44,538 nt of DNA from Candidatus Aenigmatarchaeota archaeon (lineage in GTDB: Archaea; Aenigmatarchaeota; Aenigmatarchaeia; QMZP01), in contig JACQII010000015.1 of NCBI GenBank assembly GCA_016198585.1, forward strand, positions 1 through 44,538, given 5' to 3'. The first letter of the stretch is position 1. Every line of letters starts with the position of its first letter. The translations under genes were made by a program, and so were the position numbers. A model generated the notes under the pieces. The model searched no databases. It saw nothing but the letters and a program-made list of their open reading frames with translations, and was not told the origin of the DNA. This document shows positions 1 to 44,538 of this stretch, one piece after another.

Positions 1-88
1 CGTCCGGGCCGCACGATTGCCGGTCCGCGGTCCGCTCGTTGATGCAGACGAAGAGGTGCCGCTTCGTGGTGGTGGGGGTCGCGATCAT
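1..88 (-). CDS. (2Fe-2S) ferredoxin domain protein, 5' part only
   Basis: Only the first 29 residues are inside the window; the gene runs off the left edge. The visible N-terminus contains HLFVCINE followed by a downstream SCGP, which matches the start of the thioredoxin-like 2Fe-2S ferredoxin family (usually HLFVCxNxR...SCG), where these cysteines bind the cluster. The role would be soluble electron transfer, partner unknown. The ATG at 88 is chosen because a TATATA element at 111-116 is centred about 25 bases upstream, so the mRNA would be nearly leaderless. An earlier ATG at the TATA itself is followed by a stop after eight codons. Confidence 0.7.
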   Translation of the reverse strand, partial: MIATPTTTKRHLFVCINERTADRQSCGPD

Positions 89-127
89 GGGGTGGATTGT
101 CCGGCGGGCATATATACCTGCTCCCGG

Positions 128-256
128 TCACCAGAGCTCGCGCCGCTCTTTCTTGCACCGGACGCAGACCGAGAGCTGCTCGAACGTCCCCTGTCCCTTA
201 GTCACGGGCTCGCCCTGCTTGACCCAGTGATGGCCCAGCGCGCAGGAGAATGACAT
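128..256 (-). CDS. 42-residue zinc-ribbon-like small protein
   Basis: Too short for ordinary gene calling, but convincing. It starts MSFSCALGHHW and ends with CVRCKKERRELW. Cys5 and His9/His10 plus the CxxC at residues 31-34 make a plausible four-ligand zinc site, like half of a rubredoxin or zinc-ribbon knuckle. A TTTTTAAT box at 281-288 lies about 28 bases before the ATG at 256, as for other genes here. It sits upstream of, and in the same direction as, the ferredoxin gene, which has its own TATA box. Function unknown; a nucleic-acid or protein-binding zinc knuckle is only an inference. Confidence 0.6.
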   Translation of the reverse strand: MSFSCALGHHWVKQGEPVTKGQGTFEQLSVCVRCKKERRELW

Positions 257-374
257 AGCTGTTACTGATTACGGAACGGGATTAAAAAGGCATAAAGAGT
301 CCGAGACCCCTCTCGGCGCGAGGGGGTGTCTGAGACGTAACGTCACCCTGCATCAATGATCTTATAAGCGCGGG

Positions 375-977
375 ATGAATACTATGATTATGCGCAAGCC
401 ATCGATTGTTGCATTCAAAAAAGGGTTGTTACCAGAACAACGCGAAGACCTGCTCAAGACATTGAAAGCCCGTTTTGAGAAGAACATGAACCGCCATAAA
501 GGTCTTGACTGGGCCAAAGCACAAGCAAAGCTGGAGGCCACTCCTGGAAAACTGTGGTCGCTCCATGAGATGGAAAGAACGGGCGGTGAACCGGATGTTG
601 TTATCCATGATAAAAAGACGGGTGAATACATCTTTTATGATTGTTCAGCGGAAAGTCCTGAAGGCCGCAGAAATGTTTGTTACGACCGTGAGGGGCAAGA
701 GGCGAGGAAGAAGCAACGCGTCCATCCAGAAGGTAACGCTATTGATATGGCAGCTTCCATGGGCCTTGAGCTTTTAACGGAAGAACAATATCGAGAGTTG
801 CAGAGACTTGGAGATTTCGATACGAAGACGTCGAGCTGGGTGAAGACACCCCCTGCCATTAGAACACTCGGCGGCGCCCTCTTTGCTGATCGCCGCTACG
901 GCACTGTCTTCGTGTATCATAACAGTGCGCCCTCTTTCTATGGCGTGAGGGCGTTCCGTGGCTCGCTACGAGTCTAA
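375..977 (+). CDS. DUF4256 family protein
   Basis: A full-length member of DUF4256 (about 190 residues), recognised from the dense conserved blocks: the LLKTLKARFEKNMNRHKGL region, GGEPDVV, YIFYDCSAESP, NAIDMAA, the LLTEEQYRELQ stretch, KTSSWVKTP and the terminal FRGSLRV. The family is mostly bacterial and has no established function. Codons are clearly more A/T-rich than in the flanking genes, which suggests recent transfer. The start is ambiguous: ATGs occur at 375, 384 and 390. The TTATAA box at 362-367 is only about 10 bases before 375 but about 26 before 390, so a leaderless start at 390 (195 residues) fits the local promoter rule better. Confidence 0.88.
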   Translation: MNTMIMRKPSIVAFKKGLLPEQREDLLKTLKARFEKNMNRHKGLDWAKAQAKLEATPGKLWSLHEMERTGGEPDVVIHDKKTGEYIFYDCSAESPEGRRNVCYDREGQEARKKQRVHPEGNAIDMAASMGLELLTEEQYRELQRLGDFDTKTSSWVKTPPAIRTLGGALFADRRYGTVFVYHNSAPSFYGVRAFRGSLRV

Positions 978-1090
978 CTGGGCTGGGGAGGTAAGAGGGG
1001 GATGGCGAGGATGCGGCTGGCCTTCCTGGGAAGCGACGCAGCTGCTCATCAGAGATGGCCAGGTGGCTCACCGAGTATGGTTCGCGTGCT

Positions 1091-1143
1091 GGTTTATGCC
1101 TGGGTCGCTCCCTTAAACCGCTCGACTGTTGCAGACTGTTGCA
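1091..1143 (+). promoter_or_regulatory. Possible promoter with 10-base tandem repeat
   Basis: The 256-base gap before the secreted-protein gene at 1234 holds TATA-like boxes at about 1092-1098 and 1112-1118. They are followed by two perfect adjacent copies of GACTGTTGCA (1124-1133 and 1134-1143), which would lie between the second box and its expected start site near 1140. Downstream, CTCCCTT (1108-1114) can pair with AAGGGAG (1170-1176), so the leader may be structured. I see no gene in 978-1233 on either strand. The operator role of the repeat is inferred. Confidence 0.35.
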
Positions 1144-1233
1144 TCCGCTGCATTTAGGAGCGAAACGCTAAAGGGAGAATTGCCGGGTACACCCCGCAAC
1201 CCAGAGAAGCCCGTGAACTATGGGAGGTAAAAT

Positions 1234-2082
1234 ATGAATAAGACATTTGCCGTGACGGCTGCCTTGCTGGCGCTGCTGCTCCCCCTGGGCGCAGTGAGTG
1301 CACAAGAATTGGGCATCCAGACCACGACGGCTGCGCGCATCCACTCGTTGCACGTCGTCGCCGTGGGTATGGAAGTTGATGGCGACCTGATCCCGGTCTC
1401 GCGTGACCGGATCGTCGTCGGCACTGTCGTCGCCAATGGCCAGGAGCACCGCGTGGGCATCTTCGTCCGTGATACCGGAGAAGAGGTCCTCCGCTACAAG
1501 CTCCGTGGCGTGGAGATGACAGAGGATGGCGCCGTAACTGGTGACATCTACGTCGATAACACCATGGTCGGGTCGTTCGAGTTCCGTGCCATCCACCGTG
1601 GCGATGCCACGTTCTGGAAGGGTCCGGTAACCATCGACGGCACTACCACGACCTTCATCGGGAAGTCCATTCCCCGTCTCCACACCGCGACTGAGCGCAC
1701 CCGCGTGATCGCTGATCTGCGGGCGACGGGCGAGCAGGGAACGGACGTCGAGCTGGAGGTCCGCCACCATGTCCGTGCAGCAGTAGACGATGAGCGGAGC
1801 AGGGATTTCCTGCGAGTTCGCTGCCGTGAAGACGGTCTGCGAGACCTCTGCAAGGCCGAACTCGAGCGTCTGGACGACCCTCAGCTCGCCGCCCGACTGG
1901 AAATCCTCTCGGACAGTGACCTGGAGCGACTCCGGATCCGTGACGACCTCGTCGTCCGGGCCCGCACCTACATGGACGCCTACCACCGCACCCGCATCGA
2001 TGTGCTGCGTGTTGAGCAGCAGGAGGCCTTTGAACTGGAGGCTGTAGCCGACGTTGACAGCGGCATAGCGGTCGGCGTGTGA
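1234..2082 (+). CDS. Secreted protein of unknown function
   Basis: A 282-residue protein with a typical Sec signal peptide: Lys3, a hydrophobic stretch of about 15 residues, then VSAQE, with cleavage expected after SAQ or SA near residue 23-24. The mature part is rich in charged residues; the first half (to about 150) looks beta-rich and the C-terminal third (about 180-270) is helical and strongly charged. It has only two cysteines, at about 200 and 208. I recognise no family. A strong GGGAGGT ribosome site at 1221-1227 precedes the ATG. It has a longer leader than most genes here. The small membrane protein at 2085 follows with overlapping stop/start signals, so they form an operon. Confidence 0.75.
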   Translation: MNKTFAVTAALLALLLPLGAVSAQELGIQTTTAARIHSLHVVAVGMEVDGDLIPVSRDRIVVGTVVANGQEHRVGIFVRDTGEEVLRYKLRGVEMTEDGAVTGDIYVDNTMVGSFEFRAIHRGDATFWKGPVTIDGTTTTFIGKSIPRLHTATERTRVIADLRATGEQGTDVELEVRHHVRAAVDDERSRDFLRVRCREDGLRDLCKAELERLDDPQLAARLEILSDSDLERLRIRDDLVVRARTYMDAYHRTRIDVLRVEQQEAFELEAVADVDSGIAVGV

Positions 2083-2084
2083 CG

Positions 2085-2279
2085 ATGAACATGCTCATCG
2101 TCATCCTGGCCCTTGCCGTAGTCATCGGATTGGGGATCTGGATCCTCCCACCTGCGGCTGTTTCCACAACAGCCGCCGGTGACCAGAGTGCACTGGTTAC
2201 CCTCGAAGAGGAGGTGGAGAACCTGGAATCCCCAGGCGACTTGGCAGAACTAGAGGAGCTCTTACTGCTGGAGCAGTAG
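2085..2279 (+). CDS. Small membrane-anchored acidic protein
   Basis: 64 residues: an N-terminal hydrophobic helix (about 3-26, ending in LPPAAV) and a short, very acidic C-terminal tail with repeated Glu and Leu that could form an amphipathic helix or coiled coil. The start is either ATG 2085 or GTG 2079; the latter overlaps the upstream TGA, so translation is probably coupled to the secreted protein at 1234. No family recognised. A partner or anchor for that protein is the simplest guess. A T-rich tract just downstream probably ends the unit. Confidence 0.65.
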   Translation: MNMLIVILALAVVIGLGIWILPPAAVSTTAAGDQSALVTLEEEVENLESPGDLAELEELLLLEQ

Positions 2280-2290
2280 GAGCCCTCCCC

Positions 2291-2312
2291 CTTTTCTTTT
2301 TTCTTCTTCTTC
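2291..2312 (+). terminator. T-rich archaeal terminator
   Basis: A 22-base, almost pure T stretch with a few C residues starts 11 bases after the stop of the small membrane protein. Archaeal polymerase stops at such tracts without a hairpin. It also lies in the gap between two converging genes. Confidence 0.6.
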
Positions 2313-2359
2313 AAGTGGAAATGAGGATTGTTTTTCGTTATCTCGTTCGTTCTCGCTGG

Positions 2360-3799
2360 CTACGTTCCCCAGACGAGGAAGTCCTTGAGGAGCTTCAGCG
2401 CGGTGCAGTCGTCCTGGTTGTAGGTGACGATCTTGTCCATGGACTGTTGGTTGCCGTTCTTGACATAGTCGAGGTAGAGCACGATGGAATCTTTGGCGTC
2501 GCCGACGTCGCGCCACTGGAAGCCCAGGTACTTGCCGATCTCCTTGAGCGAGTAGGAGTGCGTCGGGAAGACCACATGTTTCCGCGCGACCGGCAGCAGG
2601 TCGACCATCGACCCCAGTACCTGGGCCGCGACCCGGTCGTCGATGCCGTGGCGGTGGGCCAGCGTCGCAAGGTGGGACTTCTCGTAGGAGCCGAAGTGGT
2701 AGATGACGTAGCCTTCCCGGGAGCGCAGGAAGCGCAGGAAGGCGAGCAGCATCTCATGTTCCTTGGCAGGATCAGGAGAGGTGAAGGCATGGTAGCGCTC
2801 CTGGCCGCCTTCCCGGACGAGCGCGCCCACCAGGTAGTCGCAGCTCAGCTTCTCGCCGTTGATGCGCATGCCGTCGACGCCCTCGAAGTCCAGGAAGACC
2901 TCGACCGCCGCTTCGGGGAGGAAGGGCTTGCCGAGGCGGAGGTGGCGGCCCTGGATGAGGGCCTTGGCCGCGAGTCGGTAGCGCTCCAGGGTCTCGGGCG
3001 CAATCGCGCCGTTGACCCGGAGGATCTGCAGGGAGAAGAGGTCGTCCAGGGTCTCGATCCCGGCCTGTTCCAGGGTCTCGCGGTGGCTGCTATGGAGGTT
3101 GGGGATCAGGGAGAGGTGCTTCTGCTCCCGGAGTCGCTTCAGTGAGTAACTGGCCCAGGGCCAGCCCAGCTTGGCGGGCGGGACCTTCTTGCCCGCGATG
3201 ATATCGCGGATGTCCTGGATCGCGGCTTTCATACCCTGCTCGTACTCCTGGTACGTGCAGGAGATGAGGTTCCGCTGGCCGTCGACCATGGTAAACACCT
3301 GGGGAGTGACGCCTTGGATGATGCCGATGACATGATTGTAGTAGGCAGCCTGCATGATGTGCTCCTCCCGGATCTGGCGGGATGACTTGACCTCGACGAC
3401 TTCGTAATGGTAGTCTCCCAGCCGGGACGCCCCGGGAACGCGCACGAGGATGTCCGGGACGGCCACGAACCGGTCCGGCAGGTAGTAGAGGATGCCGTTC
3501 TTGATGAACGGCTCCCCAGCCAGCAGGGCGTCGATCGTCTCCTGGAACGCGGCTTCGTGGCGGGTCGGGTCTATGGAGACGCCGCCCGGATAGAGGTCGC
3601 GATCGACCTCTTCCTCGTGGACGCGGCCGTTCTCGAAGATGAGGTTCATGTAGGGGCTTTCCGGATCCCGTTCCTCGGCCGGAGCATGGCTGTCGCACCA
3701 GACTGTGAAGGGGTTGATGAAGTACTTGTAGAGCAGCCCGCCCTTCACCAGCTTCCGCGTGGACCCGCGCATGCACTGCTGGTAAAGCTGCTGCTTCAT
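2360..3799 (-). CDS. TM0106-like RecB nuclease fused to RNase H-like exonuclease domain
   Basis: 479 residues. The N-terminal half is a RecB/PD-(D/E)XK nuclease: VPDILVR (Asp116), then VEVKSS (Glu136, Lys138) and Gln150 on the next helix. Residues 240-262 look like a helix-hairpin-helix linker. The C-terminal half is a DnaQ/RNase H-like 3'-5' exonuclease domain: VFLDFEG (Asp304, Glu306), HFGSYE near 369-373 and YNQDDC with Asp463/464. This order matches the TM0106/YprB-type putative nucleases, expected to act in DNA repair or processing. A TTAATA box about 27 bases before the ATG supports the start. No CRISPR array or cas gene is near, so a Cas4 role is not supported. Confidence 0.85.
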   Translation of the reverse strand: MKQQLYQQCMRGSTRKLVKGGLLYKYFINPFTVWCDSHAPAEERDPESPYMNLIFENGRVHEEEVDRDLYPGGVSIDPTRHEAAFQETIDALLAGEPFIKNGILYYLPDRFVAVPDILVRVPGASRLGDYHYEVVEVKSSRQIREEHIMQAAYYNHVIGIIQGVTPQVFTMVDGQRNLISCTYQEYEQGMKAAIQDIRDIIAGKKVPPAKLGWPWASYSLKRLREQKHLSLIPNLHSSHRETLEQAGIETLDDLFSLQILRVNGAIAPETLERYRLAAKALIQGRHLRLGKPFLPEAAVEVFLDFEGVDGMRINGEKLSCDYLVGALVREGGQERYHAFTSPDPAKEHEMLLAFLRFLRSREGYVIYHFGSYEKSHLATLAHRHGIDDRVAAQVLGSMVDLLPVARKHVVFPTHSYSLKEIGKYLGFQWRDVGDAKDSIVLYLDYVKNGNQQSMDKIVTYNQDDCTALKLLKDFLVWGT

Positions 3800-3882
3800 A
3801 TGTTCTCTTTGTCCGAGCGGCTATTAATCGTTGGGCGGTCCTGGAACGCACTCTGGGCCAAAGAGGTTGGGACCAGGTCTCG

Positions 3883-4833
3883 CTACCGCAGGTAGATCTC
3901 GCCCAGCCGCTTGTCGTACACGCGGAAATCCTCGGTGGTCGTCTCGGTCTTGATCCGCTGGAACTGGTTGGCCTTGGAGTCCAGCTCGTCCGCATAGTAG
4001 ACGATGGCGGCCTCCGCGAACATCGGCACCTTCGGCGCGCCATGCTCGTGCTTGCCGAGGTGGGAGAGGATGATGTGCGAGAGTTTACGAAGGGTCACCT
4101 CGTCGAGGATGCCCCGCGCCTTCTCCCGTACCATCTCCTCGCCCAACACCGTGTGGCCGCGCAGCATGCCCTCCTCCCCGATCTTGATGTTCGTGGTGAC
4201 CTCCAGCTCGCGCATCTTGCCCACGTCGTGGAGCAGCGACCCGGCAGTCACCAGGTCCAGGTCCAGGTCTGGATAATTCCTGACCGCTTCGCGCGCGATC
4301 CGGGCGACGCCGAGCGAGTGCTCGAGCAGGCCTCCCAGCCAGGCGTGATGGATGGTCATGGCCCCCGGCGCGCGCTTGAAGGCCGTGGCAAACCCGTGGT
4401 CGCGGAAGAACGCGTCCAGCAGCTGCCGCAGGCCCGGGGTCTTCACGCCATCCACGATCGCGAGCAGTTCCTGATAGAGGGCTTCCACATCCTTCGCTGT
4501 CGTGGGGATGAAGTCGCTGGGGTCGGTGACCGCCACCTTTTGGATAGATCCTGATTCCTCGTTCACGTCGATCTTGGGCCGCTCCTTCCATATCCCGACC
4601 GTCCCCCTGACGCGGACAATGTCCCCCTCCTTGAAGGAGTCGTGGACCCGGCGGACTCCCTGCTCATCCAGCCCGCCCCAGAAGCTCACTTCAATCTCGC
4701 CCGTGCGGTCCGCGGCCCCGAACGCGAAGCGCCATCCCTTTGCGTAGGATGTGGGCGCGCGCTTGTACTTGACGCTGAACAGCGAGTCCACGGGACTGCT
4801 GCTGCCGCGCAACTCATTGACCATCACCTTCAT
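3883..4833 (-). CDS. YhaM-like OB-fold/HD-domain 3'-5' exoribonuclease
   Basis: 316 residues from the ATG at 4833. The N-terminal part (about 10-105) is an OB fold, with strands around GEIEVSFWG and GDIVRVRG. Residues about 140-300 are an HD phosphohydrolase domain with HHAWLGGLLEHS (His162/163, His172), LLHDVGK (His202, Asp203) and a later ADELD. This is the layout of YhaM-family 3'-5' exonucleases, which trim RNA or single-stranded DNA using divalent metal. An open frame continues upstream to 5184 but has no start signal; CTTTTTATTT at about 4855-4864 sits 25 bases before ATG 4833, which fixes the start. Confidence 0.85.
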   Translation of the reverse strand: MKVMVNELRGSSSPVDSLFSVKYKRAPTSYAKGWRFAFGAADRTGEIEVSFWGGLDEQGVRRVHDSFKEGDIVRVRGTVGIWKERPKIDVNEESGSIQKVAVTDPSDFIPTTAKDVEALYQELLAIVDGVKTPGLRQLLDAFFRDHGFATAFKRAPGAMTIHHAWLGGLLEHSLGVARIAREAVRNYPDLDLDLVTAGSLLHDVGKMRELEVTTNIKIGEEGMLRGHTVLGEEMVREKARGILDEVTLRKLSHIILSHLGKHEHGAPKVPMFAEAAIVYYADELDSKANQFQRIKTETTTEDFRVYDKRLGEIYLR

Positions 4834-4941
4834 GGGTGAACTCCGGATTCCAGAAATAAAAAGGCCTGCGCACCAATGGAACATGAAAAAGCTGCTCCCG
4901 AAATTCGGGAAACGGAACGGATGTGAGAAGGAAGGGGCGTG

Positions 4942-4948
4942 AAAAAAA
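4942..4948 (-). terminator. Seven-T tract ending the micro-ORF unit
   Basis: Seven consecutive T residues on the minus strand, about 40 bases after the stop of the 13-codon ORF at 4989-5030 and before the promoter of the exoribonuclease gene. This is long enough for an archaeal intrinsic stop. Confidence 0.5.
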
Positions 4949-4969
4949 CAGCAACTCAGCGCCCCGTAG

Positions 4970-4996
4970 GTTATCTGAGTTATCTGGGTTATCTCT
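4970..4996 (-). repeat. Three 9-base tandem repeats with in-frame stops
   Basis: Three tandem 9-base units, GTTATCTGA, GTTATCTGG and GTTATCTCT on the plus strand. On the minus strand each reads AGATAAC plus two variable bases, and the first supplies the AGA-TAA end of the 13-codon ORF. Because the unit is 9 bases, all three TAA stops are in the same frame. Confidence 0.7.
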
Positions 4997-5030
4997 TGCG
5001 TCGCGCTGTTCGCTTCTTTTTCGCTGCCAT
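4989..5030 (-). CDS. 13-residue basic micro-peptide
   Basis: The 316-base gap between the exoribonuclease and KH genes holds a compact unit: CTTATAAG box (5065-5072), GAGGTG ribosome site (5036-5041), ATG at 5030, and 13 codons reading MAAKKKRTARRKR before TAA. The product is mostly Lys/Arg, like a very short L41e-type ribosomal peptide or a nucleic-acid-binding tail. Promoter, ribosome site, stop and a T7 tract at 4942-4948 are all present, and spacing is normal. It could instead be the remnant of a longer gene; another frame stays open through the repeat from a GTG, but that start is worse placed. No homologue recognised. Confidence 0.45.
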   Translation of the reverse strand: MAAKKKRTARRKR

Positions 5031-5064
5031 ATGCACACCTCTTGACAGTATTTGGGCGAGCGGC

Positions 5065-5072
5065 CTTATAAG
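5065..5072 (-). promoter_or_regulatory. TATA box of the micro-ORF unit
   Basis: CTTATAAG, centred about 38 bases before the ATG at 5030; the start site would fall near 5042, just ahead of the GAGGTG ribosome site. The element is palindromic, but nothing convincing is encoded in the other direction. Confidence 0.55.
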
Positions 5073-5149
5073 CGTGCGCAATTTTTTCCGCGTTGCGCGT
5101 TCGCCAGGTCTGCAAAAAGTTGCGCAGCGTCGCGCGGGCGAACCAGGAC

Positions 5150-5659
5150 TCAGATGTCGTCCTGGTCGGCTTCTTCGTCCGCAAGCCGCTTCATCTTCTC
5201 GAGCTTGGCCCAGACGAAGGTGTGCTTGCGCCCGCCGAGCAGGTCGTCCACGGCGGTCGCGGCCATGTGCACGCTCCCGGGCGGACCAAGGATGGCGACC
5301 GTCTTGCCGTAGACGCAGAGCTTCGCGCCGCTGAAGCGCTCGATGTTCTTCTTCGCGAGGCCGCGGCGGCCGATGACCCGGCTCATCAGCCGGCGGACGG
5401 TCTTCTCGGTCCCGTCGACGGCGATGACCGCGAGCTGCGCGTCCTCCTCGAGGAGGGTGAGCGCGCTCGGGTAGGAGAAGCCGCGGCCGATGGCCTTGAC
5501 CAGGTTGACCGCGACGAGGAGGTGCTCGACGTCGCCCTGGACGTCGACGCCGCCGTCCTTCTGGACGCGCAGGGTGGTGCCGGTGGCCTTCTCGAGGGCC
5601 TGCTGGTGGCGGAGCAGGACAGCGACCCTCGCGCGCGGGACCCGCAATTCCTGGATCAT
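5150..5659 (-). CDS. KH-domain RNA-binding protein, Dim2/Krr1 (Pno1) type
   Basis: 169 residues with two KH-like modules: residues about 1-75 (starting with LRVPRARVAVL, and with DVEHLLVAVNLVKAIGRGF before the linker) and about 80-155. The second carries RVIGRRGLAKKNIERFSG, a KH GxxG-type loop, and then HMAATAVDDLLGG as in archaeal Dim2p. The family binds 16S rRNA near its 3' end and helps small-subunit maturation, and aDim2p works with aIF2-alpha and Nob1. Six bases separate it from the aIF1A gene upstream, so the two are co-transcribed. In many archaea a RIO-type kinase gene lies with this pair; here it is absent. Confidence 0.85.
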   Translation of the reverse strand: MIQELRVPRARVAVLLRHQQALEKATGTTLRVQKDGGVDVQGDVEHLLVAVNLVKAIGRGFSYPSALTLLEEDAQLAVIAVDGTEKTVRRLMSRVIGRRGLAKKNIERFSGAKLCVYGKTVAILGPPGSVHMAATAVDDLLGGRKHTFVWAKLEKMKRLADEEADQDDI

Positions 5660-5665
5660 AGTGGA

Positions 5666-5965
5666 CTAGACGTACCCTTTCTTCCGGAGCCAGTTGGCCT
5701 GGGTCCGAGTGTAGATCCAGATGACGTCCCCTTTCTCGTCGCCCTCGATCTCCCAGGGCTCGATGAGGACGATGTCGCCCACCCGGATCGTGATCCGCTT
5801 CCTGAACTTCCCGGGGATGCGGCAGAGGCGCTTCTTGCCGTCCTTGCAGATGACCATGAACCGGCTGGCGCCCTGCATGATTTCGATCTCGCCCAGGATC
5901 TCCTTGCCGCGCGGCAGCCGCACGCGGATGAACTCCTCGGCTCCCGGTTCGGTGCGCGTGTCCAT
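5666..5965 (-). CDS. eif1A: Translation initiation factor aIF1A
   Basis: 99 residues, the usual length. The S1/OB core is visible: GEIEIMQGASRF, then VICKDGKKRLCRIPGKFRK, VGDIVLIEPWE and KGDVIWIY, ending NWLRKKGYV. aIF1A binds the A-site region of the 30S subunit during initiation. ATG 5965 is chosen since CTTATAAG at 5987-5994 is centred 25 bases upstream; upstream in-frame ATGs (to 6160) lack such a signal and would overlap the next gene's coding end. First gene of the aIF1A-KH operon. Confidence 0.95.
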   Translation of the reverse strand: MDTRTEPGAEEFIRVRLPRGKEILGEIEIMQGASRFMVICKDGKKRLCRIPGKFRKRITIRVGDIVLIEPWEIEGDEKGDVIWIYTRTQANWLRKKGYV

Positions 5966-6044
5966 GGCTCTTCCTTGTCGCGTGCGCTTATAAGCGCGCC
6001 GGATGCGGAACAGCGGCCGCGGCCTTGCCGGTCTCTGGGCACGG

Positions 6045-7670
6045 CTAGAAGATCGAGTCCAGGCTGAGCAGGATCTCGAGCGGCTGGTAGAGGTCGTCGT
6101 TGACGGCGATGAAGAGGCTGCTGGTCGTCGGGTCGGGCACGGTCGCCGGGACGGCAGCATAGCGGTCGCCCGCGGCCCACACTACCAGGGCCCGGATGAG
6201 GGCCTGGCCCTCGAGCGTCGCCTCAGCTCCGCCAGAGACCCAGGCGGTCCGGCCGGGCAGGTACTGGGTCCCGTAGAGGAGCGTGTGCTGGAAGGCAGCC
6301 GCAGGGACCCCGGTCCCTTGTTGGACGAGGAGCGGCGTCGAGGTCGTGTTGACCTTCTCTACCGGGTCAAGGAAGTTCGCGAACGCCACCGGACCGCCGA
6401 GTGCGACCGCGACCTCCTCAGCCCTGGACGACCCGCTGAGGTCGAGACCGACGAACCCCGGGCTGGAGACCGTGGCGTTGGTCGTGTTGGCGACCAGCCT
6501 GCCGTCGGCGAAGAGCTGGTGCTGGTCACCAGAGACGACGACGCGGTACCGGTTCGCGGCCGCTTCCTGCAGGTCGATGCCGAAGGCGGTCGCGGGGCTG
6601 GCGACGACCTCGTTAACCGTCCCGCCGCTGACCGCGGTCCAGGCGACCTCCTCGGGGAAGCCTGGGTGGTCGATGTCGCGCGAGCCGAACGCGGCGTACG
6701 TCGAGCCGCCGTCTGCGCGCCAGACCAGGGACTGGTTGCCCTCGCCGTCCGGGGAGGTGATCAGCGCGCTGAGGATCAGGTCGTCGAGGGCGAGCCCGGT
6801 GTAGTGCGCCCTCCCCTGGCCGGGAGCGGACTGCACGTAGGCCCCGCCACTGACAGCCCAGAACCCGGCGGTCGCGGTCCATCCCTGGGCCTGGCCGTCC
6901 TCGAAGTCCTCGTAGTAGACAGGCAGGCGGAAGAGGAAGTCGGTGATGCGCTGCGCGTCGGGCGTTGCCGGATCGGCGACGTCGATCCCCCCGGCAGCGG
7001 GCGTGGCGAGCGAGGCGACCATGCCGAAGAAGTCGCGCTCGATCTTGCCCTGCGGAGTCAGGAGGTCCAGGTCGGTCGCGTCGAGGTCGCGGACCTGGAT
7101 GATGCCCTTGCCAGCCTTCAGGTAGGCGACCAGTTCAGGGGTGTAATCGTAGGCCGGCCCGGGGCCCGCGGACGCCAGGTCGTCGTCGAATACCACGACC
7201 ACGTCGTAGGTTAGCGGGAGCGTCGGGCTGTCGAAGAGCGGGTTGACCGGGCTGGATGCCGTGGACGGTGGCTGCAGCTGCAGGACCGAGAAATTGACCT
7301 GCTCGCCGTTGAAGCGGAACGACTGCAGCATGTCCCGGACGAGGCTGAGCTGGTCGTTCGCGGGCGACGAGTCGCAGAGGCAGCCGACGATGATCGGCGA
7401 GGGGATCGCGTTCCGGACGTCGACGCTGTACAGGATGCTCGTGTTCGCGAGGAGGGCGTCAATCTCTGACCGGACCTGGCTGCCGTCGAGCCAGTTGACG
7501 TCCTTCGCGGAGAGGGTGAAGAGGATGTCGGTCCCCAGGAGGCTGAGCCGCGCCTGCTCGAAAGCCGACGTGATGGGAGGGATGGTGGAGAACTGGTAGA
7601 TGATGAGGAACGCCACCAGGGAGATCAGGATGATCTCCACGACGTGGATGAATCCTTTCCTGGCCTGCAT
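6045..7670 (-). CDS. Large pilin-like surface protein with sugar-binding-type beta-sandwich
   Basis: 541 residues. The N-terminus MQARKGFIHVVEIILISLVAF has a short basic tail followed directly by a hydrophobic helix with an early Glu, resembling a class III (pilin-type) signal. Residues about 155-200 (DVVVVFDDD ... LVAYLKAGKGIIQVRDL) look like a ThuA or glutamine-amidotransferase-like fold. Residues about 252-430 (YYEDFEDG ... LFADGRLV) look like a concanavalin/DUF1080-type jelly roll. It is probably held outside the membrane by the N-terminal helix. A TTTATTAAT box at about 7690-7698 supports ATG 7670. The exact function is unknown. Confidence 0.75.
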   Translation of the reverse strand: MQARKGFIHVVEIILISLVAFLIIYQFSTIPPITSAFEQARLSLLGTDILFTLSAKDVNWLDGSQVRSEIDALLANTSILYSVDVRNAIPSPIIVGCLCDSSPANDQLSLVRDMLQSFRFNGEQVNFSVLQLQPPSTASSPVNPLFDSPTLPLTYDVVVVFDDDLASAGPGPAYDYTPELVAYLKAGKGIIQVRDLDATDLDLLTPQGKIERDFFGMVASLATPAAGGIDVADPATPDAQRITDFLFRLPVYYEDFEDGQAQGWTATAGFWAVSGGAYVQSAPGQGRAHYTGLALDDLILSALITSPDGEGNQSLVWRADGGSTYAAFGSRDIDHPGFPEEVAWTAVSGGTVNEVVASPATAFGIDLQEAAANRYRVVVSGDQHQLFADGRLVANTTNATVSSPGFVGLDLSGSSRAEEVAVALGGPVAFANFLDPVEKVNTTSTPLLVQQGTGVPAAAFQHTLLYGTQYLPGRTAWVSGGAEATLEGQALIRALVVWAAGDRYAAVPATVPDPTTSSLFIAVNDDLYQPLEILLSLDSIF

Positions 7671-7722
7671 GGGGAGATGTTGGCGGGGGAATTAATAAAG
7701 AGCCGATCGCGGATGGGCAGCG

Positions 7723-9117
7723 TCATCGGGGACGCGATCCTGCAGGCAGCGGCAGGCGGATGCGGCGCTCGAGGTAGTCGTGCAGGAACCGCGCAAGTGC
7801 CGGGTCGGCCGCCTTCTGCACGAGCGCAGGCCCGGTAAGCAGCGAGAACCCCTTGGGGAGGGCCTGCGCCACCACGGGCGCGACGCCGAGTTCCAGGAGG
7901 TGCGGCCGGCGCAGGACGTGCCGGAGCGCGTCAGCAGCGAGCGGGAACTGCCTCGGGATTTCGGCAGTCCAGCGGTCGCCCTCGACCCACAGGCGGGCCG
8001 TGCGGTACTTCTGGAGGAACTGGCCGGCGTGCTTCTTGACTGCCACGGGCGGCCCGACCACCTTGCGGACCGCGGGCAGGCTCCAGGTCTCCATCTCGAA
8101 CAGGAGCAGGCAGTCCCGGGGACTGGCGAACACTTCCTGGCCCATCACCAGGAACTCCTTCTCCCGCAGGATGTTCGCGAGCCTTGCGGCCGTCCGGCGC
8201 AGCTGCGGGTAGAGGACGTCGTCGATCTCCTTCGGCCGCGCGAACCGGACACCGAGCATCGCCGTTCCCCGGGTTGCCAGGCGGCGGCCCAGCCCTGCGT
8301 GGTCTGCCCGGAACGGCGGCGGGAAGAAGAACGACCGCCGCGGGGCTTTCAGGAACTGGCGGCAGAGGTCGCTGAACCGGACGAAGTTCACCAGGGAGAG
8401 GACGGCAGCCACGTTCCGCTTCGGGTCGACCGGATCGATCACCACCAGCGGCTGGCCGGGGAACGCTGCTTTGGCGTGGTTGGCAAGGTCGACGACCGTC
8501 CCGGGCTCCCACGCTGCTGCTGCGCGGAGCAGGGCGGTGAAGCTGCGATAGTTCACCATGAGCAGCTCGCAGAGGTAACCAGAGAAGCCGAGCGTGGCCG
8601 TATCGGAGCCGTAGAGGCCGTTGGCTTTCAGGAACTGCTTCAGGAGCCGGACCTGGGGCGCGAGAGTCGGTGGGAAGTGCTCGGCGAGATAGCGGTTGTG
8701 GAACGGCGTGCGGTCGACAGCCGACTTCAGGTGGGCGGGGTCGGCGATCTTGTAGGCCGGGACGATGTCGATGAGGAAACCCCGGTAGGACGCCCGCGTG
8801 TACGGATGCTCGGCGTAGGCGATAGTCCAGGAACCGCCGAGCCGGCGGGCGACGCCTGCGCCGAACGCCAGGCCCTTCTTCTCGAGGGTCTCCCGGGACG
8901 TTGACTCGGGGAAGAGGAGGAAGATGTCAAACTCCTTCTTGTCAGTCATCCAGGTGCCGCGAGTGTACGACCCGGCGACGGTGTAGTCCAGGCCACCAGT
9001 CACGGCCTCGACGGCCTGTACGACCTCGGCCAGGGTCTCCCGGATCTCCCGCTCCTCGCGCGGGGTGGGGGTGACCTTCTTGAGGACTGACGGGAGCAGC
9101 GCATCCAGGGCGGACAT
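7723..9117 (-). CDS. cca: CCA-adding tRNA nucleotidyltransferase, archaeal class I
   Basis: 464 residues, the normal size. It adds or repairs the 3' CCA of tRNA without a template. The catalytic head shows GSYTRGTW (49-56), the metal-binding pair Glu62/Asp64 in KEFDIF and the third carboxylate Asp116 in FLIDIVPAY. Later blocks (PQVRLLKQFLKANGLYGSD, FSGYLCELL, DPVDPKRNVAAVLS) are characteristic of the archaeal enzyme. ATG 9117 (MSALDALLP) is preferred over an upstream in-frame start at 9144 because CTATTTGAG at about 9141-9149 would be its TATA element. Confidence 0.95.
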   Translation of the reverse strand: MSALDALLPSVLKKVTPTPREEREIRETLAEVVQAVEAVTGGLDYTVAGSYTRGTWMTDKKEFDIFLLFPESTSRETLEKKGLAFGAGVARRLGGSWTIAYAEHPYTRASYRGFLIDIVPAYKIADPAHLKSAVDRTPFHNRYLAEHFPPTLAPQVRLLKQFLKANGLYGSDTATLGFSGYLCELLMVNYRSFTALLRAAAAWEPGTVVDLANHAKAAFPGQPLVVIDPVDPKRNVAAVLSLVNFVRFSDLCRQFLKAPRRSFFFPPPFRADHAGLGRRLATRGTAMLGVRFARPKEIDDVLYPQLRRTAARLANILREKEFLVMGQEVFASPRDCLLLFEMETWSLPAVRKVVGPPVAVKKHAGQFLQKYRTARLWVEGDRWTAEIPRQFPLAADALRHVLRRPHLLELGVAPVVAQALPKGFSLLTGPALVQKAADPALARFLHDYLERRIRLPLPAGSRPR

Positions 9118-9177
9118 GGTTATTATTACAGGGAGCCCGCTCAAATAGCCCAGCGCAGCCGGAAGGCCGTCACGAGA

Positions 9178-10530
9178 TCACGGGTTGCGAGCGTCAAGAC
9201 CGTCCTGCAGGTAGCGGCGGACCAGGGAGACCTTCTCCCGCGCCGCGTCCGTGTCCGGCTCGCCGCCGAGGACCGCGAAGCGGAAGGCTTCCGCAAGATC
9301 CTCTCCCTCGGAGATGGCGTTCTGTGCCTGACGTGCCTCCTGAAGGGCGTTCTGGACAAGCGGGTGTCCGGGAAGCTCGCTCAGATTGACATACCGGAGC
9401 TCCAGACTTCCAAGGGTCTCGACCCCCAGCCGGATCTCCTCATCGAGCCGGGAGATGTCATCCTGTATCGTCGCTCGTGTCGCGATCCGACGGCCTTCCT
9501 TGTCCGGATCAGAGAGCGGATCATCCGTCACCTCCAGCAAGTCGAGGTACTTCCCCCGCCAGTCCTGGGCAGACGCGACATTCTCCCGCGCATCCTGCAC
9601 CCGATGCTCGGCATCCTCGAGTATGGATGGGTAGCATTCCGTGAGCCAGGTTTCAAAGGGGGAGAGGCCCCGTGCGAACTCCGCCCGACCTTTCGCGTAC
9701 CTGGTGAGGTAATGAGCAGGATCAGCATTCAATGCGGCGAAACGTTCGACGATGCCGGACATACGATCGGGATCCTCCCCGTTGAGGATGTGGCCGAACT
9801 CATGAGCAACCACGCCAAGGGGGTCCTTTTCACGCGCGCCGGTCCAATAGATCACATCCCACCCGTCCGGAGGAGCCGGGGTCGCTCTCCTGAGATACTC
9901 GAGGATGCCCTGAACCGTTATCTCGCCTGCCGTCCAGCGTGCGTGGTAGGCTGCTGCGCGCCAGTAATCCCCTTCGGCTACCTCGGCCGGCTGGGTGGCA
10001 TCTACAACGTCGCACGTCAGTTTCCCGTAGTTCTGGAGCGCCCGCCCCAGATCGGGGACATTTGACTCAGTCATGCCGAAAAAAGGGTTGACGCGGGATC
10101 GCAGGTCAAAGAGACGCATAGCCCTGTCGGCGGCGAGCGCAGAGGCTTCGAGAGACTCGAGGGACGACGTTCCTATTCCCTCGAGGTGGGCAAGGATGGC
10201 GTCGTATTCTGCAAGTTCCTCCGGGGTGGGGTGGTATGACTCAACCTTCACGAGAACGGGCTCCAGCCTCTCGAAGGCCGCGGGCTGGATCGCGCGGTAG
10301 CGCGCGACGACGTCCTCCACGACACGTACGTCCTCGGGCGAAAACCCGACCAAGAGCATACCGCTGCCCGTGTCCTGCCGGACGCGCGCGAGCGCGTCTT
10401 CGTAGGTCTGGACCGCCTCGGGCGACGGACCGAGGTAGACGTGCCCGTCTCCGAGGTCGCGCGTCCCGTAGGTTTCCAGGGCAGGGCCGCATCCGAGGGC
10501 GGCGAGGGCGAGGATTGCTGGCTTCAACAT
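9178..10530 (-). CDS. Lipoprotein with HExxH zinc metallopeptidase motif
   Basis: 450 residues from the ATG at 10530. The leader MLKPAILALAALGC ends in a lipobox-like ALGC (Cys14), so the protein is probably secreted and lipid-anchored. A zinc motif HEFGH is at 243-247 in VVAHEFGHILNGEDPDRM, with several candidate third-ligand acidic residues downstream. The rest is charged and helical, with a long likely coiled-coil C-terminus (about 310-400). I cannot assign a peptidase family. A TATA box (10560-10568) and a palindrome overlapping the predicted start site mark it as likely regulated. Confidence 0.7.
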   Translation of the reverse strand: MLKPAILALAALGCGPALETYGTRDLGDGHVYLGPSPEAVQTYEDALARVRQDTGSGMLLVGFSPEDVRVVEDVVARYRAIQPAAFERLEPVLVKVESYHPTPEELAEYDAILAHLEGIGTSSLESLEASALAADRAMRLFDLRSRVNPFFGMTESNVPDLGRALQNYGKLTCDVVDATQPAEVAEGDYWRAAAYHARWTAGEITVQGILEYLRRATPAPPDGWDVIYWTGAREKDPLGVVAHEFGHILNGEDPDRMSGIVERFAALNADPAHYLTRYAKGRAEFARGLSPFETWLTECYPSILEDAEHRVQDARENVASAQDWRGKYLDLLEVTDDPLSDPDKEGRRIATRATIQDDISRLDEEIRLGVETLGSLELRYVNLSELPGHPLVQNALQEARQAQNAISEGEDLAEAFRFAVLGGEPDTDAAREKVSLVRRYLQDGLDARNP

Positions 10531-10532
10531 AG

Positions 10533-10553
10533 TGTCACCGTAAACTGGTGACA
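10533..10553 (-). promoter_or_regulatory. Operator-like inverted repeat at the metalloprotease start site
   Basis: TGTCACC and GGTGACA form a perfect 7-base inverted repeat separated by 7 bases (total 21). The CTTTTTAAG TATA box of the gene lies at 10560-10568, so transcription should start near 10538, inside the palindrome, three to eight bases before the ATG. A dimeric repressor bound here would block the start site; this is inferred from position. Confidence 0.5.
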
Positions 10554-10627
10554 TACTGGCTTAAAAAGCTTCCACCCGCATCCTGCGCTTCCCGGGCCTT
10601 TAAGCCACCCGCAGCTAAAGAAGAGGT

Positions 10628-11410
10628 ATGGTGCTCGACCGGATCATCGGCCAGGACCTGCTCACGACCAAGCCCGACGTGGGGCTGTTCCTGGGGTTTG
10701 TCTTCACCCTGATCGGCTTTGCCACCAGCTACCTGATCTTCGTCTCCGGCATGAGCATCGCCATGATCGGCTTCTCCTCGCTGCTGATGCTGCCGTACAT
10801 CATCAAGATCATGAAGCCTGAATCTTCCCAGTACGCACCCGTCTTCTCCCGGAAGAACCCTTCCCTGGAGTTTTTCGCCTTCCTCTTCCTGGGCATGGCC
10901 CTGGCCTACACCATCCTCTTCGGCATCCTCAGCCCGGGGATACGCGACCTCGCCTTCGACAACCAGCTGGACGTCATCGCCGGGCGTGCGGCCGCGACAG
11001 CAGGCAGCTTCATCGACACCGGTTTCTTCATGAGCATCTTCTCGAACAACATCCTGATCGTCGCCATCGCCGTGATCCTCTCGTACTTCTACGGCGCGGG
11101 CGCGATCTTCGTGCTGAACTACAACGCGTCCATCGCCGGGATCGTCTACGGCTCGTGGATCAGCGCGCTGCTCTGGCCGGCCGGGCCGCTCGCGCCGTTC
11201 GCGAGCACCAACATCATGCTCTTCCTCCCCCACACCATCCTGGAGATCCTTGGCTACCTCCTGGCCTCGGTGGCGGGCATCATCCTCTCGAAGCCACTGA
11301 CGCGGCGGAACAGCCGGCCGATCGAGCGGGACGTGGCCATCCTCGTCGCCGCCTCGGGAGGCCTCATCCTGGTGGGCGCGCTGGTCGAAGTCATCGTGCC
11401 GTTCCTCTGA
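10628..11410 (+). CDS. SpoIIM (DUF95) family membrane protein
   Basis: 260 residues with about six membrane helices. The diagnostic block is FFMSIFSNNILIVAIAVI followed by the GAGAIFVLNYNASIAGIVYG region and then HTILEILGYLLASVAGIIL, where SpoIIM-family proteins share an SNN helix, a glycine-rich turn and a conserved His-Glu. In archaea the family's role is unknown; it is a polytopic inner-membrane protein. A CTTTAAG box at 10598-10604 is 27 bases upstream, and AAGAGGT precedes the ATG. Divergent from the metalloprotease lipoprotein. Confidence 0.85.
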   Translation: MVLDRIIGQDLLTTKPDVGLFLGFVFTLIGFATSYLIFVSGMSIAMIGFSSLLMLPYIIKIMKPESSQYAPVFSRKNPSLEFFAFLFLGMALAYTILFGILSPGIRDLAFDNQLDVIAGRAAATAGSFIDTGFFMSIFSNNILIVAIAVILSYFYGAGAIFVLNYNASIAGIVYGSWISALLWPAGPLAPFASTNIMLFLPHTILEILGYLLASVAGIILSKPLTRRNSRPIERDVAILVAASGGLILVGALVEVIVPFL

Positions 11411-11459
11411 CCTCGGGTGGCTGGGGCAAGGATTTAATGCCGCCCCGCCAAGTAAGGGT

Positions 11460-12278
11460 ATGATCGGGCGGCGCGGCCTCTACTTCAGCAGGTTCTTCCC
11501 GGGCGGCAGAGTGACGGCCATCGCCTCGCGCACGGTCCCGATCTGCGCGGCCGGCTCGCCCCTGGCGACGGCGATCCCGCACCTGCTCACCGGCTACCGC
11601 GCGCTGCCCGTGGTGGAGAAGGGCCGGCTGGCCGGGATGGTCTCGGCGACGGATGTGCTGAGCTACCTCGGCGCCGGGGAGAAGCACCGGGCGTTCGTGG
11701 CGGACCGGCCGCTGGAGGCGCCGGTCCGGGCCGTCATGGAGCCTGCGACTGCGATCGACGCCGCGGCGAGCCTGCGGCAGGCCTTTTCCGTCTTCAAGAC
11801 CCACCGCCGGGGTTCGCATCCGGTGGTCGCGCGCGGCCGGGTGGTTGGGATGGTGGCGGATCGGGACTTCCTCCGGGGCCTGCGCGGCACGGTGGGCGTC
11901 CGGGTCGAGGAGATCATGACCCCGCGGCCGGCCCACGTGAAGGAATCGATGCCGATCGCGGATGTGGCGAACGTCATGGTCCGGGCGGGCTACCGCCGCC
12001 TGCCGGTGACCAAGGGCGGCATCGTCACCGGCATCGTCGTGCCGTCGGACCTGCTGTCCCACCTCGTCGCAGGCGAGCGCTTCCCGCTCCACCTGGAAAC
12101 AGCACCGATCGCGAAGGTGATGGTGCGCGAGGTCCGGACCATCCGTCCGGGGGTTGACGTTGTTGAGGCGGTGAACGCCATGCTCCGCTACCGGGTCGGC
12201 GGGTTGCCGGTGACAGAGGACCACGAGCTTCTGGGCATCATCACCGGGAGCGACGTCGTCCAGGCCATGATCGCCTGA
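11460..12278 (+). CDS. Four-CBS-domain protein
   Basis: 272 residues made almost wholly of four CBS motifs (about 18-72, 85-140, 148-205, 213-272), thus two Bateman modules. Repeat signatures include RALPVVEKGRLAGMVSATDVL, HPVVARGRVVGMVADRDFL, RRLPVTKGGIVTGIVVPSDLL and GGLPVTEDHELLGIITGSDVV, each with the terminal G(I/M)V..xD used to bind adenosine nucleotides. No attached enzyme domain, so it is a stand-alone nucleotide or metabolite sensor. The TATA-like GATTTAATG lies about 27 bases before the ATG. Partner not evident from context. Confidence 0.9.
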   Translation: MIGRRGLYFSRFFPGGRVTAIASRTVPICAAGSPLATAIPHLLTGYRALPVVEKGRLAGMVSATDVLSYLGAGEKHRAFVADRPLEAPVRAVMEPATAIDAAASLRQAFSVFKTHRRGSHPVVARGRVVGMVADRDFLRGLRGTVGVRVEEIMTPRPAHVKESMPIADVANVMVRAGYRRLPVTKGGIVTGIVVPSDLLSHLVAGERFPLHLETAPIAKVMVREVRTIRPGVDVVEAVNAMLRYRVGGLPVTEDHELLGIITGSDVVQAMIA

Positions 12279-12374
12279 CCTCCGATGGCGGCGCGTGTTG
12301 CCACTTTTCGCTCGTGATAAGATTTATATACCCAAAGGCTATACATCGCTTGTGGAGGCCCTATCAAGCCCGCT

Positions 12375-12872
12375 ATGCCCGACCTGCTGCAGACCTTTGA
12401 CGAACTGAAAGACAAGGTCATCATCGTCGAGGGCAAGCACGACGAACAGGCGCTGCGGTCCTTTGGCGTTGACCACATCATCCCGATCAACAGCAGGCCC
12501 CTCGTTACTGTTGTGCAGGGGATCGCGGACGGGAAGGAAGTCGTCATCCTGACGGACTTCGACAAGCAGGGACGCAAGCTGCACGCGCGGCTGATGTCCC
12601 TGCTCCAGAAGCACCGCATACGGACGAATCGGAGGTTACGACACATGGTCAAGGAGTACGGACGGACGCGCATCGAGGATTTCAATAGGCTCGCGGCCAT
12701 CGAGGGCTTTGACGCCCCCACAATATACAAAAGAGGTGATAGTCATGGCGAAACTCGCGCCCACGTCAATCAAATACGTCATCAAGGCGAGAATCAGCGC
12801 AAAAGGGGTTATCGAAAAACCCGACGTTATTGGGGCAGTGTTCGGGCAGACGGAAGGCCTGCTCGGGACTGA
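12375..12872 (+). CDS. Small Toprim-domain protein, overlapping dnaG
   Basis: The first ~110 residues are a compact Toprim domain: VIIVEGKHDE (catalytic Glu), VVQGIADGK and VILTDFDKQG (Asp-x-Asp), like the archaeal RNase M5/primase-type Toprim proteins often found beside dnaG. They act on nucleic acid phosphodiesters with Mg2+. The open frame continues to 12872, so its last ~43 residues (basic, low complexity) overlap dnaG by 128 bases in another frame. In the third frame TGATAG stops sit at 12737-12742, directly before dnaG, so the natural gene end may be there and the tail may result from a frameshift after about codon 115. A TTTATATA box lies at about 12322-12329. Confidence 0.75.
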   Translation: MPDLLQTFDELKDKVIIVEGKHDEQALRSFGVDHIIPINSRPLVTVVQGIADGKEVVILTDFDKQGRKLHARLMSLLQKHRIRTNRRLRHMVKEYGRTRIEDFNRLAAIEGFDAPTIYKRGDSHGETRAHVNQIRHQGENQRKRGYRKTRRYWGSVRADGRPARD

Positions 12873-13944
12873 CCTGAACCTGCGGGAGCTGCAGGAATCC
12901 GGAAAGATCGGACGGATCGAGGTCAAGATCTCCTCGACCGACGGCAACACCGAAGGAGAAGTCATCATCCCGTCGGCCCTGGACGCTTCTGAGACCGCCC
13001 TCATCGCCGCCACGCTGGAGACCATCGAGCGTGTCGGGCCGTGCGCGGCCAAGATCATGCTCGAGAAGGTCGAGGATGTCCGGTCCGAGAAGCGGAAGTA
13101 CGTGATCGACAAGGCCAAGGAGATCCTCCAGACCATGATGACCGAAGGCGAGTCATCGGTCTCGGACGTGACCGAGGAGATCAAGGAATCAGTCCGGACC
13201 TCGGAGATCACGTCGTACAAGGGCTCGCCTGCCGGGCCGGAGATGGAAGAGTCCGAGGAGATCATCGTGGTCGAGGGCCGCGCAGACATCCTCAACCTCC
13301 TCCGCTACGGCATCCGGAACACCGTTGCTGTTGAAGGGACCTCGGTCCCTCCCGCGGTGGCAGACCTGACGAAGGAGAAGACCACCACGGTCTTCGTCGA
13401 TGGCGACCGCGGCGGGCAGCTCATCATCAAGGAGCTGCTCCAGACCGCGCAGGTCGACTTCATCGCGACCGCGCCGCCCGGCAAGGAGGTGGAAGAGCTC
13501 TCGAAGAAGGAGGTGTTCACCGCCCTGCGGAACCGCGTGGAAGCGAAGCAGTACAAGTCGCCGCCGCGCGAGCAGCGGCGCGAGCACCAGCGGGGCTTCG
13601 ACCGGCCTGACCGGGGGGACCGAATGGAGCGACCCAAGCACCGCCCGCTGCAGCTCTCGCCCGAGGAGCGGGAGTTCTTCCGCACGACCCTGGAAGACCT
13701 CGTGGGAACGAGGGCGGCGTGCGTGTTCGGCGAGCACAACGAGCTCCTGGGGAAAGTCCCGGTCTCCGAACTCCACAGCACCCTCAAGACCGTCGAGAAC
13801 CCGCACACCATCATCTTCGACGGCCGGGTCGATTTCCGCCTGAACGCCCTCGCGCGGAAGCGCGGGGTGAAGTTCCTGGTGGGCATGGAGAAGGAGGAGT
13901 TCTCCTCGCCCATCGCGATCGTGACCCGGGCCGACCTCCAGTGA
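12745..13944 (+). CDS. dnaG: Archaeal DnaG-type primase
   Basis: 399 residues. N-terminal archaeal DnaG domain (about 1-120: SIKYVIKARISAKGVIEKPDVIGAVFGQTEGLLG is conserved), then a Toprim domain (about 165-270) with IIVVEGRAD (Glu) and TVFVDGDRGG (Asp-x-Asp), then a charged Arg-rich linker (about 275-305) and a C-terminal domain. Archaeal DnaG is associated with both priming and the exosome. ATG 12745 is preceded by GAGGTGAT (12733-12740), a good ribosome site, and starts MAKLAPTSIKYV as in relatives; the in-frame start at 12709 has no such support. Translated with the Toprim gene upstream. Confidence 0.95.
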   Translation: MAKLAPTSIKYVIKARISAKGVIEKPDVIGAVFGQTEGLLGTDLNLRELQESGKIGRIEVKISSTDGNTEGEVIIPSALDASETALIAATLETIERVGPCAAKIMLEKVEDVRSEKRKYVIDKAKEILQTMMTEGESSVSDVTEEIKESVRTSEITSYKGSPAGPEMEESEEIIVVEGRADILNLLRYGIRNTVAVEGTSVPPAVADLTKEKTTTVFVDGDRGGQLIIKELLQTAQVDFIATAPPGKEVEELSKKEVFTALRNRVEAKQYKSPPREQRREHQRGFDRPDRGDRMERPKHRPLQLSPEEREFFRTTLEDLVGTRAACVFGEHNELLGKVPVSELHSTLKTVENPHTIIFDGRVDFRLNALARKRGVKFLVGMEKEEFSSPIAIVTRADLQ

Positions 13945-14074
13945 CACCGTCTCCAGGCACGGCGTGAGCGCTCTCGCAGGGACTGGACCGTCGATTGCCT
14001 TACTTGTTGCGGATTGTCGTAGGGGGAGGGAAAGCTTTAAAATGGTTGCACGCCCAAGGGTGTGGAGTGAGCAC

Positions 14075-14470
14075 ATGAGTGAGGGTATGAGACACGCAAC
14101 GATTTATGAAGCGCTGGCGCAGCGAGAAGGCGGTTCCAACGAGCCGGTTGTCGCCCTTTTCCGGACTCCGGAAGGCTACCACGCGGGCGCTCCCGGCAAC
14201 TATCCCACGAACCAACCCATCGCCGTCGTCGGCATGGACCGCGAGGCGGCCTACCGGATGGCCCACAAACTCGCCGGAGAACGAGGCTCACCGGTCGTGT
14301 TCCGCGGGCGGCTGCACCACGAGGGCAGGTTGGTCACCCTCACCGACCTGGGGATGCCGGGCGACTTCTGGGTCGGCGACGTGAGCGGGGTGGCTTCGTA
14401 CCTCCAAGGGACCTCCACTGAGGAGACCTTGGTCGTCGACCATGCGATCCACTTCGGACGTCGTAAGTGA
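14075..14470 (+). CDS. Unknown soluble protein, 131 residues
   Basis: Starts MSEGMRHATIYEALAQ. It has two halves: residues about 20-75 with VVALFRTPEGYH and PIAVVGMDREAAYRMAHKL, and residues about 80-130 with SPVVFRGRLHHEGRLVTL and ETLVVDHAIHF. No cysteine, no membrane helix, alternating hydrophobic strands. I recognise no family. ATG 14075 is chosen because CTTTAAAA (14035-14042) puts the start site near 14064, and GGAGTGAG at about 14064-14071 serves as ribosome site. An upstream in-frame start at 13964 precedes the TATA box and is unlikely. Confidence 0.7.
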   Translation: MSEGMRHATIYEALAQREGGSNEPVVALFRTPEGYHAGAPGNYPTNQPIAVVGMDREAAYRMAHKLAGERGSPVVFRGRLHHEGRLVTLTDLGMPGDFWVGDVSGVASYLQGTSTEETLVVDHAIHFGRRK

Positions 14471-14504
14471 TTGCGCTTTTTTGCGGGAAGAAGGGACCGG
14501 CAGA

Positions 14505-14699
14505 TTAGCGCCTGAAGACGCCGAGGCGCTGGGTCATGTCCACGTGGGTAAGGAAGATGCTGCGGCAGCAGTAGCGCTCCAGTCCGAGCCGGTCGAGGCT
14601 GTTCTTCTTGTTCTTGCCTGCCTTCACGTCGCGCTGGTATTCCTCCCAGAGGTGGCCGATGGGTTTCCCGCACGTGAAGCAGCGGATGGGCACGAGCAT
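14505..14699 (-). CDS. rpoN: RNA polymerase subunit N (Rpb10)
   Basis: 64 residues. MLVPIRCFTCGKPIGHLW with CFTC and the later YCCR gives the CX2C...CC zinc site of Rpo10, and the LDRLGLERYCCR stretch is nearly invariant. It docks with the Rpo3/Rpo11 assembly platform. Start at 14699 follows the family norm; an ATG two codons earlier (14705) is also possible. A TATTTAAAC box at about 14722-14730 gives a leaderless transcript. Often clustered with ribosomal genes in other archaea, here it stands alone. Confidence 0.96.
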   Translation of the reverse strand: MLVPIRCFTCGKPIGHLWEEYQRDVKAGKNKKNSLDRLGLERYCCRSIFLTHVDMTQRLGVFRR

Positions 14700-14826
14700 G
14701 GTCATAGTTCGCGCATGGGGTTTAAATACGTTGCCAACAGGCGGCTCCTCTCGCCCACCCCATGGTTTCTACCGCGCACAAGCCGATACACGACTATAAA
14801 TAGAAAGTGACGTAAAGAATACGATA

Positions 14827-16818
14827 ATGGGCCACGTTGCCAGGTCTAGAGTTTCTGTGAGACGGCATACACAACGAATAGGCATCCAGATCTTTCTTGT
14901 TGTTATTCTAGCGGCCTCTGCGGCAGATACCGCGTATGCAGCCGAAAGCTTTGATTTCAGCTGTGAGACTCCGGTGACGGTCATCCAACAATTCGATGGG
15001 GAAATAAAATATGATTGCATCGTTGAGAATACCGGAGATTCTTTCTTACAGCTGTATTACGAGGTCCAACCAGAACAGAACCCGATCAATCCGGGCCTCG
15101 CAATCGGTTTCCATCCGCAGCCCTCCAACATCTTTCTCGAGGCAGGAGAAAAGCAACCGATTGTGGGATTCGAAGTGCCGCCGCAGGTTCCTGCAGGACA
15201 GAACGAAATAAGCTTCGAAAGAACGATCACTGTCCGGCCGGCGGAGGGATTCGAGAACCCGGTTGAAGCCAGGCAAGCGACCATCACGACAATAGTAAAG
15301 GACCTGCCAGTGAACGATGAGACCAGGGTCTCCGGCAAGATCCTTGATGCGCAGACCGGGCAGGTTATTGAGGACGCTGATCTCATTTTCAGGTACAAGA
15401 AGTTTGAAAGGAAGACATTCAGCCAGGGCGGTGCGTATGGTGCGGACCTGCCCGCACTCCCCTATCTTATGATGGTCCAGGCGAAAGGATACGAACTTTT
15501 TTCCGGGGAGATAGCGCCCAAGAGTGGCGAGGAACTCAAGATGGATATCCGTTTGAACAGGGCAAAGGAAGAAGGCAGCTATACCCTTGTCAAGGAGTTG
15601 CATCTTGACTCTGGTGCTTGGGAAGGAGTCTGGAGGGCCGCAGTTTCCGGCAATGGCCAGTACTTTGCCTTTGGCGTTGGTGGACAGCGGGTGAAGACAG
15701 ACAGCTATGAAAGCTATTTTTATCTTTTTGACGCTTCCGGCAAACAGCTTCTCAAGATGAAGGCGGTTGATGAGATCAGGGGAATAGACCTCTCGTACGA
15801 CGGCTCGCTCATTGCGGTTAGTCTTGGTTATAGCCAATTCGGAGGTTCTGACATTGAACAGGTCGAGAAGGTTATGGTGTTCAGAAAGGATGGGGAGCTT
15901 GTCTGGAAGAAGTATGCGAAGAATAGCGCCTTCCAAGAAGTAAGGTTTTCACACGACGGCAAATTCATCGCCGCGGGAGATACGGAAGGCTATGTGTATT
16001 TGCTTGATGCGACCGACGGGAGTGAGATCTGGAAGAGATTCACGCGCGGCCAAGTGCGAGCGATAAGGTTCTATGATGACGACTCGCATCTCCTTGTCGG
16101 GAGCGGGGATGACCATGTCTACCTCTTTGACAGGGAAGGGAACAATGAGTGGAAGACATACGTCCACTCCTGGTCGTATGGCTTCATTGCGGCAACCCCG
16201 GGGAACGCATTCTCGGCAGCCGGAGGCCATGTGGGATACCTGCACCTCCTCGACAAGAACGGCAAGGACATGTGGGCCTATGAAGCGGAAGGCGGTTTCA
16301 GATGGGCCGAGATAGGCCCAGAGGCCTCATTCGTTGTGGGAGGCACCAGGAGCGAGCTCGCCTTCCTTGACGCCCAAGGCGATGTCCTCTGGAAAGGGTA
16401 TGACTCGGTGAGCGGATGGATGACAAAGGACAAGCGGTACATCATCAGCGGGAACCAGAAGGGTGAGCTTGAGTTGAGGGACACAGGCGGAACGATCCTG
16501 TGGGAACACAGAACACCATTATTGGAGCCGGGGATGGATATGCGGTTCTCCTACATTTCGGACGATGCTACGGCCATTGTCGGGGCTGCAAAAACGGGCG
16601 ATGTGTACTTCTTTGCTGGCGAGATCTCGAGTGTTTCGCCACCTTTAGAGACGGGAACAAGCACAATAGAAGGGAATACGGAGATTGCAGACGCGCCGCA
16701 AGCCCAATCAGATGCAGAGAACCTGCCCCAGAACAACCTATGGTGGATGGTCATTCCTGTAGGTGCAGCAATCCTGGCGGGAATCATCATCTTGCTCTAC
16801 ATCAGAAAGAAGAAATAA
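14827..16818 (+). CDS. Membrane-anchored beta-propeller surface protein
   Basis: 663 residues. Signal sequence about 18-40 (ending AYAAE), an Ig-like domain (about 40-155), a carboxypeptidase-regulatory-like domain (about 162-235, VSGKILDAQTGQVIEDADL), then a PQQ/WD40-like propeller (about 250-610) with repeats such as GEYVYLLDATDG-type blades, GDDHVYLFDREGNNEW and GYLHLLDKNGKDMW. A C-terminal transmembrane helix (about 636-659) precedes RKKK, so the propeller faces outside. TATA box at about 14792-14801. Codon use is more A/T-rich than in its neighbours, suggesting a different origin. Ligand unknown. Confidence 0.8.
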   Translation: MGHVARSRVSVRRHTQRIGIQIFLVVILAASAADTAYAAESFDFSCETPVTVIQQFDGEIKYDCIVENTGDSFLQLYYEVQPEQNPINPGLAIGFHPQPSNIFLEAGEKQPIVGFEVPPQVPAGQNEISFERTITVRPAEGFENPVEARQATITTIVKDLPVNDETRVSGKILDAQTGQVIEDADLIFRYKKFERKTFSQGGAYGADLPALPYLMMVQAKGYELFSGEIAPKSGEELKMDIRLNRAKEEGSYTLVKELHLDSGAWEGVWRAAVSGNGQYFAFGVGGQRVKTDSYESYFYLFDASGKQLLKMKAVDEIRGIDLSYDGSLIAVSLGYSQFGGSDIEQVEKVMVFRKDGELVWKKYAKNSAFQEVRFSHDGKFIAAGDTEGYVYLLDATDGSEIWKRFTRGQVRAIRFYDDDSHLLVGSGDDHVYLFDREGNNEWKTYVHSWSYGFIAATPGNAFSAAGGHVGYLHLLDKNGKDMWAYEAEGGFRWAEIGPEASFVVGGTRSELAFLDAQGDVLWKGYDSVSGWMTKDKRYIISGNQKGELELRDTGGTILWEHRTPLLEPGMDMRFSYISDDATAIVGAAKTGDVYFFAGEISSVSPPLETGTSTIEGNTEIADAPQAQSDAENLPQNNLWWMVIPVGAAILAGIIILLYIRKKK

Positions 16819-16903
16819 ATCGATTTCTTAACGCTTCAGGAACCGATAATCCCCTTTAGTCTGTTTTACAGCTCGTCTGGAAGTGGTCTCCTGTGCGGAC
16901 CGA

Positions 16904-17383
16904 TCAGGGCAGTCCGGCCTTCGAGAGCAGGTCGACGTAGGTCTTCAGGCGCTTGATCTGGGTCTCGAGAGTCTGGATCGTCTTGAGGACACGATCACGT
17001 TCCGGACCTTGCAGCGGCTGCAGGGCCTTCCTGCCCTCCTCGAAATCCCGGATGGAGGTGGCGATGCTCTTGGACAGTTTCGTCAGGACGGCGTGCTTCA
17101 GGGCCTCCAGAAGGTCGCCGGTCAGCTCAACGTAGAGCTTGCGGTCGGCTGCTCTCTTGATCTTCTTGACTACGCCGAGGATCTGGAGCAGGTCCAGCGA
17201 GAGGGAGATCATCGAGGATGAATAGCCGGTCTCCTTCGCCAGGTCCTGGAGCGAGAGCGGCTTGCCCTTTACCAGGAGGACGCCGATGATGTGACCGTGC
17301 AGCGGGGAATAGCCGATCGACGAGGCGACGTCGGAGAACGTGGAGAAGATCTTCTTCTCCACCTCGCGGATCTGGTCGGTCAT
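16904..17383 (-). CDS. GbsR/MarR-type transcriptional regulator
   Basis: 159 residues. Residues about 5-100 are a winged helix-turn-helix; PLHGHIIGVLLVKGKPLSLQDLAKETGYSSSMIS... shows the conserved Y-SPLHG/IxGxL start and the recognition-helix region of the GbsR subgroup. Residues about 100-155 form a likely coiled coil for dimerisation. The ATG overlaps the stop of the HEAT gene by ATGA, so it can be co-transcribed, but a TTTTTAAGG box at about 17404-17412 gives it its own promoter. The nearest plausible target is the divergent aminotransferase promoter. Confidence 0.85.
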   Translation of the reverse strand: MTDQIREVEKKIFSTFSDVASSIGYSPLHGHIIGVLLVKGKPLSLQDLAKETGYSSSMISLSLDLLQILGVVKKIKRAADRKLYVELTGDLLEALKHAVLTKLSKSIATSIRDFEEGRKALQPLQGPERDRVLKTIQTLETQIKRLKTYVDLLSKAGLP

Positions 17384-17886
17384 GTGCCTTCTTTCCCGCG
17401 GTTCCTTAAAAACGAGCCTTCCTGGGACAGCGCCTTGCGCGATGGTGCAACTCTCAGGCGGCGCTCCCAGCGTTCGCGTGGATGCTCGTGGATGCTCAGG
17501 GAGATCTGCGCGGTCTTGCGCACCACCTGGTCCGGGTCCTGGAGGGCGGCCTCGAGCGCGCGCCTGCTGGCCGTGGTCGGGATCCAGCCCAGCGCTTCAG
17601 CAGCCTCGTGGCGGACGATGGACGCGGGGTCGTTGCGGAGGGCGTGCGCGAGGGCGTCGGTCGCCTCGGGGTCGCCGAGCTCCCCAAGCCAGAACGCAGC
17701 TTCGTGGCGGACGATCGGGTCCGGGTCATGGTGGAGCGCGGCGATGATCGCCTGCCGGACGCGGTCAGATCCTCCCTCGCTGCCGAGCAGCTTGAGGGCG
17801 TAGATCCGCTCGTGGGCGGCGCCGGCCTGGAGGGCCGCGATGGCGGCCTGCAGCTGCTGGACTCCGGACACGGGCGGGCGGGTCAT
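17380..17886 (-). CDS. HEAT-repeat protein
   Basis: 168 residues from the ATG at 17886. At least four HEAT/PBS-lyase-type helical pairs are clear: DRVRQAIIAALHHDPDPIV, RHEAAFWLGELGDPEATDAL, NDPASIVRHEAAEALGWI and DPDQVVRKTAQISL. These make a right-handed solenoid for protein binding. The C-terminal ~30 residues are basic. An open frame upstream to 17946 would run through the divergent promoter and is rejected. It overlaps the GbsR gene by 4 bases. Confidence 0.85.
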   Translation of the reverse strand: MTRPPVSGVQQLQAAIAALQAGAAHERIYALKLLGSEGGSDRVRQAIIAALHHDPDPIVRHEAAFWLGELGDPEATDALAHALRNDPASIVRHEAAEALGWIPTTASRRALEAALQDPDQVVRKTAQISLSIHEHPRERWERRLRVAPSRKALSQEGSFLRNRGKEGT

Positions 17887-17914
17887 AACATCACCGGCAC
17901 GGGGCGTGGGTATG

Positions 17915-17940
17915 CTTTTATTCCGGGCCTGATAAATATA
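17915..17940. promoter_or_regulatory. Divergent promoter between HEAT and aminotransferase genes
   Basis: Between the starts at 17886 and 17946 there are 59 bases. CTTTTAT at 17915-17921 lies 28 bases before the plus ATG and, read as ATAAAAG, 32 bases before the minus ATG. A second TATTTATC-like element on the minus strand is at about 17931-17938. Either one TATA serves both genes, or two overlap so closely that use of one must affect the other. Confidence 0.55.
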
Positions 17941-17945
17941 AATCA

Positions 17946-19226
17946 ATGATCCGCCGCAAGACCGCGATCCCCGGACCCAAATCGGCCAGGATCCTGGCCG
18001 GCCTCCAGAGGCGGAACGGCGGGTGGAGCGTCGCGTATCCCTTCGTGCTCTCCGGCAAAGGCCAGGGAGCGTACTGTGAGGACCTGGACGGGAACGTGTT
18101 CTTGGACTTCGGGAGCCAGATCGCCTCGAACCCGCTCGGGTACAACCACCCGCAGCTGCTGGCCGTCGCTCGGGAAGCGGCGAAACGGTTCCCCGTCAAG
18201 GTCGCGGGCCAGGACTTCGCCATTCCCGCGCACCTGGAGATGATCGAGGAGCTGCTTTCGGTCTCCCCCAAGGAGATGGACGCGGCCTTCCTGATCAACT
18301 CCGGGGCCGAGGCGGTCGAGAACGCGATCAAGATCTGCATGCGGCAGCGGCCCGCGACCAAAGCCGGCGTCTCCATCGAGGGCGCGTTCCACGGGCGAAC
18401 CTTAGGAGCGCTGTCGATGACGAACTCCAGGCGCGTCCACAAGCAGGGCTACCTGCGCCTGCCCACGGTGCGGCTCCCGTTCGGGGAAGATGCCGCCGAC
18501 CGCCTTGAAAGCCTGCTCACGCGCGAGCTCGCAGCCGACGAGGTCGGATTCGTCATCCTCGAGTGCGTCCAGGGAGAGGGCGGCTACCGGATCGCGCCGT
18601 CGCGGATGGTGACCGGCCTGCGTGCTGTCACGAAGGCCCATGGCATCCCGCTGATCTGCGACGAAGTCCAGGCGGGGATGGGACGGTCGGGCCGGTGGTG
18701 GACGTTCCAGCACTATGGCATCGTGCCCGAGGTGTTCACCTCGGCGAAGGCCCTGCAAGTCGGCGCGGTCGTCTCCCGGAAGGCGTTCTTCCCTCAGGAA
18801 CCGGGAGCGATCTCCAGCACCTGGGGCGGCGGCCACGCCATCGACCTTGCCGTCGGGATCGAGACCATTCGCATCGTGAAGAAGCTCCTGGGAAGCAACG
18901 TCAAGCTCGGCGATTACTTGGTCCGCGGCCTGGGCGAGATCCCCGGGATCACCGGTCAGCGCGGGATCGGCCTGCTCACGGCCTTCGACCTGCCTTCGGG
19001 TGAGGCGCGGGACAACCTTATCATCGAATGCCTGAAGCGCGGGCTCATCCTGCTCGGGTGCGGCGCGCGCAGCGTGCGCGTCCTGCCCCCGTACGTCGCC
19101 AGTCAGGAGGACATCGACACCGGCCTCGGGATCATCCGGGCGGCCGTGGCAGCGACGGCGAAGAAGGGCTTCCGCCACACCGGGGCGATCTGCACCTTCA
19201 TGGACTGCGGCCAGAGCGTCGGCTAA
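17946..19226 (+). CDS. Class III PLP-dependent aminotransferase
   Basis: 426 residues of the acetylornithine/4-aminobutyrate aminotransferase fold. Motifs: DLDGNVFLDFGSQIASNPLGY, NSGAEAVENAIK (119-129, phosphate cup), GAFHGRTLGALSMT, LICDEVQAGMGRSGR (Asp239 contacts the PLP ring nitrogen) and FTSAKALQVG (Lys268, Schiff base). Substrate cannot be set from sequence: GABA, ornithine, lysine or an amino-acid racemase activity known for this fold in archaea are all possible. ATG is nearly leaderless behind CTTTTAT at 17915. The divergent HEAT-GbsR pair may regulate it. Confidence 0.88.
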   Translation: MIRRKTAIPGPKSARILAGLQRRNGGWSVAYPFVLSGKGQGAYCEDLDGNVFLDFGSQIASNPLGYNHPQLLAVAREAAKRFPVKVAGQDFAIPAHLEMIEELLSVSPKEMDAAFLINSGAEAVENAIKICMRQRPATKAGVSIEGAFHGRTLGALSMTNSRRVHKQGYLRLPTVRLPFGEDAADRLESLLTRELAADEVGFVILECVQGEGGYRIAPSRMVTGLRAVTKAHGIPLICDEVQAGMGRSGRWWTFQHYGIVPEVFTSAKALQVGAVVSRKAFFPQEPGAISSTWGGGHAIDLAVGIETIRIVKKLLGSNVKLGDYLVRGLGEIPGITGQRGIGLLTAFDLPSGEARDNLIIECLKRGLILLGCGARSVRVLPPYVASQEDIDTGLGIIRAAVAATAKKGFRHTGAICTFMDCGQSVG

Positions 19227-19253
19227 CGGGAAGAAGCTTGCCGCGACCCCACC

Positions 19254-19260
19254 TTTAAAT
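19254..19260 (+). promoter_or_regulatory. TATA box of tRNA-Pro
   Basis: TTTAAAT centred 25 bases before the first base of the mature tRNA, so transcription can begin at or a base or two before its 5' end. Confidence 0.6.
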
Positions 19261-19281
19261 CCTCCCCCGCCAATTAGGGAC

Positions 19282-19411
19282 GGGACTGTGGTGTAGCTTG
19301 GTCTAGCATCTGAGCTTCGGGCAGCTTTCTTGGGAAGAAAGCTGGCAAAGAACCAGCGTCCAGAAAGCATAGGAAGAGCTCAAGACCTGGGTTCGAATCC
19401 CAGCAGTCCCA
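19282..19411 (+). tRNA. trnP: tRNA-Pro (CGG) with 55-base intron
   Basis: The acceptor arms GGGACTG and CAGTCCC pair perfectly (19282-19288 with 19404-19410), with discriminator A19411; CCA is not encoded. T-arm CTGGG-TTCGAAT-CCCAG. The anticodon stem is TGAGC (19311-19315) with GCTCA (19378-19382) and the loop reads TTCGGG-A, so the anticodon is CGG at 19318-19320. An intron at 19322-19376 interrupts position 37/38, the canonical archaeal site. GCTTTC (19324-19329) can pair with GAAAGC (19363-19368) beside the two cut sites, compatible with a relaxed bulge-helix-bulge. An alternative 10-base hairpin (19322-19331 with 19335-19344) exists. Confidence 0.93.
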
Positions 19412-19462
19412 TCCTTGCCGGCCCGATGAGAGGTTAAATACTTCCGCGGACAAAGAGAGACC

Positions 19463-20017
19463 ATGAAGGGGCCGGAGATCAAAGCGCTGGTCATCAAGGT
19501 CGTCGTCTTCTCCTTGGTCGGCGCGCTCTTCTGGATGCTCACCCCCACGGCCGGCCTGCTCACCTACGGAACGCTGGTCGTGCTCGCGGCTGTGTGGCTC
19601 CTCTACGAGCTTGCCCAGCCAAAGAAGCGGCCGCTCGTGCGGGATGCGTTCCTCCTCGGGCTGTTCCTGATGGTCTTCGACTTCGTCGTCGAGAACCTCG
19701 GCTTCTTCGCCGGCCTGTGGACGAGTCCGCAGAGCCTGGTCTCGGTCATCTCGGTCCCCATCGAGATCATGGTCCTCACGCTCGTCGGGGGGACGGCCTG
19801 GGCCCTCCACCTGCCGCTAAAGCTCGACACCTCCTACCTCGCCATCGAGAGCCTCATCTTTGGCGCGTTCGGCGCGCTGGGGGAGTACCTCCTGATCCTC
19901 AACGGCATGATGATCTACACGAACGGGTGGACATCCTTCCATGCGTTCGTCGGCTATGTCGTGACCTGGATCATTCTCTTCGGCGTGTGGTACAAGGGCA
20001 TCCGCAAGGGGAAATAA
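19463..20017 (+). CDS. Six-helix membrane protein of unknown function
   Basis: 184 residues, about six hydrophobic segments (10-30, 33-50, 60-85, 90-115, 122-145, 155-175). Helices carry conserved-looking polar groups: DFVVENLGFFAGLW in the third, and a glycine-rich GAFGALGEYLLIL in the fifth. The acidic residues within helices and the overall size recall the lycopene cyclase/CarR-like membrane domain, but the match is weak. TTAAATA at about 19434-19440 is 26 bases before ATG 19463. Confidence 0.65.
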   Translation: MKGPEIKALVIKVVVFSLVGALFWMLTPTAGLLTYGTLVVLAAVWLLYELAQPKKRPLVRDAFLLGLFLMVFDFVVENLGFFAGLWTSPQSLVSVISVPIEIMVLTLVGGTAWALHLPLKLDTSYLAIESLIFGAFGALGEYLLILNGMMIYTNGWTSFHAFVGYVVTWIILFGVWYKGIRKGK

Positions 20018-20103
20018 ACATCCCGGCGCGCGGTTGCAGGCGATAGTTCACTTTTCACCGAAACAAATCACAAAGCATATAAGACCGCCTGCCAAGGAGG
20101 GGT

Positions 20104-22317
20104 ATGAACGCGCTCCTTCCCGGACTGGTGGTGCTGCTCATCGCAGCCGTGGCGGTCGCGAGCCTGCTCGGGCCCTCTCCTGCACTGCCGGCAACTGGTG
20201 TGAAATCATTCTCTTCCGCGGCTGAACTGGCGGCGTACCTGAACGATTCGCAGGCGCTGGGCGGCGGCTTCTTCGGCGGCCAACTCGGGGCGCCGACCCT
20301 CATGGCCCTCGAGACGGACGGCCAGGCCGCCGCTCCGAAGGCCGCAGACTTCTCGACCACCAACATCCAGGTCGCCGGCGTGGACGAGGCTGACCTGGTG
20401 AAGACTGACGGCGACTATGTGTACACGGTCTCGTCCGCGGAAAAGGTCGTGATCACCGACGCCGTTCCCGCGGCTGAAACCCGGATCGTCGCCGAGATTG
20501 CGACCGGTCCGGTCAGCAGCCTCTACGTGAGCGGCAACCGCCTGGTCGCCATCGGCAGCGGCTGGTCCTCGTATCCGATCCCGCTCATCGCCGCCGAGAA
20601 GGCATTCTTCCCGTATTTCCTCCCGCAGCAGGCCACAATCCTGGTCTATGACATCACCGACCGCACGGCCCCAGTTCTGCTGAAGAACGCGACCGTCGAG
20701 GGGAGCGTCTTCGATTCCCGCCTCGTGGGCGACGACCTCTACGTGATCCTGCACGCCCCGGTCGAGCGCCCGGTCAGCATCCTCGCCGGGCCGGAGGCCG
20801 CGTCTGGCCTTCCCGACCAGGAGATCACGCTGCCCGCGATGCAGGTGGACGGACGTCCTATTGAACTGGCGTTCCCCGTCTACTACTTCGACCTCTACGA
20901 CTACGGCTACCAGTATACTGTCGTCCTCTCCCTGGACATCCAGGAGGCGTCGGACCCGGTAGCCAGCACGTTCCTGACCGGCTACACCCAGTACTTGTAC
21001 GTCTCGACCGACAGCATCTATCTCGCCAGCCAGAAGACCCTGCCTCCAGGCCGCTTCGTCGAGGAGACCCTCGCGGCAGTCGAACCGCTCTACCCTGCTG
21101 ACGTGGCCGCCCGCCTGGACGAGATCCAGGCCAGCGACGCACCGTTCTGGGAGCAGTCGATACAGATGAGCGACGTCCTGAACGAACACCTGCAATCTCT
21201 GGCGCCCGGGGAGCAGCAGGCCTTGCAGCAGCAGGTCGCCGAGGCCACGCAAGTGGTCTGGGAGCGGCTCGCCGAGGAGACGGACAAGATCGTGATCCAG
21301 CGGCTTGCCCTGGCCGACGGGCGAGTAACGCCTGCAGCCACCGGCGAGGTCCCCGGCCACCCGCTCAACCAGTTCTCGATGGACCAGTCGGGCGCGACGT
21401 TCCGGATCGCCACCACGAGCGGCGGCCTTTGGGGAACTGACCCGTCGGTAAACAACCTCTACGTCCTCGGCCTTGACCTGCAGATCATCGGTTCGGTCGA
21501 AGGCCTGGCGGAAGGCGAGCAGATCTACGCCGCGCGCTTCCTCGGCGACCGGGCGTACCTGGTTACGTTCAAGCGCGTGGACCCCCTGTTCGTGATCGAC
21601 CTCAGCGACCCCGCGAACCCCGCGGTCCTCGGCGAGCTCAAGATCCCCGGGGTCTCGGACTACCTGCATCCATATGATGAGACCCATCTGATCGGCATCG
21701 GGCGTGACGCGACCGACGTCGACGAGGCCGGGCAGCAGTTCGCGCTCTTCGAGGGCGTGAAGATCTCGCTCTTCGACGTGGCCGACGTGGCGAACCCCAA
21801 GGAGCTCGCGACAGTGACGATCGGCGACCGCGGGACCGACTCCGAGGTCCTCCGCGACCACAAGGCCTTCCTCTTCAGCAAGGAGAAGAACCTCCTGGTC
21901 ATCCCGATCGCGCTAGCCGAGGTCAAGGTACCTGGCCCGTGGGCCTGGGGTGAGCAGGTTTCACAAGGCGCGTACGTCTTCGCCGTCTCCCCGGACGACG
22001 GGATCGTGCTGCGCGGCACGATCGCCCACGGCAACGTGACCGACTGGCAGTCGTGGGTGAAGCGCTCGCTGTACATCGGCGACGTCCTCTACACGGTCTC
22101 GGACCAGTTCCTCAAGGCCAACGACCTCGCCACCTTGGAAGAGATCAGCACGGTCGAGCTGCCCGTCGTGCCGGAGATCGTCTATGATCCCGGCCTGGTG
22201 TGGACCCAGACGGACACCACGCCCACGGCGACCGACCCCAGCTTCCCTGAGGGCGAGAAGGACCAGCCAGCCGCTGAGCCGAACGTGGTCGTTCCCCCGG
22301 AACCGTCCGGCTACTGA
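20104..22317 (+). CDS. Secreted COG4880-type beta-propeller protein
   Basis: 737 residues. N-terminal signal or anchor helix (about 4-24). The hallmark block follows at about 80-110: FSTTNIQVAGVDEADLVKTDG, then DYVYTVSSAEKVVITD, which defines the archaeal/bacterial secreted protein family with a C-terminal beta-propeller distantly related to WD40. Propeller blades continue to about residue 700; a helical insertion at about 325-395 is rich in Gln and Glu. Likely located outside the cell. CATATAAG at about 20076-20083 and GGAGGGGT before the ATG support the start. Confidence 0.85.
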   Translation: MNALLPGLVVLLIAAVAVASLLGPSPALPATGVKSFSSAAELAAYLNDSQALGGGFFGGQLGAPTLMALETDGQAAAPKAADFSTTNIQVAGVDEADLVKTDGDYVYTVSSAEKVVITDAVPAAETRIVAEIATGPVSSLYVSGNRLVAIGSGWSSYPIPLIAAEKAFFPYFLPQQATILVYDITDRTAPVLLKNATVEGSVFDSRLVGDDLYVILHAPVERPVSILAGPEAASGLPDQEITLPAMQVDGRPIELAFPVYYFDLYDYGYQYTVVLSLDIQEASDPVASTFLTGYTQYLYVSTDSIYLASQKTLPPGRFVEETLAAVEPLYPADVAARLDEIQASDAPFWEQSIQMSDVLNEHLQSLAPGEQQALQQQVAEATQVVWERLAEETDKIVIQRLALADGRVTPAATGEVPGHPLNQFSMDQSGATFRIATTSGGLWGTDPSVNNLYVLGLDLQIIGSVEGLAEGEQIYAARFLGDRAYLVTFKRVDPLFVIDLSDPANPAVLGELKIPGVSDYLHPYDETHLIGIGRDATDVDEAGQQFALFEGVKISLFDVADVANPKELATVTIGDRGTDSEVLRDHKAFLFSKEKNLLVIPIALAEVKVPGPWAWGEQVSQGAYVFAVSPDDGIVLRGTIAHGNVTDWQSWVKRSLYIGDVLYTVSDQFLKANDLATLEEISTVELPVVPEIVYDPGLVWTQTDTTPTATDPSFPEGEKDQPAAEPNVVVPPEPSGY

Positions 22318-22328
22318 GCACGGTCGGA

Positions 22329-22336
22329 TATTTATA
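22329..22336 (+). promoter_or_regulatory. TATA box, cysteine-rich paralogue 1
   Basis: TATTTATA centred about 26 bases before ATG 22358. The promoter starts only about a dozen bases after the stop of the propeller gene, showing that same-strand neighbours here are often transcribed separately. Confidence 0.55.
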
Positions 22337-22357
22337 ACCGCCACGCCAATAGAGTGT

Positions 22358-22867
22358 ATGCTGCAGGGAAAGGCGAAAGCTGCGGTTCCCGCGTTCCTGA
22401 TTGTCGTGCTCATCGCCCTCCTGGTCGTTGTCGCCGGGTCGCTCCGGGCGCCTGCGGGCGACCTGTCCCTCCAGCCCCCGCGACCGGTCCAGAGTCACAG
22501 CGGCTCATCCGGCGACCCGGGCTGGCCGGAAGGGGCGCCCCATTGCTACGTCCACCCGGAGGGTATCACCTGCTACGATAAGGATGGGAACGTCATTCCC
22601 TACCACTGCGGCAACGTGATCAGTTCGTACGGATCGAGCCAGGACACGCACGAGAACGGGGTCTGCGACGTCGACGAAGTCCACTGCCCTGCCGCTCTGG
22701 GTGATGCCCGAACCGCAGGAGCGGCCGCCTGCCCGGAGATCTGCCCGGTCTACACAGAAACCGGGGCGAAGTGGACCGCCGCGTGCCTCATGACTCTCAA
22801 TGGCGATTCGTTCACCTATTGTGACGCGGAAGTGTTCGGCACCTGCACCGAAGTGCAGGAAGAATAG
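22358..22867 (+). CDS. Membrane-anchored ten-cysteine protein, paralogue 1
   Basis: 169 residues. Basic N-tail (MLQGKAKAA), a hydrophobic helix (about 10-29), the linker APAGDLSLQP, then an outward domain with ten cysteines in the contexts HCY, TCYD, HCG, VCDV, HCPAAL, ACPE, ICPV, ACL, YCD and GTCT. All ten are shared with the protein at 25235-25741, implying five disulphides. The domain matches no family I know. ATG 22358 is chosen over a longer frame (22184) that begins inside the propeller gene, because TATTTATA lies 26 bases upstream. Confidence 0.8.
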   Translation: MLQGKAKAAVPAFLIVVLIALLVVVAGSLRAPAGDLSLQPPRPVQSHSGSSGDPGWPEGAPHCYVHPEGITCYDKDGNVIPYHCGNVISSYGSSQDTHENGVCDVDEVHCPAALGDARTAGAAACPEICPVYTETGAKWTAACLMTLNGDSFTYCDAEVFGTCTEVQEE

Positions 22868-22896
22868 TTTTATAGCTTCCTCGCCCAAGGGGTGAT

Positions 22897-23517
22897 ATGG
22901 CCTTCTTCGAGGTCGGCATCATCGAGCTGATCCAATGGGCGGGCTACGTGGGACTGTTCGGCATCATCTTCGCTGAATCTGGCATCTTCGTGGGTTTCTT
23001 CCTGCCGGGGGACAGCCTGCTCTTCACTGCCGGTCTCCTCGCTTCCCGAGGGCTGCTGGACATCTGGATCCTCCTGCCGCTGCTTGCTGCGGCGGCGATT
23101 ACCGGGGACAGCGTGGGCTACTGGACTGGCAAGCGCTTTGGCAGGAAATTATTTGAGCGGCCGAATTCCCGGCTCTTCAAAAAGGAACGGCTCGCCCGGG
23201 CAGAAGCCTTCTACCAGAAACATGGCGGGAAGACCATCATCCTGGCGCGGTTCATCCCCGTGGTCCGGACGTTCGCGCCGATCGCTGCCGGAGTCGCGCT
23301 CATGCGCTACCGATCATTCCTGGCCTACAACGTCGTCGGCGCCCTGATCTGGGCGGTCGGCATCACGCTCGCGGGCTTCTTGCTCGGCAGCGTGATCCCG
23401 GACGTCGAAGCCTATCTCCTCCCGATCATCGGGATCATCGTGCTCACGTCGTTCATCCCCGCGGGCGTCCACATGCTCAAGCGTCGCCTGGACCGACAGA
23501 AACCGGAAAAGATCTGA
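22897..23517 (+). CDS. DedA family membrane protein
   Basis: 206 residues, the usual size. Family motifs are clear: FAESGIFVGFFLPGDSLLFTAGLLA in the first re-entrant region, GDSVGYWTGKRFG, and HGGKTIILARFIPVVRTFAPIAAGVALMRY with the conserved Arg residues. DedA proteins are polytopic and linked to lipid flipping and membrane homeostasis. TTTTATAG at about 22868-22875 and AAGGGGTGAT before the ATG support the start. Lies between the two cysteine-rich paralogues. Confidence 0.93.
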   Translation: MAFFEVGIIELIQWAGYVGLFGIIFAESGIFVGFFLPGDSLLFTAGLLASRGLLDIWILLPLLAAAAITGDSVGYWTGKRFGRKLFERPNSRLFKKERLARAEAFYQKHGGKTIILARFIPVVRTFAPIAAGVALMRYRSFLAYNVVGALIWAVGITLAGFLLGSVIPDVEAYLLPIIGIIVLTSFIPAGVHMLKRRLDRQKPEKI

Positions 23518-23531
23518 GCCCTTTCCTTCAC

Positions 23532-23936
23532 TCACGCTTTCAAGGGCGATACCGCCGATTCCGTCGCAAGTCGTACGTCTATCGCCTTATACTCGTCTCC
23601 AAGGGCTTCTTCAAGCCTCTTGAACGCCGATACGAGCTCGTCTGGCTGTACACCCATGAATTCGGCAGCAGTCCTCAGCAGGTCTGGATTGTCTTGCCTT
23701 GGCCGGACATGGCGGTAGAGCATATCCGCAAGATCTAGCCCACATCCTCTGGCTTCCACGGAGATAGAAGGCAGGTACCCCAAGGCAACGAGAGAATGCT
23801 CGCCGACCGGAAAGCCTTTCTCGGCCAATATGGCGTCAGACCGCCTGCACAAGCCATGATATTCGGAAAGGTAGTCAGGCCCTTCGCCATATCTCTCTTT
23901 CATTGCATCTGCCCATTCGAACCAGGGAGCTCTCAT
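23532..23936 (-). CDS. Unknown soluble helical protein
   Basis: 134 residues starting MRAPWFEWADAMKERYGEG. Mostly helical and acidic, with two cysteines (LCRR and GCGL contexts). The central part reads GEHSLVALGYLPSISVEARG and the end LVSAFKRLEEALGDEY. No family recognised. An in-frame ATG at 23981 lies upstream of the TTTTTAAA box at about 23960-23968, so ATG 23936 is the likely start. Its codons are less GC-rich than the neighbours', hinting at acquisition. Confidence 0.65.
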   Translation of the reverse strand: MRAPWFEWADAMKERYGEGPDYLSEYHGLCRRSDAILAEKGFPVGEHSLVALGYLPSISVEARGCGLDLADMLYRHVRPRQDNPDLLRTAAEFMGVQPDELVSAFKRLEEALGDEYKAIDVRLATESAVSPLKA

Positions 23937-23983
23937 AGAAGAGTGTATTCCTTCTAAAGATTTAAAAACACACGAGTGCAAAA

Positions 23984-25144
<1,161 letters not shown>

Positions 25145-25234
25145 ACCCTTTCATGGCGACAACCTATTTATGCTTAATGGGAATTGTCGCCCAAAACCCG
25201 ATGGTTTTTTAAGATTGGCAAACCTAATAGGATC

Positions 25235-25741
25235 ATGGTACAGCGGAAAGCCAGACCTTCGCTTCCTGTGTTTCTGAGTGTCGTTGTCCTCGGCCTCGTC
25301 GTCTTCGCCCTCGGATCGCTCCAGGCGCCCGCGGGTGACCTGTCCCTCCAGCCCGCCAGGTCGGAAAATCCCCACACGGGGTCGTCCGGCGATCCCGGTT
25401 TTCCTGATGGGGCCCCCAGATGTTACCTGGAATGGGATGGGCTGAACTGTTACGACGCGGAGGGGAACGAAATTCCTTACCATTGCGGCGACATGTTTGT
25501 CGCCAACGGACTCGATGCGGACGTTCACGACAACAATATCTGCGATGTCGAGAAGGTTCATTGCCCTGCTGCCTTGGTGAATGCCAGGGCCAAGACCCTG
25601 ACTGCCTGCCCGACGATATGCCCCGTGTTCACCGAAACCGGGGCTGCGTGGGTTGGATGGTGCATCACGAACTCGTACGACCTGTACACCTCTTGCAATG
25701 CTGCGGTCTTCGGGACATGCGCCGAAGAGCAGGACAGATAG
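25235..25741 (+). CDS. Membrane-anchored ten-cysteine protein, paralogue 2
   Basis: 168 residues, one shorter than the paralogue at 22358 and aligned over its whole length: basic N-tail (MVQRKARPS), hydrophobic helix, APAGDLSLQP, then GSSGDPG, IPYHCG, CDV, VHCPAAL, ICPV, TETGA and VFGTC. All ten cysteines are kept while surface residues between them vary, as expected for a disulphide-rich domain under selection. TTTTTTAAG at about 25204-25213 is 26 bases before the ATG; a longer frame from 25184 starts before this promoter and is rejected. Confidence 0.8.
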   Translation: MVQRKARPSLPVFLSVVVLGLVVFALGSLQAPAGDLSLQPARSENPHTGSSGDPGFPDGAPRCYLEWDGLNCYDAEGNEIPYHCGDMFVANGLDADVHDNNICDVEKVHCPAALVNARAKTLTACPTICPVFTETGAAWVGWCITNSYDLYTSCNAAVFGTCAEEQDR

Positions 25742-25774
25742 CGCACATTTAAGCTTCAGAGAGAAACCCTGATC

Positions 25775-26875
25775 ATGCTTGGGCTCCGCCACTTTCTCAC
25801 GAGCACCACGGGCTGCGGCGGCAGCATCCGGCAGGAACTGGAGGATTTCCAGGTCGAGGAAATCCTGCCGTATGAGTTCTCCGGCCACGGGGAATACACG
25901 GTGGTGAAGATCGAGAAGCGCGGGCTCTCGACCCTCGAGGCGCGGAGCCGCATCGCGCGCGCCCTGGGTATTCACCCGCAGCGGGTCAGCTATGCTGGTC
26001 TGAAGGACACCCGGGCGATCACGACCCAGTATTTCTCCCTCCACCAGGTCACCCGCGAACAGGCCCTGGCGCTCCGCGCTCCGGGGATCGCGGTCAAGGA
26101 CGCGTTCACCCACCACCGCAAGGTCAAGATCGGCAAGCTGTTCGCCAACCGGTTCACCATCCGGATCCGGAAGTGCGACGCCGCCGCGGGCGAGGCGGCA
26201 TTCATGGAATTGCAGGCCTCGGGCGTGCCGAACGTGATCGGCTGGCAGCGCTTCGGCGGGCGGGAAGGGACGACGCACCTGCTCGGGGAGGCCATCATCA
26301 AGGGGTCGCTCCAGGACGCCGTGAGCCTGCTGCTCGCGCCCTGCCCGGACGCGGCGGCCTGCTACCAGAGCGGCGACACGGCCGGCGCGCTGCAGCTGCT
26401 GCCGTCCTGGGCGCTGGCACAGCGGACGGCCCTGCTCGCGCTCAACGCCGGGACTGCCCCCGCACAGGCGCTCCGCAGGATCGACAAGGGCACGCGCTGG
26501 CTCTACATCGCGGCTTTCCAGTCCTGGCTGTTCAATGAGATCCTTGACCGCCGGATGGCAGTCGGCCTGGGAGTGCAGGAGGGAGACCTCATGAAGACCT
26601 ACTACGGGCTGGCGACGCCGAGCGGCCTCTACCCCGGGAGGAAGACCCCGCTCGCCGGCGGGATCCAAGGGGAGATCGAGCGGGACGTGTTGGACGCACA
26701 CCAGCTCGACCAGGAGGCGGTCCCGTCCGACGGCAAGCGCCGGCCGCTGCTCTTCCCGATGTGGGACACCTCCCACGAGAGCGAGGGGAGCGATCTCGTG
26801 CTGCACTTCACCCTACCCAAGGGCTGCTTCGCGACGGCCGTGCTCCGGGAAGTGATGAAGAGCGACGTCGTCTGA
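25775..26875 (+). CDS. truD: tRNA pseudouridine synthase TruD/Pus7
   Basis: 366 residues. Converts uridine to pseudouridine in tRNA (position 13, and in archaea other sites). The catalytic motif VSYAGLKDTRAITTQ has the nucleophile Asp78. Other family blocks: IRQELEDFQVEEI, FANRFTIRIR, PNVIGWQRFGG and AFQSWLFNEILDRR, with the TRUD insertion domain between. ATTTAAGC at about 25745-25752 lies 26 bases upstream. The gene follows the cysteine-rich paralogue by 33 bases but has its own promoter. Confidence 0.95.
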   Translation: MLGLRHFLTSTTGCGGSIRQELEDFQVEEILPYEFSGHGEYTVVKIEKRGLSTLEARSRIARALGIHPQRVSYAGLKDTRAITTQYFSLHQVTREQALALRAPGIAVKDAFTHHRKVKIGKLFANRFTIRIRKCDAAAGEAAFMELQASGVPNVIGWQRFGGREGTTHLLGEAIIKGSLQDAVSLLLAPCPDAAACYQSGDTAGALQLLPSWALAQRTALLALNAGTAPAQALRRIDKGTRWLYIAAFQSWLFNEILDRRMAVGLGVQEGDLMKTYYGLATPSGLYPGRKTPLAGGIQGEIERDVLDAHQLDQEAVPSDGKRRPLLFPMWDTSHESEGSDLVLHFTLPKGCFATAVLREVMKSDVV

Positions 26876-26882
26876 CCCGTCG

Positions 26883-28127
26883 TCAGCCGGAGAGCAGCTC
26901 GTCCACGAACGCCTGCGGCTCGAACGGCTGCAGATCACGCTGATCCTGTCCGGTCCCGAGGAAGAGGATCGGTTTCTTAATCGCGTAGCAGACCGAGAGG
27001 AGGCTGCCACCTTTCTTGTTAACGTCGAGCTTCGTCAGGATCACGGCGTCGACGCCGACGGCCTGGTCGAAGAGCTTCGCCTGCTCGACCGCGTCGTTCC
27101 CGGTCAGCGAGTCGATGACCAGGACCTTGAGTTCTGGTCGGTTGACGCGGACGATCTTCTTCAACTCGTCGATGAGGTTCTTGTCCACGTGCGTGCGGCC
27201 TGCCGTATCGGCGAGGACGTAGTCGATGCGGTTGGCCTCGGCGTGCTTCCGGGCGTCGAACACCACGGCCGCGGGGTCGCCGCCATATTGGTGCTTGACG
27301 ACCTTGACCTTGAGCTTGTCGGCGTGGACTTCGAGCTGCTCGATTGACGCTGCACGGAACGTGTCCGCGGCGGCGATCACGACGGTCTTCCCGCGGGACT
27401 GCAGGTACCGGGCAACCTTGGCGATCGAGGTGGTCTTGCCCGACCCGTTGAATCCCAGGAACAGGATCGTGGCCGGCCGTTTCAGGCTCTCGAGGTCGAC
27501 CTGGCCGTGGTCCACGGTGCGCAGCAGGGCCGTGCGGAACGCGGCCTGGATGTGGTCCGCGGTCTGGCCGCGGCGGATGGCCGCGTCGACCAGCTCCTTC
27601 TTCAGCTGCGCGCGGAAGAAGTCCACGACTTCGAGGGCGACATTGCTCGCGAGCAGGTCCGCTTCCACGTCGCCGATGAACTCATCAATGTCATTGGCTG
27701 AGAGGGATTTCTCCGCAATCTTTGCGGGAAACCCCCTGAGGCGCTTGAGGACGCCGCGCTTCTCGAGCCGCTCCTCCTTCTCCAGGACCTTGTCTTCCAG
27801 GGTTTCCTTCGGTTCAGGGGACTCGCGCTCTTCGAGGGTCTCCTTGTGGTAGGGTTTCTCCGCCCGCCGCGCAACCTCCTGGTCAGATTCCTTGGCCTGT
27901 TCGGCGGGCTCAGGTTCTTCAGCGGGCGACTCGGCCTCGGCATGCTCCTCGGTCTCCTGGTCGCGGTCGATCTGCTCCGACTCTGTCTTCAGGAGCTGCT
28001 CCGGCTCGAGCGTCTTCTCGTGGGTGAACTGCTCCTCCTGCTCGAACGTGGCTTCGTCCTTCTCGGCCACGCGCTGTGTGAGCTTCGCTACGGATTCCTT
28101 GAGCTTCTTCTTCAGGCCGTCAAACAT
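26883..28127 (-). CDS. ftsY: Signal recognition particle receptor FtsY
   Basis: 414 residues. An acidic, Glu-rich A domain (about 20-120) precedes the four-helix N domain (about 125-215) and the GTPase G domain: GFNGSGKTTSIAK (225-237), DTFRAASIEQL (255-265), DTAGR (307-311), TKLD (365-368). The end FLGTGQDQRDLQPFEPQAFV is typical. FtsY docks SRP-ribosome complexes at the membrane. CTATAAATC at about 28149-28157 gives a leaderless start; it overlaps the last codons of the hydrolase gene. Suits the large secretome seen in this window. Confidence 0.96.
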   Translation of the reverse strand: MFDGLKKKLKESVAKLTQRVAEKDEATFEQEEQFTHEKTLEPEQLLKTESEQIDRDQETEEHAEAESPAEEPEPAEQAKESDQEVARRAEKPYHKETLEERESPEPKETLEDKVLEKEERLEKRGVLKRLRGFPAKIAEKSLSANDIDEFIGDVEADLLASNVALEVVDFFRAQLKKELVDAAIRRGQTADHIQAAFRTALLRTVDHGQVDLESLKRPATILFLGFNGSGKTTSIAKVARYLQSRGKTVVIAAADTFRAASIEQLEVHADKLKVKVVKHQYGGDPAAVVFDARKHAEANRIDYVLADTAGRTHVDKNLIDELKKIVRVNRPELKVLVIDSLTGNDAVEQAKLFDQAVGVDAVILTKLDVNKKGGSLLSVCYAIKKPILFLGTGQDQRDLQPFEPQAFVDELLSG

Positions 28128-28151
28128 GAGGATTCCTTGTCGCGGGGGGAT

Positions 28152-29042
28152 TTATAGGCCCGCTCCTGGCGCTGTCCACGTCGCGACTGACTGCTCGAGG
28201 AAGAAGCGGTCGCGGTCGGTGTAGTAGCCGTGGCCGGCGTCGAGGACACTGAAAAATTCTTTCGGTTGCCGAGCCAGGGCGTAGGTCTGTTCAGCTGCGG
28301 TGAGGGGGATGACCGGGTCCTGCTCGGCGTGGATCATCACCAGCGGCCGCGGGGCCAGGCTCGCGACATAGGCGTCGGGGTTGATCGAGGCGAGGAAGCG
28401 CTCCTGTTCAGCAGGCAGGCCGGCGACGGCGGGGAAACCGCCCGTCGAGACGGCGAGCACGCCGCCGATTCCCTTGTCCTGGGCGGCGGCGATGATGGCG
28501 ACGCGGCCGCCCATGCTGACACCGGCGATGAAGACCGCATCCGGGTCGACGTCCGGCAGCGCGGCCAGGACCCGGGCGGCGGCGATCGCGTCGGCGACCA
28601 TCTTGTGGTACTCCGGCTCGTTCCGGTTGGCGAAGGCTGTGAACTGGTCTTCCAGCGGGGGGAACGGTCCGCCGGTCGCGCCGATGCCCCGCTGGTCGAG
28701 GGTCAGGGTCGCGAACCCCAGGTCGCGGAGGTCGCGCGCGAGGCCGCGATGTTCGTCCTCCTTGCGGACGTTGCCGCCGGGCAGGACGACGAACGCCGGA
28801 TGCACACCAGGAGTTGCCGGCGCGGCGTAGATGCCATGGACGGGCCAGTCGCGGGAGGTGAAGACAATCTCCTGGCTACCGTCGGGGAGCGGCGTGACGG
28901 TGAACGCGGGATTCTGGAGAGAGTAGGTGACCATCCCGGTCGCGGAGACCGCGTACTGGTCGGCAGCCTGCGGCCACGCGAGAAGGGCGGCAGCTGCAAG
29001 GACCACGACCACAGCGACTCCCAGGATGCGTGTCCGTCTCAT
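28152..29042 (-). CDS. Secreted or anchored alpha/beta hydrolase
   Basis: 296 residues. N-terminal signal/anchor helix (about 7-24). Serine-hydrolase fold with the nucleophile elbow GVSMGG, acid in HAEQDPVIP and His in DAGHGYY, most like the dienelactone hydrolase/BAAT group. The strand block ATLTLDQRGIGATGG is also typical. Substrate unknown. Its ATG overlaps the stop of the epimerase gene upstream (ATGA), so the two form an operon. Confidence 0.85.
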   Translation of the reverse strand: MRRTRILGVAVVVVLAAAALLAWPQAADQYAVSATGMVTYSLQNPAFTVTPLPDGSQEIVFTSRDWPVHGIYAAPATPGVHPAFVVLPGGNVRKEDEHRGLARDLRDLGFATLTLDQRGIGATGGPFPPLEDQFTAFANRNEPEYHKMVADAIAAARVLAALPDVDPDAVFIAGVSMGGRVAIIAAAQDKGIGGVLAVSTGGFPAVAGLPAEQERFLASINPDAYVASLAPRPLVMIHAEQDPVIPLTAAEQTYALARQPKEFFSVLDAGHGYYTDRDRFFLEQSVATWTAPGAGL

Positions 29043-29935
29043 GCATCCTCCTTCGCCTGGGACTGGAACCAGGAGACCATCTCCTGCAAGCCGGTGTCGA
29101 GGTCCATCCTGGGAGAGAAGCCCAGGTCGGCGCGCGCCTTCGCGACCGCATACTCGCGGTTGGTGAGGAAAGCCTGCAGCTCCTGCCGGAGGCCGGGCTT
29201 GGCGGCGGCGAGCATGCTCACCAGCCAGACCGGGGCGAAGCGCGGAGCCATGTGGAAGCAGGCGGCGAGTTTCGTCGCGAGCTCCTCGAACGGCAGGGAG
29301 CGGTCGCCGGCGATGTTGTAGACGCCCGCGCCTTTCCTGAGGCCGACCAGGAACGCGCGGGAGACGTCGCGCACGTGGATGAGGTTGGTGTTGACCTGCG
29401 CGCGGGGGATCGGGAACCCCTTCCCGAACAGCTTGAGGATCCGCGTCCAGATCGGACTGCCCGGGCCGTAGACCACCGAGATCCGGTAGGCGAGTGCGGG
29501 GATGCCAGCAGCCAGCACGGCCTGCTCGGCAGCGAGCTTCGACCGGCCGTACGCCGTCTTCGGGGCGGGTGGCGTCGCTTCGCTGGCCTCCCCCCTGGTT
29601 TCACCGTAGACCGAGACCGAGGAGGCGAAGAGTATCTTCTTGCAGCGCTCCGCGGCGGCGAGCACGTTCCTCGTGCCGTCGAGGTTGACGCGCATCAGCT
29701 CTGCCGCGGGCAGCCGGTAGGAAATCGCGCCCGCGAGGTGGATGACCGTGTCCACGTCCCGGAACGCGGGCTTCAGCGAGGCCGGGTCGGTGACGTCACC
29801 CTTCACCGCCTCGACGCCTTTTACGGAGAGGCCGGCAGGGTCGCGCACCAGCGCGCGCACGGGATGGCCTGCGGCAAGCAGGTCAACCAGGAGTTGGCGG
29901 CCGACGAAGCCGCTGGCGCCGGTGAGGAGGATCAT
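29039..29935 (-). CDS. NAD-dependent epimerase/dehydratase (extended SDR)
   Basis: 298 residues. Rossmann motif TGASGFVGRQ at the very N-terminus, DVDTVIHLAGAIS, and the active-site pair: Ser in FASSVSVYGE and YGRSK (Tyr-x-x-x-Lys). The second half has the INxRxxxVYGPG-type segment YRISVVYGPGSP. Acts on a nucleotide sugar or a polyprenyl-linked or steroid-like substrate; not fixed. ATG 29935 is the start that matches the Rossmann motif, with a TATA centred 25 bases upstream. Divergent from GGGP synthase on the same TATA, so a role in cell-surface lipid or glycan synthesis is plausible. Confidence 0.88.
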   Translation of the reverse strand: MILLTGASGFVGRQLLVDLLAAGHPVRALVRDPAGLSVKGVEAVKGDVTDPASLKPAFRDVDTVIHLAGAISYRLPAAELMRVNLDGTRNVLAAAERCKKILFASSVSVYGETRGEASEATPPAPKTAYGRSKLAAEQAVLAAGIPALAYRISVVYGPGSPIWTRILKLFGKGFPIPRAQVNTNLIHVRDVSRAFLVGLRKGAGVYNIAGDRSLPFEELATKLAACFHMAPRFAPVWLVSMLAAAKPGLRQELQAFLTNREYAVAKARADLGFSPRMDLDTGLQEMVSWFQSQAKEDA

Positions 29936-29953
29936 GCTTCCTGGTTCGAGGGC

Positions 29954-29966
29954 GGATTTATAAACC
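29954..29966. promoter_or_regulatory. Symmetric bidirectional TATA promoter
   Basis: GGATTTATAAACC contains the perfect palindrome TTTATAAA (29957-29964). Its centre is 25 bases from the minus-strand ATG at 29935 and 25 bases from the plus-strand ATG at 29985. One TATA can therefore direct both the epimerase-hydrolase operon and GGGP synthase, each essentially leaderless. Confidence 0.65.
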
Positions 29967-29984
29967 GCGCCTTCAATTAGGGGT

Positions 29985-30731
29985 ATGAAAATCGGCAAGG
30001 TAGAGGCGTATATTGCCGGAAAAATCGCCCAGGGGAAAGGGGTGTTCATGGGCCTGATCGACCCGGACAAGCAGTCACCAGAGCGTGGCCTTGAACTGGC
30101 TAAGACCCTCGAAGACGGCGGAGCGGACCTGGTCATGCTTGGCGGCTCGATCGGCGTGCAGGGCCCAGTCCTGGAAGCGACGGCCAAGATGATCAAGGAG
30201 AACATCAAGATCCCCCTCCATGTCTTCCCCGGCAACGTGGGCAACGTGACCTACTACGCCGATTCCATCTACTTCATGTCGCTGCTGAACAGCAAGAACC
30301 CGTACTGGATCACGGGAGCCCAGACGTTGGGCGCGCCGGTGATCCGGCAGTCGCGGATCGAGCCGATCCCGACGGCCTACCTGGTCTTCGAGCCGGGCGA
30401 AACGGTCGGGAGGGTGGGCGAGGCCAACCTGCTGCCCCGGGACAAGCCCGACCTCGCCGTTGCCTACTCCCTGGCAGCGGAGTACATGGGCTTCCGCTTC
30501 GTGATCCTGGAGTCCGGATCAGGTGCGCCCGAGCCGGTCTCCCTGGACATTGTCCGCGCCATCCGCGCGACGACAGGCCTAACGATCGTCGTCGCCGGCG
30601 GCGTCAAGACCCCCGAACAAGCACGGGCCCTGGTCGAGGCCGGCGCCAACTGCATCCACATCGGCACCAAGGTCGAGTCGGGCGACGCCCTGCAGGTCCG
30701 GCAGTTCGCGAAAGCGATCCACCTCGAGTAA
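29985..30731 (+). CDS. Geranylgeranylglyceryl-phosphate synthase
   Basis: 248 residues. Joins geranylgeranyl diphosphate to sn-glycerol-1-phosphate, the first committed step of archaeal ether-lipid synthesis. TIM-barrel motifs: GLIDPDK (Mg/diphosphate), VFPGNVGN, YLVFEPG, LESGSGAPEPV and VVAGGVKTPEQA with NCIHIGTKVE, forming the phosphate site. Length and layout fit the large family shared by archaea and some bacteria. Downstream of the symmetric TATA and GGGGT before ATG. Confidence 0.95.
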   Translation: MKIGKVEAYIAGKIAQGKGVFMGLIDPDKQSPERGLELAKTLEDGGADLVMLGGSIGVQGPVLEATAKMIKENIKIPLHVFPGNVGNVTYYADSIYFMSLLNSKNPYWITGAQTLGAPVIRQSRIEPIPTAYLVFEPGETVGRVGEANLLPRDKPDLAVAYSLAAEYMGFRFVILESGSGAPEPVSLDIVRAIRATTGLTIVVAGGVKTPEQARALVEAGANCIHIGTKVESGDALQVRQFAKAIHLE

Positions 30732-30751
30732 CTGGAATGTGAGGAAGCTGA

Positions 30752-32128
30752 TTACTGGCTGCTGGTGAGCGCCGTCGCAGGCACTTGGTCAAGCTGCCGG
30801 AAGTAGTCTGCTGCCTTGTAGATCAGCTCAGTGGACAGCCGCTCGGCTGCTTCCTCGGGCGTGGTTCCCCTCTCCAGCAACGAAAGCACGGCGACCCCGC
30901 GCCGGGCTTCCACCAACCGGGCCGAGAGCGTGTAGCCGCGGTCGGCATTCACTTCCCCGAGCACGAAGAAGTCGAGCCCCTGCGCAGCGAAATCAGTCAC
31001 TGCCGCAGGATCGAAGACCGCATCCTCATTCAGCTCCCGCTCGGTGAGGAGCTTGCCCACCTGCGGACGTTCGACGACGTCGAACCAGCCGTTGTTCGTG
31101 AGATAGCCGGTCACTAGGCCGGCCACATACTCGCCTTTCTGCCCGGTGAAGGGCATGGTACCCATCCGGAGCGGCCGCGCTTTCTCAAGCTCGATGCCGA
31201 CCGTCTGCTGGCCGGCGGAAAGCGTGATGGACCCTCGCTCAGGGTAGTAGCCGTCAGCGGTCGCCGTGAACGGGAGGGTCGTGCCCCGCACAGGAGCGGT
31301 GAACGCCTTGTCCCAGTAGAGATGACCGTCTTCATCGGCATAGGCGCCGAAGGGGACATCGGTATCGCCGAGAAACACGCCCTGTAGGCGCGGGCTTTGC
31401 ATCTCCACGTTGACCTGCTCTGGTGTCACGTCTACGGAGAGCGTTCCCGGCATCGGCTTGGGGATCCACGCGAGATTGAAGACCACGGGCTTCTGGGTGG
31501 GGACCATGACCTCCCTGGTCTCGGTCTGGTAGCCTGGTCGGCTGGCGCTGAGGAGGTAGGGGGTGGGAAGATTCTCGACGCCGTACTCGTGATGCTCAAC
31601 CCTCTTCACCGTATAGAAGAGGGCGTCGCGGATGAACAATCTATCGTTGGGCATGATGTCGCGCTCCACCCCGCCGCCGTCGCCAACAGCACGCAAGGGG
31701 AAAGTGGTGTTGTTTGCGAGGTCCCAGAGGACCGGGGGACCGCGGGGTTCGTTCCATTCCAGCCGGGCTTCATGGTCGCCATCATTCCTCCCGTCACGGT
31801 GAACAAAGTGTGGATCCCATTCGTCGCGCCGTTCCAGGACGGTCTCAGACCCGTACACGTGCCGGCGCTCCATGGGCACCTGCAAACCGGCAGGGACGAG
31901 ACCGTCGTGCCACCGGCGGCCTTCCCCTTCCACGAGAATATGGGTTCCCTCCCGGGCTGCAATGGGCAAGGGAACCATGAGCGGATCAGCGTCGCTATAC
32001 GTCAGGTACACCGGCGAGCGGACCGTATCGGTTGTGGTCCGGTAACGGCTCCCTGGGCTTGAACACGCGGGCAGGAGGGTAAGCGCCCCGAGGACCCCCG
32101 CCGCCAGGTAGTGGTTCAGGGGCTTCAT
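30752..32128 (-). CDS. Lipoprotein with PEGA-like and CsgG-like domains
   Basis: 458 residues from ATG 32128. Leader ends LTLLPACSS, a lipobox. The middle (about 230-330: PGTLSVDVTP ... GTTLPFTATADGYYPERGSITL) is PEGA-like. Residues about 335-455 resemble the CsgG/lipoprotein-assembly fold: GEYVAGLVTGYLTNNGWFDVVERPQVGKLL, then LDFFVLGEVNADRGYTLSARLVEARRG. In bacteria such domains sit in outer-membrane export or penicillin-binding-protein activation; here it is a surface lipoprotein of unknown role. TATA CTTTATAAG at about 32149-32157. The longer frame to 32161 is rejected. Confidence 0.72.
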   Translation of the reverse strand: MKPLNHYLAAGVLGALTLLPACSSPGSRYRTTTDTVRSPVYLTYSDADPLMVPLPIAAREGTHILVEGEGRRWHDGLVPAGLQVPMERRHVYGSETVLERRDEWDPHFVHRDGRNDGDHEARLEWNEPRGPPVLWDLANNTTFPLRAVGDGGGVERDIMPNDRLFIRDALFYTVKRVEHHEYGVENLPTPYLLSASRPGYQTETREVMVPTQKPVVFNLAWIPKPMPGTLSVDVTPEQVNVEMQSPRLQGVFLGDTDVPFGAYADEDGHLYWDKAFTAPVRGTTLPFTATADGYYPERGSITLSAGQQTVGIELEKARPLRMGTMPFTGQKGEYVAGLVTGYLTNNGWFDVVERPQVGKLLTERELNEDAVFDPAAVTDFAAQGLDFFVLGEVNADRGYTLSARLVEARRGVAVLSLLERGTTPEEAAERLSTELIYKAADYFRQLDQVPATALTSSQ

Positions 32129-32196
32129 GTCCCTGCTATGGAGCGATGCCTTATAAAGCATGGTCCTGATGCGCGTTCTGGGTGACGGTTCTTGCG

Positions 32197-33912
32197 TCAG
32201 GGAGGCCGGGGACGGTCCAGGCGTGCATCTCTCTCGAAGATGTACTGCTCACCCCACCGGAAAGCCCACTGTTTTCCGTCCCTCTCTTTCACGAGCTCGA
32301 GGATGCCGTCGCCGTCGAGATCGCTGAAGTGCACGGCCGGTGGCTGGTACGTCTTCTTCCCTGGAAAGCGAAGATAGGTCGCTGACGAGGCCGAGGTGAG
32401 GTCGAGCCCGCGGTCCCATCGCACCACGGCAGTAGAGAACACGACCCGGTCGCTATCCACCGCTTCGCACTCGACGTAGAGCTCCTGCACCCCGTCGCCT
32501 TCGAAGTCCTGCATCTGGACCGACCGAAAATTCCCCCGGACCACGGGGTACGCGAGGTCGAACGCGCCGGACGGCTCCACCACGAGGATGAAGGGGAGGT
32601 CACCCTCCGGGCCCGTGGAATCGGCGGCGACCACCCGTTCGAGGTCAGGATCCGGATCGACGCTTGCTTCGAACTCGCGATAGACCCGACATTCCCTCCC
32701 TCCCCACGAGAACGTCTGGCCTCCCGCGGGCGGTCCGCTCACTGCCTGCCGATGGCTGATCATGGCGTCGGCCTGTCCTGCATATAGGTTGCGGATCTTC
32801 CAACCGCCATCTTGGGGTTGCAGCTCGTACGTCTGCTGGGCTGGAGAGTGTCCCTGATGCTGTTTCGTCGCCAGCCCATAGACCCGGCCATCCGGGAGGG
32901 GAATGAGCCGGTCAATGTTCCAGCTCTTGAGCGGCGGGAGGAAGGAATCGCTCGCAAGCCAGGCGGCGAGAAATTCTTCAGCAGTCTGCGGGCGGAAGGA
33001 GAGCGCGATCCCCCCGAGCTGGTCCGGCGCCAGGTCCCGGAGACGGTAGTCGAAGAGCGCATGGGAGGCGACCTGGGCTTGGGCGTCCATCTCGAGCCTG
33101 ATGGGCTGCTTGGCCTCGAAGAGGATGGGCAGCGTCCGCCAAGGGAAGACGTACGCCGTCCCTTCCGGCCGGGCGGGCTCGCCGAGATCGACCGACCGCT
33201 GGGGCGGCCGGTGCACCCAGCCTGCGGCGTCCACGACGAAGCCGAGCGCCGTCCCGGCCAGCGGCGCGGCTGTAGAAGCCGGCCACGTGAGAATCTCTGA
33301 TCCGACCAGGTCGACCACCGCCTGGAGCGCCTCCTCGCTCCCGCTCGGTGGTTCATAGGGCTGACCGCCGATGGAGAGCGCGACGTGCCCGGGCGGCTGC
33401 GGCGTGGAGAGCGTGAACATACCATTCCCACGAAGGTGCAGGTGATCGCGGAGGGCTTCTGGCCGGGTGTAGAGGTAGAACGAGAGCCGGTCACTGACCT
33501 GCTCGGCTTCGAGCGTCACGTAGCCGCCTGCGACTACCTGCTTCCCGAGCAGCACGCGCTCGTCAGGCAGGTCGTCATGGAGCGCGAAGGCAAGACAGCT
33601 GTCTTCCGCGCCGGGAAGGTAGCGGCTCTCCAGGACCTCACCCCGGTAGGCGATCACCAGTCGCGAGGAGTCGCGCGGAGCGGCGAAGGAGAAGCGGCCA
33701 TGGGCGTCGGTCTCGGCGATCTCCCCGACTGCAGTCAGGTCGTTGAAGGGGACCGTGTAGGCGAATGCCCCCGCGATAGGATCACCGTCGGCGTCGGTCA
33801 CCTGGCCAGTCACGTCCTGGGCGGCCGCGGGGAGCGCGAGCGCCGCGGCCAGGCCGGCGGACTGCGCGAGCCGGCGCCAGGACCACCCCTGGTAGCGTGG
33901 ACCAGCGTCCAT
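32197..33912 (-). CDS. Secreted protein with FG-GAP/VCBS-like repeats
   Basis: 571 residues from ATG 33912. Signal peptide to about 31 (LALPAAAQD). An Ig-like carboxypeptidase-regulatory domain follows (about 33-90: VTGQVTDADGDPIAGAFAY). The middle is beta-rich with no match. The C-terminus (about 485-555) has two FG-GAP/VCBS-like calcium loops, DFEGDGVQELYVE and DLDGDGILELVKE. Expected outside the cell, perhaps binding a polymer or another surface protein. TCTATTTATC at about 33934-33944 gives the start; the long upstream extension to 34263 is antisense to the next operon and rejected. Confidence 0.75.
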   Translation of the reverse strand: MDAGPRYQGWSWRRLAQSAGLAAALALPAAAQDVTGQVTDADGDPIAGAFAYTVPFNDLTAVGEIAETDAHGRFSFAAPRDSSRLVIAYRGEVLESRYLPGAEDSCLAFALHDDLPDERVLLGKQVVAGGYVTLEAEQVSDRLSFYLYTRPEALRDHLHLRGNGMFTLSTPQPPGHVALSIGGQPYEPPSGSEEALQAVVDLVGSEILTWPASTAAPLAGTALGFVVDAAGWVHRPPQRSVDLGEPARPEGTAYVFPWRTLPILFEAKQPIRLEMDAQAQVASHALFDYRLRDLAPDQLGGIALSFRPQTAEEFLAAWLASDSFLPPLKSWNIDRLIPLPDGRVYGLATKQHQGHSPAQQTYELQPQDGGWKIRNLYAGQADAMISHRQAVSGPPAGGQTFSWGGRECRVYREFEASVDPDPDLERVVAADSTGPEGDLPFILVVEPSGAFDLAYPVVRGNFRSVQMQDFEGDGVQELYVECEAVDSDRVVFSTAVVRWDRGLDLTSASSATYLRFPGKKTYQPPAVHFSDLDGDGILELVKERDGKQWAFRWGEQYIFERDARLDRPRPP

Positions 33913-33963
33913 GCACCTGGTTGGGCGCGAGGTGATAAATAGACGCCTTGCCAGCTCCGGACC

Positions 33964-33972
33964 GTTTATATC
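33964..33972 (+). promoter_or_regulatory. Promoter of the surface-protein gene run
   Basis: GTTTATATC centred 27 bases before the first ATG (33995), with AATAGGAG acting as start-site and ribosome-site region. Further TATA-like boxes at 36360-36367 and 36701-36706 suggest additional internal starts in the run. Confidence 0.6.
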
Positions 33973-33994
33973 CCTGCGGGAACAAATAGGAGCC

Positions 33995-34147
33995 ATGGAG
34001 AAGTCGATCACGTTGCTCATTTTCATCGTCGTCGCCCTCGTCGGGGCCTTCATCGTGATCATGATGATCAGCGCGATTACCGGGGACTCCCAGAACCTCT
34101 TCACGCAAACCGTGGACAAGTTCAGGGACCTGTTGAATCTCAAGTGA
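33995..34147 (+). CDS. 50-residue pilin-like membrane peptide
   Basis: MEKSITLLIFIVVAL... : two charged residues, a hydrophobic helix (about 5-28) and a 20-residue amphipathic tail ending FRDLLNLK. It resembles a minimal pilin helix but has no recognisable processing site. First gene of the surface-protein run, 6 bases before the 726-residue protein. Strong promoter and AGGAG before the ATG. Function unknown. Confidence 0.7.
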   Translation: MEKSITLLIFIVVALVGAFIVIMMISAITGDSQNLFTQTVDKFRDLLNLK

Positions 34148-34153
34148 GGGCAC

Positions 34154-36334
34154 ATGGCCGACGCATTGACCTTCGAGATGATATTTGCCGTGGTGGCGAT
34201 TGTGGGAGCGCTCTTCCTCTTCCTGTTTGTGAGCGGCCAGTTCGGGACCTTCGCTGCCCTCAAGGATTGCCCGCCGGAGGGGGAGCCTATTCCTGTGTAT
34301 ATGTTCTGGTGCCGGGGTGGATCAGCTTCCTACGACCGGATAGCGGCGGACTCGATGAAGGCGCTGGCCTGCGCAGTCAATGCAGCGGCACAGGGAGCAT
34401 GCACCGACGAGGCCTGCCCGGGAGCGTCGAAGCCGACCGTCACGGCGAGCTTCGTGGCGGCCGCGGAGCCGGAGCGGCGATGCTACGGCGCGAGCTGCGT
34501 CACCTGCACCGGCGGCTTCACCGTGGAGGACTTCGAGCTTCCCCAGGACGTCAGCAAGATCGACACCTGGATCCCCTGGTTCGGCATGCCCCAATCCCTG
34601 GTCTACTGGCAGCAGTTCCCGCTGGACGAGGACACCTGGTCCGAAGAACACGATTTCTCTTTCTACACGGTGGTCAGCGCGTTCGTGCTGATTGGGCCCA
34701 CGAAAGGGATCAAGATCCTGCAAAAACTGGCCGCCGTCAAGAAGGTCGAAGGTGTCAGCAGCGCCGCTATCGCGGCCGCGAAGACGACCACCATCATCAA
34801 GGAGGGCATCTCTGCTACCTTGGCGAACACGCTCACGAAGAGGGGCCTGACGTTCACCGCGTTGCGCGCGGCTGCTGGCGGAGCCGCAACCTTCACCTAC
34901 GAGGCGTGGGAGACGCTCCGGGCCCAGGCGGTGGAGGACTTCCTCGCTGCCCACCCTGACCAGATCGTCCTGCTCAAGGCGTTGCAGGGGAAGGATCAGA
35001 CCATGTCCGTCGTGGATGAGCTCGCGGATAAGCCCGTGATCCTCCAATGGAGCCCGGAGTGGACCGATGACGAGCGGGCGCTCCATTTCGTGTCGCCCTG
35101 CAAGATCGACCGGATGGTCGTCGAATCCACGACGTTCGGCTGCCAGGAGTTCATCGCTGACACCACCTTAGGAACGGTGCACTGCAGCACGGATACGGAA
35201 GGAGCCTATGCCGAGCCACCGGAAGATGTCCCGACCTGCCAGGAGATCGGCGGCCCGATCGATCTCCCGTCCATCAAGAACCACCTCGGCCCGCGCCCTC
35301 CCCGTTTTGATGGCGATCTCATATCTGAATCCCCCTTCAGACCGCTTCTGGAACCCGCTTTCAACGCTATCAACGGTGGAGATCTGCCCAACTTCCCGCC
35401 ACAGAAGCGCTTCTTTGCTGACGGGTTCTTCGTGGTTCCCATCAACGTCGCGCCCTGCAGCAAAGGGACGTCGTGCTCCCGCCTTGACCTGCTCTATGCG
35501 GATGCTGAGATCTCGGTGGCCAAGGGCTCGGAGAACCGCCTCACCTCCTCGGCGAAGCCCCGCGACTATGTCCTCAGCCAGGAGACCTACACCAATGCAC
35601 AGGGACAGCCGACGACCGAAGCGGTCCAGGTAGGCTTCTCCCAGACCGATCAGACCATTTTTATCCAGGGCCCGACCGTTTTCTCCTCCGATCAAGAGAT
35701 CACCTACACGTCAGATGACGGGACCTATGCGCTCCGTTTTTTCTCTGCTGTTGACGATGACGAGTGGGGCGTTGTTGCCACCCTTCCGCAGGACGGGTCG
35801 CTCTCGACGGCGACGGGTGTCCACTTCGTTTGGCAAACGCAGGAAACCGACGATCTCGTGACGCGGGGCCTGAACCTGGGCTACGCGAGCCCAGGGGATG
35901 TGGACATCGGCGTCATCCTGCGCGATGACGGCGGGGCCGAGGGGATCGTCTCGTCGTTCCAGGCATCCGACCGGATCACCATCCAGAAGTTCCCTGACAT
36001 TCCCGGGACTGTTGCCACATACGAGGACAAAGATCTTGACGGCACCATTGACGTCCGGGGATTCGCAACCTTCAGCCTGACGGGATCGACGCCTGCCTGC
36101 CTGAGCGGCGGTGTGGTCGTGAAGGACTTTGTGCCCGCGGAAGACTACGATCCCAACTATTGCGTCCGGGAGACGAGCACGCTGGCGAAGATCGGCGAGG
36201 TCGCGGGATGGGCCGGTTTTGTGGGGAGCATCTTCGTAGGCGGCTGGCCGGGAGTCCTGCTCGGCCTCACCGGACTCTCGGGTGAAGCGTATGCGGGCCA
36301 CCAGCAGGACTGGCCGAACGGGGGCGTCGGCTAG
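34154..36334 (+). CDS. Large cysteine-rich anchored surface protein
   Basis: 726 residues. N-terminal helix (about 6-27), then a large exported part. Cysteines are paired (RRCYGASCVTCTGG near 110-123; PCSKGTSCS near 430). A mid-protein hydrophobic stretch (about 173-190) and an Ala/Thr-rich helical region (about 195-260) precede a beta-rich second half with DGTYALRFF and DKDLDGTIDVRG (a calcium-like loop). A hydrophobic segment near residues 685-710 could be a second anchor. No family recognised. It follows the 50-residue peptide by 6 bases. Confidence 0.75.
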   Translation: MADALTFEMIFAVVAIVGALFLFLFVSGQFGTFAALKDCPPEGEPIPVYMFWCRGGSASYDRIAADSMKALACAVNAAAQGACTDEACPGASKPTVTASFVAAAEPERRCYGASCVTCTGGFTVEDFELPQDVSKIDTWIPWFGMPQSLVYWQQFPLDEDTWSEEHDFSFYTVVSAFVLIGPTKGIKILQKLAAVKKVEGVSSAAIAAAKTTTIIKEGISATLANTLTKRGLTFTALRAAAGGAATFTYEAWETLRAQAVEDFLAAHPDQIVLLKALQGKDQTMSVVDELADKPVILQWSPEWTDDERALHFVSPCKIDRMVVESTTFGCQEFIADTTLGTVHCSTDTEGAYAEPPEDVPTCQEIGGPIDLPSIKNHLGPRPPRFDGDLISESPFRPLLEPAFNAINGGDLPNFPPQKRFFADGFFVVPINVAPCSKGTSCSRLDLLYADAEISVAKGSENRLTSSAKPRDYVLSQETYTNAQGQPTTEAVQVGFSQTDQTIFIQGPTVFSSDQEITYTSDDGTYALRFFSAVDDDEWGVVATLPQDGSLSTATGVHFVWQTQETDDLVTRGLNLGYASPGDVDIGVILRDDGGAEGIVSSFQASDRITIQKFPDIPGTVATYEDKDLDGTIDVRGFATFSLTGSTPACLSGGVVVKDFVPAEDYDPNYCVRETSTLAKIGEVAGWAGFVGSIFVGGWPGVLLGLTGLSGEAYAGHQQDWPNGGVG

Positions 36335-36383
36335 CATCCGAGCCGCACGCCAGCGAAGGCTTTTATGCGGCGGGCGCCAATAG

Positions 36384-36494
36384 ATGTTCGTGGCCCGCGG
36401 ATTCCTCGACATGAGCTACCTGATGATGATCATCGTTGCCATCGTGACGGGCGCGATCATTCTCGCCTTCGCGGCATCGAAGTGGGGCATATGA
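36384..36494 (+). CDS. 36-residue membrane micro-protein
   Basis: Not detectable by usual length limits. MFVARGFLDMSYLMMIIVAIVTGAIILAFAASKWGI is one transmembrane helix with a basic N-side, split here as MFVARGFLDMSY, a helix of about 18 residues, and ASKWGI. CTTTTATG at 36360-36367 is 20-25 bases upstream, which would put the RNA start at or just past ATG 36384, so ATG 36411 (27 residues) is an alternative start. Its TGA overlaps the next ATG (ATGA), showing coupling to the 40-residue protein. Function unknown. Confidence 0.55.
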   Translation: MFVARGFLDMSYLMMIIVAIVTGAIILAFAASKWGI

Positions 36495-36613
36495 AAGGGA
36501 TGACGCCCGAGTTCATCATGCTCGCCGTGGGGGTCATCCTTGCCGTTCTCTTCGCCTACTTCCTCGTGGCTGGCGTCGGTTGGACCACGAGCCTGTTCGA
36601 TTTCCTCGGCTGA
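36491..36613 (+). CDS. 40-residue membrane micro-protein
   Basis: MKGMTPEFIMLAVGV then a hydrophobic helix (about 8-30) and the tail WTTSLFDFLG. Starts inside the stop of the 36-residue protein (ATGA). The MKG-xxPEF N-terminus resembles the basic-then-acidic start of pilin-like helices elsewhere in this operon. A longer frame from 36365 is a mis-start through the partner gene. Function unknown; probably a small subunit of the same membrane complex. Confidence 0.6.
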   Translation: MKGMTPEFIMLAVGVILAVLFAYFLVAGVGWTTSLFDFLG

Positions 36614-36732
36614 CGACCGCCGACCTGGACTTTGGCACCCCTCGGCTTCCCGAACCAGGGGCGGCACGACACTTTCCAGGCACAGGCGCGCCCGCAAACG
36701 TTTATGTTCCCGCCTCCGCATAAGTATGTTAT

Positions 36733-37335
36733 ATGGCCATGAACATTCCTCCACTTGTCATTATTACCATCCTGTCGCTCGTCCTGGCCGCGATGCTCAT
36801 CTTCGTCTTCATCAAGGTCTACCCGACGATCTTCTACCCTTCCTGCTACCGCAACACGATCAACAGCCTGGACGCCATCCCGGGAACGCTCACCCTTGGT
36901 CTCGACCGTTGCCTCGGGGACGAGTCGTTCACGCTCGAACTTCCCCTTGCGAGCAGCTGCGTGGAGAAGGTCGAATTCACGGATTATGGCGGCTGCAGGA
37001 GGATCTGCGCCAGCCTCACCGGGCAACAAGCCGACCTCCGGGAGGGATGCCTCGATGCGTGCGCGGAATGCGAGTATGAGAAGGGCTGCATCGTCGTCGT
37101 GCCGCAAGTCCCTTCGTGGTTCGATGACTGGAAGCTCTGGGAGACGTTCCAGAAGAAGATGAGCCCCGTCTCGGTCCTGACGACCGGCGACTACACCCTC
37201 GACCATGAGGTCTTCACGCCTGAATCGGCCGAGAAGGGCCTGGCCTGCCTCACCTTCACGCTCGAGAAGGCGGAGAAGTACTACGCCATCGATTCCTCTC
37301 CCGGAGCGTGCGAGGAGGAAGTCACATGCGCCTGA
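36733..37335 (+). CDS. Membrane-anchored cysteine-rich protein, 200 residues
   Basis: N-terminal helix (about 6-28) then an exported domain with twelve cysteines: SCYR near 36, DRCLG, SSCVEK, GGCRRICAS, GCLDACAECEYEKGC, ACLTF, and ACEEEVTC at the end. The dense CxxxC/CxxC cluster at about 95-115 could form disulphides. No family recognised. TTTATG at 36701-36706 is about 30 bases upstream. Its stop overlaps the next gene's start by 10 bases. Confidence 0.72.
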   Translation: MAMNIPPLVIITILSLVLAAMLIFVFIKVYPTIFYPSCYRNTINSLDAIPGTLTLGLDRCLGDESFTLELPLASSCVEKVEFTDYGGCRRICASLTGQQADLREGCLDACAECEYEKGCIVVVPQVPSWFDDWKLWETFQKKMSPVSVLTTGDYTLDHEVFTPESAEKGLACLTFTLEKAEKYYAIDSSPGACEEEVTCA

Positions 37336-37817
37336 AAGGGCTCGAAGAGGCGCCATTGCTCGTGCTTTCGATGGTCCTGGCCCTGCTTGCCTTGGTGGTG
37401 GTCATCCAGACCGCCGACGCGTTCAGCCACCCGGACGCCAAGGCGCTCCAGCACGCTGTCGTGGTTGCGTCGTTCATCCAGACCCTGAGCCTGTCGGACA
37501 GCGGCCAGGGGACGGTGGAGTTCGGCGACCCGTTCGATGTCAGCGTCGTCTACTATGACGACAGCCTCATCGGCGGCGGAGTCGTCATGGAAACCAGCAA
37601 TGGCCCTGAGGACGTGGACGCGAACGTCGATGGCGAAAGCGGGCACTACGTGATGGTCACCGCGAACCGTGACGGAGCAGTACCGAAAACCACGTTCATC
37701 CTGCTGTACCCCCAGGAGCGCGACGACGGCCTCCTGGTGACGTTCACGGACGTGACGCGCGCCTGCGTCTCCAAGTCGCTCACCGATCCGGTGGCAAAGG
37801 TGGTCCCATGCGCGTAG
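37326..37817 (+). CDS. Pilin-like anchored protein, 163 residues
   Basis: MRLKGLEEAPLLVLSMVLAL: basic tail, Gly, two acidic residues and then a long hydrophobic helix, close to the class III (pilin) signal layout. The exported domain (about 40-163) is beta-rich with SVVYYDDS and TTFILLYPQERDD and ends in a cysteine pair. GAGGAAG lies 4 bases before ATG 37326, which is preferred to a GTG at 37308. Overlaps both neighbours. Function unknown. Confidence 0.7.
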   Translation: MRLKGLEEAPLLVLSMVLALLALVVVIQTADAFSHPDAKALQHAVVVASFIQTLSLSDSGQGTVEFGDPFDVSVVYYDDSLIGGGVVMETSNGPEDVDANVDGESGHYVMVTANRDGAVPKTTFILLYPQERDDGLLVTFTDVTRACVSKSLTDPVAKVVPCA

Positions 37818-38215
37818 GAGACATCCCCTCGTCAGCGGCTGCCGGCGTCGTCCTGGTCTTCTTCATCGGTACGGTCACGATCTTCAGCGCTGCGCACCTC
37901 TATCAGGTGACGTCAGAGCTGAAGGATGCGGACGAGCGCATCGGCGCGATCGACATGGCCCACCTGGTCCGCTGGTGTCTGGGCGACGCCCCAGACGTGC
38001 AATTCCTCGAGTCCCAGAAGGGGAAGGAGTTCTCCGCTCTCGAGGGCCTGCCCGAGGCCTGCAAGCGGGATGTCCACGTGCGGATACGCGAGGTCGCGGG
38101 CGACCGCGCCTGGGAGTTCGGGGAACAGCAGGACGTGTCATACACCCTTTTTGTCCCGTTGAGCGACGGGCAAGAGGTGATCATGGGGGATCTCTATGTC
38201 TCGATCGACACCTGA
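37808..38215 (+). CDS. Membrane-anchored protein, 135 residues
   Basis: N-terminal hydrophobic helix (about 10-31) after MRVGDIPSSAA, then an exported domain: LKDADERIGAIDMAHLV helix, RWCLGDAPDVQF, and a beta end (YTLFVPLSDGQEVIMGDLYVSI). Two cysteines. It overlaps the upstream stop by 10 bases and the next start by 20, so translation is coupled. No family recognised. Confidence 0.68.
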   Translation: MRVGDIPSSAAAGVVLVFFIGTVTIFSAAHLYQVTSELKDADERIGAIDMAHLVRWCLGDAPDVQFLESQKGKEFSALEGLPEACKRDVHVRIREVAGDRAWEFGEQQDVSYTLFVPLSDGQEVIMGDLYVSIDT

Positions 38216-38615
38216 GCCGCGCCGGCGGGGGAGCATCGACCTGGCAACCTTCGTGATCATTGCAGCGATTGTCATGGGCAGCCTGTTCGTCCTCGAACGG
38301 ATCACGATCATCGACGCGGTCATCGGCATCCGGACCAACGTCCAGCTGGCCGTCGCCCTGAACAGCGAGGGAACCAAGGTGAACACGCTCACGATCACCG
38401 ATGTCGGCCAGGGCAGGTATGGCGAGCTTCTCGCGCAGGGCCAGGCCGATCCTGCCCTGGACGACCTCCTCGATGAGCTCGGACTCGCGCTGGTCGTCCG
38501 GGATGGGGAGCACACGATCTTTTCCCGCGGTGAGGTCCGGGAGAAGGAAGGCCGATTCGTGGACATCGCCCTTCCCGGCCTGCGGAAAGGCGTGTTGGGG
38601 GTTGATGCAGAATGA
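38196..38615 (+). CDS. Membrane-anchored protein, 139 residues
   Basis: A strongly basic N-tail (MSRSTPEPRRRGSID) leads into a hydrophobic helix (about 16-34), then an exported alpha/beta domain of about 100 residues with VNTLTITDVGQGRYGELL, DDLLDELGLALVV and EGRFVDIALPG. No cysteine. Basic inside and domain outside. Starts 20 bases before the previous stop and ends overlapping the next ATG by 4. Function unknown. Confidence 0.68.
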   Translation: MSRSTPEPRRRGSIDLATFVIIAAIVMGSLFVLERITIIDAVIGIRTNVQLAVALNSEGTKVNTLTITDVGQGRYGELLAQGQADPALDDLLDELGLALVVRDGEHTIFSRGEVREKEGRFVDIALPGLRKGVLGVDAE

Positions 38616-39757
38616 AGGGCGCTTCGAGTCACATGTACACCGCAATGGTCCTGGTGATCATGCTCGTGATCGGAGTCGCGGTGATGTCCTTCCTTCCCGC
38701 ACTCAACGAGCGGAACAGGATCCTGGAATTCACGCGGGACGGGTATGTCCTGCGCAACGCCGTGGACGGCGCGAAGATCTATGCTGAAGCTGCGCTGGTC
38801 TACTCCTACGAGCAGGGATGCTACGACGTCATGCGGCAGGGCGGGTACGCGGCGATTCCTGGTAACCAGCAGTACGCGACAGACACCGGAACCGTCGCGC
38901 TCTGGTACGACAGCGGGGGCGTGGGTCCGAGCCCGTCCGCTGCTCTCGCCAACCTTGAGGCGGCGACGGCGACGAACCTGAACCTCTACACGATCGCGCC
39001 GTACACGTTCCTGAAGACGTACGAAGTCGCCTTTCCCCCATATACGGTGACGCTCACCCCCCTCGCGGACCGCATGCGGCTGCAGGCCAGCTCAGGCGAG
39101 CTGATCGCCGGCGTGCGTGAGACGGAGACCGAGAAGCTAGCCATCCAGGAAAATCCGTCAATGGAGCGCGAGGACGAGGCCTGCATCGAGATCTTCACCC
39201 TCCACCGGGAGCTGGGGACCTTCCTTGGGGAGGCTTTCCATGCCGCGATCATCGCAGAGCTTGACCACTGGCCTCCCCAGGGAGAAGCGGAGATCCAGGG
39301 AACTGACCTTTCCAGCCTGGACAGCACGGCGATGGGCAATGCGGCCATGCAGGAAAAGAAGGAGACCGACCTCGCTGGCGCCCAGGAAGCTATCCGGCTT
39401 GCGCTTGAGGAGGCGGTGACCAGCCTTCCCCTGGCCGCTGCCGACGGGTTCGCTGCTGAATTGGGGGGGCACACGATCGAGGTGGCCGTGACACCGTCCT
39501 GCGACGCCCTGCTGACGGCTGCCTCGGGACCGATCCAGGCGAACTGCACCTTCACCTATGCGGCGACGATCGCCGCGACGGTCATCGTCACCGGCGACCA
39601 GGCGTTCCTGGTGCAGGCCGGGAACGATGTCGTGCTTTCCCCGGTCGCGCTGCGGTTCGCGGTCCGCGACACCTTCGACACGGCCATCACCGCCGGCGAC
39701 CTCTTCGACCCAGGACAGCTCGACCAGATCGGCCCGCTGCTGGAGGAGGGAGGATGA
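38612..39757 (+). CDS. Pseudopilin-like anchored protein, 381 residues
   Basis: MKGASSHMYTAMVLVIMLVIGVAVMSFLPALNERNRI: a short N-tail, a hydrophobic helix and then a polar extension, as in large minor pilins or pseudopilins. The rest is helical in the first half (LRNAVDGAKIYAEAALVYSYEQGCYDVM) and mixed afterwards, with a paired C-terminal domain (CDALLTAASG ... CTFTYAATIAATVIVTG). Overlaps both neighbours by ATGA. No family assigned. Confidence 0.7.
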   Translation: MKGASSHMYTAMVLVIMLVIGVAVMSFLPALNERNRILEFTRDGYVLRNAVDGAKIYAEAALVYSYEQGCYDVMRQGGYAAIPGNQQYATDTGTVALWYDSGGVGPSPSAALANLEAATATNLNLYTIAPYTFLKTYEVAFPPYTVTLTPLADRMRLQASSGELIAGVRETETEKLAIQENPSMEREDEACIEIFTLHRELGTFLGEAFHAAIIAELDHWPPQGEAEIQGTDLSSLDSTAMGNAAMQEKKETDLAGAQEAIRLALEEAVTSLPLAAADGFAAELGGHTIEVAVTPSCDALLTAASGPIQANCTFTYAATIAATVIVTGDQAFLVQAGNDVVLSPVALRFAVRDTFDTAITAGDLFDPGQLDQIGPLLEEGG

Positions 39758-40974
39758 ACGCTCTCGTCGGGATCGTCCTAGTCACCTTGTTTGCCATCGC
39801 CGGGACCGCCGCGGCTGCCAACGACATCGTCTTCGTTCCCAGCTTCTCCAGCACGCAAGCCCCGTACATCGGGGGGAGTCCCTTCTTCCCAGCCGAGGAA
39901 CAGGCGATGGAGTGGTATCGGTGGGTCGCGCCGCAGGCCGTGCGGTTCTTCATGGAAACGTCGCCGTTCCGGGAGTGTAAGGCCGACGCCGGCATACGCA
40001 TCGTGACGGAGAACTGTCCGTGCACTGACGCGTGGAACGTGTTGAACGAGGAGCCTTTCCAGGCGTGCGTGACCGCGTGTGCTACGGCCGCTACCGGCCG
40101 GACGTTCCCGCCAGAGGGTGCGGGAAGGGTGGTGGTCTTTACGGACCGCGGCAGCAGCGGGACGTCCTACGATTATCCCATCGTGACCTGTTCTGTCGGC
40201 TACGTCCCAAGTCCGGTCAACGCATATGCGGGAAAGGGCGGCATCCCGCTCGATGAGCAGCTCAACCAGGGTATGATCACCTGCCCGACCCATGAACTGG
40301 GCCACAGCCTCGGCGGGCTCTGCGATGAGTATGGACTCGCGTTCTGGAGTTGGGAGGACGGGATACAGGGTGCAAAGGTCCCGACAGTCAATGGTCCGTG
40401 CCCGAACCAGTTCCCCCCGACAGAGGCTATCCTCGGTCCCGCGCACGCTTGCAATGCAGTCGGGGTTCCTGAGTGCGCGACAGGTCCGTGTTGCGGCCGC
40501 GACCTCGACGGCAAGCCAGAGACCCGGGAGGTGGACATCATGGGAGGCTTCCTGACGAACGAGGCAGGGACTGCGTACATCGCCTCCTCCCCGGCCTTCG
40601 CGGAAGGCAACTACAAGATCTTCGGGTCGTTCATCCGGGAGTTCGGCTACTGCCAGGACGTCCAGTACGGGTGCGGGCTTGGAAACTGCGCCGGCTGCTC
40701 CAATCAGGGCCGGTGCGAGGCCCTCGAGAAGATCGATGCCATCCTCGAAGCATCGGAGAAGAAAGCGACCAGCCTCCGGGAGAAGGCAGACGTGCTCGGC
40801 AACCAGGAGGCGGCCAACCTGAGCGGCGCGGCAGAGGCAGAATCTGCCGCGGCCCGGGACCGGATCGGCGGCACCAACCCGGACGCGTGGACGCCCGAGG
40901 ACACCGCCTTGCTCCAGGCTGCGGCAGCGACGGTCAAGGTCGCCTGGCAGTCCCTTGCCATCCTCTTCGGCTGA
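39754..40974 (+). CDS. Secreted M64-like zinc metalloprotease
   Basis: 406 residues. Signal peptide to about 22 (AGTAAAAND). The zinc site is HELGHSLGGLCDEY at 180-193: HExxH (180-184) followed after six residues by the D-E-Y of family M64 (IgA peptidase type: HExGHxxxGLxDEY). A Met-turn candidate DIMGG follows at about 263. More than a dozen cysteines imply disulphides. The C-terminal ~90 residues are helical and Ala/Glu-rich. Last gene of the run and overlapped by ATGA, so it is likely made with the anchored proteins and may process or attack surface substrates. Confidence 0.85.
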   Translation: MNALVGIVLVTLFAIAGTAAAANDIVFVPSFSSTQAPYIGGSPFFPAEEQAMEWYRWVAPQAVRFFMETSPFRECKADAGIRIVTENCPCTDAWNVLNEEPFQACVTACATAATGRTFPPEGAGRVVVFTDRGSSGTSYDYPIVTCSVGYVPSPVNAYAGKGGIPLDEQLNQGMITCPTHELGHSLGGLCDEYGLAFWSWEDGIQGAKVPTVNGPCPNQFPPTEAILGPAHACNAVGVPECATGPCCGRDLDGKPETREVDIMGGFLTNEAGTAYIASSPAFAEGNYKIFGSFIREFGYCQDVQYGCGLGNCAGCSNQGRCEALEKIDAILEASEKKATSLREKADVLGNQEAANLSGAAEAESAAARDRIGGTNPDAWTPEDTALLQAAAATVKVAWQSLAILFG

Positions 40975-41001
40975 TCGGGAACCGCGCCGAAGAGCGGACG
41001 C

Positions 41002-41019
41002 GAAAGCTTAAAAGCTTTC
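41002..41019 (+). promoter_or_regulatory. Palindromic TATA region upstream of alba
   Basis: GAAAGCTT and AAGCTTTC form an 8-base inverted repeat with AA between, and the CTTAAAAG TATA sits at its centre (41007-41014). Transcription would start near 41036, about 59 bases before ATG 41095. This is a longer leader than almost all neighbours and no clear ribosome site is seen close to the ATG. Confidence 0.45.
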
Positions 41020-41094
41020 CGTCCCATCCATTATCAGTACCAGTCACGACAGCATCACCAGCCATACGCCCGATCCGCGGGCAGGACGACCAGT

Positions 41095-41364
41095 ATGACA
41101 AGCGACAACACCATTTACATCGGGAAGAAGCCCACCATGAGCTACGTGCTCGCCGCGATCACCCAGTTCTCCGGGGACGCGACCCAGGTCACCATACGCG
41201 CCCGGGGCAGGAACATCTCCCAGGCTGTCGACGTCGCCCAGGTCCTGAGCCACCGGTTCATCAAGGACCTCAAGCACTCGGTCCAGATAGGGACCGAGGA
41301 GCTCAAGGACAAGGACGACCGGCCGATGCGCGTCTCGACCATCGAGATCACGCTGACAAAATGA
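41095..41364 (+). CDS. albA: Alba chromatin protein
   Basis: 89 residues. The family core NTIYIGKKPTMSYVLAAITQF, VTIRARGRNISQAVDVAQVL and IEITL is intact; the Lys pair (KK, residues 11-12) contacts DNA and is a target of acetylation in other archaea. Alba binds DNA and RNA as a dimer. The leader is long, with a palindromic TATA region, which could allow self-regulation. Standard length, no insertion. Confidence 0.96.
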   Translation: MTSDNTIYIGKKPTMSYVLAAITQFSGDATQVTIRARGRNISQAVDVAQVLSHRFIKDLKHSVQIGTEELKDKDDRPMRVSTIEITLTK

Positions 41365-41400
41365 CGGCAGCGGCACCAGCATGTCCCCTGCTGAAGCGCC

Positions 41401-42567
41401 CTATCTTTCGTACATCTTTGCACTTGCCGTAAAGCCGCTCACTTCCATGGCTTTCTTTCCCGGGAATATCTCCACCCTGAGCTTCCGGTCTTCGACAAGT
41501 TGCAGAAGGATGACGCCCTGGACGTCGTCGCCGTTCTTGGCGGTGATGCCCTTCGCGACAGAGATCTTGTCCCACAAGGACCCGTCAGGCACAAAGTAAT
41601 CGTAGTCCACGAGCGCATATTCCACCAGCCCGGTCACGACCGACACATCAGCCGGGTCAGGCGCATTCCCTGCGACGCCGAACTGCTTTTCTGTGTCAGC
41701 GAAGTCGCCCATGGAGACAATGACATGGTTCGGGTCGATGTAATCAGGCGATATCGAGAGGTGGCCCACCCAGTACTTTTCAAGATTGGCGCCGGCATAC
41801 CCGTTTGTCCCTTCTTCAAACCAGTTTCCGATGAGGCGACCGTCGATATCGTGGTCGAACTTGCCGGCTACGGGTTCAGCTGTCCTGATGCTCTTGGCGA
41901 TCATGCTGGTGCGTATGGGGTCGGTGAAGTACTGGAGCGTGTCAGGCACGTGTATCTTCCACGGCTCCCTTTCGTAATGTTCAGGCACCAACAACCCAGG
42001 CAGGATGACAGCAACGTCGACGAGATTGTAGTCGACGTTGCCCGTGTAGTGGCCTATGCCTTCGCCTGCCGCTACAGGGATGTCGACGACTACGTTTTTT
42101 CCCTTTTCCGGGGCATGCTGCGCGATCTTGTCCGACAAGGTGTCGATATGTATGAACGTGCTCGAGACCCCGCAGGCATGCTCTATCTCCAGCCGGTAAT
42201 CGTCCCATTCCACCTCCTGGCCTTTGCCAGCATCATAGTAGGTACCGGACATGTGCTGGATGGTCCGTATGCGCCCGTCGCCAGGTGAATACACCGCTAT
42301 GTTCTTCTCTGGTTCTGCATAGTTCTGGAAGTACTGGTGGTCGACGGGAGTGACGTGGTTGCCGAACATCAGGCCGAGCGGGACCAGTATGCTGGTCTCA
42401 TCCAGGTCCACTGGCGGGTACTCGAAGACGGGCTTGGTGCATGTGCCTGCATCAATGGGGGAGGAATCTCCGGCTTCGTTGGCCGCCTGGAAGTCCTGCT
42501 GGGTGCATCCGCTGGCCAGGACAACAAGGAACAACGCCAGCGGAAGGATCAACTCTCGGGGGTTCAC
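41401..42567 (-). CDS. Lipoprotein with degenerate M23-like domain
   Basis: 388 residues. Leader ends VVLASGCTQ, a clear lipobox. Residues about 60-200 look like an M23/LytM-type fold: GNHVTPVDHQYF, AVYSPGDGRIRTI and then STFIHIDTLSD, with the expected His/Asp positions only partly kept, so catalysis is uncertain. The second half is of unknown fold. It starts at GTG 42567: a GATATATGG box about 26 bases upstream makes this leaderless, and an overlapping ATG at 42571 is out of frame. Confidence 0.7.
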   Translation of the reverse strand: MNPRELILPLALFLVVLASGCTQQDFQAANEAGDSSPIDAGTCTKPVFEYPPVDLDETSILVPLGLMFGNHVTPVDHQYFQNYAEPEKNIAVYSPGDGRIRTIQHMSGTYYDAGKGQEVEWDDYRLEIEHACGVSSTFIHIDTLSDKIAQHAPEKGKNVVVDIPVAAGEGIGHYTGNVDYNLVDVAVILPGLLVPEHYEREPWKIHVPDTLQYFTDPIRTSMIAKSIRTAEPVAGKFDHDIDGRLIGNWFEEGTNGYAGANLEKYWVGHLSISPDYIDPNHVIVSMGDFADTEKQFGVAGNAPDPADVSVVTGLVEYALVDYDYFVPDGSLWDKISVAKGITAKNGDDVQGVILLQLVEDRKLRVEIFPGKKAMEVSGFTASAKMYER

Positions 42568-42621
42568 TCATTATAGATGGGCTGGATCCATATATCGTTT
42601 CCGCCACCCGCCGGGCCAGAC

Positions 42622-43491
42622 TTAGACGACGAGGATGAGGCCGAGGAAGATCAGGGCGATAGCGACGAGCTTCGCGACCAGACTCGACCGCCGCATCTCC
42701 TCCCGGATCAGGTGCGCGTGGGTCTTGCTGAGGGCCGTCGCGATCACGAAGACGAAGAAGATGTTGAGGGAGACGACGGCCGCGACGAGGCTGACTGGTG
42801 CCAGGGTGAGCGCGACGGCGAAGAGGAAGAATGCGAGGGCAGCGAGGCCGTTCGCGGCGATGAGCTCATGTTCGATTCCCTTCCTGGCCTTCTTCCGGAG
42901 GTGGGGATGGTGGACGACCAGAAAGACGGCGCCGACCGCCATGCCGCCGAGGCCGACCCATGCCAGGACAGGGAAGAGGCCATGGCCGGCGACCGCGGTG
43001 TCCAGGAGCAGGCTGCGGAGCGCGTAGAACGCAGCCGCCAGGAAGGCGTAGACGAACGGCCGCCTGCCGGTGCGGCCCGGCCGCTTCAGGGCGATGAGGA
43101 TTGCTCCGGTGGCGAGCAGGACGGCCCCGAGGACGGCCGAGGGGAGCAGCACCTCGCCGAGTAGCAGCGAGCCCAGCAGGATCAGCAGGGGGTCGAGCTT
43201 CACGATGGGAATCACGCGAGAGATCTCCGCGTCCCTGGCGGCCAGGTAGACGAAGAAGATCGCCAGGTTGTAGGCGACGCCGGCTCCGAACGACAGCGTG
43301 ATGGCAGAGGCGGGCAGCGCGAAGAGGTCGAAGGAGAAGGAGAAGGCTGCGAAGACCAGGAAGAAGGTGAATCCGGCGACGGTTGTGGCCACGATCGGGT
43401 CGCGCATCTCATCGGAGATGGTATGCTTGTCGATGATGTTCGTCACGCTCCAGGCCAGGGCAGCGAGCAGCGAGAGCAGCAGCCAGAGCAT
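42622..43491 (-). CDS. EamA/DMT-type transporter
   Basis: 289 residues with about ten membrane helices in two repeated halves (each about five), as in the drug/metabolite transporter superfamily. N-terminal blocks include LLSLLAALAWSVTNIIDKH, the helix VIPIVKLDPLLILLGSLLLGE and, in the second half, LAPVSLVAAVVSLNIFFVF, typical of EamA. Substrate unknown. It lies 30 bases after the rnp2 stop on the same strand and lacks a strong TATA, so it is probably co-transcribed. Confidence 0.88.
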   Translation of the reverse strand: MLWLLLSLLAALAWSVTNIIDKHTISDEMRDPIVATTVAGFTFFLVFAAFSFSFDLFALPASAITLSFGAGVAYNLAIFFVYLAARDAEISRVIPIVKLDPLLILLGSLLLGEVLLPSAVLGAVLLATGAILIALKRPGRTGRRPFVYAFLAAAFYALRSLLLDTAVAGHGLFPVLAWVGLGGMAVGAVFLVVHHPHLRKKARKGIEHELIAANGLAALAFFLFAVALTLAPVSLVAAVVSLNIFFVFVIATALSKTHAHLIREEMRRSSLVAKLVAIALIFLGLILVV

Positions 43492-43521
43492 ACGCTATCT
43501 TGGACGAGAGTGCAGATAACC

Positions 43522-43866
43522 TCAGCGCGCGGCCTTCCTTGCCGGGGGGAGGGCCTTCTTGCCCGAGGCGATCGTGCCCGAGACCTTCAGGGTCTGGAAG
43601 ATCACGCGGGTGTCGCCGATCTGGTGGATGAGGGCCAGCCCGACCTTGACCGCATCCACATGGGCGGGTGACGTCTGGAGGAAGCCCGTCCCCTGGGAGG
43701 TCAGGTTCCGGATGAGTTTGGGCTTTGCGCGGGCGAAGCGCTCCTCGCCCAGGAACTCGAGAAGCGATTGTTCGACCGCTTCGTGGAGCGCGTCGAACGG
43801 GACCGGCTCCTCGGCATGGACGCGGAAGACGATGTAGCGCTTCTTCTCCTTCAGGGCCGGCTTCAT
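43522..43866 (-). CDS. rnp2: RNase P protein subunit Rnp2 (Pop5)
   Basis: 114 residues, normal length. Pop5 hallmarks: EKKRYIVFRV at the start, AVEQSLLEFLGE, TGFLQTSPAHVDAVKVGLALI and RVIFQTLKVSGTI near the end. Rnp2 pairs with Rnp3 (Rpp30) on the RNase P RNA to mature tRNA 5' ends. TATTTTAA at 43888-43895 is 25 bases upstream and is shared with divergent gatA. Promotes a link with tRNA processing (cca, truD, tRNA-Pro in this window). Confidence 0.93.
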   Translation of the reverse strand: MKPALKEKKRYIVFRVHAEEPVPFDALHEAVEQSLLEFLGEERFARAKPKLIRNLTSQGTGFLQTSPAHVDAVKVGLALIHQIGDTRVIFQTLKVSGTIASGKKALPPARKAAR

Positions 43867-43887
43867 CCCCTTTATTTACCTTCACGG

Positions 43888-43895
43888 TTAAAATA
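43888..43895. promoter_or_regulatory. Shared TATA box of rnp2 and gatA
   Basis: TTAAAATA on the plus strand reads TATTTTAA on the minus. Its centre is 25 bases from the rnp2 ATG (43866) and 52 from the gatA ATG (43944). The gatA mRNA would then have a leader of about 25 bases carrying GGGAG, and rnp2 would be leaderless. No second TATA is visible between the genes. Confidence 0.5.
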
Positions 43896-43943
43896 GCGCA
43901 TGGACCGGTCAGAGCGGTGCCGCGGCCCTGCACGGGAGCACGC

Positions 43944-44538
43944 ATGACCAGGAAAGACTATGCCGGTCTCTCGGTGTCCGGGTTCCTGAAGGGCGTACAG
44001 AACGGGGACGTCGACCTCGCGGACTTCTACCCCAAGCTGTTCGCGCGGCTGCGCGAGCTCCAGCAGAGCGGGAACTACTTCGTGACCCTCGCCGAGCAGG
44101 AGGCGTTCGCCGCCTTCCCTGAAGTGCGGCCGGGCCGGCTGTCCGGCCTGCCGGTCTCGGTGAAGGACAACATCTGCACCGAGGGCATCCAGTCGACCGC
44201 CGGGTCGCGGATCCTCGAAGGCTACCGGCCGCCGTTCGACGCCACCTCAGTGGCGCGGGCGAAACACGAGGGCGGCATCGTGATCGGGAAGACCCAACAG
44301 GACGAGTTCGGCTTCGGGACCTTCTCGGTCAACTCAGGCTTCGGCGTTCCCAAGCACCCGCTCGATCCCGCCCGGTCGTGCGGCGGGAGTTCAGGCGGCG
44401 CGGCCGGGCTGACCCGCGCGCTGGACCTGCCCCATGTCGCGATCGCCGAGTCGACCGGCGGCAGCATCTCCGCTCCTGCAAGTTTCTGCGGGGTTGTCGG
44501 GCTGACCCCCACCTACGGCCTGGTCTCCCGCTGGGGAC
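43944..44538 (+). CDS. gatA: GatA, amidotransferase subunit A, N-terminal part
   Basis: The gene continues past the right edge; 198 codons are visible. The amidase signature is clear: LPVSVKDNICTEG (catalytic Lys), CGGSSGGAAG (Ser-cisSer) and the nucleophile region STGGSISAPASFCGVVGLTPTYG. GatA supplies ammonia from Gln to amidate Glu-tRNA(Gln) or Asp-tRNA(Asn). Usual GatA has Asp before TGGS; here it is AESTGG, a small change beside the active site. GGGAG at 43934-43938 precedes ATG 43944. The TATA is shared with rnp2. Confidence 0.92.
   Translation, partial: MTRKDYAGLSVSGFLKGVQNGDVDLADFYPKLFARLRELQQSGNYFVTLAEQEAFAAFPEVRPGRLSGLPVSVKDNICTEGIQSTAGSRILEGYRPPFDATSVARAKHEGGIVIGKTQQDEFGFGTFSVNSGFGVPKHPLDPARSCGGSSGGAAGLTRALDLPHVAIAESTGGSISAPASFCGVVGLTPTYGLVSRWG

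What the first reader, a model, noticed from the sequence alone, without database searches (positions are those of the whole stretch)
33995..40974. Ten-gene surface operon of pilin-like anchors ending in an M64 protease
Seen: ten plus-strand genes (50, 726, 36, 40, 200, 163, 135, 139, 381 and 406 residues), with the last six joined by 4-20 base overlaps. Nine have one short-tailed N-terminal hydrophobic helix, and the tenth is a secreted protein with HELGH...DEY. Several N-tails resemble class III (pilin) signals. Known: such anchors and minor pilins usually belong to pili or adhesion machines. Not seen: any secretion ATPase, polytopic platform protein or prepilin peptidase in the window. I infer a membrane-bound extracellular complex, with the protease as effector or processing enzyme, possibly for attachment to another cell.
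Basis: partly seen in the sequence, partly recalled or inferred. Interest (0 to 1): 0.78.

Follow-up and report, generated by a model that had tools for sequence, protein, structure and literature searches.

The report
Enzyme-carrying pilus operon in tiny archaea
The ten genes are the surface-fibre part of a pilus machine whose motor is found throughout this phylum of tiny archaea; close relatives attach wall-cutting enzymes to the same fibre parts, and this species has instead a secreted protease gene in the same operon, which suggests a device for attaching to and opening neighbouring cells.

Summary
In detail: ten plus-strand genes, with the stated lengths and overlaps. The genome belongs to Candidatus Aenigmatarchaeota (DPANN). 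Genes g2 and g5-g9 keep one order, usually followed by Alba, in about 20 related genomes. In one related family the same operon starts with a ~750-aa T2SSE ATPase and a ~700-aa T2SSF-like platform. Orthologues of both, plus a prepilin peptidase, lie elsewhere in this genome. The missing machinery is therefore found: this is the pilin module of a type IV filament system. Its ATPase is in 39/39 near-complete genomes of the phylum and also in Nanohaloarchaeota and Woesearchaeota. It probably matches 'Locus 2' of Hamm et al. 2024, for which no filament proteins were named.

The unexpected result: nine relatives carry peptidoglycan hydrolases (M23, M15, VanY, lytic transglycosylase, amidase) fused to pilin-like subunits g6-g9, catalytic motifs mostly intact. 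None of the genomes tested has a Mur-ligase set, so the enzymes probably act on foreign walls. The window lacks these fusions. It has instead an M64-type protease, found in 1 of 156 phylum genomes, in the g9-Alba gap. My reading: a contact machine that shows exchangeable envelope-cutting enzymes to partner cells. The machine is well supported; the enzyme role is inferred.

The parts
33995..34147 (+). g1, 50 aa single-helix protein (MEKSIT...), no leader; possible Flp-like shaft subunit or small accessory (inference)
   Evidence: MEF(S/T)-type relatives of 46-59 aa beside g2 in L014, L016-L019, L021, L029, L031, L085 and in Nanohaloarchaeota L113, L124
34154..36334 (+). g2, 726 aa, the largest subunit: N-terminal helix plus large ectodomain with conserved Cys; motif F-LPQ...GDP..YWQ.FP..EDTW; C-terminal Gly-rich hydrophobic segment; candidate tip adhesin
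   Evidence: Found in 34/61 relatives; 19-sequence alignment A3; no Pfam, NCBIfam or PDB match; AlphaFold model unusable, pLDDT 32
36384..36494 (+). g3, 36 aa single-helix protein with RG motif
   Evidence: weak relatives in L014, L031
36491..36613 (+). g4, 40 aa single-helix protein, MKG|MTPEF start (KG-type leader)
   Evidence: weak relative in L014
36733..37335 (+). g5, 200 aa pilin-like subunit
   Evidence: Conserved position after g2 in about 20 loci
37326..37817 (+). g6, 163 aa pilin-like subunit, MRLKG|LEEAP leader; the same position carries a lytic transglycosylase (SLT) domain in L024 and L027
37808..38215 (+). g7, 135 aa pilin-like subunit; the relative in L019/L089 has a weak C-terminal SLT match
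38196..38615 (+). g8, 139 aa pilin-like subunit, RRRG|SIDL leader; orthologues in 9 genomes have a C-terminal M23 or M15 peptidase domain, absent here
38612..39757 (+). g9, 381 aa pilin-like subunit, MKG|ASS leader, motif YS.YQ..YD...GG; relatives carry VanY (L026) or amidase + L,D-transpeptidase (L021)
   Evidence: Conserved into Nanohaloarchaeota L113; AlphaFold model unusable, pLDDT 37
39754..40974 (+). g10, 406 aa secreted M64-type zinc metallopeptidase (HELGHSLGGLCD, residues 180-191), translationally coupled to g9 by a 4-bp overlap; lineage-specific addition
   Evidence: Pfam M64 E = 0.0042, below cut-off; motif check; 1/156 phylum genomes
41095..41364 (+). Alba gene, conserved downstream neighbour of the operon; role in the system unknown
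   Evidence: NCBIfam E = 1.6e-31; follows g9 across the order and in Nanohaloarchaeota

Best explanation
The ten genes are the extracellular subunit module of a DPANN type IV filament machine plus one added effector gene. Shown by sequence: g2 and g5-g9 form a conserved block that in related families is contiguous with a dedicated long assembly ATPase and platform; orthologues of both, and a prepilin peptidase, are elsewhere in this genome. Inferred: the peptidase trims the KG/RG leaders; ATPase and platform push the one-helix proteins (g1, g3, g4 as candidate shaft subunits, g5-g9 as minor or tip subunits) out of the membrane; g2 is the large tip adhesin. Shown: in nine relatives the subunits at g6-g9 carry peptidoglycan-hydrolase domains, mostly with complete catalytic motifs, in genomes without a Mur-ligase set. 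Inferred: the filament presents envelope-cutting enzymes to a partner cell (a bacterium, in the lineages with wall hydrolases), and in the window species the secreted M64 protease fills that enzyme role against a protein coat such as an S-layer or surface glycoprotein.
For: Order g2-g5-g6-g7-g8-g9-Alba in about 20 loci, with g2 sometimes inverted but still adjacent (L020, L022, L026, L027, L031), which argues for functional linkage. ATPase (T2SSE 4e-14) and T2SSF-like platform directly upstream of g2 in one family. Own-genome orthologues: ATPase 61-67% and platform 48-71% identical over full length to order members; A24 prepilin peptidase about 2 kb from the platform gene. ATPase in 141/156 and platform in 148/156 phylum genomes, both in 39/39 that are at least 90% complete. 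[KR]G leader enrichment p = 8e-8. M23, M15, VanY, SLT, amidase_3 and YkuD domains on g6-g9 homologues, motifs checked. Zero Mur-ligase hits in 10/14 genomes and one in 4, where a peptidoglycan pathway needs four. M64 motif HEXXHXXXGXXD matched exactly in g10.
Against: No fold evidence for a pilin head: both AlphaFold models failed and no Pfam pilin family matched. In this genome the motor genes are not next to the operon, and three other T4P-type loci exist that could supply a motor. g1, g2, g5 and g7 lack a clear KG/RG leader in the window. The M64 gene is in one genome only and its Pfam score is below the curated cut-off. Half of the order's operons, the window included, have no wall hydrolase. 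The genome is 76% complete, so absences are weak evidence.
Confidence: 0.62

Rival explanations
1. An ordinary adhesive type IV pilus for surface or host attachment; the M64 protease is a passenger gene inserted by chance behind g9 and has nothing to do with the pilus.
For: M64 in 1/156 genomes; many DPANN genomes have T4P-like loci proposed for host interaction (Hamm 2024, PMC11291902); half of the order has no enzyme fusions.
Against: g10 overlaps g9 by 4 bp, typical of coupled translation. Position-equivalent subunits in nine relatives carry secreted hydrolases, including different families at the same position (M23 or M15 on g8).
Confidence: 0.2
2. A pseudopilus-type secretion machine, like a type II secretion piston, that exports M64 and other soluble enzymes rather than displaying a long fibre.
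For: Gene run of several small pseudopilin-like proteins ending in a larger one, resembling gspG-K (from memory, a lead only); g10 is a soluble protein with an N-terminal signal.
Against: There is no outer membrane to cross, and a Sec-type signal alone would export g10. In relatives the enzymes are fused to the subunits, which points to display rather than cargo export. The system is in near-complete genomes across the phylum, almost always without M64.
Confidence: 0.12
3. M64 is a processing or maturation protease for the large subunit g2 or for the species' own S-layer.
For: Co-transcription with the subunits is likely from the overlap; g2 is a large ectodomain with conserved Cys.
Against: g2 orthologues exist in 34/61 relatives while M64 is in one genome, so g2 does not need it.
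Confidence: 0.1
4. The enzyme-bearing fibre scavenges wall fragments from dead bacteria as food rather than attacking live partners.
For: DPANN lack many biosynthetic pathways; peptidoglycan from dead cells has been proposed as an amino-acid source (PMC11537232).
Against: Tethering the enzymes to an assembled fibre would be costly for feeding; secreted enzymes would do.
Confidence: 0.12

Closest known systems
Cluster-2 DPANN 'Locus 2' of Hamm et al. 2024 (PMC11291902): CpaF ATPase + TadC + coiled-coil proteins
   Same: Same taxa (Nanohaloarchaeota, Woesearchaeota, Nanoarchaeota, Aenigmarchaeota). The long ATPase and platform pair has divergently transcribed coiled-coil genes beside it in L113 and L114, and the ATPase has a coiled-coil neighbour in the own genome (L054).
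   Different: The paper names filament proteins only for Locus 1. Here g1-g9 are proposed as the missing subunits of Locus 2, with the enzyme variants. Gene-by-gene identity with their NAR1 loci was not tested.
Archaeal type IV pili catalogued by Makarova, Koonin and Albers 2016 (PMC4858521) and DPANN islands in Makarova 2019 (PMC6393860)
   Same: VirB11/FlaI/TadA-class ATPase, TadC-like platform, short pilins with KG-type leaders, prepilin peptidase.
   Different: ATPase about 750 aa with a long N-terminal region, one fused ~700-aa platform, a 550-1480-aa Cys-containing subunit, no recognisable known pilin family. The 2016 census does not mention DPANN by that name and covers only Nanoarchaeota among these lineages.
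Tad pilus (CpaF/TadA, TadB/C, Flp)
   Same: ATPase profile matches CpaF structures (8rkd, 4e-21) and the TadA family (4e-32); very short single-helix proteins recall Flp.
   Different: Far below the TadA curated cut-off (111.7 against 373 bits). The Flp comparison is by eye only.
Archaeal peptidoglycan hydrolases that kill bacteria (PMC12352652)
   Same: Archaeal M23 and related wall enzymes aimed at bacteria by organisms without peptidoglycan.
   Different: That survey required a cell-wall-binding domain. Here the enzymes sit on pilin-like anchors inside a filament operon. The paper does not mention pili.
M64 metallopeptidases (ThomasA, BF3526; PMC12402451)
   Same: g10 has HEXXHXXXGXXD, with an E next to the Asp ligand and downstream cysteines, as in the M64 secondary zinc site.
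   Different: No significant PDB sequence match; only the region around residues 63-194 matches Pfam, below cut-off.

Membership tests
Type IV filament superfamily | Subunits with an N-terminal hydrophobic helix and class-III-type (prepilin) leaders | tested here: met
   g1-g9 each have one N-terminal helix; [KR]G before the helix in 89/141 operon homologues against 26/95 controls. In the window itself only g3, g4, g6, g8 and g9 have it.
Type IV filament superfamily | Assembly ATPase of the T2SSE/VirB11 class | tested here: met
   PF00437 4e-14 in the related operon; own-genome orthologue L054
Type IV filament superfamily | Polytopic platform protein (T2SSF/TadC) | tested here: met
   PF00482 3.7e-7 in G000:C6; orthologue of the operon platform, 48-71% identity
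Type IV filament superfamily | Prepilin peptidase | tested here: met
   PF01478 3.2e-9 / 3.1e-8 in G000:C6, about 2 kb from the platform gene
Type IV filament superfamily | Pilin fold and an actual filament | tested here: inconclusive
   AlphaFold models of g2 and g9 at pLDDT 32 and 37; filament not testable here
DPANN Locus 2 (Hamm 2024) | CpaF + TadC + coiled-coil protein genes adjacent in cluster-2 DPANN | tested here: met
   L113 and L114 from complete Nanohaloarchaeota genomes. Identity with the named NAR1 genes not tested.
Archaellum | Motor ATPase FlaI at NCBI equivalog level | tested here: not met
   118.8 bits against a cut-off of 550
Tad pilus | TadA ATPase at NCBIfam cut-off | tested here: not met
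   111.7 bits against 373.15
Peptidase family M64 | HEXXHXXXGXXD zinc motif | tested here: met
   H180 E L G H S L G G L C D191 against the motif in PMC12402451
Peptidase family M64 | Pfam PF09471 gathering score | tested here: not met
   16.7 against 26 bits
Peptidoglycan-hydrolase-bearing pilins (variant in relatives) | Hydrolase domain on a pilin-like subunit in the window itself | tested here: not met
   No such domain in g5-g9 of the window; none in 40 operon proteins of relatives with short g8; present in nine relatives

The most novel reading that the evidence does not exclude
DPANN archaea use a dedicated type IV filament whose tip subunits carry exchangeable enzymes as a drill: the fibre attaches to a partner cell and cuts its envelope. 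Lineages with peptidoglycan hydrolases would act on bacteria, and lineages such as this one, with M64, on protein-coated partners. Enzyme type would then predict the unknown host.
Probability: 0.4. Interest if true: 0.9.

Novelty: new variant of a known kind. Interest (0 to 1): 0.74.

Why it matters
How DPANN archaea, a large and mostly uncultured group, attach to and draw from other cells is an open question; the proteins of the observed attachment organelle in Nanobdellota are unknown (PMC11420986). This work links a DPANN motor for which no subunits were named to a concrete subunit operon. It also shows that the subunits carry wall-cutting enzymes in archaea without a recognisable peptidoglycan pathway. 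That makes bacterial hosts of Aenigmatarchaeota a testable prediction, gives named targets for antibodies or assays, and explains why a survey that required wall-binding domains could have missed these enzymes.

Tried and rejected
Pfam and NCBIfam on the window genes: no pilin family match. AlphaFold of g2 and g9 with 6-8 relatives: confidence too low, so no fold search was run. PDB profile search with g2: only chance-level hits. PDB search with g10: none. First iterative HMM run timed out, then repeated with limits. M64 search in another phylum was not possible because the centre must be a genome handle. Rejected: own peptidoglycan as substrate of the relatives' hydrolases (0-1 Mur ligases); contamination as the source of hydrolase domains (they lie in the same operon and contig as the archaeal ATPase, platform and g2 in L089, L090, L094); archaellum identity. 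Considered and left open: a GspG-K-like pseudopilus, and Flp-like shaft roles for g1, g3, g4.

Full report
Observation. All ten ORFs are at the stated coordinates with the stated lengths, and g5-g10 overlap by 4-20 bp. Each of g1-g9 starts with one hydrophobic helix. g10 has a signal-peptide-like start and HELGHSLGGLCDEY at residues 180-193. Codon composition fits real genes (GC3 0.79-0.92).

Where it comes from. The window is one contig of a 0.94-Mb, 76%-complete genome. The motor ATPase places it in Candidatus Aenigmatarchaeota (DPANN): the closest named records are Aenigmatarchaeota MAGs, and L075 (CP070801.1) appears to be the same record as family member G021.

One conserved system. g2 is found in 34 of 61 relatives at family and order level. 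With profiles, the order g2-g5-g6-g7-g8-g9, usually followed by Alba, holds in about 20 loci. In L020, L022, L026, L027 and L031 g2 is inverted but still adjacent, which argues for functional linkage rather than inertia. g1 is recognisable as a 46-59-aa 'MEF(S/T)' one-helix protein beside g2 in about nine of these loci and in two Nanohaloarchaeota. The g9 family and Alba are at the end of the same kind of gene run in a complete Nanohaloarchaeota genome (L113).

The missing motor. In family f5 (L017, L019, L029) and in L021 and L085, the genes directly upstream of g2 are a ~750-aa T2SSE ATPase (PF00437, 4e-14) and a ~700-aa T2SSF-like platform. The own genome has orthologues of both on other contigs: ATPase G000:C3:32363-34624 (61-67% identity to order members) and platform G000:C6:5792-7909 (48-71%). 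An A24 prepilin peptidase lies about 2 kb from the platform gene. In the phylum the ATPase is in 141 of 156 genomes and the platform in 148 of 156, and both in 39 of 39 that are at least 90% complete. The ATPase scores far below the archaellum and Tad curated cut-offs, but its profile matches the 'type II secretion system protein' structure 2oap and CpaF structures. It is a T4F motor of its own subtype. [KR]G before the helix occurs in 89 of 141 operon homologues against 26 of 95 control proteins (p = 8e-8). The sequences are related, so the p-value overstates independence.

What is already known. Hamm et al. 2024 (PMC11291902) described two T4P-like loci across cluster-2 DPANN. Their Locus 2 has CpaF, TadC and coiled-coil proteins, and the legend names filament proteins only for Locus 1. 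The pair described here has coiled-coil genes beside it in L113 and L114, and the ATPase has a coiled-coil neighbour in the own genome. I infer that the window operon is the subunit module of Locus 2. Makarova 2016 noted nanoarchaeal ATPases without identifiable pilins, and Makarova 2019 inferred fast-evolving pilins in DPANN islands.

Enzymes on the subunits. Scanning the longer homologues gave the unexpected result. g8 carries Peptidase_M23 in L020, L021/L090, L022, L024, L026, L027 and L029/L094 (E 1e-15 to 1e-20), and Peptidase_M15_4 in L016 and L019/L089 (1e-15, 1e-16). g9 carries VanY in L026 (2e-37), and amidase_3 (7e-44) plus L,D-transpeptidase YkuD (1e-18) plus PKD in L021. g6 carries SLT in L024 (4e-19) and L027 (5e-7), and g7 a weak SLT match in L019 (5e-4). 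A 773-aa one-helix protein in a Woesearchaeota operon has M23 (4e-9). The g8 profile covers the enzyme-bearing proteins from near the N-terminus, though it was partly built from such sequences. Catalytic motifs are present in most: HxxxD and HxH for M23 in L020, L022, L026, L027 and L029; SxHxxGxAxD for M15; SHGCIR for YkuD; HGG, SIHSN and IEVGYLS for the amidase. The second M23 motif was not found in L021 and is missing with the contig end in L024. Mur ligases give no hit in 10 of 14 genomes and one hit in 4, where a peptidoglycan pathway needs four. The substrate is therefore most likely foreign, that is bacterial. Several genomes are incomplete, so this is strong but not final.

The window's variant. 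The window and about half of the order lack such domains. The window has g10 instead, coupled to g9 by a 4-bp overlap and placed in a gap of 36-290 bp in relatives (638 bp in L025, where g9 is split into two frames). g10 matches HEXXHXXXGXXD exactly and has the adjacent Glu and downstream cysteines that form the M64 secondary zinc site. Its Pfam score is below the cut-off, and it is found in 1 of 156 phylum genomes. Reading it as the local occupant of an enzyme role is inference.

Mechanism. Shown: conserved subunit block, motor orthologues, prepilin peptidase, enzyme fusions in relatives. Inferred: leader trimming, extrusion by the ATPase and platform, g2 as the tip adhesin, short one-helix proteins as the shaft, enzymes acting on a partner's envelope, M64 acting on a protein coat. 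Fold prediction gave no usable models, so the pilin fold remains untested.

Novelty. The motor is known in outline. The subunit operon as its partner, and the enzyme-bearing subunits, were not found in the papers searched. PMC12352652 surveyed archaeal wall hydrolases but required wall-binding domains and does not mention pili. PMC9723730 reported murein transglycosylases in Woesearchaeota without a filament link. The library searched is open-access only.

Noticed in passing
L155 (G006:C42), L156 (G041:C4) and about 15 more genomes: The T4F ATPase gene is interrupted after its 'IED' motif by a ~500-aa intein (Intein_splicing 4e-30, LAGLIDADG 5e-14, ends in ...AHN|T) at the same site in many Aenigmatarchaeota; absent in the window genome.
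   Followed up: partly
window 30752-32161 and 32197 to about 33990, minus strand: Two secreted-protein genes between the PcrB gene and g1: a lipobox-bearing protein with a CsgG-like match, and a protein with FG-GAP and carboxypeptidase-regulatory-like matches.
   Followed up: no
own genome G000:C10:35451, C10:161256, C13:4121: Three further T2SSE loci with T2SSF genes nearby, two of them beside typical archaeal pilins (RKGQSAMEYLMTYGW, MRKGITPIIATVI): the small genome holds at least four T4F-type loci.
   Followed up: partly
L054:8180-8932 and 8994-9563: A coiled-coil protein (FlaC-like weak match) and a multi-helix membrane protein (weak DUF2070 match) beside the ATPase, conserved across the order.
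   Followed up: partly
window 41095-41364 and L113:20059-20373: An Alba gene follows the operon across the order and in Nanohaloarchaeota; why a chromatin/RNA-binding protein gene travels with a pilus operon is unexplained.
   Followed up: partly
window 29985-30731; L018, L031: The lipid gene PcrB/GGGP synthase lies upstream of the operon in the window, and a similar gene (with a glycerol-1-phosphate-dehydrogenase-like gene) in L018 and L031: wider conserved neighbourhood.
   Followed up: no
L021:13892-17503: 1203-aa g9 homologue with PKD, L,D-transpeptidase and amidase domains; the transpeptidase could in principle anchor the fibre covalently to foreign peptidoglycan.
   Followed up: no
DPANN operon proteins in alignment A7: One member has a GH5 cellulase domain (6e-14) and one an invasin D3 domain: other enzyme or adhesin variants in other DPANN classes; which members was not resolved.
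   Followed up: no
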